Notes under the pieces: model-generated | Databases searched by the model: none | What the model was told of the DNA's origin: nothing | The model's input: only the letters and a program-made list of their open reading frames with translations | Program-made: the position numbers and the translations under genes | NCBI GenBank assembly: GCA_020052375.1 | Contig: JAGVPG010000021.1 | Span: 81,969 to 129,810, forward strand | Length of the DNA: 47,842 nucleotides | Origin: Actinomycetota bacterium | GTDB taxonomy: Bacteria > Actinomycetota > JAHEXW01 > JAGVPG01 | Direction of reading: 5' to 3' | In this document: positions 1-47,842 of the stretch, in pieces | Numbering within the stretch: position 1 is the stretch's first letter | How the letters are laid out: every line of letters starts with the position of its first letter

Positions 1-158
1 GCATTCGTAAGCCTTTCGATCACGGTATCTTGAAAATCGGATAAACCTTTATCGCACAGGTAGCGCCTTACTTCGTTAACACTGCGGGATCCATATGACA
101 GAAAACGCGCAGCCCTATTGAAAGCGGTCTCTTCGTTTTTAGACGTTTGCTTTGACAT
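1..158 (-). CDS. recX: RecX regulatory protein, 5' part only (gene runs off the window)
   Basis: RecX binds RecA filaments and modulates recombinase activity. Only the first 52 codons are present; the rest lies beyond position 1. The ATG at 156-158 opens a frame beginning [20 protein letters not shown], followed by a three-helix RecX repeat with the characteristic RS-x-x-EVRRYL and KGLSD segments and a VIERL helix. It overlaps the 3' end of recA by 20 bp in another frame, the recA-recX arrangement typical of Actinobacteria and Firmicutes, so the two are probably co-transcribed under SOS control. No strong ribosome-binding site is visible before the ATG, which suggests translational coupling to recA. 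Confidence 0.85.
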
Positions 159-1158
159 CGGCTGGCTGTTCGGAAAGGCCCAACTTCTCCTTGATCTCGA
201 TCTCTATGGATGTTGTAAGGTCCGGATGATCTTTAAGATATGCCTTAGTGTTTTCGCGGCCTTGTCCTATGCGTTCTTCGTTATGTGTATACCATGCCCC
301 GCTTTTGTTGATGATACCCATATCGGATGCGATGTCGACGACGCCGCCTTCTCTGGATATCCCTTCACCGTACATTATGTCGAACTCGGCGAGCTTGAAA
401 GGCGGAGCGAGCTTGTTCTTGACGACCTTTACCCTGACGCGGTTTCCGATGATATCCGTTCCTTGCTTGAGCGATTCGATCCTTCGTATGTCCAGGCGTA
501 CCGACGAGTAGAACTTTAGCGCTCTACCACCCGGAGTAGTCTCCGGGTTTCCGAACATGACGCCGATCTTCTCCCGCAACTGGTTCACGAATATCGCGGT
601 GGTGTTGCTTTTGCTTATAGCCCCCGTTAGCTTTCTAAGGGCTTGAGACATCAAACGCGCCTGCAAGCCGACAAAAGAATCGCCCATATCACCTTCTATT
701 TCCGCCCTGGGCACAAGAGCCGCTACGGAGTCTATGACCACCACATCCAGAGCGCCGGACCTTACGAGCATCTCGGCGATCTCCAATGCCTGTTCAGCGG
801 TGTCCGGCTGGCTTAGCAATAGATTATCGAGGTCGACTCCGAGTCTGCTGGCATATATGGGGTCAAGAGCATGCTCGGCGTCTATAAAAGCGGCTTCTCC
901 TCCTGATTTTTGGGCTTCGGCGATGATGTTCAGAGCAAGCGTGGTCTTACCCGATGCTTCAGGACCGAATATCTCGACTACCCTACCCCTTGGCACGCCG
1001 CCTATTCCCAACGCTATATCCAACGCCAGAGAGCCGGTAGATATATGCCCGACCTGGTTGTTGAACGCCTCTTCTTCGCCGAGTCGCATTATGGAACCCT
1101 TGCCGAACTGCTTTTCTATCTGCATCAAAGCCATATCCAGTGCTTTTTCTTTTTCCAC
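139..1158 (-). CDS. recA: RecA recombinase
   Basis: RecA is the ATP-dependent DNA strand-exchange protein that also triggers LexA self-cleavage. The 339-residue product has the usual length without an intein. It has the N-terminal oligomerisation helix, a Walker A loop at residues 65-73 (GPEASGKTT), the [10 protein letters not shown] Walker B strand, the [17 protein letters not shown]2 region and a short acidic-basic tail. The start is GTG at 1156-1158, preceded by a near-perfect Shine-Dalgarno AAGGAGG at 1164-1170. An SOS-type promoter lies about 90 nt upstream and recX overlaps the end. thpR and cinA lie upstream beyond a 0.9 kb repeat-rich gap, so recA is a separate unit from them. Confidence 0.98.
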
Positions 1159-1249
1159 TTCTTCCTCCTTAGGAATAAGGGTTTATTCTTTTTTAGAAAG
1201 TCCGGCTAGAAAGGCTGTAACTTACGATCATTCTATAACATTACGGATG

Positions 1250-1278
1250 AGAATACTACAAACATGTGTTCGTGTCAA
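1250..1278 (-). promoter_or_regulatory. recA promoter (sigma-A type)
   Basis: On the minus strand a consensus -35 TTGACA (1273-1278) is separated by 17 nt from a -10 TATTCT (1250-1255). Transcription would start near 1243, giving a leader of about 85 nt before the recA GTG. The LexA box fills most of the spacer. Confidence 0.82.
1259..1272 (-). promoter_or_regulatory. LexA (SOS) operator of recA
   Basis: The minus strand reads CGAACACATGTTTG, which matches every position of the Gram-positive/actinobacterial LexA box CGAACRNRYGTTYG as I know it. It sits exactly between the -35 and -10 hexamers of the recA promoter, where bound repressor would block RNA polymerase. Confidence 0.85.
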
Positions 1279-1288
1279 CACAGGGGAC

Positions 1289-1304
1289 CGAATGTTCGCA
1301 TTCG
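1289..1304. promoter_or_regulatory. Second palindrome upstream of recA promoter, possible weak LexA site
   Basis: CGAATG-TTCG-CATTCG is a perfect 6-bp inverted repeat with a 4-nt spacer, 11 nt upstream of the recA -35. It shares the CGAA arms and 4-nt gap of a LexA box but lacks the GTT core, so it may be a secondary site, a site for another regulator, or chance. Confidence 0.35.
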
Positions 1305-1416
1305 GCACAAAACATGTTTAAATGTGAGTACTGCGCGCTGCATAAAATTTTGCTTCATGTGACCTCGCTTGGGCTTCCAAAGTCACATTCAGCAATAGTT
1401 TATTCCGCGCTTCAGC

Positions 1417-1470
1417 ACAGATGTATATAGTTATGTTTACGTCTCCTGCTCGCACTTCATTAATAAAGAA
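1417..1470. repeat. Imperfect direct repeat, copy 1
   Basis: This copy begins ACAGATGTATATAGTTATG and continues through CGTCTCCTGCTCGCACTTCAT. It aligns with copy 2 at 1552-1602 with a few substitutions and short gaps. The copies are 135 bp apart, indicating an old tandem duplication within the non-coding gap. Confidence 0.7.
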
Positions 1471-1551
1471 GATAGAATCCGCGAACCTGCTCGCAACTAG
1501 TGATAATAGAGGCCCTGTTTGTGCTCGAGAAATCTCTTAAGTTTTGCTAGG

Positions 1552-1602
1552 ACAGATGTATATTATGTTTTTCGTCTCCTGCTCACACTTCATAAAAGAA
1601 AA
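1552..1602. repeat. Imperfect direct repeat, copy 2
   Basis: This copy begins ACAGATGTATATTATG and continues through CGTCTCCTGCTCACACTTCAT, matching copy 1 at 1417-1470. The shared core CGTCTCCTGCTC is exact in both. Confidence 0.7.
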
Positions 1603-1640
1603 GGGTTAAGAAAAGATCCTTGTAGCAGCCGACCCGACTT

Positions 1641-1684
1641 CGTCGTTGCGAGGAGCAGCTTTAGCTGCGACGCGGCAATCTCAT
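1641..1684 (+). repeat. Dispersed extragenic element (GTCGTTGCGAGGAGC type)
   Basis: The segment reads GTCGTTGCGAGGAGC, then a small hairpin GCAGCT-TT-AGCTGC (1655-1668), then GACGCGGCAATCTCA. This layout resembles the widespread bacterial extragenic repeat of the form GTCATTGCGAGGAGC...GAAGCAATCTCA. A second, more diverged copy in inverted orientation lies at 1934-1969. Confidence 0.6.
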
Positions 1685-1706
1685 GCAATCTTCTTGTCAT
1701 TTAAGA

Positions 1707-1724
1707 GGCGACCGCCAGGTCGCC
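1707..1724. repeat. Short perfect hairpin GGCGACC-GCCA-GGTCGCC
   Basis: Seven-bp arms flank a 4-nt loop. It is one of several small hairpins clustered in the non-coding gap. No T-tract follows on either strand, so it is not an obvious terminator. Confidence 0.5.
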
Positions 1725-1776
1725 GAAGAACCCAGAAAAAAGAAATAGATCCGTTCTCGTTAACCTGGATTGATTC

Positions 1777-1794
1777 GGTCATCTAAAGATGACC
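1777..1794. repeat. Short perfect hairpin GGTCATCT-AA-AGATGACC
   Basis: Eight-bp arms flank a 2-nt centre. It is another palindromic piece of the repeat-rich gap. No adjacent T-tract or gene end is present. Confidence 0.5.
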
Positions 1795-1933
1795 TCACAA
1801 AGACGTCTTTTCCCGTGTTACAGAACAGATTTACAAGACGGGACCCCGATTAAATGGATCTAACTCAAAATCTATTGGTCGGCGGCAACATAAACATGCT
1901 GTGCGTTGGAGCACTCACTTTTTCATAGTTTGC

Positions 1934-1969
1934 TTCGTCGCGCTGGCGGCACTGCTTCTCGCAACGACA
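1934..1969 (-). repeat. Dispersed extragenic element, inverted second copy
   Basis: On the minus strand this reads GTCGTTGCGAGAAGCAG, a short variable part, then GCGCGACGAAG. It is the same element type as 1641-1684 in opposite orientation, about 250 bp away. Confidence 0.55.
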
Positions 1970-2028
1970 CACTTGAGAAGGGCTCCCTCACAACGACACC
2001 GTTAGGGTGTAGTCCACCCTCCCCCTGA

Positions 2029-2051
2029 CCCCCTCCCTTCAAGGGAGGGGG
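2029..2051. repeat. C/G-rich palindrome downstream of thpR
   Basis: CCCCCTCCCTT, one C, then AAGGGAGGGGG forms an 11-bp inverted repeat 18 bp past the thpR stop. It sits in a CCCTCCCCCTGACCCCCTCCC context resembling a common dispersed repeat of metagenomic genomes. It could stop or stabilise the thpR transcript, but no T-tract follows. Confidence 0.55.
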
Positions 2052-2069
2052 AAATATTATTGAAAGTCA

Positions 2070-2645
2070 TCACTTTTTAAACAAGTGCTCGGATACTTTG
2101 ATATACGTGGCGCCTTTTGGGGATAGCTTGCTTTCGAAGAGTATCAACGAACCGGCCGTTATTTTATCCTCAGGTAACGACAGGCCTGCGTGTTCTAAGA
2201 CTTGCTCATCGACAGGATGGGGATCACGTATCCTTGCCAGTGTCACGTGCGGGTGAAAAGGCCGTTTCTCGGGGATGAAGCCTAGCTTGATGAACTTGTC
2301 GTCGGTTTTCTTTGCGAGTTCTCTGAATTCGCGGAAGCCGTCGCCGGCTCCGGCCCAAAGGACGCGGGCTCTTTTAACCGAAGGAAAAACGCCGATCGAG
2401 GAAAGGACGAAATCGAAGGAAGAGATACTTCCAACGACTTTATCAAGCCGTTCGTTCATCCGGTCGATGACGGAGACTTCGCACCGGCCCAGGAACTTGA
2501 TCGTAATATGCATCCCTTCCCTGGCGACCCATTTGGCGGCTCTTATCTCCGGTTTAAGCTCTTCCTGGATCTCAGCGAGAGCCGTTTTTATGGAAGACGG
2601 GATATCAACGGCAATAAAGAGCCTTTTCGTCTCTTTGTCAGGCAG
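2070..2645 (-). CDS. thpR: RNA 2',3'-cyclic phosphodiesterase (2H family, ThpR)
   Basis: ThpR opens RNA 2',3'-cyclic phosphate ends. The two family H-x-T-x motifs are HITI (in HITIKFLG) and HVTL (in HPHVTLARI). Starting at the first in-frame ATG would delete the conserved N-terminus. Reading upstream gives an RLFIAVDIPSSIK segment typical of the family. The only plausible initiator for it is CTG at 2643-2645, with GGGGAGG 8 nt upstream, giving 191 residues. The gene then overlaps the cinA stop by 8 bp, consistent with coupling. Alternatives are an ATT start further in or a real N-terminal truncation. Confidence 0.88.
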   Translation of the reverse strand: MPDKETKRLFIAVDIPSSIKTALAEIQEELKPEIRAAKWVAREGMHITIKFLGRCEVSVIDRMNERLDKVVGSISSFDFVLSSIGVFPSVKRARVLWAGAGDGFREFRELAKKTDDKFIKLGFIPEKRPFHPHVTLARIRDPHPVDEQVLEHAGLSLPEDKITAGSLILFESKLSPKGATYIKVSEHLFKK

Positions 2646-3906
2646 TCTCCTCGCCTCCCCTGCCCCGTTCGATCAGATACAGACGGAGCATGTTGAGCGC
2701 GTATTGTGAGGCCTTCCATCTGATCTCATTCCGTGTCCCGATAAATACCTGATGGTCATTGATCATCGTGTTTTTTGCCGAGAGGCCGAAATAAACCAAG
2801 CCCACAGGTTTTGCTTTTGTGCCGCCGTCCGGACCGGCTATCCCGGTAGTCGAGATGCCGATGTCAGCTCCCAGTCTCTGCCGGGCGCCGTTTGCCATCT
2901 CCTCGGCGACGTACTGGCTGACGGCTCCGTGGGCGAGCAGAGTCTTCGGCGATACATCCAGCAACCGCGTCTTAAGACTGTTGCTGTATGCGACTACGCT
3001 GCCTACGATATATTGCGAACTGCCGGGATGGTTGACAAGGCGAGAAGTTATCAGGCCTCCGGTTATCGACTCCGCGCACACCAACGTAAGATGCTGCTGA
3101 ACTATGGCAAGGCCGACGACATCCTCCATCTCATCATCGTCAGCCGCGTATACATATTCGCCGATCCTGCTGCGGATCTCAGACTCTGTATCGGCGATCA
3201 GATCGGATGCTAAAGAAACGGAATCCGATTTGGCGGTGACTCGCAAGATGACCTCTCCTAGCCCCAATAAAGGCGCGATCGTCGGGTTTGTTTGTTTCTT
3301 GATCAGATCGCCGAGTTTATCCTCGACTTCCACTTCCCTCAATCCGTATATCTTGAGTTGCCTGGAAAGTATGACACGGTTTGGCTGCGCATAGGCCTCT
3401 TTTAGATACGGGATCACCCTTGTGTCCAGCATATGACGCATCTCCTGCGGGACTCCAGGCAAAGAGACGAGTGTTTTTCCTTTATACGAGAGTATTATGC
3501 CCGGTGCAGTACCGATAGTCGGGGTGATCGCCACCGCTCCTTCCGGAAGAAACGCTTGGGACAAAGTCCTGTCAGTAACCGGTGCTTGATATGCGACAAG
3601 ACGCTGTCTTATGAGTTCTTTAAGGTTTGAGTCGAGGTTCAGCTTTTTCCCCGTCGCGCCGGATATAGCCTGTCTTGTCAGATCGTCATCCGTAGAGCCC
3701 AGACCACCTGTTATCACTACGATATCGGATCGTTTCAATGCATGTTCGATAGCGGAAGACGCCCGTTCAAGATTGTCTCCGACGCTCGTCTGGTAGAAGC
3801 AATCGATCCCGCTTTCCGCCAGCTTGCGTGTTATGTAGTTGGCGTTGGTATTGACTACGTGACCGAGAAGTAGTTCGGTACCGATAGATAAGATCTCACA
3901 TATCAT
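2638..3906 (-). CDS. cinA: CinA family protein (MoCF domain plus NMN amidohydrolase domain)
   Basis: The 422-residue protein has an N-terminal molybdopterin-binding-like (MoCF) domain (about 1-170, with SIGTELLLG and TGGLGSTDDDLT) joined to a C-terminal PncC-type domain (about 255-415, with ESITGGL and STTGIAGPDGGT). In characterised homologues the C-domain deamidates NMN to nicotinate mononucleotide and the N-domain hydrolyses ADP-ribose, so the protein serves pyridine nucleotide recycling. The usual actinobacterial position between pgsA and recA is kept. It starts at the ATG of an ATGA overlap with pgsA and runs 8 bp into thpR. Confidence 0.93.
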   Translation of the reverse strand: MICEILSIGTELLLGHVVNTNANYITRKLAESGIDCFYQTSVGDNLERASSAIEHALKRSDIVVITGGLGSTDDDLTRQAISGATGKKLNLDSNLKELIRQRLVAYQAPVTDRTLSQAFLPEGAVAITPTIGTAPGIILSYKGKTLVSLPGVPQEMRHMLDTRVIPYLKEAYAQPNRVILSRQLKIYGLREVEVEDKLGDLIKKQTNPTIAPLLGLGEVILRVTAKSDSVSLASDLIADTESEIRSRIGEYVYAADDDEMEDVVGLAIVQQHLTLVCAESITGGLITSRLVNHPGSSQYIVGSVVAYSNSLKTRLLDVSPKTLLAHGAVSQYVAEEMANGARQRLGADIGISTTGIAGPDGGTKAKPVGLVYFGLSAKNTMINDHQVFIGTRNEIRWKASQYALNMLRLYLIERGRGGEETA

Positions 3907-4526
3907 CTGGATTCCTCGCTATCACTCGGAATGACATTCTTAGGGCCGTCTTCAAAGAGGATACTCCAGTAATGCGTAAAGTATTCGACACCGCTGGCAA
4001 TAGTCAATGTAATGGCTATCGCGAGGAGCGTCCATTCCAGGCCTGTTTGAAGCCTGGTCCAGGGCAATCTTAACATAAGAGAAGATATGGCGATGATCTG
4101 CGATATCGTTTTAAATTTTCCCAGCCTGCTGGCGGGGATGACAATATGCTTGACAGCCGCTGTCATCCTGAATCCCATAACGGCGAACTCCCTACCGATG
4201 ATAACCATGCCGATCCAAGCCGATAGCCTGCCGAGACCGATAAGACTGATAAGAGCGGCCGATATAAGGAGTTTATCAGCCAGAGGGTCAAGCAACTGAC
4301 CGACTACTGTTATCTCGCCTCTCGATCGAGCCAGATAACCGTCGAGTGTATCCGTCAAAGCAGCCACTATGAATATGATACCGGCGATCGCAATGCCCCA
4401 CTGGATATTGATGGAAAGAGCGCTTAGAACGCCCTTGCTAAGCAGAAAGGCCATAAAGACGGGTATCAGTAGTATCCTGATTATCGTGATCGTGTTGGCG
4501 ATACCGAGCCGCTGATTGGATCTCAT
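3903..4526 (-). CDS. pgsA: CDP-diacylglycerol--glycerol-3-phosphate 3-phosphatidyltransferase
   Basis: PgsA makes phosphatidylglycerol phosphate at the inner face of the membrane. The CDP-alcohol phosphotransferase signature is complete: D59, D62, G63, A66-R67, G76, D80 and D84. Several hydrophobic spans fit the polytopic family fold, and 207 residues is slightly longer than usual. The extra length is the C-terminal tail NVIPSDSEESR, which is encoded by a dispersed repeat rather than by conserved pgsA sequence. The gene starts at an ATGA overlap with rodZ and ends at an ATGA overlap with cinA. Confidence 0.94.
   Translation of the reverse strand: MRSNQRLGIANTITIIRILLIPVFMAFLLSKGVLSALSINIQWGIAIAGIIFIVAALTDTLDGYLARSRGEITVVGQLLDPLADKLLISAALISLIGLGRLSAWIGMVIIGREFAVMGFRMTAAVKHIVIPASRLGKFKTISQIIAISSLMLRLPWTRLQTGLEWTLLAIAITLTIASGVEYFTHYWSILFEDGPKNVIPSDSEESR
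3908..3935 (-). repeat. Dispersed repeat (GTCATTCCGAGTGATAGCGA) inside the 3' end of pgsA
   Basis: On the minus strand this segment reads GTCATTCCGAGTGATAGCGA followed by GGAATCCA. It matches the common bacterial dispersed repeat GTCATTCCGAG(C/T)GATAGCGAGGAATC as I remember it. It encodes the last residues of PgsA, VIPSDSEESR. I see no other copy in this window. Confidence 0.6.
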
Positions 4527-5296
4527 TGTTGTGCCGGACCGCCTTCCTGGATTCCCTGTGGGGTGTATGTCCTGCTGACCTCTTCCCCTGTCTGGTTAAG
4601 AAGACCCATATCGCTACCATTATAGACTATAGATACGCGCCTGCCGCTAGCCGCGTAGACGTAGACGGACGACTGCCCCTTGAACTGCTTGGTCTCGCCG
4701 ACTTTCATGGTCCCCACGAAGGCCTGCTGTCCGTCGGTAAGGATCTCCATCCAGCAATCCGAATCTACTATGGTGACTCTGATACTGACATCGGCCGGCT
4801 GGATGACCGGTTTCTGAGATTGGTCCTTAGTAGTCGCGGAAGGAGTCGTCTGTTTCTTGTCGGTCTTGGTCTTGGTAAGTGGCTTTGGTTTGGGTGTTTT
4901 GGCTTCAGGCGTGCTCTGAAGCCATCCGAAGTAAGCGAAAGCTATCATGATCAAAACAGCGATCACGGCCAGGAGTACCCATAACGACCGCGGTTTCTGA
5001 TCCAGATCCCTGGTCAGAACCTCATCAGGTTCAGGTTGCTCCGATGATACTATTATTTCGGGTTGGCCGGTCTCCCGCTTATATTGGGCCACCAGAAGCG
5101 CGCCGTCCAGGCCTACGGCCGCTGCGTATGTGTTTATGAACCCTCTGGCGTATGCGTCACCGGGCATGGATTGAAACTCATCGCTCTCGATGGCCCGGAT
5201 ATATTTGGTGCTTATCTTCGTAGATACCTGGACTTCTTGTATGCTAAGACCAAGCTCTGCCCTGCGGTTCTTGAGGATCTCACCGACTGTCGCCAT
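4523..5296 (-). CDS. rodZ: RodZ-like protein (HTH, transmembrane helix, DUF4115)
   Basis: RodZ proteins couple the MreB cytoskeleton to the cell wall machinery. The sequence shows a cytoplasmic helix-turn-helix (residues 4-70, including LSIQEVQVSTKIS and YARGFINTYA). A single membrane span follows at 105-126, then a Lys/Thr/Pro-rich linker and a C-terminal DUF4115 beta domain (about 175-245). The 257 residues fit a short actinobacterial type. It lies 1 nt after ftsK and overlaps pgsA by 4 bp, the usual ftsK-rodZ-pgsA order. No mreB is present in the window, so a role in MreB-dependent shape is inferred only from family. Confidence 0.87.
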   Translation of the reverse strand: MATVGEILKNRRAELGLSIQEVQVSTKISTKYIRAIESDEFQSMPGDAYARGFINTYAAAVGLDGALLVAQYKRETGQPEIIVSSEQPEPDEVLTRDLDQKPRSLWVLLAVIAVLIMIAFAYFGWLQSTPEAKTPKPKPLTKTKTDKKQTTPSATTKDQSQKPVIQPADVSIRVTIVDSDCWMEILTDGQQAFVGTMKVGETKQFKGQSSVYVYAASGRRVSIVYNGSDMGLLNQTGEEVSRTYTPQGIQEGGPAQQ

Positions 5297-5297
5297 A

Positions 5298-7421
5298 TCA
5301 ATCAGACGACTCAGACTTAAGCCGGTCGTATTCGTCTTCGCTTAGAAGCACGGCTCTGGCTCTGCTGCCGTCCGCGCCGCCGACGATCCCGCGTTCCTCC
5401 ATTGTGTCGATCAACCTGGCCGCGCGGGAATAACCGATCCGGAGCCTTCTTTGTAGCATCGATATGGAAGCCTGGCCGGTACGAACAATGATCTCTATGG
5501 CTTGCTCAAGCAAAGGATCGACATAATCAAGCGTAGACCAGGGCATCTGTTCTTCCTTTATGACGGAATCATCGTAATCGGGATCCCGTTGGCTCTTGAT
5601 GAACGCTGTGACCTCGGCTATCTCATGTTCAACGAGCAAAGCTCCCTGTACTCGTTTGGGCCTGACCGAGCCCGCTGGCATGAACAGCATGTCTCCCCTG
5701 CCTATCAGCTTCTCGGCGCCCCCGATGTCTAGGATAACTCTCGAATCGGCTTGTGACGCGACTTCGAAACTGATCCTGCTGGGTATGTTCGCCTTGATCA
5801 ATCCTGTGATGACGTCTACGGAAGGCCTCTGTGTCGCCACAACTAGGTTTATGCCGATGGCGCGGCCCATCTGCGCCAGGCGGCATATGGATTCCTCTAC
5901 TTCCTGGGGGGAGATCATCATAAGGTCGGCCAGTTCGTCGATCACAACTATAATATATGGCAAGCGTTCCTCGGGCTTTGCGACCTTGTTGAACTGTTCT
6001 ATATTCCTTGAACCGGACTCGGCCATTATCTTAAAACGGTCCTCCATCTCGCGGACGGCCCATTTTAGCGCCATCGAAGCTTTTTTGGCATCGGTTATGA
6101 CGGGAGTTATAAGATGCGGGATGTCGTGATAGTGCGAAAGCTCGACCATCTTCGGGTCTATCAGTATTAGTTTTACCTGTTCGGGATGGGAGAAGAACAA
6201 GAGCGACGTGATGATCGAATTGACGCAAGTCGTCTTTCCCGATCCCGTGGCGCCGGATATCAAGAGATGAGGCATGTGCGTAAGATTGGTCATAACGGGC
6301 GCGCCGCTTATGTCTTTTCCCAATCCTACGATCAGCGGGCCGACTTTATTACCTTCCTTAGCGGCTACCAGAACGTCTCCCAGTGTGACAAGTTCTTTCG
6401 TGTCGTTCGGGATCTCGATGCCGACAGCTGATTTACCAGGAACCGGAGTCAGTATCCTAACGTCCTGCGTCGCCAGCGCGACAGCCAGATCGTCTGCCAG
6501 GCTTACGATCCGGTTTACTTTTACTCCGGTCCCGAGCTGCAGCTCAAAACGTGTGATCGTGGGACCGCGGACAACCCTGGTAACGGTCGCGTCGACGCCG
6601 AAGTTCTCGAGCGTCTTCTCTACGATCTTTATCCTTTCGTTAAGGTTCTTCTTCCAGACTTTATCGGATCTGCTTTCAGAGCGGTTCAGGATATCTAAAG
6701 GCGGAAACCTGTATTTCGTATCGTGGAGCTGTTTGATCGGGGCCGGCCCGTGCTCGGCAGAAGACGCCTCCTCTATCTTGATGGTCTCGGAGATCTGGTG
6801 CGTAGCATCGCTTACTGTCGGCGCGGACTCACCCGGGGTCTGTCCGGCGATATCTGAAGGCTCACCGGTAAGCTGCTTATTAAAACGGGACATCCGGTTC
6901 TTCCCAAGGTGGAACACATCACCGAATAATGCAGAGAGAGAGACCCTTGACGCGAGGATCAAACCGATCAGAGTAAGAGCTGTCAGGATTATATACGCGC
7001 CGGCTTTTCCTAATGGTCTGACCAGCATATAACTTAAGACAGCGCCAAGATAACCGCCATATTTACTGACGGTTACGGGGTCGAACCACGATCGATCGAT
7101 CGGGCTGGGATTTCCGACATGTATAAAAGCGATCAGCGAGAGAAGCATGACAACAAGCCCGATCCCGGTCGATCTTATGAAGTGCCTCCAGCGTTCGACA
7201 AAGAACACCATCGCCCAACAGATAAGCAGTACCGGAACAATATACCAGCCGACTCCGATAAAGCTCTTAAAAAACCTGTTCAGCAGTTCACCGACGATCG
7301 AACCGTATCCCAGGATGCTGACACCGGAAAAAAGGGCCAACGCGAGCAGGGACACCCCATAGATGTCTCTGAGTTGATCAGATTTAAGTTCTAGGAACGG
7401 TTTCTTTGGTTTTCTGGCCAA
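5298..7421 (-). CDS. ftsK: FtsK/SpoIIIE DNA translocase
   Basis: This septal motor pumps chromosomal DNA through the closing septum. The N-terminus has about four membrane spans within residues 1-165. A short linker follows, then the motor with Walker A GATGSGKTT near residue 390 and Walker B IVVIDELADLM. The C-terminal winged-helix gamma domain (about 640-705, with RLRIGYSRAARLIDTMEERG) reads polar DNA motifs and activates Xer recombinases. At 707 residues it is compact. It begins with TTG at 7419-7421, preceded by GGAAG at the end of rnj. The XerC/D encoded at 33 kb is a likely functional partner. Confidence 0.96.
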   Translation of the reverse strand: MARKPKKPFLELKSDQLRDIYGVSLLALALFSGVSILGYGSIVGELLNRFFKSFIGVGWYIVPVLLICWAMVFFVERWRHFIRSTGIGLVVMLLSLIAFIHVGNPSPIDRSWFDPVTVSKYGGYLGAVLSYMLVRPLGKAGAYIILTALTLIGLILASRVSLSALFGDVFHLGKNRMSRFNKQLTGEPSDIAGQTPGESAPTVSDATHQISETIKIEEASSAEHGPAPIKQLHDTKYRFPPLDILNRSESRSDKVWKKNLNERIKIVEKTLENFGVDATVTRVVRGPTITRFELQLGTGVKVNRIVSLADDLAVALATQDVRILTPVPGKSAVGIEIPNDTKELVTLGDVLVAAKEGNKVGPLIVGLGKDISGAPVMTNLTHMPHLLISGATGSGKTTCVNSIITSLLFFSHPEQVKLILIDPKMVELSHYHDIPHLITPVITDAKKASMALKWAVREMEDRFKIMAESGSRNIEQFNKVAKPEERLPYIIVVIDELADLMMISPQEVEESICRLAQMGRAIGINLVVATQRPSVDVITGLIKANIPSRISFEVASQADSRVILDIGGAEKLIGRGDMLFMPAGSVRPKRVQGALLVEHEIAEVTAFIKSQRDPDYDDSVIKEEQMPWSTLDYVDPLLEQAIEIIVRTGQASISMLQRRLRIGYSRAARLIDTMEERGIVGGADGSRARAVLLSEDEYDRLKSESSD

Positions 7422-7422
7422 G

Positions 7423-9072
7423 TTACACTTCCATGATCACCGGCATCACCATAGGCCGCCGCCTGGTGGACTTGAACAGATATCTGGATAATGAATCACG
7501 TATGTGCATCTTAAGGACGCTCTCGTCGATAATACTATCAGAAGCGCACTGTTCAAGAGTTGCGATGACGTCCGTCTTTGCCTCTTCGATCAGGTCTTTT
7601 GTTTCTTTAGGGTAGACGAAACCGCGGGATACGATATCCGGTCCTGATATTATCTGTCCCGTCTGACGGTTGATCCCAACGACGACGATAAAAACGCCGT
7701 CTCTGGAAAGCCGCATCCTGTCTCGAAGGACCACGTCTCCTATGTCGCCTATGCCGAGACCGTCGACGAACATCGCGCCGGCCGAGACGTTCCGACCGGG
7801 TTGTGCTTTCCCCTGTTTGAAAGTGACGACATTACCATTCTCGACGATGAAGATGTTCTCTTTCGGGATGCCCATGCTTGAAGCCAGATCGGTGTGGTGT
7901 TTGAGATGCCTGTATTCCCCATGCATGGGTATGAAGTATTTCGGCTTGACAAGACTCAACATCAGCCGGAGTTCCTCGCGAGAAGCGTGGCCGGATACAT
8001 GGACGCCGGAGCCCTCTTCATAGAAAACGCGAGTGCCTATCCTGAATAGCTGATCGATAGTACGAGCGACCGATTTCTCATTACCCGGGACGGGCGTTGC
8101 TGAAAGAACGACCGTATCGCCGGGGACCAGTTTGATGTGTTTGTGATCGTGCGAGGCAAGGCGCGCCAGCGCCGACATCGGTTCGCCCTGGCTGCCGGTC
8201 GCTATGATGACTATCTCATAAGGAGGATAGTCGTTGACCTCGTGAAGCCCGATGATGGTATTTCCGGGTATGTTCAAGTAACCGAGTTCCGTAGCTATCT
8301 GAACGTTGTTTCTCATACTGCGTCCGGCTATAGCCACTTTGCGGTCGTTCTTGTACGCCATATCCAGCACCTGCTGGATGCGATGGATATGCGAGGAAAA
8401 ACAGCATACGACCACGCGTTGCAGTGCGTCCTTAAAGACGCGGTCGAGGGCTTCACCCACTGACTTTTCGGTCTTAGTCCCCCCGGGAGACTCGGCATTC
8501 GTACTATCTCCCATATAAAGAAGAACGCCACGGTCACCGAGTTTTACGAATTTATTCAGCTCCGTCATCCAACCGTCGACCGGCGTAGTGTCCAGCTTGA
8601 AATCGCCTGATAGGACTATCGTTCCTTCAGGAGTGTCAATAGCCAAGCCGACACCGTCAGGGACACTATGGCTGACATGGATAAAGGATACATTGAACGG
8701 CCCCGCGTCGATCACGCTTTCCGTGTTGATCTCTACAAGGTTCACATCGTCGAGCATCCTGTGTTCGGCTAGTTTATCTTTAGCCAGGCCCAGCGTTAGC
8801 CTTGTTCCGTAAACCGGTGTGTTTATCTGTTTTAGGAGATAAGGTAAGGCGCCGGTGTGGTCCTCATGGCCGTGTGTCAAGAATACGCCTCTTACTTTGC
8901 GCTTATTGCGCAAAACGTAAGAAAAATCCGGCAAGACAAGATCGATGCCGAGCATCTCATCATCAGGAAACATGAGGCCCGCATCGATGATGATGAGGTC
9001 GTTTTCATATTCGATGATAAGCATATTCTTGCCGACTTCACCGAAGCCGCCAAGCGGTATGATCTTAAGCAC
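7423..9072 (-). CDS. rnj: Ribonuclease J
   Basis: RNase J is an endo- and 5'-3' exoribonuclease of the metallo-beta-lactamase/beta-CASP family that matures rRNA and degrades mRNA. The zinc motif HGHEDH is at residues 67-72. A beta-CASP insert follows (ATGSQGEPMSAL, then a VHVSGHAS segment), then the C-terminal domain. The 549-residue length is standard. It overlaps the end of dapA by 1 bp and is followed after 1 nt by ftsK. The dapA-rnj-ftsK order is common in Actinobacteria and Firmicutes. Confidence 0.96.
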   Translation of the reverse strand: MLKIIPLGGFGEVGKNMLIIEYENDLIIIDAGLMFPDDEMLGIDLVLPDFSYVLRNKRKVRGVFLTHGHEDHTGALPYLLKQINTPVYGTRLTLGLAKDKLAEHRMLDDVNLVEINTESVIDAGPFNVSFIHVSHSVPDGVGLAIDTPEGTIVLSGDFKLDTTPVDGWMTELNKFVKLGDRGVLLYMGDSTNAESPGGTKTEKSVGEALDRVFKDALQRVVVCCFSSHIHRIQQVLDMAYKNDRKVAIAGRSMRNNVQIATELGYLNIPGNTIIGLHEVNDYPPYEIVIIATGSQGEPMSALARLASHDHKHIKLVPGDTVVLSATPVPGNEKSVARTIDQLFRIGTRVFYEEGSGVHVSGHASREELRLMLSLVKPKYFIPMHGEYRHLKHHTDLASSMGIPKENIFIVENGNVVTFKQGKAQPGRNVSAGAMFVDGLGIGDIGDVVLRDRMRLSRDGVFIVVVGINRQTGQIISGPDIVSRGFVYPKETKDLIEEAKTDVIATLEQCASDSIIDESVLKMHIRDSLSRYLFKSTRRRPMVMPVIMEV

Positions 9073-9950
9073 TAGACCAGTCCTAAGCCTGATAAAACGT
9101 TTTTGATCTTTGACTTTTCCTCATCTGTGGCTTCGACCAGCGGTGACCTTAGACTGCCGACGTTCATGCCCACCATGTTCAAAGCGGCTTTTACAGGTAT
9201 CGGATTAGAATTAATAAATAACACTTTGAACAGCGGCGCAAGTTTCTGATGGATCCTAAGCGCTTTTACATTATTGCCTGCCGCGTATGCTTCGATCATC
9301 TCTTTCATATCGTTCCCGACGATATGCGAAGACACGCTTATGACACCGTCACCGCCAAGACAAAGAATCGGAAGTGTCAGAAAATCCTCTCCGCTATATA
9401 AAAGGAAATCATCTGAGGTATCACTAACGATCTTCGATACCTGCTCAAGGTCTCCGCTTGCCTCTTTGACACCGACGATATTCTCGACCTCAGAAAGCTT
9501 TATGATCGTTTCGGCCTCGACGTTCTTCCCAGTTCTTCCAGGGATGTTATACAGGATCAAAGGAAGGCCGGTGTTCTCGGCTATCGTCTTGAAATGCGCG
9601 AAAAATCCCGCCTGTGAGGGTTTGTTATAATACGGCGCTACCTGAAGGCTCGCGTCAACACCAGCGCCTTCAGCGCCTTTCGTCAGGTATAATGCCTCTT
9701 TAGTTGAGTTGCTGCCGCTTCCCGCGATGACTGAAGCGCGTCCCGAAACGGTGGATTTTACGACCTTATAAAGCTCTACGGACTCCTCCATAGTGAGCGT
9801 GCATGATTCGCCGGTCGTGCCTGTAATGACCAGGCCGTCGGATCCGTTATTGACAAGATGGTCCGCGAGTCTAGCGGCCGCCTCATAGTCTACTGACAGA
9901 TCGTCCTTGAACGGTGTCACCATAGCTGTTATGAGTTTTCCAAAATCCAA
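9072..9950 (-). CDS. dapA: 4-hydroxy-tetrahydrodipicolinate synthase
   Basis: DapA condenses pyruvate with aspartate semialdehyde in lysine and diaminopimelate synthesis. The TIM-barrel family marks are present: the Schiff-base lysine in VGVKEASGD, the LYNIPGRTG tyrosine loop and TTGESCTL near the N-terminus. A GTG at 9957-9959 overlaps the dapB stop but abuts its Shine-Dalgarno directly. I prefer the TTG at 9948-9950, which lies 8 nt past GGGAGG (9959-9964) and yields LDFGKLITAMVTPF, close to the family N-terminus. It is coupled with dapB upstream. Confidence 0.94.
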   Translation of the reverse strand: MDFGKLITAMVTPFKDDLSVDYEAAARLADHLVNNGSDGLVITGTTGESCTLTMEESVELYKVVKSTVSGRASVIAGSGSNSTKEALYLTKGAEGAGVDASLQVAPYYNKPSQAGFFAHFKTIAENTGLPLILYNIPGRTGKNVEAETIIKLSEVENIVGVKEASGDLEQVSKIVSDTSDDFLLYSGEDFLTLPILCLGGDGVISVSSHIVGNDMKEMIEAYAAGNNVKALRIHQKLAPLFKVLFINSNPIPVKAALNMVGMNVGSLRSPLVEATDEEKSKIKNVLSGLGLV

Positions 9951-9955
9951 CAGAT

Positions 9956-10756
9956 TCACCTCCCGATATCCATTAAGTTTTCAAGTCCATATGTAAGGCC
10001 TCGACGGGTGCCGACGGCTTTTACGGCCATTATGACTCCCGGCATAAAAGACTCACGGCCGATGGAATCGTGCCTGATCGTAAGTGTCTGCGCTAGACCT
10101 CCGAAGATGACCTCCTGGTGAGCTACCAGACCGGGCAGTCTCACGCTATGTATGTGCACTCCGTTTTTTACGCCGCCGCGAGCGCATTCCAGGGTCTCTT
10201 TTTCACCATCTTTAAGCCGCGGCGTCTCTTTATCGCCGACCATCCCTGCTGTCTTTAATGACGTACCGGATGGAGCATCCGCTTTACCGGAGTGATGCAA
10301 CTCGATGACCTCGCATCCGTCCATATATTTCGATGCCATCTTTGCCATCTCCATCATGAGAACGGCACCGACTGCAAAATTCGGCGCGACTATGATGTTT
10401 GTTTTTGAACCTTCAAGCGCCGCCTTTATTTCGGAAAGGTCCGCCTCAGCCAATCCTGTAGTACCGATGACCGCGTTGACAGACGCGTTTATTGCCGCTT
10501 TTACGTTGTATAGGACGGTATCCGGATGCGTAAAATCCACCATTACTTCAGGCTTCCCGGCCAGCATAGAGTCGACATCAGAAAAACAACTTATGGAGTC
10601 GGCTTTGCCTCCCAATTGAGATCTAAATATCTCATCCGGAAAACCATCTTTAAGATCGGCACAGGATGTGAGCTCGAGTTCCGTATCGTCAAGGACCGCC
10701 ATGCATACCTGTCGGCCCATTTTGCCGGAAGCCCCGTTAACGGCCACCTTCAACAT
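9956..10756 (-). CDS. dapB: 4-hydroxy-tetrahydrodipicolinate reductase
   Basis: DapB reduces the DapA product with NAD(P)H. The N-terminal nucleotide-binding loop is VNGASGKMGR (residues 6-15). The substrate-binding segment ELHHSGKADAPSGTS has the conserved His-His and Lys residues, and the NPVV-like IGTTGL turn is present. The 266-residue length is normal. The ATG at 10756 follows AAGGAG by about 10 nt, only 5 nt after the M16 peptidase stop. The end overlaps the dapA region, so dapB and dapA form one translational unit. Confidence 0.95.
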   Translation of the reverse strand: MLKVAVNGASGKMGRQVCMAVLDDTELELTSCADLKDGFPDEIFRSQLGGKADSISCFSDVDSMLAGKPEVMVDFTHPDTVLYNVKAAINASVNAVIGTTGLAEADLSEIKAALEGSKTNIIVAPNFAVGAVLMMEMAKMASKYMDGCEVIELHHSGKADAPSGTSLKTAGMVGDKETPRLKDGEKETLECARGGVKNGVHIHSVRLPGLVAHQEVIFGGLAQTLTIRHDSIGRESFMPGVIMAVKAVGTRRGLTYGLENLMDIGR

Positions 10757-10761
10757 AACGA

Positions 10762-12066
10762 TCAGACTCCTTCGCGTATATCATCGAATCCTTTTATGCT
10801 GACTTTGCTCTCAGGGCTGATTATAGTCAAAACCTTCGGCCTATTAAGGACGTCTGCCGCGACTCTTTTTATTTCGTCCCCGGATACGGCTTCAACCCTT
10901 TCGACCAGCTGGTCGATAGACAAAAGTTCCGTCTCATAGGTTGCGGCCTTGCCAAGCCTTGTCATCCGTGTCGTATTGTCCTCAAAACCGAGCAGCATGC
11001 TTCCTTTTATATGATCCTTAGCCCTGGTTATTTCCTTTTCCAAAGCCCCTTTATCTGCTATATCGTATATCTCTTTGGAAATCAGGTCTAGCACCTTTTC
11101 GGTCTGCGCCGGCGTCGTGCCGGCGTACACCCCCATTACTCCCGTCTCTAAGAACTGTGAGTGAAATGAGTATATGGAATATACCAGGCCGCGTCGCTCG
11201 CGGACATCCTGAAACAATCTGGAGCTCATACCGCCGCCGAGGATCGTATCTATCAGCGCCAGAGCGAAACGATCAGGATGATCTACTGCAAGTCCCTCCA
11301 TTGCGTAGCAGATATGAGACTGCTGTGTAGACCTTTTAAAGACCGTCATATGGGAAACGGGGTTTCGAGAGACTTTCTGCTTGAGATTCCGTTCGCCGCG
11401 ATTGGCCTTAAAACAGTCTTTAACCAGCTTGACAAGGTCATCATGAAGTAGGTTACCGGCACCCGCGACTACGATGTTGGCAGCCGCATAATTCTTATCG
11501 AAGAAAGAAAGGATGTCGTTTCTTCTGATGCGTTTAATAGAAGAGAAACTGCCCAGGATCCGTCGGCTAAGAGGATGCTCGTTGAAAAGCTCCTGGTCAA
11601 GCAGATCAAAAACCAGGTCGGACGGCGAGTCCTCGTGCATCTGTATCTCTTCGACAACGACATTCCGTTCAGCCGATATCTCTTTCGGGACAAAACTTGA
11701 GTTCTCGATCATATCGGCTATCACATCGATTGCCAGAGGCAAGTGCTCGTCTAAGACTTTAGCGTAGAAACATGTATATTCTTTGGCGGAGAAAGCATTA
11801 AGTTCTCCACCGATGGCATCGAACGTCTCCGCTATATCTCTGGCGGAACGTTTCGGCGTCCCCTTAAAAACAAGATGTTCCAGAAAATGCCCGATACCGC
11901 TCTTATCCGCAGGTTCGTCACGGGTTCCTGATCCTATCCAGAAACCTAACGACACCGAACGAGCCACAGGGATATGTTCGGTGATGACTCTAAGACCGTT
12001 TCTTAAGTTGTCTCTTTCAAAGAAGTGTGACCCGCTCAATATGTATCTACTTGCGCCCGTTGTCAC
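10762..12066 (-). CDS. M16 family zinc peptidase (insulinase/processing-peptidase type)
   Basis: This is a pitrilysin-family peptidase of the kind found next to pnp in many bacteria. The inverted zinc motif HFLEH is at residues 60-64, with the further glutamate in the ERNVVVEEI helix. The C-terminal half shows the conserved GGGMSSRLFQDVRE and RGLVYSIYS segments. About 434 residues is a typical one-polypeptide half-clamp. The GTG at 12064-12066 lies inside the pnp end. A TTG at 12037-12039 just after the pnp stop is an alternative, and neither has a clear ribosome-binding site. The physiological substrate is unknown. Confidence 0.93.
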   Translation of the reverse strand: MTTGASRYILSGSHFFERDNLRNGLRVITEHIPVARSVSLGFWIGSGTRDEPADKSGIGHFLEHLVFKGTPKRSARDIAETFDAIGGELNAFSAKEYTCFYAKVLDEHLPLAIDVIADMIENSSFVPKEISAERNVVVEEIQMHEDSPSDLVFDLLDQELFNEHPLSRRILGSFSSIKRIRRNDILSFFDKNYAAANIVVAGAGNLLHDDLVKLVKDCFKANRGERNLKQKVSRNPVSHMTVFKRSTQQSHICYAMEGLAVDHPDRFALALIDTILGGGMSSRLFQDVRERRGLVYSIYSFHSQFLETGVMGVYAGTTPAQTEKVLDLISKEIYDIADKGALEKEITRAKDHIKGSMLLGFEDNTTRMTRLGKAATYETELLSIDQLVERVEAVSGDEIKRVAADVLNRPKVLTIISPESKVSIKGFDDIREGV

Positions 12067-14155
12067 CGGGCTTGGAAGACTTTGCTCCGGCGACTGCCAG
12101 GCTGACCCTTCCCTGATTATCGACGCCTATGACGTCTACAAGTAACTTTTGGCCGATCTTGACGACGTCCTCCACCTTTTCCACTCTATGTGGCGCCAGT
12201 TTCGAGATATGTACAAGACCGTCTCTACCTGGAACTATCTCGACAAAAGCGCCGAACGGCGCGATCGAGACAACCGTACCCATGTATTGTTCGCCCGCGG
12301 CGACCGGTTTGGGCGGTGCCGTAAGCCGTTCGATGATATCTTTCGCCTTATCCGCTGTCGCGACATCTTTTCCGGTTATGAATACCTGGCCGGTATCCTC
12401 GATGTCGATGGCCGCGCCCGTCTCTTCGATGATACTCCTGATCATCTTGCCGCCGGGGCCGATGACTTCTCGTATCTTGTCGGTCGGTATCGTTATCGTA
12501 ATGACCCTTGGAGCATATTTCGATAGTTCCGACCGAGTTTCCGGAAGGACCTCCTCCATCTTATCAAGCATGAAAAGACGCGCCGTTTTGGCTTTTTCAA
12601 GAGCTTTTGATATCGAATCTAATGAGATCCCACCTATCTTGGCGTCCATCTGCCAGGCTGTGATCCCGTTCCTCGTACCCGCTATTTTGAAGTCCATATC
12701 TCCCATGAAGTCTTCTATGCCCATGATATCCGTCAATACGGTCTCTTTGTCGCCTTCCTGGATCAATCCCATCGCTACACCGGCAACTGGTCGTTTTATA
12801 GGCACACCGGCGTCCATAAGAGCCAGGCTTCCGGCACATACGCTGGCCATTGAGCTGCTACCGTTGGACTCAAGCACTTCGGATACCAACCTTATAGCGT
12901 ACGGAAACGCTTCGTCACCAGGTATTACAGGGAATAGAGCACTCTCCACCAGCGCGCCATGTCCTATCTCGCGTCTTTTCGGTCCCCGCATAAATCCGGT
13001 CTCACCTGTAGAGAACGGCGGGAAATTATAGTGATGGATGAACCGTTTGAATTCTTCCACGCCAAGTCCGTCTATCTTCTGGACCTCGCCCATGGCGCCA
13101 AGGGTGAGCGCGGACAGGACCTGAGTCTGCCCTCTTGTAAAGAGACCGGAACCATGAGCTCTGGGAAGAAGAGTGACTTCGCACGATATATGTCTGATCT
13201 CATCGGGATCTCTACCATCGACACGTTTGTTCTCCTCCGTAATGATCCGGCGCATCTCTTTCTTTTCGGCGTCATTCAGGGCTTTCCTTATATCCCAGCA
13301 CTTCTCTTCCATGACGTCTTCAAACTCGTTTTCAACTCTCTCTTTTAGGGCCTTAAGGGCCTTTTTTCTCTCAGCTCTATCGGTCATAGACATAGCTTTT
13401 TTCATGTCTTCTTTGATGAAATCAAAGACTTTCGTCCGGAGTTCATCATCAGGTTTCTGGGGTTCGAATGCTCTCTTGGGTACGCCGACCTGCGCAGCTA
13501 ACTGTTCCTGGATATCTATTAGTTTCTTGATCTCCAGACTGGCTTTATCGATAGCGTCGAGCATCGTCTGTTCATCGACTTCATCCGCTTCGCCTTCGAC
13601 CATGATGATCTCGTCTTTTGTACCGGCCACTATGATGTCGACAAGGCTTCTTGTTAGTTCTTCATATGTAGGATTGAAGACTACCTGATCGTCGACAATA
13701 CCTACTCTTATGGCAGCAAGCGGGCCGTTGAACGGTATGTCGGATATCGACATGGCTGCGGATGCGCCCAGCATGGCCAGGACATCCGGCGGGTTTATCT
13801 GGTCGGCTGAAAGGATCGTCGCTATGACATGAACGTCCGTAACGAATCCATCAGGAAACGAGGGGCGTATCGGCCTGTCGATCAACCTGGCTGTAAGGAT
13901 CGAGGTCTCACTTGGCCGGCCCTCCCTTTTTAGGAATCCGCCCGGTATCTTGCCCGCGGCATACATCCTTTCCTCTACATCGACCGTCAAAGGAAAGAAC
14001 TCCGCGTTCTTTATAAGTTCATCTTTTGCAACGGCTGTGACCAGTACCAAAGAGTCACCGCACTGTACGGTGACGGCACCATTGGCCTGTTTGGCCAGGT
14101 TTCCTGTTTCGAGGGTCATGGTCTTGCCATTGATCTCAGTTGAAATGGTTACCAC
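12047..14155 (-). CDS. pnp: Polyribonucleotide nucleotidyltransferase (PNPase)
   Basis: PNPase degrades RNA from the 3' end with phosphate and can add tails. The 702-residue protein has the full domain order: two RNase PH cores joined by an all-helical linker, a KH domain (about 550-610, IREVIGPGGKMIRSI) and an S1 domain (about 620-690, GTVVSIAPFGAFVEIVPGRDG). The start is GTG at 14153-14155 with GGAGGT about 11 nt upstream. It follows rpsO, the classic rpsO-pnp pair, and overlaps the start of the M16 peptidase gene. Confidence 0.97.
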   Translation of the reverse strand: MVTISTEINGKTMTLETGNLAKQANGAVTVQCGDSLVLVTAVAKDELIKNAEFFPLTVDVEERMYAAGKIPGGFLKREGRPSETSILTARLIDRPIRPSFPDGFVTDVHVIATILSADQINPPDVLAMLGASAAMSISDIPFNGPLAAIRVGIVDDQVVFNPTYEELTRSLVDIIVAGTKDEIIMVEGEADEVDEQTMLDAIDKASLEIKKLIDIQEQLAAQVGVPKRAFEPQKPDDELRTKVFDFIKEDMKKAMSMTDRAERKKALKALKERVENEFEDVMEEKCWDIRKALNDAEKKEMRRIITEENKRVDGRDPDEIRHISCEVTLLPRAHGSGLFTRGQTQVLSALTLGAMGEVQKIDGLGVEEFKRFIHHYNFPPFSTGETGFMRGPKRREIGHGALVESALFPVIPGDEAFPYAIRLVSEVLESNGSSSMASVCAGSLALMDAGVPIKRPVAGVAMGLIQEGDKETVLTDIMGIEDFMGDMDFKIAGTRNGITAWQMDAKIGGISLDSISKALEKAKTARLFMLDKMEEVLPETRSELSKYAPRVITITIPTDKIREVIGPGGKMIRSIIEETGAAIDIEDTGQVFITGKDVATADKAKDIIERLTAPPKPVAAGEQYMGTVVSIAPFGAFVEIVPGRDGLVHISKLAPHRVEKVEDVVKIGQKLLVDVIGVDNQGRVSLAVAGAKSSKPGDNGRK

Positions 14156-14213
14156 TATCTAAGACTACCTCCATTGATTTGACTATCGATCAAAATGACT
14201 TCCGTGCTGGATA

Positions 14214-14483
14214 TCAGCGACGCAGTCCGAGCTTGCCTATGACGGTATCATAGCGGCTCGGATCGACAGTCTTGACATAGTTGAGCAGTTTGCGTCGTTG
14301 ACCGACCATCATGAGAAGGCCGCGTCTTGAGTGGTTGTCTTTCTTGTGGGTCTTAAGATGTTCCGTAAGCTCGTTGATGCGGCTTGTCAGTAAGGCAATC
14401 TGCACCTCGGGAGAACCTGTATCCTCCTCGTGCGTCTTGAAGTTTTCGATTATCGACTGTTTATCCTCTTTTTTAAGTGACAT
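14214..14483 (-). CDS. rpsO: 30S ribosomal protein S15
   Basis: S15 is a primary 16S rRNA-binding protein of the small subunit platform. The 89-residue product is the canonical length, with the [15 protein letters not shown] and [12 protein letters not shown] signature segments and the YD...GLRR end. It lies between ribF and pnp, as in most bacteria. A Shine-Dalgarno GAGGAG is visible just upstream (14496-14503 region). Confidence 0.97.
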
Positions 14484-14516
14484 TAAAGCTTCTCTTTTCC
14501 TCCTCTCTGATCCGAT

Positions 14517-15404
14517 TTATAATCTTATCATATCTTCGAGTTTTGTTGTATCGTCACGCAGTTGTCCGATCAGACTTTCTCTATCCTTGAACTCCACTTC
14601 ATCCCTGATCCTTGACACCAACTCGACTAGGAGTTCCTTTCCGTAAAGCTCGAACATCTCCCCCGGTATATGGACTTCTATAACCGGGTGGCTGCGTCTG
14701 TGAAATGTAGGTGCCAGCCCTACATTTACCAGGCAGCGGTACATATGGTCGCTTAGATTGACGATACCGGCGTAAACTCCGGTCTTGGGAAGACATAGAT
14801 CGGGATCGGGCCTAAGATTGGCAGTCGGGAAACCTAGTGACGCACCAAGGCTCTCACCCTGTACCACAAGGCCGTTTAATGAAGGGTTGCGACCGAGCAT
14901 CTTGCGGCATGCCGCTATGTCGCCTTTCTTCAAGAATGCCCTGATCTTAGAACTGCCGACTTTATTGCCGTTTATCTTTAAAAATGGAGCGATGGTTAGT
15001 TTGAAGCCGTGGACTGCCGCATAACGGGTCACAAAGTCGATGTCTCCCCTTCTTTCCTTGCCGAACTTGAAGTCCTTGCCGACTATAAGCTCCTTTACGT
15101 TCAGTGGTAAAACGACACTGTCAAGGAAGGCTTCGGGATCCAGCAGAGAAAATCTCTTGTCGAATTTGATCAGTTTGACCTCGTCAACGCCGAGCGCCTT
15201 TATCAGACGCACACGGAGATCGGTCGGAGTCAAGATCTCCGGATGGCTTTCCGGTTCCAGTGTTTTCAAGGGGTGCCTGTCGAATGTCAGGACGACGCTT
15301 CGAAGATGGTTCCCCGTCGCTTTCTCGACCACCATTCTGATTATCGATTGGTGTCCGACGTGGACGCCGTCAAAACGGCCGATCGTAACAATGCTACCGG
15401 TCAT
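14517..15404 (-). CDS. ribF: Bifunctional riboflavin kinase / FAD synthetase
   Basis: RibF converts riboflavin to FMN and then FAD. The N-terminal adenylyltransferase domain carries GRFDGVHVGHQ (residues 8-18, with the H-x-G-H motif) and a VGKDFKFGKERRG loop. The C-terminal flavokinase domain has the GASLGFPTANL motif and GVYAG. The 295-residue length is normal for the fused enzyme. It overlaps the end of truB by 11 bp, in the standard truB-ribF-rpsO order. Confidence 0.96.
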   Translation of the reverse strand: MTGSIVTIGRFDGVHVGHQSIIRMVVEKATGNHLRSVVLTFDRHPLKTLEPESHPEILTPTDLRVRLIKALGVDEVKLIKFDKRFSLLDPEAFLDSVVLPLNVKELIVGKDFKFGKERRGDIDFVTRYAAVHGFKLTIAPFLKINGNKVGSSKIRAFLKKGDIAACRKMLGRNPSLNGLVVQGESLGASLGFPTANLRPDPDLCLPKTGVYAGIVNLSDHMYRCLVNVGLAPTFHRRSHPVIEVHIPGEMFELYGKELLVELVSRIRDEVEFKDRESLIGQLRDDTTKLEDMIRL

Positions 15405-16104
15405 TGCATGAACCGTTCATAGGGATAAGGAAATCATCGATAGCTCCTTTTTGAAACAACTGTTCGATCTCGTCAACGGTATGAGCTGTATCAACACTAT
15501 AAGGACCGGAAGATAGCCGTCTGAGATCAGCGACATGAGCGCCGCAGCCCAAAGCCCGGCCGATATCTGAAGCGAGTGAACGGATGTATGTACCGCTGCC
15601 GCATTCAACGATGATATCCAGAGTGGGTTCATCTCCTGTATCCATTGATAACAGCTCGATCTTATGGATGACGACTGTTTTTTCCGGCGGATCGACATCT
15701 ATCCCTTGTCTTGCGTATTTGTACAGCGGCTTGCCTTTCACTTTTACCGCTGAGACTACGGGCACCGTCTGCCGTATCTCGCCGGTGAATGACTCGAGCA
15801 CCTCCTCGACTTCTGCTCTAGAGATGCCGGATACTTGTGCTGTCGAGACTATTTTGCCTGAGGCGTCAAAAGAGTCCGTCTCGATACCTAAGCGGATCAT
15901 AGTGCGATATGTCTTTCCGTCTGACATGATAAACCTTGAGAGTTTTGTGGCTTTACCGGACAATACTATTAGAAGGCCAGTTGCGTCAGGGTCCAGAGTC
16001 CCCGTATGGCCTAGCTTCCTGGTCTTGAGAACCCTTCTCAGGCTGGCTATAACATCATGTGACGTGCAGCCTTTGGTTTTATCAACAAGGATCATGCCGT
16101 CCAT
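15394..16104 (-). CDS. truB: tRNA pseudouridine(55) synthase
   Basis: TruB makes the universal pseudouridine 55 in the T-loop of tRNA. The catalytic aspartate lies in GHTGTLDPDATGLL. The KGCTSHDV start and the ECGSGTYIRSLASDIG segment are family hallmarks. At 236 residues it is short and lacks the C-terminal PUA-like extension of longer TruB proteins. It starts immediately after the nrnA stop (16105), so the two are translationally coupled. Confidence 0.95.
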   Translation of the reverse strand: MDGMILVDKTKGCTSHDVIASLRRVLKTRKLGHTGTLDPDATGLLIVLSGKATKLSRFIMSDGKTYRTMIRLGIETDSFDASGKIVSTAQVSGISRAEVEEVLESFTGEIRQTVPVVSAVKVKGKPLYKYARQGIDVDPPEKTVVIHKIELLSMDTGDEPTLDIIVECGSGTYIRSLASDIGRALGCGAHVADLRRLSSGPYSVDTAHTVDEIEQLFQKGAIDDFLIPMNGSCNDR

Positions 16105-17094
16105 CTATTCATCAGCCCCGGTCGCGCTCTTTACAATCGTCTTGATCTGAGTCATCAGTGTGTCTTCGTCCATATCCGTCGAGAATCCGGCTGCCATGGC
16201 GTGGCCTCCGCCGCCGAATGTCTCAGCCAGATGGCCGACATCGACAGAACCTGTTGACCTCAAGCTGACCTTGAGACCGTTGTCAATCTCCTTTACCAGG
16301 ACGGCGACTTTGACATCGCTGACCGACCTCAATATATCGACCAGGTCTTCAGCATCGGATGGTCTGGTGCCCGTGTTCAAAAAGTCCTCGGCTTTAATAA
16401 AACTTGAGATGACGCCCGTTTCCTGATCCATATGAGTTTTGAGGTAAGCCACGCCGAATAGTTTTATTCTGGCAAGCGACTGGTTCTCGAACATATTTCT
16501 AAAAACAAACCCTGGGTCGACTCCGTTCTCCAGAAGTTCGGCAGCCGACCTCATCGTGTCCGGGCGGGTGCTTGAATACTGGAACCTACCCGTATCGGCG
16601 ACGATACCGGTGTACAAGCAGACAGCCATATTGTTATCGATCGGCTCTCCGGTAATAACCGATAACCTTTTTATCAATTCGTAGACTATCTCGGAGCAAG
16701 AAGCTCTCTTCTCATCGACGAGGTTTAGCGATGCGAACTGTGTGTTACCTCTATGATGGTCGATATTGACCGTCTTATCGATTGAATCAAAGGCGCCTTC
16801 CGTCTCTCCGAGGCGGTCTTTAGTGCTGCAGTCTATAGCTATAAAAACATCGATGTCGGAGGGTATGGATGATGTATCGACCATGCTGTCGGATGCCGGT
16901 AGAAAACGGTACTGATCTGGAAACACCTGCTCGGCACCCGATGTCATGAAGACGGATTTGGATATGGATTCCAAATACATCCCCAACGCAAGGGTCGAAC
17001 CGATAGCGTCGCCATCAGGATTGATATGCGTAGCCAGAGCGAATCGATCGTGTTTCATGATAAGATCCGTCAATCGGCCGAAATCCTTATCCAT
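16105..17094 (-). CDS. nrnA: Bifunctional oligoribonuclease / pAp phosphatase (NrnA-like DHH protein)
   Basis: NrnA degrades short RNA oligomers and dephosphorylates 3'-phosphoadenosine 5'-phosphate. The DHH family motifs are visible: THINPDGDAIGS near residue 20, FIAIDCS, NIDHHRGN (the DHH core), and the DHHA1 domain ending GGGGHAMAAGFS. The 329-residue length is typical. It overlaps rbfA by 8 bp and abuts truB, the conserved rbfA-nrnA-truB order. Confidence 0.94.
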   Translation of the reverse strand: MDKDFGRLTDLIMKHDRFALATHINPDGDAIGSTLALGMYLESISKSVFMTSGAEQVFPDQYRFLPASDSMVDTSSIPSDIDVFIAIDCSTKDRLGETEGAFDSIDKTVNIDHHRGNTQFASLNLVDEKRASCSEIVYELIKRLSVITGEPIDNNMAVCLYTGIVADTGRFQYSSTRPDTMRSAAELLENGVDPGFVFRNMFENQSLARIKLFGVAYLKTHMDQETGVISSFIKAEDFLNTGTRPSDAEDLVDILRSVSDVKVAVLVKEIDNGLKVSLRSTGSVDVGHLAETFGGGGHAMAAGFSTDMDEDTLMTQIKTIVKSATGADE

Positions 17095-17443
17095 CGCGTT
17101 TCTCTTTTTCCTCTAGTTCATGAAGGATCTTCGAGATCCGTAACCTTTCGTCCAGGCTTTCATCAAGCTTGAAAAGCAGTTCAGGGAGAAATCTGAGCTT
17201 TACCCTTTTGCCGAGTTCTAAACGGAGGAACTTTTTTGCTCTATTCAAGGCTTCGAGCGAAAGCCATCGTTCTTCTTCATCACCAAGCACGCTGAAAAGT
17301 ATCGTTGCATGACGTAGATCTCCCGATACCTGCACATGAGTTATGCTGGTCAGACCTATACCCGGATCTTTGAGTTCTCTCTGGATTATATCCATGAGCT
17401 CTTCGCGGATCGCTTCGGCGACCCTGTCGGTCCTGAGGCTCAT
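17087..17443 (-). CDS. rbfA: Ribosome-binding factor A
   Basis: RbfA is a small KH-fold factor that helps mature the 30S subunit and 16S 5' end. The 118-residue sequence starts with the basic helix RTDRVAEAIREEL, contains the D-P-G-I-G-LTSITHVQVSGDLRHA core, and ends with a charged helix. It lies 4 nt after the DUF503 gene and overlaps nrnA. No unusual features were seen. Confidence 0.95.
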   Translation of the reverse strand: MSLRTDRVAEAIREELMDIIQRELKDPGIGLTSITHVQVSGDLRHATILFSVLGDEEERWLSLEALNRAKKFLRLELGKRVKLRFLPELLFKLDESLDERLRISKILHELEEKEKRDG

Positions 17444-17447
17444 ACCT

Positions 17448-17750
17448 TTAATCTCCGTCCAAGTCGATTTTATGCGTCATTATGTTTTTATCCGTTATTT
17501 CGAGACCATCTTTCATCTCGATATCTCTTTGAATACAAGAGAAAAGCTCTTGTGCCTGATAATCGCTGGTGGATATACAAGCGACACCTATCGTCGCTCT
17601 TTGTCTGAGGTCGTGATAGTCGATCTCGGTGGCACATATATTGTAGGCCGCTTTGAGCCGGGTCAATACGCTTTTTACTAGCCTGCGTTTGTCCTTTAAC
17701 GAGCGGGATTCCGGAAGATGAAGTTCGAATTGAAAGACACCGACTACCAT
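17448..17750 (-). CDS. DUF503 family protein (YlxP-like)
   Basis: This 100-residue protein belongs to the small conserved DUF503 family found between infB and rbfA in many Gram-positive bacteria. The match is clear from LHLPESRSLKDKRR and the alternating beta-alpha pattern suggestive of a ferredoxin-like fold. A role in ribosome assembly is suspected from position, but I know of no confirmed biochemical activity. It starts 10 nt after infB. Confidence 0.9.
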   Translation of the reverse strand: MVVGVFQFELHLPESRSLKDKRRLVKSVLTRLKAAYNICATEIDYHDLRQRATIGVACISTSDYQAQELFSCIQRDIEMKDGLEITDKNIMTHKIDLDGD

Positions 17751-17760
17751 TCACGACCCT

Positions 17761-19785
17761 TTATTGCCGTGGCTTCTCTTCGATCACGTACCCTTCAAGT
17801 ATGTCGTCGACCTTTATGTCATTGAAGTTCTCGAGATGGATGCCGCATTCCAGCCCTTCGGAGACTGAAGATACGTCATCTTTGAATCTCCTTAAAGACT
17901 GCATCTTGCCGTCATGGATGACTACGCCTTCACGGACGACCCGTATTTTTGAATTTGCCCGCATATCACCTTTTTCGACTATACACCCTGCTATCGTACC
18001 AAGACGGGAGACCTTAAAGAGCTCCAGAACCCGTGCCTGACCTGTCTCGGCTTCAGTTATGATGGGACTCAACATGCCTTTTCTGGCAGCTTCGATATCC
18101 TCGATAACGCGGTAGATGATGTTATAAAGCCGCATATCCACCTGTTCTTTGCGGGTCATGTCTTGTGCTTTAGTGTCGGGACGGACGTTGAACCCGACGA
18201 CGATCGCGTTGGAGGCAGACGCCAGCATGATGTCTGTTTCGGATATGCCGCCGACAGCCGCGTGGACTATATTTATCCTGACTTCCTGCTGGTCTATCTT
18301 AGCAAGCGATTCCCGGAGGGCCTCGAGAGAGCCCTGCACGTCCGCCTTAAGGATTATATTAAGGTCCTTGATCTCGCCTTCCTTGATCTGGTCGAACAGG
18401 TTGTCCAACGTCACATGGCGGCGCTCTTGTTCATGCTCGCGCTGGATGATAAGACGTTTCTCTATGATGTCCTTGGCCATCTTCTCGGATTGTACGACTT
18501 CGGCTATCGTACCGGCTTTTGGAACGGTCGACAGACCCAATATCTCCACCGGTTGCGCCGGCAGCGCCTTATAGATATTGTTGCCCTTGTCGTCACTCAT
18601 GGCTTTTATACGCCCTGAACTGGTACCAGCGACGACGATCGCGCCGGTCTTCAGCGTTCCCCTTTCGACCAGAAGAGTCGCCGTCGGTCCGCGCGTCTTG
18701 TCGAGCTTGGCTTCTATGATGGTCCCCTTTACGGGCGCCTTTTCATTGGCCTTAAACTCATTGAGTTCAGCCACCAAAAGGATCATCTCGAGCAGTTCGT
18801 TGATATTCGTGCCCTGTTTGGCCGACACCTCGACGAATATAGTGTCGCCTCCCCATTCTTCGGGTATGAGATCGTGGTCGACCAGCTGTTTCTTGATCTT
18901 GTCAGTGTTGGCTTCAGGCTTGTCGACTTTATTGACGGCAATGATTATTGGCACATTTGCCGCACGAGCATGATCTATCGCTTCGATCGTCTGCGGCATG
19001 ACTCCGTCATCCGCGGCGACGACCAGTATTGCGATATCCGTCACCTTGGCCCCGCGAGCTCTCATGGCGGTAAACGCCTCATGACCGGGCGTATCGATGA
19101 AGGTTATCCGCTTATCGTTATGGACTATCTGGTATGCGCCGATATGCTGAGTTATACCGCCCGCCTCCTGGGAGACTACGTCAGTTTTCCTGATCGCGTC
19201 GAGAAGCGCGGTCTTACCGTGGTTGACGTGGCCCATTATGGTCACAACCGGCGGTTTATGAGTCAAGTCTTTCGGCTTGTCTTCGGCGGTATGAACGAGC
19301 TCCTCTTCGACCTCCTCGGGTTGAGTCACATGCGCTTCATACCCGAATTCGTCGGCGACAACATTGATCGCCTCTTCGCTCATCGATTGGTTGATGGTCA
19401 CCATCTCACCGAGGGACATTAAAAGCTTGATCAGTTCGTTGGGCGAATGCCCGATAAGAATCGCGAAATCTTTGACCGCGATCCCGTTTTCAACATCTAA
19501 GACAGGTCTGTCCTTTTCTTTGACCGCGACCTGTTTCTCTCCCTCGGGGCTGTCGCCCGTAGGTTCGGAGACCGTCTTCTGCTTGGTTGTCCTCATGGCC
19601 GTCTTGATAGCTTCCTCTTTGTCCTTTTTGTCTTTTGCCAGATGGGCTTCTTTGCGGACATGGTCGATAGCCTCGTCCGAAACCGAAGACTGCGCGCTTT
19701 TCAGCTCGAATCCAAGCTTCAACAAGATCGAAAGCAGTTCTTTGCTGGATATGCCTATTTCTTTAGCGAGTTCGTGTACTCTCAT
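17761..19785 (-). CDS. infB: Translation initiation factor IF-2
   Basis: IF-2 is the GTPase that places initiator tRNA and joins subunits. The 674-residue protein has two small IF2_N helical modules (about 1-50 and 100-150) separated by a Lys/Glu linker. The G domain follows with G1 GHVNHGKT (185-192), G3 DTPGHEAF, G4 NKVDK and G5 SAK, then beta-barrel and C-domains. G1 usually reads GHVDHGKT; here residue 188 is Asn. It overlaps ylxR by 4 bp (ATGA) and precedes DUF503. Confidence 0.97.
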
Positions 19786-20027
19786 TGAGTGCCTGCTCCA
19801 TCCATGCGTAGAGCTCTTGAATATATGTTTGACTTAAACGTCTTCTTGAAACAGGACTCGGAGGCGCAGATATATGCCCCTCGTCCCGGCACTTTCTTCT
19901 TTTCGGTCATGTCTACGACTAAAGAACCCAATGGACTCTTAACGATCCTTATCAGCTGATCCTTATCCAGTTTCGTCCTGCAGGCAATACACGTGCGCTG
20001 CGGCGTAACGTGCTGTTTTGCCGGCAC
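19782..20027 (-). CDS. ylxR: YlxR family RNA-binding protein (RNase P modulator RnpM family)
   Basis: This 81-residue protein has the YlxR hallmark RTCIACR near the N-terminus, GRGAYIC in the middle and a basic C-terminal helix. Family members bind RNA; the B. subtilis homologue binds RNase P RNA. I choose the GTG at 20025-20027, which shares a base with the nusA stop (TAGTG) and has AAGGAGG just before it. Longer upstream frames run through nusA and are not conserved. The gene sits in the standard nusA-ylxR-infB order with tight coupling on both sides. Confidence 0.93.
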   Translation of the reverse strand: MPAKQHVTPQRTCIACRTKLDKDQLIRIVKSPLGSLVVDMTEKKKVPGRGAYICASESCFKKTFKSNIYSRALRMDGAGTQ

Positions 20028-21154
20028 TAGTCCTCCTTGGCGTACTTCTGATGTATCCCGCAATAATCGCTGCCCTCTTTGGCTTTCTTGGTACATCGGG
20101 TCCCTGCCGCGGTTGTGGCTTCGCACTGGTTTTTAGATGCCGATGCCGCCGCTTTTGGCTTTTTCTTAGGTTTACCACTGGCCTTCTTTATGTCTTCGTC
20201 GGTGACTTGAGAATTGCTTTTTATATCTATCCGCCAACCGGTCAGTTTGGCGGCCAGTCTGACGTTCTGACCTTCCTTCCCGATCGCTAACGAAAGTTGG
20301 TCGTCCGGCGCGATGACAAGAGCGGTCTTCTCGTCCTCATTCAGGACCACCTTATCGACTTTTGCGGGACTCAACGCGTTTGCGATAAATAACGCTGTGC
20401 TCTCGTCCCATTTGACGATGTCTATTTTTTCACCCCGTAGCTCGCCGACGACCATTCTGACACGAGAACCCTTGGCGCCGACACACGCCCCTACGGGGTC
20501 GACGTTCTCATCATTGGACGAGACGGCTATCTTGGAACGGTAACCCGCTTCACGAGCCACGGATTTGATCTCGACCAGGCCTTCAAGGATCTCCGGGACT
20601 TCAAGTTCGAAAAGTCGCCTGAGCAGCCCAGGGTGTGTCCGCGATACTTTTATCTGCGGACCCTTAGTGCTCCGACGGACCTCTATTATGTAAGCCTTCA
20701 AGCGGGAACCGTGGTCGTATCGTTCTCCCGGCGTCTGCTCTTTCTCGGGCAGTAGGGCTTCGACTTTTCCCAGATCTACAAGGGTATACTGTTGAGCGGT
20801 CTGTTGAACGATACCCGTGACTACATCGCCTTCTCGGTCTTTGTATTCGTCGTACATCTGGTCGCGTTCCGTTTCTCTTAGTCGCTGAAGGAACGCCTGC
20901 TTAGCGCTTTGAGCCGCTATACGTCCTATATCGTTAGGTGTTACCTCGATCTCGTCTTTAACTTTTTCATCCATGGCGAAAACACGGATCTCTCCGGTTT
21001 CGCGGTCTATCTCGACGCGCGCGTCTTCACCGGCGCCATATTCTCGCCTGTAAGCAGCTAATATAGTACTTTCAAGCATATCGATCAGAGCATCGAGGCC
21101 GATATTCTTCTCTCGTTCAATCTGTTTGAGAGCATCTATCCACTCCCGGCTCAT
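20027..21154 (-). CDS. nusA: Transcription termination/antitermination factor NusA with a C-terminal Cys3His tail
   Basis: NusA binds RNA polymerase and modulates pausing, termination and antitermination. The N-domain, S1 domain (about 130-200) and two KH domains (VGACVGAKGSRV and IGKEGQNVRLAAKLTGW) are complete. After a Lys/Ala linker the protein ends in an unusual 32-residue tail with C344, C354, C365 and H368 (CEATTAAGTRC, then YCGIH). This resembles the small metal-binding DUF5763-type motif found in unrelated proteins. The ATG follows AAGGAGG closely. No rimP gene precedes it, contrary to the usual order. Confidence 0.95.
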   Translation of the reverse strand: MSREWIDALKQIEREKNIGLDALIDMLESTILAAYRREYGAGEDARVEIDRETGEIRVFAMDEKVKDEIEVTPNDIGRIAAQSAKQAFLQRLRETERDQMYDEYKDREGDVVTGIVQQTAQQYTLVDLGKVEALLPEKEQTPGERYDHGSRLKAYIIEVRRSTKGPQIKVSRTHPGLLRRLFELEVPEILEGLVEIKSVAREAGYRSKIAVSSNDENVDPVGACVGAKGSRVRMVVGELRGEKIDIVKWDESTALFIANALSPAKVDKVVLNEDEKTALVIAPDDQLSLAIGKEGQNVRLAAKLTGWRIDIKSNSQVTDEDIKKASGKPKKKPKAAASASKNQCEATTAAGTRCTKKAKEGSDYCGIHQKYAKED

Positions 21155-21194
21155 GTCGTTTCCTCCTTATAAGCGCGATTTAAACGCTAAAGCA

Positions 21195-21221
21195 TAAAAA
21201 AGAGCGGGTATAACCCACTCT
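21195..21221 (-). terminator. Intrinsic terminator in the nusA leader
   Basis: On the minus strand AGAGTGGGT, a TATA loop and ACCCGCTCT form a stem with one central T-G wobble, followed immediately by TTTTTT. It lies between the candidate nusA promoter (21256-21285) and the nusA start, so it would act as an attenuator. It could also end transcripts arriving from the upstream 21302-21940 gene. Confidence 0.72.
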
Positions 21222-21255
21222 CGTCCGGTAGATCGAGTACGTTTTGGCTGTTCAA

Positions 21256-21285
21256 ATAATAGCACATCTGCCTTGTGCGAGGCAA
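21256..21285 (-). promoter_or_regulatory. Candidate promoter of the nusA-ylxR-infB unit
   Basis: The minus strand carries -35 TTGCCT (21280-21285), an 18-nt spacer and -10 TATTAT (21256-21261), with TGTGC directly before the -10 giving an extended -10. The whole 30-nt arrangement closely resembles the candidate rpsB promoter at 32103-32132, which strengthens both calls. Confidence 0.68.
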
Positions 21286-21301
21286 CTTCAAGGAACGCGT
21301 C

Positions 21302-21940
21302 TCAAGGCATCGGTTCTATCTTGATCTCCTTTCCTCTTTTTAGCTTGATCGTTCCACGCATCTTCAAGTCGGCCTCTTGTTCCTCGCTACGGATCACGTG
21401 TTGACGTTTTTTGAATTCTAAGAAAAAACTCATTGTGATCCGGTCTTCACTCGCTTCGGTGACCATAAAGTAACCCGTTGGTTTTGTATAGACATACCAG
21501 TCGGAGCCTGGTCCAAGATCGTATTTGTATAGTATGATCTGATTATCCACGCCCGCTTTGACCTTCATCTTAGGCTGGATATAAGCAGTCTCCAGATAGA
21601 AGTTCAGCCCGGATTCGTCATTCTCGACTTTCGGATCACCGCTGTCGAAGTGTTGCATATAAATAACATAGTTGTCACCCATTGAAGAACGCATGACCTG
21701 GCCACTGACCGCATACCATAACCGCTCGTCATCAGTCACCCCGTTATTCTGATCGAGTTTTGCGTGTGGGATGAAGATCTTCTCCTCGAAATCCGTCTCA
21801 TACATCCAACTATCTTCGGTCAGGGTAACGGGTTTCTTTGTTTTCGGCCTGGAGCTAAGGTAAAAGAACACTCCGGCAGCCGTGATGACGATCAAAGACG
21901 CAGCTATAATAGAGACTATTAAAAGCTTTTTTCTATCCAT
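21302..21940 (-). CDS. Unrecognised membrane-anchored extracytoplasmic protein
   Basis: I do not recognise this 212-residue protein. It begins with a Lys-rich start and a single strong hydrophobic span (residues 6-28), then a long polar region rich in beta-type alternation and aromatic residues. This is consistent with an N-terminally anchored domain outside the membrane. No cysteine lipobox follows the span. It lies between a chagasin-like protein gene and the nusA promoter, in the slot where rimP normally sits. A role in the envelope is inferred only from topology. Confidence 0.8.
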   Translation of the reverse strand: MDRKKLLIVSIIAASLIVITAAGVFFYLSSRPKTKKPVTLTEDSWMYETDFEEKIFIPHAKLDQNNGVTDDERLWYAVSGQVMRSSMGDNYVIYMQHFDSGDPKVENDESGLNFYLETAYIQPKMKVKAGVDNQIILYKYDLGPGSDWYVYTKPTGYFMVTEASEDRITMSFFLEFKKRQHVIRSEEQEADLKMRGTIKLKRGKEIKIEPMP

Positions 21941-21968
21941 ATGTTTCTACGATAGCATGTTTGAATGA

Positions 21969-21986
21969 TAGTCGACTAGTCGACTA
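21969..21986. repeat. 18-bp perfect palindrome TAGTCGACTAGTCGACTA
   Basis: Two tandem TAGTCGAC units form a perfect palindrome that covers the stop codon of the chagasin-like gene (21976-21978). A third partial copy, CTAGTCGACT, lies at 22013-22022 within the same gene. It could fold as a hairpin or be a protein-binding site. No T-tract follows. Confidence 0.6.
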
Positions 21987-22353
21987 CATCCAGGGAAAAG
22001 ATGTGAGTTTTTCTAGTCGACTTTAGGACTATGTCAGTGTGTCCGGGGTTTTGAGCCATAAACGTCCACACGTCGTACGCATTCGATGAGTCGGAGGGCA
22101 TGGGGTCTATGATCCTCTCGGAATCTACGAACAGTACGTTCTCGATATCAAGCCGCTTGACAAGTTTCCATGCGGTACCGTCTTCTTTGTTGCAGTCCAG
22201 GACGACCTTGAACCTTCTTCCAGAATGCACCTTGATCTGCTGGACCTCGGCGGCCTGCCCTGTCGGCTTGGCGCCACACCCCGGATTAGACAACAAGGTT
22301 GCCAGTATCAGGATCATCCATACGGCTTTCTTAATCAGTCTTTGATCTCGCAT
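21976..22353 (-). CDS. Small exported chagasin-like (inhibitor I42 type) protein
   Basis: From the ATG at 22351-22353 the product is 125 residues with a basic start and a hydrophobic signal segment ending at SNPGC. It could be a lipoprotein, although the lipobox is poor at -3. The mature part is beta-rich and contains WTFMAQNPGHTDIVL, matching the W-x-F-x-A-x-x-P-G segment of chagasin-type cysteine protease inhibitors, and GTAWKL in place of the usual TGYxW loop. Assignment is therefore tentative. The reading frame is also open from upstream starts at 22371 and 22386. It overlaps the glycosyltransferase end by 23 bp. Confidence 0.65.
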   Translation of the reverse strand: MRDQRLIKKAVWMILILATLLSNPGCGAKPTGQAAEVQQIKVHSGRRFKVVLDCNKEDGTAWKLVKRLDIENVLFVDSERIIDPMPSDSSNAYDVWTFMAQNPGHTDIVLKSTRKTHIFSLDVVD

Positions 22354-22999
22354 ATCTGTGCTTGATGACATCCTTATACATATCAAGGCGGCTTTTCATG
22401 CCTTTTATCTTGCCGATCTTTTCTTCCTTCATGACTTGAGTAACGCCTTCGAACTCGACCTCGATCACCTTAGCCTTAGACCTTCTGGCATACGTAGTGA
22501 TGATAGTCTCGACTCCGAATCTGGAGCTTGAGAACTCCGGTACCCGGTCAAGAAAAGTCCTTCTTATAGCTCTTTGGCTGTTCAAGATCGGCGCGATCCG
22601 CTGGGAGAGGTTCGTGCTCAAGCGTCCTTCCGTAAATCTGGCGACGGACATCTCGATCTCTTCCGTCTCTATCAAGGGGCTTATCAGGCGGTCTATGTGA
22701 CCGGGCTTTAGTCCCACCAGATCGGCGTCGATAAACAATAATATGTCCGCATCGGTCGAATCGGCACCCTTTCGCATCGCAGCGCCTTTTCCTTTGTTGC
22801 TTTCCATACGTATGACTTTTACATGGTGTTTCGAAGCTGCCGACGCGGTTTCGTCTTCTGATCCGTCGTCAACGACTATTATCTCATCTATATGGTCGAC
22901 CTTAACCAGAACGTCAAGCACCGCTCCGATACGAGGCCCTTCATTATACGCGGGTACGATCACCGCTATTTTATGGTCTGACTTCGACTCACGACTCAC
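22331..22999 (-). CDS. Family 2 glycosyltransferase
   Basis: This is a 222-residue GT-A fold glycosyltransferase. IVPAYNEGPRIG (13-24), VVDDGSEDET (42-51) and the metal-binding D91-A-D93 are visible, with NKGKGAAMRKG between them. Its basic C-terminus lacks membrane spans, so it is probably cytoplasmic or peripheral. The acceptor is unknown; dolichol-phosphate-type and glucosyl-phosphoglycerate-type enzymes share these motifs. The start is unusual: the GTG at 22997-22999 is the third copy of a GTGAGTC heptamer array lying just after the proS stop. The gene leads the small cluster replacing rimP between proS and nusA. Confidence 0.85.
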   Translation of the reverse strand: MSRESKSDHKIAVIVPAYNEGPRIGAVLDVLVKVDHIDEIIVVDDGSEDETASAASKHHVKVIRMESNKGKGAAMRKGADSTDADILLFIDADLVGLKPGHIDRLISPLIETEEIEMSVARFTEGRLSTNLSQRIAPILNSQRAIRRTFLDRVPEFSSSRFGVETIITTYARRSKAKVIEVEFEGVTQVMKEEKIGKIKGMKSRLDMYKDVIKHRYARSKTD

Positions 23000-23013
23000 G
23001 ACTCACGACTCAC
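22986..23013 (-). repeat. Heptamer array, 4 x GTGAGTC
   Basis: Four exact tandem copies of GTGAGTC (coding strand) begin 3 nt after the proS stop codon (23017-23019). The last two copies encode the first residues of the glycosyltransferase and supply its GTG start. Two other four-copy arrays of related heptamers occur at 29424-29451 and 46416-46443. Confidence 0.85.
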
Positions 23014-23016
23014 TTT

Positions 23017-24465
23017 CTAGTATGCTCTCGCAAAATACGCTCTTACTCCTGGCTTCTTGCAGACCAGGCAGGGACCGGAGCTCTGTTCATCGTCGAACGG
23101 GATGCATCTTATCGTCGTCTTCGTTTCCTGTTTAACTTTCGCCTCGCACGCGGCATCCTCGCACCAATGTGAATCGAATATACCCCGTTCCCGCTCGAGC
23201 ATCTCATTCATCTCTTCAACGGATTTGACCTTGTATGTATGCTTAATCCTGAAGTCGACTGCCCTTTCGTATAGATCCCGCTGGATATCTCCTAGAACCT
23301 TTGATATCTTATCTTCCACTTCACCCCTAGGCACGAACATCTTCTCCTTCGTATCCCTTCTAACCAACACTACCTGGCCTTTATCAAGATCTTTGGGTCC
23401 TATTTCTATGCGTACAGGTACTCCTCGCAGCTCATGCTCGTTGAACTTCCATCCGGGACGATATTCATCCCGCAGATCGGCTTCCACCCGGCATAGTTTT
23501 GTCAGTGATTCACAGAGTTCGTTTACGGCTGTCCCTACCCTATCCTTTGTCCGGTCGTCCCATATGGGTACAATAACTACTTGTACGGGAGCTATCGTGG
23601 GCGGCAGGATCAAACCGGCATCGTCGCCGTGCATCATGACGATCCCGCCGATCAAGCGGGTCGAGACACCCCATGATGTCTGCCAGACATATTTTTCTTT
23701 TTCATCCTTATCCAGGAACTTTATATCGAAAGCCTTTGCGAAGTGCTGTCCCAGATTGTGAGAAGTTCCTGCTTGAAGAGCCTTGCCGTCGCTCATCAAG
23801 GCCTCGATTGCATACGTGTGAAGCGCTCCGGCGAAGCGTTCGGATTCCGATTTGCGCCCGACCATTACGGGCATAGCCAGGTATTCTTCGGCAAAATCCC
23901 TATACATGAATAACATCCTAAGTACTTCTTCCTCTGACTCTTCATATGTCGCATGCGCCGTATGGCCTTCCTGCCATAGGAATTCGGTCGTCCTTAAGAA
24001 AAGACGGGTGACCATCTCCCAGCGAAGTATGTTGGCCCACTGGTTGATAAGGACCGGCAGGTCTCGCCAAGAACGGATCCATTTCGAATACATGTGGCAG
24101 ATCATGGCCTCCGAAGTAGGTCTTATGGCAAGCCGTTCCTCAAGTTGGTCGTGGCCGCCTTGCGTCACCCAGGCGACTTCCGGGGCGAATCCCTCAACGT
24201 GCTCCGCTTCCTTCCTCAAGAAGCTCTCGGGGATCAAAAGCGGAAAATACGCGTTCTTGTGTCCGGTCTCCTTTATCTTCCGGTCCAGGTTCTCCTTAAG
24301 GTTCTCCCACAGTGAAAAACCATATGGCATTATGACCATACATCCCTTGACCGGCGCGTAGTCCGCTAGTTTTGCCATGCGTATGACATCCGTATACCAG
24401 CGAGGCATGTTCTCGCTTTTCTTCGTAAGTTTCTCAGGCATAGGTTCTTTGAACTCGTCGTTCAC
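23017..24465 (-). CDS. proS: Prolyl-tRNA synthetase, archaeal/eukaryotic-like (type 3) form
   Basis: This class II synthetase charges tRNA-Pro. At 482 residues it has no editing insertion and shows the eukaryote/archaea-like architecture. The N-terminal catalytic core includes VKGCMVIMPYG (motif 1 region), AIRPTSE and WANILRWE (motif 2), and SWGVSTRLIGG (motif 3). The anticodon-binding domain follows. The C-terminal zinc-type extension has CEDAACE, CLVCKK and the final tyrosine (ARAY). It overlaps ispG by 4 bp. The position before nusA is standard for Actinobacteria. Confidence 0.95.
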   Translation of the reverse strand: MNDEFKEPMPEKLTKKSENMPRWYTDVIRMAKLADYAPVKGCMVIMPYGFSLWENLKENLDRKIKETGHKNAYFPLLIPESFLRKEAEHVEGFAPEVAWVTQGGHDQLEERLAIRPTSEAMICHMYSKWIRSWRDLPVLINQWANILRWEMVTRLFLRTTEFLWQEGHTAHATYEESEEEVLRMLFMYRDFAEEYLAMPVMVGRKSESERFAGALHTYAIEALMSDGKALQAGTSHNLGQHFAKAFDIKFLDKDEKEKYVWQTSWGVSTRLIGGIVMMHGDDAGLILPPTIAPVQVVIVPIWDDRTKDRVGTAVNELCESLTKLCRVEADLRDEYRPGWKFNEHELRGVPVRIEIGPKDLDKGQVVLVRRDTKEKMFVPRGEVEDKISKVLGDIQRDLYERAVDFRIKHTYKVKSVEEMNEMLERERGIFDSHWCEDAACEAKVKQETKTTIRCIPFDDEQSSGPCLVCKKPGVRAYFARAY

Positions 24466-25535
24466 TTTACCTCCCGCTTGTCTGTGATGTCTTTCACGGC
24501 GATCATCAGTTCTTTAAGATAATCATGTTCATCGATGTTCTTGACTACGTGTCCGCCCTTGAAAAGGACGCCTTTACCGAGACCGGCAGCTATGCCGACA
24601 TCGGCTTCAGCGGCTTCTCCGGGCCCGTTGACGACGCAACCCATTATGGCGATCTTTATGTCAAAATCTCTATAAGGAGCGAACGCGGCAGTCGCGTCCT
24701 CGACCAGCCGGATAAGATCCGTCTTGCACCTTGCGCAAGTAGGGCAAGAAATGATCTCTATCCCTCCACGCAGGCCCAAGGCCTTTTGGATCTCATACGC
24801 GACAGCGACTTCCTGAACAGGGTCCGCAGACAGCGATACACGCATGGTATCACCGATACCTTCCGCAAGGAGGATACCCAGACCGACGGACGATTTTACG
24901 GTCCCTTGTAAAGTCGGTCCGGCCTCGCTGACCCCTATATGCAGCGGATAGTCGGATTCTTTCGAAAGCACCCTGTACGCGTCGATCGTATCAGTCGTAG
25001 ACGAGGCTTTTACAGACAGCTTTAGATCATGAAAACCGATCTCTTCGCACAGTTTTACCGACTCAAGAGCGCTTTCTACAAGTGCTTCGGGCGTCGGATG
25101 TCCATACTTCCTTAATATATCCCGTCTTAATGAGCCGGCATTGACTCCGATCCTTATGGATATACCCGCTTTTTTTGACGCATTGACGATCGTATCGATG
25201 TCCTGATCTTTTATGTTACCCGGATTGATCCGGACAGCATCCGCGCCTCTGTCTATAGATTCGATCGCCATCCGCCAATCGAAATGGACGTCGGCTATCA
25301 ACGGTACGCTTATACCTTCCTTTATAGCCGGTATGGCGTCCGCTGAATCTTTATCAGGAACCGATACCCTTACGATCTCGCATCCTGCCTCCTCGAGCCG
25401 CCTTATCTGTAAGACAGTCGCTTCCACGTCGGACGTATCAGTATTGGTCATGGACTGGACGGCTATATTCGAACCGTCGCCGATTCTAACGTTCCCGACC
25501 TTTATCTTCCTCGTTAGCCGTCTTGATATCTTCAA
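24462..25535 (-). CDS. ispG: 4-hydroxy-3-methylbut-2-en-1-yl diphosphate synthase
   Basis: IspG (GcpE) is the [4Fe-4S] enzyme for the penultimate step of the MEP isoprenoid pathway. The cluster ligands are visible in CPTCARC and in GCVVNGPGEA. The N-terminal TIM barrel contains VQSMTNTDTSD, ADVHFDW and RINPGNI. The 357-residue length fits the bacterial two-domain form. The TTG start at 25533-25535 follows AGGGG. It lies between rseP and proS and works in the same pathway as dxr two genes upstream. Confidence 0.96.
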   Translation of the reverse strand: MKISRRLTRKIKVGNVRIGDGSNIAVQSMTNTDTSDVEATVLQIRRLEEAGCEIVRVSVPDKDSADAIPAIKEGISVPLIADVHFDWRMAIESIDRGADAVRINPGNIKDQDIDTIVNASKKAGISIRIGVNAGSLRRDILRKYGHPTPEALVESALESVKLCEEIGFHDLKLSVKASSTTDTIDAYRVLSKESDYPLHIGVSEAGPTLQGTVKSSVGLGILLAEGIGDTMRVSLSADPVQEVAVAYEIQKALGLRGGIEIISCPTCARCKTDLIRLVEDATAAFAPYRDFDIKIAIMGCVVNGPGEAAEADVGIAAGLGKGVLFKGGHVVKNIDEHDYLKELMIAVKDITDKREVK

Positions 25536-25550
25536 AGGCGTTGTTCCCCT

Positions 25551-26606
25551 CTATCTGAAAGGATCCGGCAGCGGTCTTAATATGTCCATATAGACCGCGC
25601 TTAATACGAGTACCAACAGTAATCCTATCCCAATAGCTTGGAGCACGACAACGGTGCGCGTTTTAAAGAAAGACCCCTTTATCCTTTCCATAGTCCACAA
25701 GCCGATCTTAGCTCCGTCCAGCGGGAATATCGGAAAAAGATTGGTGACGCCGATTATTATGTTCAAAAAGGCAAAGAAATCCAGAAAAGCGACCAATCCA
25801 TGCCTGGCGGCCTGGGATGTCACCTGGACGATACCGATCGGGCTGACCGGCCTGAATGGAAGCTTCCCGACGATCAGCAAGTAGATCGAGACCAAAAGAG
25901 ACGCGATCGTCATTATCGCTGATAGCATTCCCTGGTAAAACGCGCTGAACGGATTGTATCTGACGGTCCTGGCTTTAGGGATTATACCGATATACTGCTG
26001 GCCTTCCTTTGTCGCGATCCCCGTCTTCAAGATCAGAGTCTGACTCTTTCTCTTTATCTTAAGATCGATCGCGCGTTTCTTCGTACCACGGATAGCTAGG
26101 ACGAGAGCTTGCCAATCGTCTACCTTTTTCCCGTCGATGGCGGTGATCGTATCACCTGATCTAATACCTGCTTTGCTTGCCGGCGAATCCTTTGTGACCT
26201 TGTCTATCGTGGTCGTAGGTTCGATGACGCCCAGCATCATGACGAGAGAGAATATAAGAACGGCTGCCAGGATATTCGCTATCGGACCCCCGGCTGCCAT
26301 TAGCGCCCTTTTGTAGTAGGGTTGGAGGATGAAGTCCTTGATCTTGCTTTCATCATCCAGGAATGCCGTTTCACGCGGATCGAGACCGGGTATTTTTACA
26401 TAGCCGCCGAAAGGGAACGGCCCTATACCGTATGTAGTTTCTTTACGTTTGAATTTAAGAAAAGGCAGCGGTTTCCCATAACCGATACAAAACACATCGA
26501 CAGGCATCTTGAACGCTTTGGCGAGCAGAAAATGGCCCATCTCGTGGATCAATACGAGCAGGCTTAAGGCTGCCAGGCCTACGATTATGTATAGGACAGA
26601 TACCAT
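25551..26606 (-). CDS. rseP: RseP-like site-2 intramembrane metalloprotease
   Basis: This membrane zinc protease family cleaves anti-sigma factors and signal peptide remnants. The zinc motif HEMGH is at residues 21-25 in the first membrane helix. A periplasm-side PDZ domain occupies about 125-205 (KAGIRSGDTITAIDG), and the second motif NLFPIFPLDGAKI gives the third ligand. The 351-residue length and four helices fit. It is placed 1 nt after dxr, as in most Actinobacteria. The substrate in this organism is unknown. Confidence 0.94.
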   Translation of the reverse strand: MVSVLYIIVGLAALSLLVLIHEMGHFLLAKAFKMPVDVFCIGYGKPLPFLKFKRKETTYGIGPFPFGGYVKIPGLDPRETAFLDDESKIKDFILQPYYKRALMAAGGPIANILAAVLIFSLVMMLGVIEPTTTIDKVTKDSPASKAGIRSGDTITAIDGKKVDDWQALVLAIRGTKKRAIDLKIKRKSQTLILKTGIATKEGQQYIGIIPKARTVRYNPFSAFYQGMLSAIMTIASLLVSIYLLIVGKLPFRPVSPIGIVQVTSQAARHGLVAFLDFFAFLNIIIGVTNLFPIFPLDGAKIGLWTMERIKGSFFKTRTVVVLQAIGIGLLLVLVLSAVYMDILRPLPDPFR

Positions 26607-26607
26607 C

Positions 26608-27786
26608 TTAAGCCCTTACGCTCCTTATCTTGGATATAAGCTCTCCGGCATATCTTCTTGCCGATCTCTGTGTTTCCTCAAGGACATCGACGCCGGATAC
26701 TTCCACCGGCTTGTGTGCGTCCATGACATGCCTGATTATGGACGGGATGTCTAAGAATCCTATTCTCTCGTCAAGGAATGCCGCGACGGCTTCTTCGTTA
26801 GCCGCGTTTAATACGGCCGGATATGTTTTTCCGGCTATGCCGGCTTCATAGCAGTACGCCAGGCACTCGAATGTGTCCGTATCGACCGGCTCGAAAGTCA
26901 GATCTTCGCAAGCCTGCATGTCGAGGCCGGGGACCATTGACGGTATCCTTTCAGGATACGTCAGCGCGAACTGGATCGGCATGCGCATATCCGTCGGCCC
27001 GAGATGGGCGATTATGCTGCCGTCCAGGAACTCGACCATAGAATGCACTGTGCTCTGCGGATGGACGACCACTTCAATATCCTCATACGGCACTCCGAAA
27101 AGATAATGCGCCTCTATCACCTCAAGGCCTTTGTTCATCAGTGTGGCAGAATCTATAGTTATCTTGGGCCCCATCTCCCAGCGAGGATGCGAAAGCGCCT
27201 GTTGTTTAGTGACGTTCTTCAAGTCTTTCTTTGTTCTCCTCCTGAACGGCCCGCCGGACGCGGTGATGACTATCTTCTTGATCTCCTTCTTATCGTGACC
27301 GTGCAGACACTGGAAGATCGCATTATGCTCGCTGTCGACGGGTATTATCGGATTGCCTTCTTCGACAAGCCTTGTGACCAGATCGCCGCCCACCACAAGG
27401 CTTTCCTTATTCGAAAGGCAAAGCCTCTTTTTATTTTTCAGCGCCGCTATCGTAGGCATCAGACCGACCGAACCGACAAGAGCGTTCAAAACGATATCGG
27501 TATCCTGATCGCCGCAGAGTGATACAATGCCGTCGATACCGGTACGTATATCCATGACGCAGCCGGCTCCAGGTCCTTCCACATATGACCGATACGCCTG
27601 TTCATCAGCGATTGCGATGTACTGTGGCCTAGTCAGAGCTGCTTGTTCGCCAAGCAGTTTTATATTCTTATTCGTAGATAAAGCGCTGATCGAGAACCGG
27701 TCTTTGTTCTCGAGCGCCACATCTATGGCTTGCCTGCCTATTGAGCCGGTCGAACCCAGGATAGCCACACGTTTTATATTAGACAA
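26608..27786 (-). CDS. dxr: 1-deoxy-D-xylulose-5-phosphate reductoisomerase
   Basis: Dxr commits deoxyxylulose phosphate to isoprenoid synthesis. GSTGSIGRQ (residues 11-19) is the NADPH loop. VDSEHNAIFQC and ITASGGPFR carry metal- and substrate-binding residues, and MNKGLEVIEAHYLFG is conserved. The 392-residue length is typical. The TTG start at 27784-27786 is set by GAGGAG overlapping the cdsA stop with 9-nt spacing. It forms a contiguous cdsA-dxr-rseP-ispG lipid and isoprenoid block. Confidence 0.96.
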   Translation of the reverse strand: MSNIKRVAILGSTGSIGRQAIDVALENKDRFSISALSTNKNIKLLGEQAALTRPQYIAIADEQAYRSYVEGPGAGCVMDIRTGIDGIVSLCGDQDTDIVLNALVGSVGLMPTIAALKNKKRLCLSNKESLVVGGDLVTRLVEEGNPIIPVDSEHNAIFQCLHGHDKKEIKKIVITASGGPFRRRTKKDLKNVTKQQALSHPRWEMGPKITIDSATLMNKGLEVIEAHYLFGVPYEDIEVVVHPQSTVHSMVEFLDGSIIAHLGPTDMRMPIQFALTYPERIPSMVPGLDMQACEDLTFEPVDTDTFECLAYCYEAGIAGKTYPAVLNAANEEAVAAFLDERIGFLDIPSIIRHVMDAHKPVEVSGVDVLEETQRSARRYAGELISKIRSVRA

Positions 27787-27799
27787 CTTACGTCACTCC

Positions 27800-28591
27800 T
27801 CACCAGTACAATGTAAACAGATAGAAGACCAGGGGCGCGACGAAAAACAGCCCGTCGAACCGGTCCAAGACTCCGCCGTGTCCCGGTATGGACTTGCCGA
27901 AATCCTTGATCCCGACCTCTCTCTTGATCATCGAGGCGAAAAGGTCGCCTGCCTGTGAAAAGACACCGACGATGATCCCTAGGGCTATCATCTTGTATAC
28001 AGGGAGACCGCCCCAGATAATAAAACAGACGGCAACGGCAACGCTTGCCAGAAGACCCGCTATCGCGCCTTCGATTGTCTTTGCCGGACTTATCGTCTCT
28101 GCCAGCTTGTTTTTGCCTAATGTCCTGCCGACTGCATATGCCGCAATGTCACAAGCCCATACCGATAAGACAAGGGAAAAAAGAAGCATCCTTCCGTTTG
28201 CTATCCCCCTGATCAAGATGATGAAACTAGGCATGAACCCGGCATATAGGATCCCAAGCATAGTAAGGCCTACATCCACGCCGAGCCTTGTCTTGCGCGA
28301 TGAGAACATGTGCCATAGAGCCGATGACACAAGGGCTACTACCAGGATAGGCTGGTAAAGCTGCGTGACCTTTAAAGTGGCGATGATCGGGAATAGACAG
28401 CCGAACATGATCCCGAGGCCGGAGGCAGGAAACAGGTTCTTCGACGGCCATGGCGCGTAGAATTCGATCAGGCCGACAGTAGATAATGTAAGGACCATCA
28501 GTCCTATCGGCCAGACTCCCAGATCAAGATATATAAGAAAAAGGATCACCGGGGCGCCTATGACCGCGGTGATCATCCGTGTCTTCAGCAT
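27800..28591 (-). CDS. cdsA: Phosphatidate cytidylyltransferase
   Basis: CdsA makes CDP-diacylglycerol, the substrate that PgsA uses at the other end of this window. The 263-residue protein is almost entirely hydrophobic with about eight spans. It ends with the family signature MIKREVGIKDFGKSIPGHGG followed by LDRFDG. It lies 13 nt after uppS and is followed by dxr. Confidence 0.95.
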   Translation of the reverse strand: MLKTRMITAVIGAPVILFLIYLDLGVWPIGLMVLTLSTVGLIEFYAPWPSKNLFPASGLGIMFGCLFPIIATLKVTQLYQPILVVALVSSALWHMFSSRKTRLGVDVGLTMLGILYAGFMPSFIILIRGIANGRMLLFSLVLSVWACDIAAYAVGRTLGKNKLAETISPAKTIEGAIAGLLASVAVAVCFIIWGGLPVYKMIALGIIVGVFSQAGDLFASMIKREVGIKDFGKSIPGHGGVLDRFDGLFFVAPLVFYLFTLYW

Positions 28592-28604
28592 TTAAAATGA
28601 CCGC

Positions 28605-29393
28605 CTATCCGTAGTCTTCATCAAGACCGCCGTATCGCCTGCGTCTCTTCTGAAAATCAGCGATCGCGGAGAGAAAATCGTTTCTTCCGAAATCAGGCCA
28701 AAGGACCGGCGTGACCCAGATCTCAGTATATGCGATCTGCCATAATAGAAAGTTACTGATCCTAAGTTCACCACTTGTCCGTATCAATAAGTCCGGATCG
28801 GGTATTCCAGCGGAGTATAGATGTTCCCCGATCATTTTCTCATCTATATCATCAGGCCCTATCTCTCCCTTGATCACCTCATGAGAGATCTTTTTAACGG
28901 CATCGATGATCTCGGTCCGTCCACCGTAGTTCAAGGCAAGGTTTACCGTTCCTTGTGTGTTTCCCGATGTTAATCTTACGGCTTTTTCCAGTTCGTCGAT
29001 TATGTCGGTTTCCAGATCGTGCCATCGGCCTAGGATGTTCACTCTGATCCCGTTCTTGTGGACTCTTTCCAGCTCATTGGATATATTGTCCTTAAGAAGA
29101 CGCATAAGTCCTTTTACTTCATCCTTCGGTCGCTGCCAGTTCTCGACAGAAAAAGCATACAGGGTTATATATTCGACCCCTACCTCCTGCGCCGTCTTGA
29201 GTATCTCTTGTATATGTTTCAAACCGGCTTTATGTCCCGACAACCTGGGCAATCCCCTTTTCTTTGCCCAACGTCCGTTGCCGTCCATTATGATAGCGAT
29301 GTGTTTTGGAACGACGCCTTTTTTTATGTTGTCTAAAAAAATATCCCCGCCACCTTTTATTTCTTTATGGCGAAGACTCCTTTTCCCTTCCAT
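28605..29393 (-). CDS. uppS: Isoprenyl transferase (undecaprenyl diphosphate synthase type)
   Basis: This cis-prenyltransferase builds the polyprenyl carrier for cell-wall synthesis. The signature IIMDGNGRWAKKRGLPR contains the catalytic Asp. GHKAGLKH, YAFSVENWQRP, NYGGRTEI and RTSGELRISNFLLWQ follow in order. The 262-residue form has a basic N-terminal extension of about 33 residues before the core. The ATG at 29393 has AGGAG about 7 nt upstream. A heptamer repeat array separates it from frr. Confidence 0.95.
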   Translation of the reverse strand: MEGKRSLRHKEIKGGGDIFLDNIKKGVVPKHIAIIMDGNGRWAKKRGLPRLSGHKAGLKHIQEILKTAQEVGVEYITLYAFSVENWQRPKDEVKGLMRLLKDNISNELERVHKNGIRVNILGRWHDLETDIIDELEKAVRLTSGNTQGTVNLALNYGGRTEIIDAVKKISHEVIKGEIGPDDIDEKMIGEHLYSAGIPDPDLLIRTSGELRISNFLLWQIAYTEIWVTPVLWPDFGRNDFLSAIADFQKRRRRYGGLDEDYG

Positions 29394-29423
29394 TTTAAGC
29401 TCCTGTCAATCCATATACTATCG

Positions 29424-29451
29424 ACTCACGAATCACCACTCACGACTCACT
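29424..29451 (-). repeat. Heptamer array, 4 copies (GTGAGTC, GTGAGTG, GTGATTC, GTGAGTC)
   Basis: Four tandem heptamers on the coding strand begin 6 nt after the frr stop (29458-29460). The middle two copies differ by one base each. Unit size, copy number, orientation and position just past a stop codon match the arrays at 22986-23013 and 46416-46443. Confidence 0.8.
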
Positions 29452-29457
29452 GCCTTT

Positions 29458-30027
29458 TCATACCTCCATGATCTCGGTTTCTTTCTGCTTAAGCATATGA
29501 TCGATCTCTTCGATGTACTTATCCGTCTTTTTCTGCATCTCGTCTTCGGCTCTTCTCTCCTCGTCTTCAGACATATGCTTATCTTTCTTAAGAGCTTTTA
29601 GATGCTCGTTGGCGTCCCTTCTTACGTTGCGGATCGCTACGCGGCTCTCTTCCGCCATGTGTTTTACCACCTTAATAAGATCCTTCCTTCTCTCTTCCGT
29701 TAGCGGAGGGATCGGCAGCCTGATAAGATTCCCGTCGTTGCTGGGTGTTATCCCCAGATCGGATTGCATTATCGCCTTTTCCATCTCGTTTATGACCGTC
29801 TTGTCATAGGGCTGGACGGTCAACATGCGGGGCTCCGGCGCTGAGATCGTCGCCAGCTGGTTCAAGGGTGTCTGCGTCCCATAATAAGAGACAGTCACCC
29901 GCTCGACCAGGGCGGTAGATGCCCGTCCCGTACGCACTGTCAGAAACTCGTCTCTCAGGACTTGAATGGCCTTTTTCATCCGGTGGTCCGCTTCACTTAT
30001 GATCTTATCAATATCACCACTAGGCAT
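29458..30027 (-). CDS. frr: Ribosome recycling factor
   Basis: RRF splits post-termination ribosomes together with EF-G. The 189-residue protein has the long three-helix bundle sequence with FLTVRTGRAST, PLNQLATISAPEPRML and PPLTEERRKDLIKVVK, all strongly conserved. It starts 2 nt after pyrH. No unusual features were seen. Confidence 0.97.
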   Translation of the reverse strand: MPSGDIDKIISEADHRMKKAIQVLRDEFLTVRTGRASTALVERVTVSYYGTQTPLNQLATISAPEPRMLTVQPYDKTVINEMEKAIMQSDLGITPSNDGNLIRLPIPPLTEERRKDLIKVVKHMAEESRVAIRNVRRDANEHLKALKKDKHMSEDEERRAEDEMQKKTDKYIEEIDHMLKQKETEIMEV

Positions 30028-30029
30028 AT

Positions 30030-30752
30030 TTACTCCTTTGATACATAAGTCCCGATCTTCTCACCGAAGATCACCTTCCTGATATTCCCCGGCTCCGTTA
30101 TATTGAACACGACGATCGGCAAGTCGTTCTTGCGGCATAGAGTTATCGCGGTTGCATCCATAACGTTCAGGTCTTTGTTGATGACTTCCATATAGCTAAG
30201 ATTAGAGTACATCTTCGCCTTAGGGTTGGCGATCGGGTCCGAGTCGTAAACGCCGTTCACCCTTGTTCCTTTAAGAAGCGCCTCGGCGTTTATCTCCAAT
30301 GCCCGCAAAGCGGCGGCAGTGTCGGTCGTGAAGTACGGGTTTCCCGTACCGGCGGCGAATATCACTACCCTTTCCTTCTCGAGGTGTCTTATCGCCCGTC
30401 TTCTGATGTAAGGTTCGGCGACTTCCTGCATAGATATCGCCGTTTGTACCCGAGTATGGACTCCGTGTTTTTCGAGCGCATCCTGAAGAGCGATCGCGTT
30501 TATCACTGTTGCCACCATGCCCATGTAGTCCGCAGATGCCCTGTCCATACCATTGATGCTTGCCGTGTGTCCGCGGAATATGTTCCCTCCGCCTACGACT
30601 ATGGCCAATTGGACCCTTTTTTCCTGGATCTCTTTAAGCTGACCGGCGATCGAGTTTATTACTTGATAGCTAATACCGGTCTTGATCGATGGGTCTGCCA
30701 GTGATTCTCCGCTTAGTTTTATTAAAACACGCGAATAAGCAGGTTTAGTCAA
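30030..30752 (-). CDS. pyrH: UMP kinase
   Basis: PyrH phosphorylates UMP for pyrimidine nucleotide synthesis and is a hexameric amino-acid-kinase-fold enzyme. LIKLSGESL at the N-terminus, [10 protein letters not shown], the D-R-x-x-A-D-Y-M-G-M segment and [13 protein letters not shown] are diagnostic. The 240-residue length is normal. It begins 3 nt after tsf and precedes frr, in the universal rpsB-tsf-pyrH-frr order. Confidence 0.97.
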
Positions 30753-30755
30753 ACC

Positions 30756-31289
30756 TTAAGCTCCTTGCCCGAGCTTAAACCGCACGAAGCGGCTGATTTT
30801 GATATTCTCACCGGTTTTGGAGATCAGGTCGGTCAGTAACTGTCCGATAGTGACCGCTTCATCCTTGATATACTGCTGATCTAGAAGGCAACTGTCTTTT
30901 ATGAACTGCTCTCTTTCTTCCTCCGGGACCGCCTCGATGACTTCTTCCGGGATAACGTCGGAATCGATATAAGCAGGATCGGCTGCCGCGATATGCATAG
31001 ATACGTCATGAACGAACTGTTTGAAGTCCTCGTTCTTGGCTACAAAATCGGTCTCGCAGTTGACCTCGATAAGAACGCCGAGTCTTCCTCCCTGGTGAAT
31101 ATATGAGTCTACCAGGCCTTCTTTTGTCTCGCGGCTGGCCTTGGATTGTACTTTCAAATAACCCTTCTCTCTCAGGCAGATCGTTGCTTTATCGATATCC
31201 CCGCTTGATTCTTGTAAGGCTTTTTTGCAGTCCATGATACCTGCTCCCGTAGCCTCCCTGAGAGTCTTTATATCATCTGTCGCGATCAA
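30756..31289 (-). CDS. tsf: Elongation factor Ts (short form)
   Basis: EF-Ts recycles EF-Tu by nucleotide exchange. It has an N-terminal UBA-like module (TLREATGAGIMDCKKAL), the NCETDFVAKN motif that contacts EF-Tu, and a single core subdomain. At 177 residues it is short compared with the roughly 280-residue E. coli protein, resembling the compact Thermus type. The TTG start at 31287-31289 follows GGAGGCAG. Confidence 0.95.
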   Translation of the reverse strand: MIATDDIKTLREATGAGIMDCKKALQESSGDIDKATICLREKGYLKVQSKASRETKEGLVDSYIHQGGRLGVLIEVNCETDFVAKNEDFKQFVHDVSMHIAAADPAYIDSDVIPEEVIEAVPEEEREQFIKDSCLLDQQYIKDEAVTIGQLLTDLISKTGENIKISRFVRFKLGQGA

Positions 31290-31291
31290 AC

Positions 31292-32035
31292 TTATACTGC
31301 CTCCTCCACTGTCTGTTTATCCTCGTTTTGCTTTGTCTCTTCGGCCTTCGGATGAGCTGCCCTTCCCTCCACCACCGCGTCCGCTATCGTCTTTGTGATC
31401 AAAGTGACCGCTCTGATAGCGTCGTCGTTGCCGGGGATCAGGTAATCCACTTCATCCGGGTCTGCGTTCGTATCGACTACCGCGATTATCGGGATCTTCA
31501 AGTTACGCGCCTCGCGTACGGCGATGTCTTCCTTGCGGCTGTCTATGACAAATATGGCGTCCGGTACACGCGTCATCTTCTTCAGTCCGCCGATACTTAT
31601 CTCGAGTTTTTGTTTCTCGCGCTTAAGCTTGAGGATCATCTTCTTTGTCTCGCCTGCCCACGAGTCCTGCTCTTCCATCTTCTCGAGCATCTCGAGACGT
31701 TTCAACCGCTCCTTGATTGTTGCGAAGTTTGTCAGAGTACCGCCGAGCCAGCGCTGATTTACATACGGCATCTCGCATCTTTCCGCGTTTTCTTTGATTG
31801 CTTCCTGAGCTTGTTTCTTTGTGCCTATAAAGAGGATCATGCCGCCGCGCGTGGAAATGTCCTGCACGAAGTGATATGAAGCTTCAACAAAGGCGAGTGT
31901 CTTTTCGAGGTCTATTATGTGGATACCGTTTCTTTCCGTGAATACGTACTTCTTCATCTTCGGATTCCAGCGCCTTGTCTGGTGTCCGAAATGGACTCCC
32001 GCCTCTAGGAGACTTTTCATTGTGATAATAGCCAA
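31292..32035 (-). CDS. rpsB: 30S ribosomal protein S2
   Basis: S2 is a late-binding small subunit protein. [29 protein letters not shown] and [19 protein letters not shown] are conserved family segments. The 247 residues end in an acidic tail. Translation starts at TTG (32033-32035), with an ATG five codons later as an alternative. GGAGGTG lies 11-12 nt upstream of the TTG. It is the first gene after the candidate promoter at 32103-32132 and heads the rpsB-to-proS block. Confidence 0.96.
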
Positions 32036-32102
32036 AAGTCCTATAACACCTCCTCTCTTATCTTGATCGGATCCTAAAAGGTCAAATACACACCAAATTT
32101 AA

Positions 32103-32132
32103 AGTCTAGCACATGCCTGTTCTGCAGGGCAA
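32103..32132 (-). promoter_or_regulatory. Candidate rpsB promoter
   Basis: The minus strand shows -35 TTGCCC (32127-32132), an 18-nt spacer ending in TGTGC, and -10 TAGACT (32103-32108). It begins 1-2 nt after the sigma gene stop and leaves about 60 nt of leader before rpsB. The layout parallels the nusA promoter candidate. Confidence 0.68.
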
Positions 32133-32133
32133 G

Positions 32134-32955
32134 TTATACAAACTGTTTTAGTTTAGCTCTGAGCTGCAGGATGGCCTTCGTATGCATCTGGGAAACACGG
32201 GATTCGGTGACGCCTAACACCTCTCCGATCTCTTTAAGCGTCAAGCCTTCATAATAATAGAGAGCTATCACTGTCTTCTCTCTCTCTGGCAAACGGTCTA
32301 TCGCCTGGGCCAGAAGCGTTTTCATCTCCTCGAACTCGAACGTCGCAGCCGGTTCCGCGGAAGTCCCGTCTTCTATGACGTCGATCAATCCCACACGGCC
32401 TTCCATGTCTTTACCTACGCTGAAGGTATCTTCAAGCGCGACGACTGCGGTATTTCCGATCTGCTTGATAGTATCGTGTAACTTGTCGATACTTATCCCT
32501 AGCTCGGAAGCCACCTCTTCATCGGTAGCCGTACGTTTTAATCTCGACTCCAGCGCGGCATAAGTCCGCTCCAGTTCTTTAGCTTTTGACCTGACTGACC
32601 GGGGTATCCAATCGAGAGCTCGCAACTCATCTATTATCGCTCCCTTGATGCGCGCGATGGCATACGTCTCGAACTTTATGTTCTTCGATAGATCGAACTT
32701 TTCGATAGCGTCTATAAGGCCGAATATCCCGCAGCTCACAAGGTCTGCGTGTTCGACATTGGAAGGCACCTTAACATAAACGCGGCCGGCTACGTATTTG
32801 ACGAGCGGAGCGTAGTTAAGGATCAGCTTGTCCCTTAACTGCTGGTCCCCGCTTTTCTTATATTCGCGCCAGATATCCATAACGGAGGCTTCTCGCGCCA
32901 GTTCCTCTTCGCTTTTCACTTTTTCCGTAAACTGTTTTTTCTTATCTTCCATCAT
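32134..32955 (-). CDS. RNA polymerase sigma factor, FliA/WhiG type
   Basis: This 273-residue sigma-70 group 3 factor has region 2 ([22 protein letters not shown], in part, through [15 protein letters not shown] and [22 protein letters not shown]), region 3 ([17 protein letters not shown]) and region 4 ([23 protein letters not shown]). In Streptomyces WhiG, near rpsB, controls sporulation; FliA elsewhere controls flagella. No flagellar or sporulation genes are in the window, so the target regulon is open. The ATG has only a weak AAGTGA ribosome-binding site, and a TATACT -10-like hexamer lies 14 nt before it, so the mRNA could be nearly leaderless. Confidence 0.92.
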
Positions 32956-32968
32956 TTATCACTTTGTT

Positions 32969-32974
32969 AGTATA
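32969..32974 (-). promoter_or_regulatory. Possible -10 element before the sigma factor gene
   Basis: The minus strand has TATACT, one base from consensus, 14 nt upstream of the ATG at 32955. No good -35 is visible at 16-18 nt. An 8-nt stretch GCTGATTA nearby weakly resembles the FliA -10 (GCCGATAA), but without a properly spaced -35. Confidence 0.35.
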
Positions 32975-32997
32975 CTTTAATAATCAGCAGCTTCATA

Positions 32998-33021
32998 GAG
33001 CTTAAACTGCAGTTTAAGCTC
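32998..33021. promoter_or_regulatory. 24-bp perfect palindrome between xerC and the sigma gene
   Basis: The sequence is GAGCTTAAACTG followed directly by its reverse complement, with no spacer. It overlaps the xerC stop codon (33014-33016) and lies about 24 bp upstream of the -10-like hexamer of the sigma gene. It could be an operator or a hairpin at the end of the thi-xerC transcript. No T-tract follows on the minus strand. Confidence 0.6.
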
Positions 33022-33901
33022 TCGGATGGGCTTTCCTGTGTATCTGTTTCAAGCGGGTGCTTTCGAGATGAGTGTAGACCTGCGTTGTCGATAAGTCCTC
33101 ATGTCCGAGCAGTTCCTGGATGGTCCTTAGATCGGCACCTTCTTCAAGCATATGTGTGGCAAAAGAATGACGCATCATGTGTGGGCTCGATCGTCCTTTT
33201 ACCCCAGCTTTCAAACCTATTTTATCCAACATCATCTGCACCGATCTTACCGATAAGCGATGACCGTCTTTGTTCAGGAAAAGGGCCTCCGTCTCATGTT
33301 CGCGTACAAGGCAGGGTCTGGCGGCATCAAGGTAATGGCGAAGAGTCTTTACAGCGATGTCCGTCAAGAAGACGACGCGTTCTTTATCTCCCTTTCCGAT
33401 CACTCTTGCTTCGCCTTCTTTAAGATCAAGATCCCGTATGTCCAGGCCGACGACCTCGCTTACCCTTAACCCGGCAGCATACATGATCTCAAGAATCGCC
33501 AGATCGCGCAGACCTCGCATAGTTGAAGTATCGGGTATGTCAAGCATCCCCTCGGTCTCATCCCGGCTGAAGATCTTGGGGAGCGTCTTATCCTTTTTAG
33601 GAAGTACTACCAGCAAAACAGGGTTTTGTGTTATCAAGCCCTCTCTTTTTAGATATGTGAAGAACGTCCTGATGGATGATATATGTCTGGATATTGTCGA
33701 TTTGGAGAGTCCTTTTTTAGACAGATGAGAAACATACTTACGGATAGTCTTATAGCAGGTGTTTTCGAGGTCTTCTATGCCTTCTTCTTTAAGGAATGAG
33801 AGTAGGTCTTCGACGTCGCGCCTATATGCTCTGACCGTATAGGCGGACAGGTTTCTCTGACAGGTTATGTGATCGATGAACCTATTGATGTCATGTTCCA
33901 T
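33014..33901 (-). CDS. xerC: Tyrosine recombinase XerC/XerD
   Basis: Xer recombinases resolve chromosome dimers at dif. The 295-residue protein has the N-terminal SAM-like core-binding domain (about 1-90). The catalytic domain has R146, K170, H241, R244, H267 and the nucleophile Y276, all in their motifs (AAGLRVSE, HMMRHSFATH, LGHEDLSTTQVYTH). I cannot tell XerC from XerD without comparison; the symbol follows the actinobacterial xerC-whiG-rpsB context. It is the last gene of the apparent thiM-to-xerC unit, 8 nt after the RNase HI fusion gene. Confidence 0.93.
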   Translation of the reverse strand: MEHDINRFIDHITCQRNLSAYTVRAYRRDVEDLLSFLKEEGIEDLENTCYKTIRKYVSHLSKKGLSKSTISRHISSIRTFFTYLKREGLITQNPVLLVVLPKKDKTLPKIFSRDETEGMLDIPDTSTMRGLRDLAILEIMYAAGLRVSEVVGLDIRDLDLKEGEARVIGKGDKERVVFLTDIAVKTLRHYLDAARPCLVREHETEALFLNKDGHRLSVRSVQMMLDKIGLKAGVKGRSSPHMMRHSFATHMLEEGADLRTIQELLGHEDLSTTQVYTHLESTRLKQIHRKAHPRA

Positions 33902-33909
33902 GATCCGCC

Positions 33910-35145
33910 TTAACTTGTCATAAGATGAAGACGCATTCCGACGTATAGTCCGAGCTTATCAGCCGCGCTGCCCATATTTATGGCGATGCTTAAAAAACCG
34001 GACGAGTCTATAAGCATGACCGGTTCTCCGGGAGACACATCACCGAAGGTCCTCTTGAAAGATATATCTTCTGTACGCGACGAAAGGATCAGCCCCGATT
34101 TTTTGTCGATCTCAAGTCCGATCTTCCCCGCATCATGCGACTGGATGTTCAATCTTGCGGTGCCGAACCTGTCTACGTCTATGACCTCCGCTTCCCATCC
34201 CTGTGAGGACATCCTGGCATCACCCCATGGTCCGGGAGTCAAGGTGCCTGTGTCGATTGCTTCACCGAACTCGTCGAGACCTATACCTTTTGTTATATGG
34301 GCTGAGACAGGCGCGAATACATCTCTCGCGTTGAATGTCGCCAGTCCTTCATCAAGTATATAAGCTGGATTGCTTATGGAGACCGCCTTGTCCACGCCGC
34401 CGTCTCTTTCAGCCGCAGGCAATAAGAGGCCGTTATCCGGCCCTACGAACAAGCTTCCATTGACCGTCCTGATTATCACAGGCCTTCTCTGTCCACCGAC
34501 ACCGGGATCGACAACCGCCATATGCGCCGCAGCCTTTACGTATTGCACCGCTGTAGCCAGGACAAAGGCTCCTTTCCGTATGTCGAATACGGGTATATCG
34601 TGCGCGATATCGATGATATCGGCATCCGGATTGATGTCTTTTATGACAGCCTTGCATATACCCGTCCAACCGTCACCTTGTCCGAAATCGCTGATAAAAG
34701 TGATCCGGTTAGAATGGACGGTCTTTTTTCTCGATCCTCCCGTTCGTTTTTCCTTAATGGCCTCGCAAGCTAGGCCATCCGCTGTTTTGTTCTTTGCTCG
34801 CGGGATATGTGTTATCGACGTATCGTTAAAGCTCTCCATAAGCTGACGTGCTTCTTTTTTCAGTCCGGCCAGATTCTCGCTTTTGACTTTATATTCGCCC
34901 TTCATCTGTTTGACAAGCAGTTCGCTATCGGAGAACACTTCAATATCCAAGGCACCCAGCCCAACTAGTTCGTTAAGGCCTTTTATAAGCGCCTGATATT
35001 CGGCTATGTTGTTTGTGGCTTCACCGATAGCCTGGCTGTATGTCTTGACCTCCTCGCCGTTCTTGATTATCACGCCACCGATGCCCGCAGGGCCTGGATT
35101 TCCGGAAGCCGCCCCATCGATATATAAAGTGAACTTATCAGTCAT
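33910..35145 (-). CDS. Fusion protein: RNase HI domain plus SAM hydroxide adenosyltransferase (DUF62) domain
   Basis: From the ATG at 35143-35145 (ATGA overlap with the zinc-ribbon gene) the product has 411 residues. Residues 1-130 are an RNase HI-like domain with the acidic residues D10, E49, D73 and D123 in DGAASGNPG, NNIAEYQAL, FSDSELLVKQ and NKTADGLA. A basic linker (about 131-146) leads to a DUF62 domain with SDFGQGDGW, AVVDPGVG (D213, R220) and GPDNG. Characterised DUF62 enzymes hydrolyse SAM to adenosine and methionine using an Asp-Arg-His triad. The expected His position is Asn272 here (TFNARD instead of TFHGRD). The frame is continuous, so this is a true fusion. The actinobacterial Rv2228c-type protein fuses the same RNase HI to a phosphatase instead. 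Confidence 0.93.
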   Translation of the reverse strand: MTDKFTLYIDGAASGNPGPAGIGGVIIKNGEEVKTYSQAIGEATNNIAEYQALIKGLNELVGLGALDIEVFSDSELLVKQMKGEYKVKSENLAGLKKEARQLMESFNDTSITHIPRAKNKTADGLACEAIKEKRTGGSRKKTVHSNRITFISDFGQGDGWTGICKAVIKDINPDADIIDIAHDIPVFDIRKGAFVLATAVQYVKAAAHMAVVDPGVGGQRRPVIIRTVNGSLFVGPDNGLLLPAAERDGGVDKAVSISNPAYILDEGLATFNARDVFAPVSAHITKGIGLDEFGEAIDTGTLTPGPWGDARMSSQGWEAEVIDVDRFGTARLNIQSHDAGKIGLEIDKKSGLILSSRTEDISFKRTFGDVSPGEPVMLIDSSGFLSIAINMGSAADKLGLYVGMRLHLMTS

Positions 35146-35843
35146 TTCTCCACCAATATCCTTTTGCAGTGTTCGCAACGCCATACCTCGTCTTCGTATG
35201 TCATCTTGTCGGCTTCCTCCGTAGAAATCGCCAGGTTGCATCCCTGGCATATCCCCTCTTTGACAATCGCTACCGCGATCCCCTTCTTGCTTTTTCTCAA
35301 CTTGTCATACAGGCTTAGGATATCATCCTTGATATCCTTCCGGACCTGTGATATCTCAAGCTCTTTTTCTTCCAGCCGGCTTTGCACATCTTTAGTCTTA
35401 TTCTCAAGTCCGATACGCAGCTTTTCAGACCGATCGCTCGATTCAGCCTCCGTAGACTTAAGCTCCTTAAGCTTACTGTCAAGCGGATCCAGCTTCTCAA
35501 GCTCCAATAGATAATCCGTCTCTTCTTTGTCTCTTTCTTTGCGTAACGAGTCGATCTCCTGCTGAATCGACATAAGTTCTTTCGAATTCGTCGTCCTACC
35601 GTCGTATAGTTTTGATTCCTCTTTCTTCATTTTCTCCTCGAGAAGGCCTATCTGCCCTTCGAGCTTCTTTACGATCTTCGTCTGTTCCTCATCATCTTTC
35701 AAGACTTTGGTCAGTTCGGACTGAAGTTCTGATAGGTTGTTCAGTTCTGCTTCGTATGTTTCTTTCTCAGGTAGTGATTCAAGTTCCGTTCTTAGTCTGT
35801 CAGCTATTAGATCCAGATCTTGCAGCTTTGTAAGTTGTTCCAT
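35142..35843 (-). CDS. Coiled-coil protein with C4 zinc ribbon (Rv2229c-like)
   Basis: This 233-residue protein is a long charged coiled coil (about residues 1-185, Glu/Lys/Leu heptads) ending in a zinc ribbon with C199, C202, C223 and C226 (CQGC and CEHC). Such C4-type zinc-ribbon proteins lie next to RNase HI genes in Actinobacteria and Firmicutes, and are thought to bind nucleic acid or act as assembly factors, without a settled role. The start lies 44 bp inside thiD, so it is translationally linked to the thiamine genes. It ends in an ATGA overlap with the fusion gene. Confidence 0.9.
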   Translation of the reverse strand: MEQLTKLQDLDLIADRLRTELESLPEKETYEAELNNLSELQSELTKVLKDDEEQTKIVKKLEGQIGLLEEKMKKEESKLYDGRTTNSKELMSIQQEIDSLRKERDKEETDYLLELEKLDPLDSKLKELKSTEAESSDRSEKLRIGLENKTKDVQSRLEEKELEISQVRKDIKDDILSLYDKLRKSKKGIAVAIVKEGICQGCNLAISTEEADKMTYEDEVWRCEHCKRILVEK

Positions 35844-36633
35844 GTGCTTGGGGGTTCCTTCTTCCTATCTGTCGCGCCGCTTGTATGGCTTCCTGTGTAT
35901 AAACTATCGCTTTATCAGCCGCTTCCACAACATCATAACCGAGGGCAATGTTAGCGGTCAAAGCCGATGCCAGCGTGCATCCTGTTCCCCGCATGCTTTT
36001 CCCATCCAGATAAGCATGCTTGAACATATGTATTGCCGCGCCGCTAAAGAGCGCATCGGTAAATCGATCCTCTTCAAGGCGCACGCCTTTTATCAATACG
36101 TGGTCTGCTCCCAATCCACCTATATAAGTCAGAGCCTTTTCAAGGTCATCTTGTGTCGCGATCCTGAACCCGCACAGTCTCTCCGCTTCCTCAACATTGG
36201 GTGTGATCAGTGATGCTTTTTTTATCATACACTGCTTGATGAATTCTATCAGGGGTTCATCCGCCAGAGGACTACCGCTCGATGATGAAAAAACCGGGTC
36301 TAGAGTCACGAACATCTCGCTTCCGTCCAATATGTCCGCTATTATCTCAGCATTTTTCTTGTTGCCGAGGACTCCGATTTTACAGGCGGCGTACTCATAG
36401 TCTTCAAAAAGCGTTTCGGTTTGGTATCTCAACATCTCCGGCGGTACCGGGAAAGCACATCTTATGTATTCGCTGTTCTGAGCGGTCAAGACAGTAACAA
36501 CGCCAGACGCATATAGACCGTGATCGTTAATCGTTGAGATATCCCGCAGCAACCCCGCACCTGCGCTGGGATCGTAACCTGCAATGACCAGAACGTTGCG
36601 GGTGTTCTTATTCTTATCTTTTGAAGTGGTCAT
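35800..36633 (-). CDS. thiD: Hydroxymethylpyrimidine/phosphomethylpyrimidine kinase
   Basis: ThiD phosphorylates HMP and HMP-P to HMP-PP for thiamine synthesis. VIAGYDPSAGAGLLRDI opens the ribokinase-like fold. VTVLTAQNS, LITPNVEEAERL, GADHVLIKG and RGTGCTLASALTANIALG follow in order. I use the ATG at 36631-36633; a TTG two codons upstream is also possible. It overlaps thiL by 20 bp and the zinc-ribbon gene by 44 bp. Together with ThiC it supplies the pyrimidine half of TPP. Confidence 0.95.
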   Translation of the reverse strand: MTTSKDKNKNTRNVLVIAGYDPSAGAGLLRDISTINDHGLYASGVVTVLTAQNSEYIRCAFPVPPEMLRYQTETLFEDYEYAACKIGVLGNKKNAEIIADILDGSEMFVTLDPVFSSSSGSPLADEPLIEFIKQCMIKKASLITPNVEEAERLCGFRIATQDDLEKALTYIGGLGADHVLIKGVRLEEDRFTDALFSGAAIHMFKHAYLDGKSMRGTGCTLASALTANIALGYDVVEAADKAIVYTQEAIQAARQIGRRNPQAHGTTYKAARSGSNS

Positions 36634-37627
36634 ATCCAAGATCCGTTATTTGGGATACCCTGCCATCTACGCCGGATATCACACACCCTTTATCCCTATC
36701 CAAGATCATCCCGATCTCCGATAACTCAACGACTTCGTTTTGATTAGCACGCTTCTCATACTCCGCGATAAGACCTTCCGGGCCGGTACAGATGAGCTCG
36801 TAGTCCTCTCCTCCGTATAGAGCAAGTTCAAGAGGTTTCTTTCCGCTGACAGCCAAGGATTTCTTAAGGACATCGATATCGATCGGGATAAGCTCCTCTT
36901 GGAGCATGAATCCGACCCGGCTTTCCTCGGCGATATGCATGAGGTCTGTTATCAATCCGTCGCTTATATCTTCCATGGAAGTGGCTCCCGCCCGGGCAAG
37001 CATCCGTCCCTCTTCAACCCGCGCCGGAGGTCTTAAGTGGCGCTTTATCAGACGTTCGACAGCATCCGGGTACGGCATCGATCCTGCTTTCAATGCTGTA
37101 AGGCCTAATCCGGATGCCCCCAGGGACCCTGTAGCATATATCCGATCTCCCGGTCTGGCCGTAGAACGCTTCGTGATCATATCCGGTTCGACATCTCCGA
37201 TGATCGTAACGTCTATGAAAAGGTTGCGAGATCTTGAAGTGTCACCACCGATGATCTGAAGATCGAATCGAGCTCCGGCTTCTATCATTCCTTCGTATAT
37301 CGAGTCGATGAAACTGTATTCCATGTTTCCGGGTATCCCCAAAGAGATCACGGCATATCTTGGCAAGCCCGCCATGGCCGCGATATCGCTTACATTTACG
37401 GCCATCGATTTATAGCCCAGGTCCCGGCCGTCTATCGTACCGGATACGAAGTGGACATCGTCGACAAGGACGTCGGTCGTGACAAGAGTCGTTTTTTCCG
37501 TCGACTTAAACGCCGCCGCGTCGTCTCCGATCCCGCATATGACGTTGCTTTTCAGGCTCGATCCTTTAAGGATCTTTTTTCTGATCCTATCTATTAGTCC
37601 TTTCTCTCCGAGCTCGCCGATCAACAT
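36614..37627 (-). CDS. thiL: Thiamine-monophosphate kinase
   Basis: ThiL converts thiamine phosphate to thiamine diphosphate with ATP. The N-terminus has IGDDAAAF, then TTDVLVDDVHF with metal-binding aspartates, KSMAVNVSDIAAMAG and QIIGGDTSRS. The C-terminal half has MEDISDGLITDL and LYGGEDYEL. The frame stays open upstream, but the ATG at 37625-37627, overlapping the thiC end by 7 bp, gives the conserved start LIGELGEKGLI. The 337-residue length is typical. It acts after ThiE. Confidence 0.95.
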   Translation of the reverse strand: MLIGELGEKGLIDRIRKKILKGSSLKSNVICGIGDDAAAFKSTEKTTLVTTDVLVDDVHFVSGTIDGRDLGYKSMAVNVSDIAAMAGLPRYAVISLGIPGNMEYSFIDSIYEGMIEAGARFDLQIIGGDTSRSRNLFIDVTIIGDVEPDMITKRSTARPGDRIYATGSLGASGLGLTALKAGSMPYPDAVERLIKRHLRPPARVEEGRMLARAGATSMEDISDGLITDLMHIAEESRVGFMLQEELIPIDIDVLKKSLAVSGKKPLELALYGGEDYELICTGPEGLIAEYEKRANQNEVVELSEIGMILDRDKGCVISGVDGRVSQITDLGYDHFKR

Positions 37628-38922
37628 CTCATATCTTCCTCCGCCCCAAGATGCTCGGAGACGATCTTCATTGCGCAAAACTCTCCGCACATCGTGCATG
37701 CGTCTTTATCGGAAAGGTGGCGTCTGTCAAACATCCTACGTGCCGTATCGGAGTCTATCGCCTGTTCTATCTGTGTCTCCCAATCCAGCGCCTTCCTGGC
37801 GACCGACATACGGCGGTCCCACTCTTTGGCGCCCGGGATCCCTTTTACGATATCCGCCGCGTGAGCCGCTATCCTAGACGCTATCACACCCCTCTTGACA
37901 TCATCCGCGGAAGGTAGGCCAAGATGCTCGCGCGGTGTCACATAACAAAGAAAATCGGCGCCATGTACCGCCGCTAAAGCTCCTCCTATTGCGGCGGTTA
38001 TCTCGTCGTACCCCGGCGCAACGTCCGTCACTAGTGGTCCCAGCACGTAGAAAGGAGCGCCTTTACATAGCTTCTTCTGCATCTTTACCTGTTCCTCTAT
38101 TTGATCCAGCGGGACATGTCCGGGCCCTTCGATCATGACCTGTACATCCCTCTCCTTAGCGGCTTCCGCTAAGACGCTGAGTGTTCTTAGCTCTTCCATC
38201 TGGGCCTCATCACCCGCATCCGCCCCGCATCCAGGCCTCATCCCGTCACCAAGGCTCAATGTCACGTCATATGTTTCGGCTATATCAAGAAGCCTGTCAA
38301 ACTCACTGAAAAGCGGGTTCTCCCGATCGTTATGCAGCATCCAGGCCGTCAGAAAGGCGCCGCCTCGGCTCACTACATCAGTCACACGTTTTTGAGTCCG
38401 CAGCGACTCTATCGCTTTTCTTGTAACGCCACAGTGGACGGTTATAAAGTCGACACCGTCCGCACACTGGTCCTCGATTGCTTCGAACATGTCATCAGCG
38501 GACATGTCGACGATATTCCCTTTAGTCTCGATCGCCCAAGCCGCGGCCTGGTAGATCGGAACCGTTCCGACTGGGACACCGGCGACTTCGAGAATGGCTT
38601 TTCTGACTGACGTGATATCGCCTCCTACCGATAGGTCCATAACGGTGTCGGCACCGCTATCGATCGCTATACGGCACTTGTTTACTTCTTCCTCGACAGA
38701 TGGATACGCGTTTGAAGTGCCGATATTCGCGTTTATCTTGGTCCGCAATCCTCTGCCTACAGCAACAGGTCTAGCAGTAGCGCGTATCTCGTTTTTAAGC
38801 AGCACTGTATATCCATCAGCGATATCCCTGGCCAGCACCTCCGGCTGCACACCTTCTATTGCCGCGGTTTCCTCTATCGACTCCGGTATAACACCCTGTC
38901 TAAGTTCTTCCTTAATGCCCAC
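37621..38922 (-). CDS. thiC: Phosphomethylpyrimidine synthase (ThiC), short form
   Basis: ThiC is a radical-SAM enzyme that rearranges aminoimidazole ribotide into HMP-P. The 433-residue protein is the short form lacking the N-terminal extension. It has the AYPSVEEEV, MDLSVGGD, DFITVHCGV, SLGDGMRPGC and EGPGHVPLDQI segments, and ends with the cluster cysteines C409, C412 and C416 (CTMCGEFC). The last spacing is X3 rather than the textbook X4. The GTG start at 38920-38922 has GGAGGAG nearby inside the thiE end. It is TPP-riboswitch controlled by position. Confidence 0.95.
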   Translation of the reverse strand: MGIKEELRQGVIPESIEETAAIEGVQPEVLARDIADGYTVLLKNEIRATARPVAVGRGLRTKINANIGTSNAYPSVEEEVNKCRIAIDSGADTVMDLSVGGDITSVRKAILEVAGVPVGTVPIYQAAAWAIETKGNIVDMSADDMFEAIEDQCADGVDFITVHCGVTRKAIESLRTQKRVTDVVSRGGAFLTAWMLHNDRENPLFSEFDRLLDIAETYDVTLSLGDGMRPGCGADAGDEAQMEELRTLSVLAEAAKERDVQVMIEGPGHVPLDQIEEQVKMQKKLCKGAPFYVLGPLVTDVAPGYDEITAAIGGALAAVHGADFLCYVTPREHLGLPSADDVKRGVIASRIAAHAADIVKGIPGAKEWDRRMSVARKALDWETQIEQAIDSDTARRMFDRRHLSDKDACTMCGEFCAMKIVSEHLGAEEDMRC

Positions 38923-39544
38923 ATCTCCTCCATATGTCCGACAGCCTCCGAGTCGCTCCGACCATATCTTCAGCGCCCGCGACCTCTTTGATCACGGCGG
39001 CTCCGTTAACGCCCGCATCGATGACGGTCTTCAGGTTGCTTTCCGTGATGCCTCCTACGGCTACTATGGGGACGTCAGCGATATCGACTATTTCCTTTAG
39101 TATATCGGTTCCTAACGGTGACGCGGCGTCCTTCTTGCTGTCAGTCGGAAACACCGGTCCTACTCCCATATATGATGGCCCCAGTGCCCTGGCTTTTACC
39201 GCTTGAGAGAGGTCTGAGACAGAAAGCCCCAGACACATGCCGTCCGGGATCAGGCCTTTTACCCGGTCGATCGGCATATCATCCTGACCTATGTGTATCC
39301 CGTCAGCGGCGGTCTTTATGGCTATATCGACTCTATCGTTTACGATAAAGGCCACCCCGGCGTCAGCAGTAATCGATCTGATCCTTTCGGCAGTTTTTAA
39401 GAAAGCGTCCGGAGACATGTGTTTATCTCGCATCTGTATGACGGTCGCTCCGCCAATTATCGCCGCTTCGGCTACTTCTTCATGGCTTTTACCGAAAGAG
39501 GCATCCGTTATTATATATATCCTAAGATCGATATCAGTCGTCAA
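38912..39544 (-). CDS. thiE: Thiamine-phosphate synthase
   Basis: ThiE joins HMP-PP and thiazole phosphate to thiamine phosphate. This 210-residue TIM barrel shows YIITD at the first strand, VIQMRDKHMS, FIVNDRVDIA, GIHIGQDDMP and GVGPVFPT, with VAVGGITESN near the end. The TTG start at 39542-39544 lies 4 nt after the thiM stop, with GGGG within that stop region as the possible ribosome-binding site. It overlaps thiC by 11 bp. Confidence 0.94.
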   Translation of the reverse strand: MTTDIDLRIYIITDASFGKSHEEVAEAAIIGGATVIQMRDKHMSPDAFLKTAERIRSITADAGVAFIVNDRVDIAIKTAADGIHIGQDDMPIDRVKGLIPDGMCLGLSVSDLSQAVKARALGPSYMGVGPVFPTDSKKDAASPLGTDILKEIVDIADVPIVAVGGITESNLKTVIDAGVNGAAVIKEVAGAEDMVGATRRLSDIWRRCGH

Positions 39545-39548
39545 TCGT

Positions 39549-40367
39549 CTAGACCCCGGTCATCGAGACCAGTTTTACTTTCTCTTTTACCTGTGTCGCA
39601 TCAAGCCGGGCCACCTCGTCATATAACGTGGCGTGGAAGCTGCCGGGGTGCCCTCCTGTCTTTGCCGCGGCGTTCTCGCCCGCAATCCCGAAACAGGCTA
39701 GAGCTCCAGCCGCCGCGACCAAGTGGTCCTTTTCAACCGCCGAGAAGACCGCCAGCGCTGTTGTCGCCATACATCCTGTCCCGGTCACGCCGCCTAAAGC
39801 AGGCGTTCCGTTGCTTACTATGATCGTCTCCGAACCATCTATTACATGGTCGTCTTTACCCGTTATGGCGACGACGCAACCATAATAGCTCGATAGCCGG
39901 TGTCCGTTCTCAAGCATCCCTTCAGGCGGCTCCATAGACTCGACCCCCTTGATCTGCGCTTCCGCTCCCGCAAGTGTGGCGATCTCTGCCGCGTTGCCCC
40001 GGATGACGCTGACCTTAACAGCATCCAGGATCTCTTTTGCGGATTCTGTCCGGTATCTAGTTGCACCTGCACCGACCGGATCCAGGACTACAGGAGTTCC
40101 GAGTTCGTTCGCTTTCTTCCCGGCTTTAAGCATCGATTCTATCCAGTACGGATCGAGAGTGCCGATGTTCAAGACCAGCGCGCCGGCCATCGCTACCATT
40201 TCCTCGACCTCTTCATGAGCATGAGCCATAACCGGCAGAGCTCCCAAGCTTAACGTAAGATTGGCCGTCTCATTCATCACCACATAGTTGGTGATATGAT
40301 GCACGAGAGGTTTTGTTTCCCTGACTTTCTGCAGGTCTTCGGCTATTCTTTCAATCAGTTCATTCAT
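39549..40367 (-). CDS. thiM: Hydroxyethylthiazole kinase
   Basis: ThiM phosphorylates the thiazole alcohol, a salvage activity. The 272-residue protein has VHHITNYVVMNETAN, ALPVMAHA, LDPVGAGATRYR, IRGNAAEI and TGTGCMATTALAVF segments. The ATG at 40365-40367 follows AAAGGGG by 7 nt; an upstream in-frame start would fall inside the terminator region. It is the first gene after the TPP riboswitch. No thiG, thiS or thiF is visible, so in this window the thiazole half comes from salvage only. Confidence 0.95.
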   Translation of the reverse strand: MNELIERIAEDLQKVRETKPLVHHITNYVVMNETANLTLSLGALPVMAHAHEEVEEMVAMAGALVLNIGTLDPYWIESMLKAGKKANELGTPVVLDPVGAGATRYRTESAKEILDAVKVSVIRGNAAEIATLAGAEAQIKGVESMEPPEGMLENGHRLSSYYGCVVAITGKDDHVIDGSETIIVSNGTPALGGVTGTGCMATTALAVFSAVEKDHLVAAAGALACFGIAGENAAAKTGGHPGSFHATLYDEVARLDATQVKEKVKLVSMTGV

Positions 40368-40393
40368 AGTTACGCCCCTTTCTATTATCAAGT

Positions 40394-40431
40394 AAAAAAA
40401 GCCGTTTCCAGAGAAGGAAAGCGGCTTTTTT
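40394..40431 (-). terminator. Rho-independent terminator of the TPP riboswitch
   Basis: On the minus strand AAAAAAGCCG, a bulged C and TTTCC pair with GGAAA and CGGCTTTTTT around a TTCTCT loop, followed by a T run. It lies between the aptamer and the thiM start, so TPP binding should favour premature termination. Confidence 0.85.
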
Positions 40432-40442
40432 CTCTGACTTAT

Positions 40443-40541
40443 ATTCTTCCTCCGCTGGAATTACCCAGTTCAGGTTCTAACGGTCGTCCGGTTTAAGCCG
40501 GACCTCTCAGCCGCCAAGTCTATAAGCGGCTCCCGCTTTTT
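40443..40541 (-). ncRNA. TPP (THI-box) riboswitch
   Basis: The minus strand carries the conserved TPP aptamer elements in order. These are CTGAGA (40505-40510), a P3 hairpin GTCCGG-CTTAAA-CCGGAC, and CCTGAACTGGGTAATTCCAG with GCGGAGGAAG (40446-40474) closing P4, P5 and P1. It is directly upstream of the intrinsic terminator and thiM, the standard arrangement for transcriptional control of thiamine genes. All five thi genes and possibly the three following genes would be regulated. Confidence 0.95.
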
Positions 40542-40564
40542 GATCTTACACCTATCTTACCACA

Positions 40565-41938
40565 TTATGATATGAATATCGGCTTTCTGATGCCAGCCAG
40601 ACCGGCAGTGATGAACAATGTGCCCATAATGATAGTCAAGTATAAAAGCCGCCAGGTCCTGTTGTCTTTACCGGTTGTTTCTATAGACCGCTCGGACCCG
40701 GTATACGGCAGTTCAAAAGATGTATCGGTAACGCTCGCGTGTATGAGCTTGTTCCCTATCAATATCGACACCATCCTCTGGGCGTCGGGGAATCCGTTTT
40801 CTGCTTGATCGCCGGGGTGGAACGCAAAACCCTCAACAATACCGGCGCCGTAAGCAAAGTAAAACGCTCCTACTCTATACATCGTCTGTTGAATATCTAT
40901 AGACTTGAATTCGTCGAAACCGTAAGAGTCCGAATCCATCAGTATCCGTACCGCCGGATTTAGGATCTCATCCACGATATTACCGCCGCCCATCGTGTAC
41001 ACCATAACAGGATTCACGCCGGAATACTGGCTGATGAAATCACCGTTATTGTGTTGTGTGAACAGGAAAGAACCCTCCTCGTTATCGACCACGCTGACAT
41101 AACCCGGGAAGATGGCATCGAGGTCCAGCAGCGCGATATCGGAGAAGATCGCCTCGCCGCCCTGGGCGACAAATTCCCTTATGATCTGTGCGATGTCGGA
41201 AGGAACGTTGCCTGCCGCCCCGGGGCAGTCGTCTATGATCACATCATAGTTGTAGACCATAGATGGGTTTGTCTGAATATCAGTGACGTTTACCTGTGTA
41301 AAAGGTAGGCCCATCGCAGTCAAAGTGATCCCTGAATCCCCGTACTGCCCGTATATCAAGAGGATCCTCGTCGGCCGATCCATCTTGTATACCCTGTCAG
41401 ACGTAACACTCGATATAAGCGTGTCAACACTAACGGTCGGGAACTTGGAAAGCGCCTCCATTACTTCCGGTTCATCCGAACCAAGCACCAGGAAAGGACC
41501 GCCTTCATACACGTCACCTGAGGGATATTGAGTCGTCTCTAATGTGGGGTCGGGTGGTCCGACGAGCCTGTATACTTCCGCTCCTTCGGCCAATATCTCC
41601 TGCACAAGTCCGAATGCTTTGACGACATCCCCCTGTTTATCATCCATGGGAATGACATAAGTGCCTGCCGGGAAAGTCGGATCCATCAGTCTTGATTCGA
41701 AAGGATCCGTCGCCGTCGTGCCTTGCTCCGTATTTTCTACGGGAGGTATTTCTATTTCCGCATCCTCGACTGCGGCAACCGTTGTTTCCTCCGGTGCAGC
41801 CATGTCGGTCTCTATTACGGTTTCAGTAACGTTTGTCGTCGTCGAGGCATCCGTAGCGGCATAAACAGGAATGGATGCAAGAATAAGGATCGGAAAGATC
41901 AAGGCGATCATGAATGCCAAACGATTGATCGTCTTCAT
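40565..41938 (-). CDS. Unrecognised exported, C-terminally membrane-anchored protein
   Basis: I do not recognise this 457-residue protein. A signal peptide (1-27, ending PVYA-AT) is followed by a Thr/Glu/Ala-rich low-complexity stretch to about 75. A central part follows, including a Rossmann-like segment (about 190-300, RILLIYGQYG through YDVIIDDCPG and FVAQGGEAIFSD) that recalls class I amidotransferase/ThuA-like folds. A C-terminal membrane span (about 430-450) with a short basic tail ends it. The topology suggests a domain outside the cell held by its C-terminus. Its own promoter lies at 41986-42014. It lies between tatA and the thiamine riboswitch, without functional context. Confidence 0.82.
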   Translation of the reverse strand: MKTINRLAFMIALIFPILILASIPVYAATDASTTTNVTETVIETDMAAPEETTVAAVEDAEIEIPPVENTEQGTTATDPFESRLMDPTFPAGTYVIPMDDKQGDVVKAFGLVQEILAEGAEVYRLVGPPDPTLETTQYPSGDVYEGGPFLVLGSDEPEVMEALSKFPTVSVDTLISSVTSDRVYKMDRPTRILLIYGQYGDSGITLTAMGLPFTQVNVTDIQTNPSMVYNYDVIIDDCPGAAGNVPSDIAQIIREFVAQGGEAIFSDIALLDLDAIFPGYVSVVDNEEGSFLFTQHNNGDFISQYSGVNPVMVYTMGGGNIVDEILNPAVRILMDSDSYGFDEFKSIDIQQTMYRVGAFYFAYGAGIVEGFAFHPGDQAENGFPDAQRMVSILIGNKLIHASVTDTSFELPYTGSERSIETTGKDNRTWRLLYLTIIMGTLFITAGLAGIRKPIFIS

Positions 41939-41985
41939 TCTGTCACCCTCTTTCCTTAGTCTGAGAGAAAGGACTTTGCGACAAG

Positions 41986-42014
41986 AGTCTATCCCAAAGG
42001 ACCTTCATTATCAA
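41986..42014 (-). promoter_or_regulatory. Promoter of the 40565-41938 gene
   Basis: The minus strand shows -35 TTGATA (42009-42014), a 17-nt spacer and -10 TAGACT (41986-41991), about 45 nt upstream of the start codon. It lies in the short gap after tatA. Confidence 0.65.
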
Positions 42015-42035
42015 TAAGTAAAGTGGAAGGTGATC

Positions 42036-42377
42036 TTAAGCTTCGGATTCCGTTTGCGGTGGAGCAGGTTGATCCGCACTTTCAGGCGCCTTTGGCGGCT
42101 TCGGAGGTTTGGGTGGCTTTGGCGGTTTCGGCGGTTTTGGCGTGGTGGCTTCATCTGACGTCCCTGTCGCAGTCTTATCGGCTGAGTCCGGTTCACCGTC
42201 CTGCATGATAGAATCGAACTCGTCCTTAAAACTCATCTCGACGCTTGAAGTGATCTTCTTGACTTCTTTCATCGCCTTACCGATACCCCGCGCTATCTCT
42301 GGAAGTTTGTCGGGGCCGAAAATAATCAGAGCTATAACAACGATGACTGCCAGTTCCGGCAATCCTAGACCAAACAT
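42036..42377 (-). CDS. tatA: Sec-independent translocase component TatA/TatB
   Basis: TatA forms the membrane pore for export of folded proteins. The N-terminus has LGLPELAVIVVIALIIFGPDKLPEIARGIGK (membrane helix about 6-21, FGP hinge, then amphipathic helix), the exact family pattern. The 113-residue protein ends in a tail with repeated Pro-Pro-Lys units (about residues 79-95) encoded by 9-bp DNA repeats, then a Pro/Glu-rich end. No tatC is in the window. TatA and TatB cannot be distinguished here. Confidence 0.9.
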   Translation of the reverse strand: MFGLGLPELAVIVVIALIIFGPDKLPEIARGIGKAMKEVKKITSSVEMSFKDEFDSIMQDGEPDSADKTATGTSDEATTPKPPKPPKPPKPPKPPKAPESADQPAPPQTESEA

Positions 42378-42410
42378 GGTTTTCCTCCGGAAGTAAAAGA
42401 TTTGTATCTA

Positions 42411-42439
42411 TTGTATCACACTTAAAAAGCCGATAGTAT
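42411..42439 (+). promoter_or_regulatory. mobA promoter
   Basis: Plus strand: -35 TTGTAT (42411-42416), 17-nt spacer, -10 TAGTAT (42434-42439), in the divergent gap between tatA and mobA. The TTG start of mobA lies about 25 nt beyond the expected transcription start. Confidence 0.6.
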
Positions 42440-42471
42440 AAGCATGATATCAGCAGATGGAGGTATACGCA

Positions 42472-43077
42472 TTGACTACTATGATCCTGGCGGGAGGACA
42501 AAGCAGCAGGCTCGGACGGGATAAAGCCTTTGAGAAGATCGGTTCCTCGACTTCTATCGAAAGAGTCATCGAATCAGCTATATCAGTGTCGGAGACCGTT
42601 TTCATAGTTGCTAACGATACGGAAAAATATGATCATCTTGTCAAAGGCGAGATACGAGTCTTAAAAGACCGGATACCCATGCAGGGCCCCTTGGGGGGGA
42701 TATTGACCGGGCTTGAAGCATCCGATGATATGCTTAACCTTGCGTTATCATGTGATTCTCCGTTCCTGTCAGCCGACCTCTTAAGGTTCTTGGTCTCGTG
42801 CTCTAAAGGGTATGATGTCACATTAGTGCGTGTTGGCGACCGTCTTCATCCGTTGCCGGGAGTATATTCGAAGGATTGCATCGGTCCCATTTCAGAGAGT
42901 ATCCGGAACGGTCAAAGAAAAATAGTATCCTTTTTTGAGGATGTTAATGTTAATATTATCGATAGCGGAAAGATCAAAAACATGGATCGTGATTTATATT
43001 CGTTCTTCAATATAAATAATGAAGATGACCTTAGCGAAGCAAGGTCGATCGCGAAAAAGATTGGGGCTGATCGTTGA
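42472..43077 (+). CDS. mobA: Molybdenum cofactor guanylyltransferase (MobA-like)
   Basis: MobA attaches GMP to molybdopterin. The nucleotide-binding start MILAGGQSSRLGRDKA, the MQGPLGGILTGLE segment and ALSCDSPFLSADLL are typical, and 201 residues is normal. I choose the TTG at 42472-42474 because GGAGG (42459-42463) lies 8 nt before it and the sequence then begins at the conserved strand; an ATG at 42457 precedes the ribosome-binding site. It is one of only two plus-strand genes and overlaps its downstream neighbour at TGATG. A MobB-like gene lies at 46.9 kb on the other strand. Confidence 0.9.
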   Translation: MTTMILAGGQSSRLGRDKAFEKIGSSTSIERVIESAISVSETVFIVANDTEKYDHLVKGEIRVLKDRIPMQGPLGGILTGLEASDDMLNLALSCDSPFLSADLLRFLVSCSKGYDVTLVRVGDRLHPLPGVYSKDCIGPISESIRNGQRKIVSFFEDVNVNIIDSGKIKNMDRDLYSFFNINNEDDLSEARSIAKKIGADR

Positions 43078-43361
43078 TGGCTGACAAGAAAAAGAGCGAT
43101 GAAGATCTGGAACTGCTTGAAGAGCTTAAAGAGCTTCAGTCGTCAAGGCCGGATATAGTCTGCCCGAAGTGCCAGGGTGCCATGACAGACGCCAGTTTTG
43201 AGATACTCAACGTGATACAAGCCGATTTCGGTCATAGTCTTTTTGTAGGCCCTAAGAAGAGGTTCTATCTCAATCCTAATAGACGTTCTCAAGTAAATGT
43301 CTATGTCTGTAGCAAATGCGGTTTCATAGAGCTCTATGCGGATGATCCTACGGGATTATAG
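43077..43361 (+). CDS. Small zinc-ribbon protein
   Basis: This 94-residue protein starts at the ATG sharing its A with the mobA stop, so the two are coupled. It has a charged N-terminal helix, CPKC and CSKC about 48 residues apart forming a probable zinc ribbon, and a segment FVGPKKRFYLNPNRRSQVNVYVC between them. Proteins of this shape are widespread and usually unnamed. A link to molybdenum cofactor metabolism is suggested only by adjacency. Confidence 0.85.
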   Translation: MADKKKSDEDLELLEELKELQSSRPDIVCPKCQGAMTDASFEILNVIQADFGHSLFVGPKKRFYLNPNRRSQVNVYVCSKCGFIELYADDPTGL

Positions 43362-43386
43362 GGGCTTTCTTATAGAGGTTCTTTCT

Positions 43387-43866
43387 TTACTGTATCTTGA
43401 AGTACTTCTTTAGCTCCTTCTTTACCCTTTCCTGAGCGTTCAGCCATGACTTTTCTTTGCTCTTGAGTTCTTTTTCCTGCTCAGCTGTATAATTACCGTC
43501 CGTTTCACCCAGTATCTTTACGACCAGGTCCGCGTATTCATAACCGGCCCTGAGGTTAGTCTTCATAAGATTATGCAGTCGTTTAAGATCATCCGGCGGT
43601 TTTAACCTCTTTAGTTTTTTCTCCGCCGCTTTGTGATCCGAACTTAACTGCTGGTACGCCTTTGTGACCTCAGGTATGTCTCCGGCATCAAGAGCGGCCT
43701 TACTTCTGTCCGTGGTCTTCTTGTTCTGCGTCATCAGGGTGTCCCAGATGTTCTTGAAAGACTTCTGATACTTCTGTTCCGCTGCCGCCGTATTGCCGCA
43801 CCCGCATAGGACTAAGGCCAAAAAAGCTGCGAGCGCCAGTATAGATATCGTTTTACTGATTGACAC
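43387..43866 (-). CDS. Small helical lipoprotein of unknown function
   Basis: The 159-residue product has a lipoprotein signal peptide with a hydrophobic core and lipobox LCGC (cleavage before Cys23). A Lys/Glu-rich, almost entirely helical mature part follows, containing repeated short helices with KKLKRLKPPDDLKRLH. It is probably anchored outside the membrane. The GTG at 43864-43866 has AGGAG 5 nt upstream, and a good promoter lies at 43903-43931. It converges with the mobA zinc-ribbon gene across a 25-bp gap without a clear terminator. Confidence 0.85.
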   Translation of the reverse strand: MSISKTISILALAAFLALVLCGCGNTAAAEQKYQKSFKNIWDTLMTQNKKTTDRSKAALDAGDIPEVTKAYQQLSSDHKAAEKKLKRLKPPDDLKRLHNLMKTNLRAGYEYADLVVKILGETDGNYTAEQEKELKSKEKSWLNAQERVKKELKKYFKIQ

Positions 43867-43902
43867 TAGACTCCTAAAAAAAGATTAAAAATGAATAGCG
43901 GT

Positions 43903-43931
43903 ATTATATCAGATGTCTTTGATAAATCCAA
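43903..43931 (-). promoter_or_regulatory. Promoter of the lipoprotein gene
   Basis: The minus strand shows -35 TTGGAT (43926-43931), a 17-nt spacer and a perfect -10 TATAAT (43903-43908). It begins at the DUF3006 stop codon and leaves about 30 nt of leader. Confidence 0.78.
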
Positions 43932-44171
43932 TTATTGGGCCTTGTCCTCTTCTTCGGCCTGTTTCTGACCGGTCAATCTGTCTATGATGTCCTGTGATTC
44001 CGCACGACGTTTTTCAGTCCCGGCGATGTCTTTGCCGACTGATATGACGAGGCAGTCTCCTTCCGACGAGCCCTCAGGCAACTCCGACCGCGGCCAGATA
44101 AGTGCTTGACCGTCCGCATCCATTATCAGCACCGCTTTATCGCCTTCTAATCTGTCGATTATCGCTTTCAA
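43932..44171 (-). CDS. DUF3006 family protein
   Basis: This 79-residue protein matches the small DUF3006 family by its start (A-I-I-D-R-L-E-G-D-K-A-V-L), the acidic LPEGSSEGDCL turn and a charged C-terminal helix. Family members look like small beta-barrel proteins, often found beside other secreted or metal-dependent hydrolase genes; no function is established. It starts directly after the NAPRT gene stop, so they are co-translated. Confidence 0.82.
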   Translation of the reverse strand: MKAIIDRLEGDKAVLIMDADGQALIWPRSELPEGSSEGDCLVISVGKDIAGTEKRRAESQDIIDRLTGQKQAEEEDKAQ

Positions 44172-45335
44172 TTATAGCTCCAGATCCATTTGTCTTGCAT
44201 GATCGACCACATAGCTTCTTATATCTTGAGGCGTTCGCAGGTCCCCTACGACCTTTCCGTCCGTTATCATATCCTTGAGCAGTAGATCCACCGGTCCTCC
44301 GCATCCGCATTCCATATCGGCTGTATCCGTCGGAATGAGATAGTCTTTTCCGCAACCCGAACACCTTACAACCTGTTTCTTGCCTGACATCTTTCCTCGC
44401 TTGGCAACAGGTTCACCCGATATCTCTATCAGGTCGAAAGAGAAATCTATGACCGGCGCATTGCTGATGCTGGTCCCGACGCCGTAAGCGTCGACGAACC
44501 TATTGTATTCGAGTATCTTGTATTCATCCAGTCCGCCGCTTAAAAATATCCTGACGTCCTTGAACCCTCTTAAGTCCAGTTCCCACCTGACTTCCTCGAC
44601 GATCTTTGAGAAATCACCGCGTCTTGAACCGGGCGTATCAAGACGTACGGCGAAAAGTCTTTTGCCTAAAGCCTTCGCTGCCGTAAGCGCTCCGAACTTC
44701 TCATCTTCGAATGTATCAACCAGAGCGACCCTGCCGATCTCATCCGATATCACCTCGTCAAATGCTTTATAAGCATCTTCCGGCCGACCCATCATCAGAA
44801 TAAGCGAATGAGGCATCGTACCGACCGGTTTTTCCCCGATAAGTTCGGCGCTCGTAGTCACAGCCACGCCGTCCATCCCTCCGATAAAAGCCGCCCTTTC
44901 TATCATCGGCGCTATGATAGGATGCATGCGACGTGCCCCGAAGCTATAGACATCCCTGTCACCGGCCGCGATCCTGCATCGCAAAGCCTTCGTCGATACC
45001 CCGGAAGCCTGGCACAGAAGGCCTAATAGGGCTGTTTCATAGACCGCGAAATCCGTATAGTTACCGCTTAACGTCAGGACCGGCTCTTCGGCTTCAAACA
45101 CCGTGCCTTCCGGCATGCATTTAACGTCCACTTTTACATTCTCGAGCAAAGCGGCGACCTCTTCGATGCCGGATAGGACCGCCCAGTTCCAGGACGCAGG
45201 CAGACGACTTGCCCTGACCTCGCCTGTCACATGTTTGTCGAGACCCCGTTTTTTAAGCACTTCAACACATCTGAGGAAGTACACGTCCGTCAACTTGCCG
45301 CTTTTTATTTCTTCGATACCGGCAGTATAGAACAC
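44172..45335 (-). CDS. Nicotinate phosphoribosyltransferase, archaeal-like, with zinc ribbon
   Basis: NAPRT makes nicotinate mononucleotide from nicotinate and PRPP in NAD salvage. The 387-residue sequence has the family segments TGEVRASRLP, FGARRMHP (with the His expected to be phosphorylated), VDTFEDEK and FLSGGLDEY, plus YGVGTSISNAP for phosphate binding. A zinc-ribbon insert with C325, C328, C343 and C345 lies near the C-terminus, as in Thermoplasma-type NAPRT. The nicotinamidase gene lies 13 nt upstream, so the two consecutive steps are encoded together. Confidence 0.9.
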   Translation of the reverse strand: MFYTAGIEEIKSGKLTDVYFLRCVEVLKKRGLDKHVTGEVRASRLPASWNWAVLSGIEEVAALLENVKVDVKCMPEGTVFEAEEPVLTLSGNYTDFAVYETALLGLLCQASGVSTKALRCRIAAGDRDVYSFGARRMHPIIAPMIERAAFIGGMDGVAVTTSAELIGEKPVGTMPHSLILMMGRPEDAYKAFDEVISDEIGRVALVDTFEDEKFGALTAAKALGKRLFAVRLDTPGSRRGDFSKIVEEVRWELDLRGFKDVRIFLSGGLDEYKILEYNRFVDAYGVGTSISNAPVIDFSFDLIEISGEPVAKRGKMSGKKQVVRCSGCGKDYLIPTDTADMECGCGGPVDLLLKDMITDGKVVGDLRTPQDIRSYVVDHARQMDLEL

Positions 45336-45348
45336 GCTATCTTACTCC

Positions 45349-45870
45349 TTATTCGACTTTTATTCCAAGCATCTTCATCTGCCTCAAAGCCCAATCGTGG
45401 TCTTCTCTGGTGGTCGAAGCAACACAATCCTTCAAGACAGTCACGCTGTATGCAAGGTCTTTTGCTTCCACAGCTGTGAACAACACGCATATGTTCGTCA
45501 AAACACCCGTGATGACTACGCTACCTACACCAAGTTCGCGCAGCACCAGACCTAATTGCGTATGCCTGAATCCCGAGTATCGCCTTTTGGGAATAATATA
45601 ATCGTCAGGTTCAGGTTTAAGTTCATCTATGACTTGTGCTCCCCACGTCCCGGTCACTGCGTGAGGAGGCCACATGCTGAATTCCGGATCATCACGGCGG
45701 TGGCTGTCCGTTAGATAAATGACCTTCCAACCTTTTCCCCGCGCATCTTTAAGTTCCTTATTTATGTTAGGGATGAGCTCAGACGCGGTTTTCACCAGCA
45801 AGCTGCCATCTTCTATGACGAAGTCGTTCAACATGTCGATGACTATGATCGCTGTTTTTTCTTCAACCAC
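45349..45870 (-). CDS. Nicotinamidase (isochorismatase-like hydrolase)
   Basis: This enzyme hydrolyses nicotinamide to nicotinate and ammonia. In the 173-residue sequence the catalytic triad is D12, K95 and C128 (IDMLNDF, PKRRYSGF, GVLTNICV). Metal ligands are D55, H57 and H70 (DSHRRDD and PPHAV), the set that separates nicotinamidases from other isochorismatase-like enzymes. It lies upstream of the NAPRT gene and downstream of the macrodomain gene, forming a compact nicotinamide and ADP-ribose cluster. Confidence 0.9.
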   Translation of the reverse strand: MVEEKTAIIVIDMLNDFVIEDGSLLVKTASELIPNINKELKDARGKGWKVIYLTDSHRRDDPEFSMWPPHAVTGTWGAQVIDELKPEPDDYIIPKRRYSGFRHTQLGLVLRELGVGSVVITGVLTNICVLFTAVEAKDLAYSVTVLKDCVASTTREDHDWALRQMKMLGIKVE

Positions 45871-45883
45871 CTTTTCTCACCGC

Positions 45884-46396
45884 CTATTTGACAATGATAT
45901 GCTCAGCCGCCTTTACGAACTCATTATAGATATCTCCGTTGTATAAGACAAAAGTCATCTTCTTAACCGATGTCCCGGAGTCTGCAATGTGATCCCTTAG
46001 GGCTTCCAGCATCGCCTCCGCAGCTTTACCCGGCGGAAACCTTCCGACGCCGGTACCGAACGCGGGCATGGCAAGAGACTTAATACCAAGCTCATCGGCA
46101 CGTTTAAACGTTTCTCCCGCCGATCGATAGATCTTATCGAAATCGGTATTGAAGTCCATCGCCATCACGGCCGCGTGTATCACATAGCTGGCCGTGAGTG
46201 AGCCGGCGCCCGTTACCCACGCTTCGCCCACGGTTACCGGGCCTTTTGCGACGGCCTCGTCCTCGATCTCCTTGCCGCCCGCTTTTCGCAAGGCCTCGGC
46301 GACTCCTCCCCCCATCCATCCAATATTGTTAGCCGCGTTGACCAGGGCATCCGCCTTCTCTTTGGTCAGATCCCCGACCTTGAACACTACTTCCAT
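45884..46396 (-). CDS. Macrodomain (ADP-ribose-binding) protein
   Basis: Macrodomains bind ADP-ribose and often remove it from proteins, nucleic acids or acetyl esters. The single-domain protein of 170 residues shows GDLTKEKADALVNAANN, the GGGVAEAL loop, YVIHAAV and the phosphate-binding loop AFGTGVGRFP. I start at the ATG (46394-46396) that gives the conserved first strand. The frame is open to a GTG at 46429 in the heptamer array, and neither has a good ribosome-binding site. It precedes the nicotinamidase and NAPRT genes, consistent with a shared role in NAD turnover. Confidence 0.9.
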   Translation of the reverse strand: MEVVFKVGDLTKEKADALVNAANNIGWMGGGVAEALRKAGGKEIEDEAVAKGPVTVGEAWVTGAGSLTASYVIHAAVMAMDFNTDFDKIYRSAGETFKRADELGIKSLAMPAFGTGVGRFPPGKAAEAMLEALRDHIADSGTSVKKMTFVLYNGDIYNEFVKAAEHIIVK

Positions 46397-46415
46397 ATTC
46401 CCGAGAAGATATTTC

Positions 46416-46443
46416 CGTTCACTGTTCACTGTTCACCGTTCAC
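46416..46443 (-). repeat. Heptamer array, 4 copies (GTGAACG, GTGAACA x2, GTGAACG)
   Basis: Four tandem heptamers begin at the yjbQ stop codon, whose TGA is part of the first copy, and run toward the macrodomain gene. Unit length, copy number, orientation and GTGA core match the arrays at 22986-23013 and 29424-29451, although the last three bases differ. Confidence 0.85.
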
Positions 46444-46859
46444 TCCCCTATGACCTGCACGATCAATCTTCTCGATCTTGGCTTGACATCGGAATCGATG
46501 AATACTATCTGCTGCCATGTCCCGAGAGTCATCTTGCTATCTATGAAAGGTATGGTCAGCGAGGGCCCGATAAGACTCGCCCTGAGATGAGCATGGCCGT
46601 TTCCTTCATCCCACGTCGAATTATGCCGCCAGTCTTTTGAACTTGGGATCAACTCTTCCAACAGCTCCTTTATATCTCCCCTAAGACCGCTTTCGTTCTC
46701 TATCGTCGTCACCGACGCAGTCGATCCGATAACGCACACGTTGACTATCCCGTTCTTTATGCCTGACTCCTCGACCCGTTCGGATACGGCTTCACTTATA
46801 TCATGTATATCATCGTTCCCTTGCGTCTCGAGCCTGATCTCTGCGCTATAGACAGACAT
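46440..46859 (-). CDS. YjbQ (UPF0047) family protein
   Basis: This 139-residue protein belongs to the widespread YjbQ/UPF0047 beta-sandwich family. NGHAHLRASLIGPS with TLGTWQQIVFID near the C-terminus is essentially the family consensus. Weak thiamine-phosphate synthase activity has been reported for E. coli YjbQ, but the physiological role is unsettled. Its stop codon lies within a heptamer array, and it sits 21 nt after the MobB-like gene. Confidence 0.92.
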   Translation of the reverse strand: MSVYSAEIRLETQGNDDIHDISEAVSERVEESGIKNGIVNVCVIGSTASVTTIENESGLRGDIKELLEELIPSSKDWRHNSTWDEGNGHAHLRASLIGPSLTIPFIDSKMTLGTWQQIVFIDSDVKPRSRRLIVQVIGE

Positions 46860-46880
46860 GTCTTAAAACACCCGCCCTTC

Positions 46881-47288
46881 TTAATTCTTTCTTAAAAACT
46901 CCCGTTCTATCCCGTCCGCTATGACTGACACATCCCGGTTTTCTGAGGAATCCAACTTTGGCGTTTCAGCTTGCTTGTAACCCTCCGTGACTACTAGGTC
47001 CATATCTTCGAATGCGTATTTCACGATCTCAAAGAGCATTCTGTCTTCAGATACCTTGCTGATAAGGGCAAACATGGTCGGTGAAGATATGGCTACCTTC
47101 CTCGCGCCCGCCTTCCAGTGCCTGTACGAGGGTTTTCCGGGGATATCGATGTCAAAATCATCATGTATGTGATGCTTGATCACGCCTATCTTGTATCCGC
47201 GGTCTGTCAATTCACCAACGATCGACTCGACTAGCTTAGTAGTCTTTTTCTTGTCCTCACCTATCACGGATATAACGGGGATCATCAA
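46881..47288 (-). CDS. MobB-like protein with degenerate P-loop
   Basis: MobB is a GTP-binding adapter for molybdenum cofactor maturation. The 135-residue sequence follows MobB closely after the first strand (KIGVIKHHIHD, DIPGKPSYRHWKAGA, LVVTEGYKQ). The Walker A loop, usually G-T-G-K-T-T, reads DKKKTT here (VIGEDKKKTTKL), so its key glycine is missing. It may have altered or lost nucleotide binding. The mobA gene lies 4 kb away on the opposite strand. The DUF3307 gene ends 9 nt upstream. Confidence 0.82.
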   Translation of the reverse strand: MMIPVISVIGEDKKKTTKLVESIVGELTDRGYKIGVIKHHIHDDFDIDIPGKPSYRHWKAGARKVAISSPTMFALISKVSEDRMLFEIVKYAFEDMDLVVTEGYKQAETPKLDSSENRDVSVIADGIEREFLRKN

Positions 47289-47297
47289 CCATCACCC

Positions 47298-47842
47298 CTA
47301 TCTTAACCATAGAACGGCAAACGCAATGATGAAAGCGCTTCCCGCGCTTATACAGAAATCTGTTATGTCCTTTTTCTTCGATTTCTTACCTCTGTCCTTC
47401 GTCAAGCAAAAGAAGGAATACAAAAAAGCCAGAGGCGCTAAGTAAGGAAGGCCTAATAGTATGAAAGATATGGCCGTACCCCTTTCGGCGATCCCGACAA
47501 AACGTGTCCGCATGTCTATGACAGCCGTCGTATCATGATCTTTAGTAAAAAACGTCCTGTCCATCTCGAATATCAGGATAGAAACGCCTGTCGTCCCGCC
47601 GATCAATCCTCCGATTATGAGTATCCACTGATCATAACCGGCGATCAAACGGAGGAACGGAGTCGTAGCGGTTCCTGTATAGATGATCCCCAGAGTGATC
47701 GCGGCGACCACCGACATATGGAGGACCTGGTCGAGTATGAATAGAAAGACTGGTCCTATCTTGACATCGATCCTGGATGCTACGAACTTCAATTGGTCCA
47801 GCAGAAAGTGAGATGTGGCAAGTAATACAACCCACAGGAACC
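47298..47842 (-). CDS. DUF3307 family membrane protein, 5' end beyond the window
   Basis: The frame is open to the window edge, so the true start is not seen. The sequence before the first internal TTG (LATSHFLLDQLK) is in family character and should not be excluded. At least four membrane spans are visible, with the conserved FLLDQ and FLFILDQVLHMSVV segments. DUF3307 proteins are small polytopic membrane proteins without a known activity, often paired with SatD. No SatD is seen here. The visible part has 180 codons and ends in a hydrophobic helix. Confidence 0.8.
   Translation of the reverse strand, partial: FLWVVLLATSHFLLDQLKFVASRIDVKIGPVFLFILDQVLHMSVVAAITLGIIYTGTATTPFLRLIAGYDQWILIIGGLIGGTTGVSILIFEMDRTFFTKDHDTTAVIDMRTRFVGIAERGTAISFILLGLPYLAPLAFLYSFFCLTKDRGKKSKKKDITDFCISAGSAFIIAFAVLWLR

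Follow-up and report, generated by a model that had tools for sequence, protein, structure and literature searches.

The four perfect GTGAGTC heptamers that follow the prolyl-tRNA synthetase gene proS in this Actinomycetota genome are probably an unpaired copy of a genome-wide, usually four-unit GTGA(GT/AC)N family located at gene ends, a pattern that fits a repeat which disperses or grows locally better than it fits a dedicated expression switch. Short arrays of some four heptamers follow equal orientation rules in unrelated bacteria, and the set found here is compact and includes arrays that apparently hold the starts of the housekeeping genes gyrA, trpA and tig, so that the effect of such arrays on translation and the manner of their spread become testable questions.

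The array between proS and the glycosyltransferase gene

The window, which is the whole stretch of 47,842 nucleotides that was analysed, carries the array on its minus strand, where the order is ...GCATACTAG (proS stop), AAA, four copies of GTGAGTC and then GAAGTCAGACCATAAAATAGCG... (Table 1). The TAG stop of proS occupies 23019-23017, and TRF reports a period of 7 with 100% matches over 22985-23013, which together with the sequence confirms the original prediction of four perfect copies beginning 3 nt past that stop. Three such arrays had been counted in the window, and the other two are indeed present, one at the frr-uppS junction and one at the end of a UPF0047 gene. The open reading frame that begins in copy 3 contains a family-2 glycosyltransferase (GT2) domain (Pfam PF00535, E 2e-24). 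In the GTGA of each unit a start (GTG) overlaps a stop (TGA); the array frames hold mini-ORFs that read MSRES and then stop, the forward strand is stopped in all three frames, and by frame analysis the GTGA of copy 3 overlaps the TGA that ends the mini-ORF opening at copy 1. An Rfam scan of the window returned a single match, a TPP riboswitch (40429-40546, minus strand).

Table 1. Features at the heptamer arrays of the window
Feature	Position	Strand	Basis or context
Heptamer array (GTGAGTC)x4	22986-23013	minus	Sequence; TRF; window count of GTGANNNGTGANNNGTGA
proS, prolyl-tRNA synthetase	23017-24465	minus	Pfam tRNA-synt_2b, HGTP_anticodon, ProRS-C_1; TAG stop 3 nt ahead of array
GT2 from the GTG of copy 3 (predicted start), 222 aa, N-terminus MSRESKSDHKIAVIVPAYNE	22331-22999	minus	Pfam PF00535; proS synteny in G001, G002, G006
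Predicted start GTG, copy 3 (penultimate copy)	22997-22999	minus	Frame analysis; predicted anti-SD duplex
Predicted SD region for copy 3, TAGAAAGTGAGTCGTGA	23003-23019	minus	Duplex with 16S tail GAUCACCUCCUUUCU; prediction only
Second array, GTGAGTC GTGAGTG GTGATTC GTGAGTC	29423-29450	minus	7 nt past frr stop, 29 nt ahead of uppS ATG
Third array, GTGAACG GTGAACA GTGAACA GTGAACG	46416-46443	minus	Gives UPF0047 gene its stop; 19 nt ahead of Macro-domain ATG

A genome-wide family and its rules of position

Roughly 50 short degenerate GTGARYN arrays, with the consensus GTGA(GT/AC)N, are present in the 1.64-Mb genome, a draft in 35 contigs. The pattern GTGANNNGTGANNNGTGA (three tandem GTGA cores at period 7) has 6 matches in the window, where dinucleotide shuffles predict 0.01, and 76 genome-wide; GTGARYNGTGARYN has 118 matches genome-wide and the reversed control has 0, so that the further arrays expected by the original prediction do exist. 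The array statistics cover 382,870 bases around arrays, of which 84% are coding when genes are called with a simple coding model. The units seen most often are GTGAGTC (46), GTGAACA (40), GTGAGTA (22) and GTGAACG (12), and arrays of four units are the most frequent (32 of 57). Scanning by period yields 25 arrays of period 7 but 0-2 for periods 4-6, 8-13 and 15, the signal at period 14 following from that at 7. The expansion is sporadic: of 199 genomes of the phylum, 8 contain any GTGARY triple, and these triples are numerous in just two, this genome (61) and G094 (35). No array was found at the frr-uppS junction of G001, G002 or G006; the relatives compared are order-level, with a 16S identity of about 90%, other members of the phylum having about 84% or less.

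The arrays obey marked rules of position and orientation. Twenty-five sense arrays start between -20 and +15 nt from the end of a same-strand upstream gene, whereas antisense arrays near stops number one within 15 nt and one more at 16 nt (25 sense vs 2 antisense, p 6e-6). Part of this bias is trivial, because the units contain TGA and a sense array inserted ahead of a stop itself ends the frame; the non-trivial subset, consisting of arrays wholly 0-15 nt past a stop, comprises about 9 sense arrays and 1 antisense. Six arrays lie inside genes, one of them (L047) in a duplicated piece of a gene, and every one is antisense. Only this orientation is free of stops: since 7 is not a multiple of 3, stops and GTG codons fall in all sense frames and the reverse strand is open. 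The peptides that the intragenic arrays add to phosphoglucomutase, GpmI, MnmA and HypF are of the DSRLTTHDS type, and the array loops of all four are indel sites relative to PDB chains; those of gpmI and mnmA are also indel sites relative to relatives, the GpmI loop exceeding that of G001 and G006 by 4-9 residues, and MnmA being compared with G003 and PDB chains. The phosphoglucomutase gene (L046:3156-4610) and a truncated duplicate (L047:3961-4446), about 21 kb apart on one contig, have an identical internal array. Arrays next to tRNA genes were also seen.

The likeliest account of this distribution is a dispersing or locally growing repeat that survives only where coding sequence stays intact, with the surviving arrays occasionally capturing start and stop codons. 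A filter by stop codons alone cannot be the whole explanation, since tandem GGGAATC has no stop codons by inspection, yet the GGGANTN repeats of Xanthomonas obey an identical position rule (PMC4692102). Arrays appear to supply the predicted starts of trpA, gyrA, yggS and tig, each of which begins in the last or the penultimate unit of its array and has an N-terminus that fits the family profile; for TsaD and the Macro-domain gene, a start just downstream of the array is equally likely.

Other heptamer arrays of about four units were observed as well, with the units AGCAATA, TTTCTCG, CAAGCTA and GGAAAAC/GGAAAAG (L241:1020-1060, L042:2030-2063, L044:7287-7316, L057:4663-4689). A hairpin-like sequence, GTAGC(C/A)GCCGACCTTYAGGTCGGC, is repeated 3' of several GTGAACA arrays (L032, L050, L051; L241:1070-1095), and may be a terminator common to them or another dispersed repeat.

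The same arrays are found in other phyla. An exact (GTGAGTC)x3 scan of the genomes of other species found at least 118 stretches, and the matches listed belong to Bacteroidota, Chloroflexota, Planctomycetota, Acidobacteriota, Pseudomonadota, Cyanobacteriota, Cloacimonadota, Spirochaetota, Omnitrophota and others, some of these genomes having hundreds of GTGA heptamer triples. With ORFs picked by length only, four units is again the mode among the matches listed (52 of 138 arrays); in the same set, 20 of the 23 arrays 0-30 nt past a stop are sense and 3 antisense, arrays inside ORFs are antisense in 25 of 25, and pairs of arrays are convergent in 17 cases and divergent in none. In several of these stretches, convergent GTGA arrays bracket apparent palindromes or terminator-like hairpins (L127:3280-3404 and 4063-4181, L098:6350-6467, L157:4768-4898, L173:7442-7521).

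Pairing, spacing and the glycosyltransferase start

Seven head-to-head (convergent) pairs of arrays and one divergent neighbour pair are present in this genome, and the convergent ones form strong hairpins when folded (z -4.9 to -7.6 vs shuffles). It is conceivable, though on balance unlikely, that the focal array is the remnant arm of a MITE- or REPIN-like mobile hairpin, of which the full form would be two convergent arrays around a core of 40-120 nt, and single arrays would be half-elements. The convergent pairs, here and among the matches listed from other genomes, point to such an element, as do a core motif, GTRCTTTGAAAGYRCGGATC...CGATTTACCC, common to several copies in this genome, the repeated extension of GTGAGT-type arrays by a 3' GGG (10 of 22), and the presence of two Y1-type transposase genes; but the stronger Y1 gene lies between CGGACGTAAGTCCG palindromes of its own and not between heptamers, the cores differ from genome to genome, and most arrays are unpaired. 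The focal array is among the unpaired ones; it has no secondary structure (z -0.44 vs shuffles) and terminal inverted repeats are absent there.

Intergenic hairpins with convergent heptamer arms were located at L041:4465-4571, L041:7015-7146, L045:6801-6904, L049:4417-4511, L053:4700-4811 and L055:4390-4560; several convergent-arm hairpins share the core GTGCTTTGAAAGCACGGATCC ... CGATTTACCC, and some adjoin tRNA genes. Two contigs open with a nearly identical hairpin element (L056:1-160 and L057:1-160), which suggests that this element broke the assembly. A Y1 (IS200-type) transposase gene with CGGACGTAAGTCCG palindromes on its flanks lies at L241:1400-1950. An origin of the arrays by a Y1/RAYT transposase was considered and is not favoured: the genome has two Y1 genes, but the heptamers do not match the ends that were inspected; no dispersal machinery for the heptamer arrays was found in this genome.

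The original prediction held that a change in copy number would alter the spacing from proS to the glycosyltransferase gene in steps of 7 nt. This part stands, and is refined by frame analysis: with two or more copies the in-frame GTG is always in the penultimate copy, so that gain or loss of units leaves the start codon and the protein unchanged and shifts only the distance from the proS stop to the GT2 start, which is 3, 10, 17 or 24 nt for 2, 3, 4 or 5 copies. Reinitiation in E. coli and Haloferax is reduced by 40-80% near 14 nt and is almost abolished at about 20-38 nt (PMC10666635); by this distance dependence, the present 17 nt would couple weakly. By analogy with those organisms, spacings of 3-24 nt would span the coupling-sensitive range, and tuning by copy number is plausible. 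A heritable variation of glycosyltransferase level, generated by slipped-strand gain or loss of units and transmitted through spacing and coupling, is nevertheless a doubtful explanation of the array: it accords with the four perfect copies and with spacings that keep the start while covering the steep part of the reinitiation range, but copy number is narrow around four at unrelated loci and genomes, unlike that of typical contingency loci, arrays adjoin housekeeping genes (gyrA, trpA, tig, frr-uppS), a study of analogous arrays in Xanthomonas argued against a role in phase variation (PMC4692102), and the general position rules of the family need no tuning function.

Ribosomes finishing proS may partly reinitiate, either 17 nt away or via the MSRES mini-ORF. 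In a hypothetical relay, translation restarted at copy 1 would yield MSRES and end at the TGA that overlaps the GTG of copy 3. A more speculative proposal, to which we attach a low probability, is that GTGA mini-arrays are a self-limiting dispersing element of many phyla, whose overlapping start and stop would let arrays land at operon junctions and take over the initiation and termination of their neighbours; the relay from proS to GT2 could then advance in steps of two units (from copy 1 to copy 3), such that an even number of copies would couple and an odd number would not.

That copy 3 supplies the GT2 start, as was originally predicted, is very likely, judging from comparison with relatives and from predicted ribosome binding. 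The proS and GT2 genes are adjacent in G001, G002 and G006, and the proS of G001 is 70% identical with an identical TAG stop. In G001 and G002, GT2 begins with ATG AAA (MKAAII...) and the array is absent; the aligned codons here are CAT AAA, not ATG AAA, and the frame runs upstream to the copy-3 GTG. The GT2 frame of G006 is also open upstream, to a GTGAGC right after the proS stop. Pairing of the -20 to -3 region with the tail of the genome's own 16S rRNA gives a predicted anti-SD duplex of -11.7 kcal/mol for copy 3, at a spacing that is non-canonical, compared with a median of -8.3 kcal/mol for 323 genes. The sole alternative in-frame GTG, at 22963, was picked by a simple coding-potential caller, and would make the array an untranslated spacer upstream of GT2; this is quite improbable, as such a start would have no SD (predicted duplex -1.6 kcal/mol) and would drop residues that align with the N-terminus of the relatives' proteins (MKAAIIIPAYNE). 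In the reading favoured here, the array would have arrived or grown after the proS stop, GT2 would have lost its ancestral ATG, and the start would have passed to the GTG in the penultimate copy, which is read through an SD-like upstream stretch of its own (copies 1-2 plus AGAAAG).

Relation to known heptamer repeats

The GTGA family is a variant of a known, poorly understood kind of repeat, represented by the Xanthomonas/Nostoc heptamers and by TAACTGA, with which it shares its architecture but not its unit; a literature search for the GTGARYN unit itself found no report. The GGGAATC and GGGGA(C/T)T heptamers of Xanthomonas and Nostoc mostly have four units, lie in sense orientation within 50 bp of stops or antisense upstream of ORFs, and form many convergent pairs (PMC4692102). 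The GTGA arrays resemble them in having a period of exactly 7 with a degenerate unit, a four-unit mode, a sense orientation near the upstream stop, and convergent pairs. They differ in that the GTGARYN unit is not G-rich and GTGAGTC has no G-run, so that a G-quadruplex is not expected and the arrays are not filed with quadruplex repeats, and in that GTGA units hold an overlapping start and stop and arrays here supply stop codons and predicted start codons. The tandem heptanucleotides of Calothrix, as cited in PMC4692102, are likewise seven-base tandem units in a bacterial chromosome.

The TAACTGA direct repeats of Beggiatoaceae, Cyanobacteria and Bacteroidetes have stops in all frames and a scattered distribution (PMC4679880). 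Like them, the GTGA arrays are few-unit heptamer arrays near gene junctions, are stopped in three forward frames, and occur sporadically over distant phyla; the GTGARYN unit is different and degenerate, and whereas TAACTGA mostly lies just ahead of start codons (PMC4679880), GTGA arrays border the preceding stop and in some cases include the start. By analogy with the proposal for TAACTGA in Beggiatoaceae, the array might be a binding site for a post-transcriptional regulator of the S1, Csp or CsrA type, which would suit its position between a stop and a downstream start and its conserved unit core (PMC4679880) but is very unlikely, given that the downstream genes share no function and that arrays also occur within genes and beside tRNA genes.

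Paired GTGA arrays are like REPIN and MITE sequences in forming an inverted-repeat hairpin between genes, and unlike them in that the arms are tandem heptamers, the Y1 transposase gene inspected has palindromic ends unrelated to these arms, and the focal array lacks a partner. Rickettsia palindromic elements are short repeats tolerated within conserved protein genes. GTGA arrays are similarly tolerated within such genes, but in a single orientation and with a tandem heptamer as the unit. To these known kinds of repeat, the GTGA family adds an overlapping start and stop in each unit and the capture of start codons, at starts that are predicted.

Follow-up and report, generated by a model that had tools for sequence, protein, structure and literature searches.

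Proteins of the DUF62 family hydrolyse S-adenosylmethionine (SAM) and are trimers; StDUF62 prefers the (R,S) epimer of the substrate, and the physiological role of the family is disputed (PMC12120602). The residue His 127 of the archaeal protein PH0463 is one of three in the described water-activating triad (PMC10491745, PMC4859513), and according to a review the His, Arg and Asp of this triad are strictly conserved throughout the DUF62 family (PMC10491745). RNase HI is known to be joined to a small-molecule enzyme of another kind, the acid phosphatase CobC. In Rv2228c this second domain raises the RNase activity in vitro, and for MSMEG_4305 of Mycobacterium smegmatis functional dissociation of the RNase HI and CobC domains in vivo has been reported; Rv2229c is listed as being of unknown function (PMC7466739). 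No paper naming RNase HI, SAM hydrolase and their fusion together was found in the open-licence literature. The gene described here, which lies in a 47,842-nucleotide stretch of an Actinomycetota genome (the window), joins RNase HI to DUF62; both enzyme families are known, but their combination is new and specific to one class. We favour, with a probability of roughly 0.6, the reading that its product is a bifunctional housekeeping protein of one deep Actinomycetota class in which both halves are active.

Translation of the gene gave one open frame from ATG to TAA with no internal stop (Table 1), and a Pfam search of both halves agreed with the earlier note that an RNase HI domain and a full DUF62 domain share an unbroken frame. 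A variant of the frame reaching 35250 gains merely an in-frame upstream ATG within the preceding zinc-ribbon gene. All four Pfam matches exceeded the curated cut-offs, with RVT_3 covering residues 10–128 (E 1.9e-23) and RNase_H residues 4–129 (E 1.5e-11) ahead of SAM_HAT_N and SAM_HAT_C. The N-terminal half thus has an RVT_3 domain scoring above the cut-off together with the four acidic catalytic residues that had been picked out from the sequence, D10, E49, D73 and D123, which were invariant in an alignment of 18 RNase HI sequences. The C-terminal half combines both SAM_HAT domains with the Asp and Arg of the triad. The equivalence of D213, R220 and N272 to the triad, originally argued from spacing, proved exact when the protein was aligned with a PH0463 construct that begins SHM (phmmer alignments were also made): the three residues fall on positions 70, 77 and 129 of the construct, which are native D68, R75 and H127, and the codon at N272 is indeed AAC. 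The linkers of the three fused proteins that we compared (see below) contain 6–7 Lys or Arg and one Asp or Glu within 17–21 residues. In an AlphaFold2 model the RNase HI half had a pLDDT of about 94, and SAM_HAT_N, which was covered by three alignment rows, was mostly below 50 and thus unreliably modelled.

Table 1. Features of the fused gene and its neighbours (window coordinates).
Feature	Position	Strand	Basis or remark
rpsB	31292..32035	-	TIGR01011 above cut-off; same place in L056/L057
whiG/fliA-type sigma factor gene, next downstream after xerC/D	32134..32955	-	NF004935 above cut-off; same place in L056/L057
xerC/D-type recombinase gene, directly downstream of fusion	33014..33901	-	TIGR02224 above cut-off; same place in L056/L057
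Fused CDS, RNase HI :: SAM hydroxide adenosyltransferase (DUF62)	33910..35145	-	411 aa; also in L002/L056, L003/L057
SAM_HAT_C (DUF62 C-terminal domain), residues 319–405	33931..34191	-	PF20257, E 1.5e-19
SAM_HAT_N (DUF62 N-terminal domain), residues 148–294	34264..34704	-	PF01887, E 2.3e-45
N272 (codon AAC), equivalent of PH0463 H127	34330..34332	-	alignment with PH0463
R220, equivalent of PH0463 R75	34486..34488	-	alignment with PH0463
D213, equivalent of PH0463 D68	34507..34509	-	alignment with PH0463
Lys/Arg-rich interdomain linker, residues 133–146	34708..34749	-	sequence
RNase HI domain, residues 4–132	34750..35136	-	Pfam RVT_3/RNase_H
D123, RNase HI acidic residue	34777..34779	-	
D73, RNase HI acidic residue	34927..34929	-	
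E49, RNase HI acidic residue	34999..35001	-	
D10, RNase HI acidic residue	35116..35118	-	
C4 zinc-ribbon/coiled-coil gene (CdsZ/Rv2229c-like)	35142..35843	-	Pfam CT398_CC and Zn_ribbon_9
thiD (HMP-P kinase)	35800..36639	-	TIGR00097 above cut-off
thiL (thiamine-phosphate kinase)	36614..37699	-	TIGR01379 above cut-off; true start probably downstream of listed one
thiC (radical SAM phosphomethylpyrimidine synthase)	37621..38922	-	NF009895/TIGR00190 above cut-off
thiE	38912..39544	-	TIGR00693 above cut-off
thiM	39549..40391	-	TIGR00694 above cut-off
TPP riboswitch heading operon	40429..40546	-	RF00059, 57.1 bits (gathering score 54.3)

The same fusion was present in both of the other genomes examined from the class to which the window belongs, a deep Actinomycetota lineage (3/3). 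These two are public MAGs (JANXYU010000019.1 and JAHEXW010000010.1), and their fused proteins are 44–46% identical to that of the window in alignments over residues 4–405 of 411. The earlier note had allowed for an assembly error joining two genes. All three genomes (G000, G001 and G002) are drafts of 1.3–1.6 Mb, and the Asn codon is a single base away from CAC, so that one might suspect a false join or a miscalled codon; however, the fusion occurs at the same place and in the same gene order in two independently assembled genomes, which rules out the join, the codon call being a separate matter. Taken as a whole, an artefact of assembly or sequencing is scarcely credible. No further fusion was found among the matches listed for about 394 other Actinomycetota genomes (397 sampled), nor among those listed for 148, 150 and 119 genomes from the phyla of a Deltaproteobacteria, a Bacillota and a Planctomycetota MAG (phyla as judged from the titles of the central loci; the lists ended before the weakest matches), nor among the matches in 72,556 plasmid records. 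The contig pattern scan drew its patterns from the RNase HI half alone and could pass over fusions in which RNase HI has diverged.

The fused gene is the sole source of both an RVT_3-type RNase HI and a DUF62 protein in all three genomes, and RNase HII is encoded separately in each. Comparison of G002 with G001 gave dN/dS values of 0.05 for the RNase HI half (0.067/1.29) and 0.10 for the DUF62 half (0.147/1.47), figures that are rough because they come from a counting method with dS above 1, and that apply to the sister genus, the window lineage being too distant for such an estimate. Both halves are under purifying selection in that genus. Gene order, thiM-thiE-thiC-thiL-thiD-fusion-xerC-whiG-rpsB, is common to the window and locus L056, and L057 shares it from thiD onward, which favours a single fusion event. 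Trees of the separate halves neither prove nor reject one event: for the DUF62 half a single clade of the three fusions was not rejected (AU p 0.18), and for the RNase HI half the tree constrained to a single fusion clade had the better likelihood, by 9.2 log units (p 0.715).

Why the halves were joined is a separate question from whether they work, and here a neutral explanation, in which two unrelated housekeeping genes that had become neighbours fused when a stop codon was lost and stayed functionally uncoupled, does not conflict with activity of both halves. Several observations fit it. The operon also houses the unrelated genes xerC, whiG and rpsB; conservation is poor in the linker, where the sister species are 58% identical, as against 78–89% in the domains; and the domains of MSMEG_4305 offer a precedent for functional dissociation in M. 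smegmatis (PMC7466739). On the other hand, all three genomes have retained the fusion, in proteins about 45% identical, and it is therefore old. We consider the odds on a neutral origin to be about even.

The most conspicuous feature of the DUF62 half is the Asn at the position of the triad His. Among fused proteins this residue is particular to the window lineage, a single genome, since the corresponding motif in both fused relatives is TFHARD. When the column was examined in 163 DUF62 domains, a non-random set in that the loci had been picked up through their similarity to the window protein and came mostly from Actinomycetota, it contained 128 His, 13 Gln, 9 Asp, 6 Ala, 5 Glu and 2 Asn. Thirty-five domains therefore have a residue other than His, unfused proteins among them (26 of 92 for unfused Actinomycetota DUF62), and the second Asn was found in an unfused protein (L037, motif TFNGRD). 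On a DUF62 tree built without this column, His and non-His forms interchanged at least 13 times. By contrast with this variable column, D213 and R220 were each matched by the same residue in 137 of 138 aligned domains, the remaining one being a gap, and the equivalents of D237, N238, R274 and D275 were present in every domain with letters there. The window protein keeps all of these, and D153, H182 and D325 as well. No replacement His for H127 was seen in the alignment of DUF62 domains.

As judged from these alignments, strict conservation of the triad His is contradicted by the 163-domain sample; the His does not define the Pfam family, as 35 of its sampled members, like the window protein, do without it. 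A residue other than His at this place is ordinary for DUF62, and N272 does not show that the enzyme is inactive. The proposal made in the earlier note that the DUF62 half, with its Asn, might be inactive or have altered chemistry is consequently unsupported, given a variable H127 column, the replacement of His in 35 of 163 domains, a site otherwise kept, and D213 and R220 invariant wherever they could be aligned. The earlier note had named as a refuting condition that DUF62 proteins with Asn at this place be common and active; this was borne out in part, in that non-His residues in general are common and Asn itself is rare (2/163). We also noted that a His at the place of window H208 (PH0463 H63) is absent from most Asp and Ala forms and present in most Gln and Asn forms, a pattern that may reflect two DUF62 subtypes.

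Two explanations in which the substitution has functional consequences were weighed. In the first, the change from His to Asn would have abolished or nearly abolished SAM hydrolysis, leaving the DUF62 half as a trimeric scaffold or as a SAM- or adenosine-binding regulator of RNase HI. The place of H127 in the water-activating triad (PMC10491745, PMC4859513), the retention of His by both fused relatives and the stimulation of RNase by the second domain of Rv2228c (PMC7466739) are all in keeping with this. However, His has been replaced repeatedly across the sample with no decay of D213, R220 and the other conserved residues, a purely structural domain would be expected to shed its SAM-site residues over such divergence, and the fusion carries the only DUF62 of the genome. 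Loss of activity is on these grounds unlikely. In the second explanation, DUF62 subtypes with Asn, Gln, Asp, Glu or Ala at this position, the window protein included, would use another nucleophile or substrate. Recurrent change in the His column and the frequent joint loss of H208 in the Asp and Ala forms would suit such altered chemistry, as would the case of the chlorinase SalL, which belongs to the same fold family, has a different chemistry and is likewise without His at the H127 position. The residues of SalL at the triad places are Tyr, Thr and Tyr, whereas the window protein keeps both Asp and Arg, which points to water activation, so that it resembles a hydrolase more closely than a halogenase. 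As the sister fused proteins moreover carry the full triad, we regard altered chemistry as quite improbable.

The fused gene belongs to a same-strand run (31292–40546, minus strand) in which a TPP-riboswitch thiamine operon leads into xerC, whiG and rpsB, with several overlapping frames. The thiamine operon with a radical-SAM ThiC that had been recognised from the sequence was confirmed, and the riboswitch can be added to it; that of L056 fell below the Rfam threshold but matched along the entire model (E 1.4e-7). Outside the class, DUF62 was seen linked to thi genes once among about 50 unfused Actinomycetota loci: in a genome of another family (G275) an unfused DUF62 gene closes a TPP riboswitch-thiM-thiE-thiC-thiD cluster (L144:5473-10375). 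In other Actinomycetota families DUF62 genes were found near riboflavin genes (L139:5375-11863, also L136 and L137); at L139 an FMN riboswitch lies upstream, ribBA and ribH are near the DUF62 gene and gltX is close by.

Directly upstream of the fusion, with a 4-base overlap, is the zinc-ribbon gene, which separates it from thiD in the window alone among the three fused genomes; it was not found in G001 or G002. In most unfused relatives, from many phyla, the zinc-ribbon gene stands directly upstream of RNase HI, so the pairing proposed in the earlier note is a recurrent one. Pairs of a CT398/CdsZ-like zinc-ribbon gene with an RVT_3 RNase HI gene (loci L058-L135, L199-L224 and L269-L278) came from records titled Actinomycetota, Deltaproteobacteria, Omnitrophota, Elusimicrobia, Bacillota and others. 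Rv2229c, which we take to be the zinc-ribbon gene upstream of Rv2228c, would be the parallel to the window gene. The likely history, as we infer it, is that a zinc-ribbon/RNase HI pair came between thiD and a DUF62 gene, and that the stop codon of the RNase HI gene was then lost.

If the protein is bifunctional with both halves active, the N-terminal half, as the only RVT_3-type RNase HI of the organism, would cut RNA in RNA/DNA hybrids by means of a metal site formed by D10, E49, D73 and D123. The C-terminal half, its only DUF62, would split SAM into adenosine and methionine, using water held by D213 and R220; by analogy with described enzymes the substrate would chiefly be the (R,S) epimer, and N272 would probably shift rate or selectivity more than abolish catalysis. 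Because DUF62 enzymes are trimeric, the fused protein would display three RNase HI domains, held on short basic tethers around the DUF62 trimer. Both activities, the trimerisation and any benefit to ThiC are what we infer for this protein. Inhibition of ThiC, a radical SAM enzyme, by AdoMet metabolites has been reported (Palmer and Downs 2013, as cited in PMC8102628), and we speculate that the DUF62 half might clear SAM by-products near ThiC and that the basic linker and trimeric partner might help such an RNase HI to grip its substrate. A bolder idea, which we rate as very improbable, is that the three tethered RNase HI domains are controlled by SAM or adenosine bound to the trimeric DUF62 core; removal of RNA/DNA hybrids would then follow SAM state, and His/Asn variation would tune turnover against sensing.

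The variation at the triad His suggests that roughly one in five of the sampled DUF62 proteins can dispense with this residue or replace it. Fluorinases and chlorinases are thought to have arisen from this family, and the variation has a bearing on its mechanism. A small hint as to what DUF62 does in the cell, a matter still unsettled, comes from its link to TPP-riboswitch operons. Compared with PH0463 and StDUF62 (PF01887 and PF20257), the window protein likewise has both Pfam domains at full length and keeps the equivalents of D68, R75 and the other conserved residues; it differs in being fused behind RNase HI and in having Asn for H127. Against the NCBIfam equivalogs for (R)-SAM hydrolases the DUF62 half scored 185.8 bits (NF058624, cut-off 350) and 128.5 (NF053629, cut-off 470), and consequently the substrate epimer was not assigned.

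The stand-alone RVT_3 RNase HI proteins of many phyla contain the same module as the fusion (about 40–55% identity) with the same zinc-ribbon neighbour, but are unfused, and that neighbour is missing from two of the three fused genomes. The RNase HI half resembles the RNase domain of Rv2228c, as the earlier note had it: NF005567 matched residues 4–142 with 128.8 bits, below its full-length cut-off of 326. Rv2228c, MSMEG_4305 and SCO2299 also consist of an N-terminal RNase HI, a linker and a small-molecule enzyme, but their C-terminal partner is a phosphatase where that of the window fusion is DUF62, and their vitamin link is to B12 rather than B1. With DUF62, an RNase HI module whose fusion to a phosphatase was already known gains a second partner among small-molecule enzymes. 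As every examined genome of the class has kept this fusion, the question why RNase HI is joined to metabolic enzymes becomes testable by comparison.
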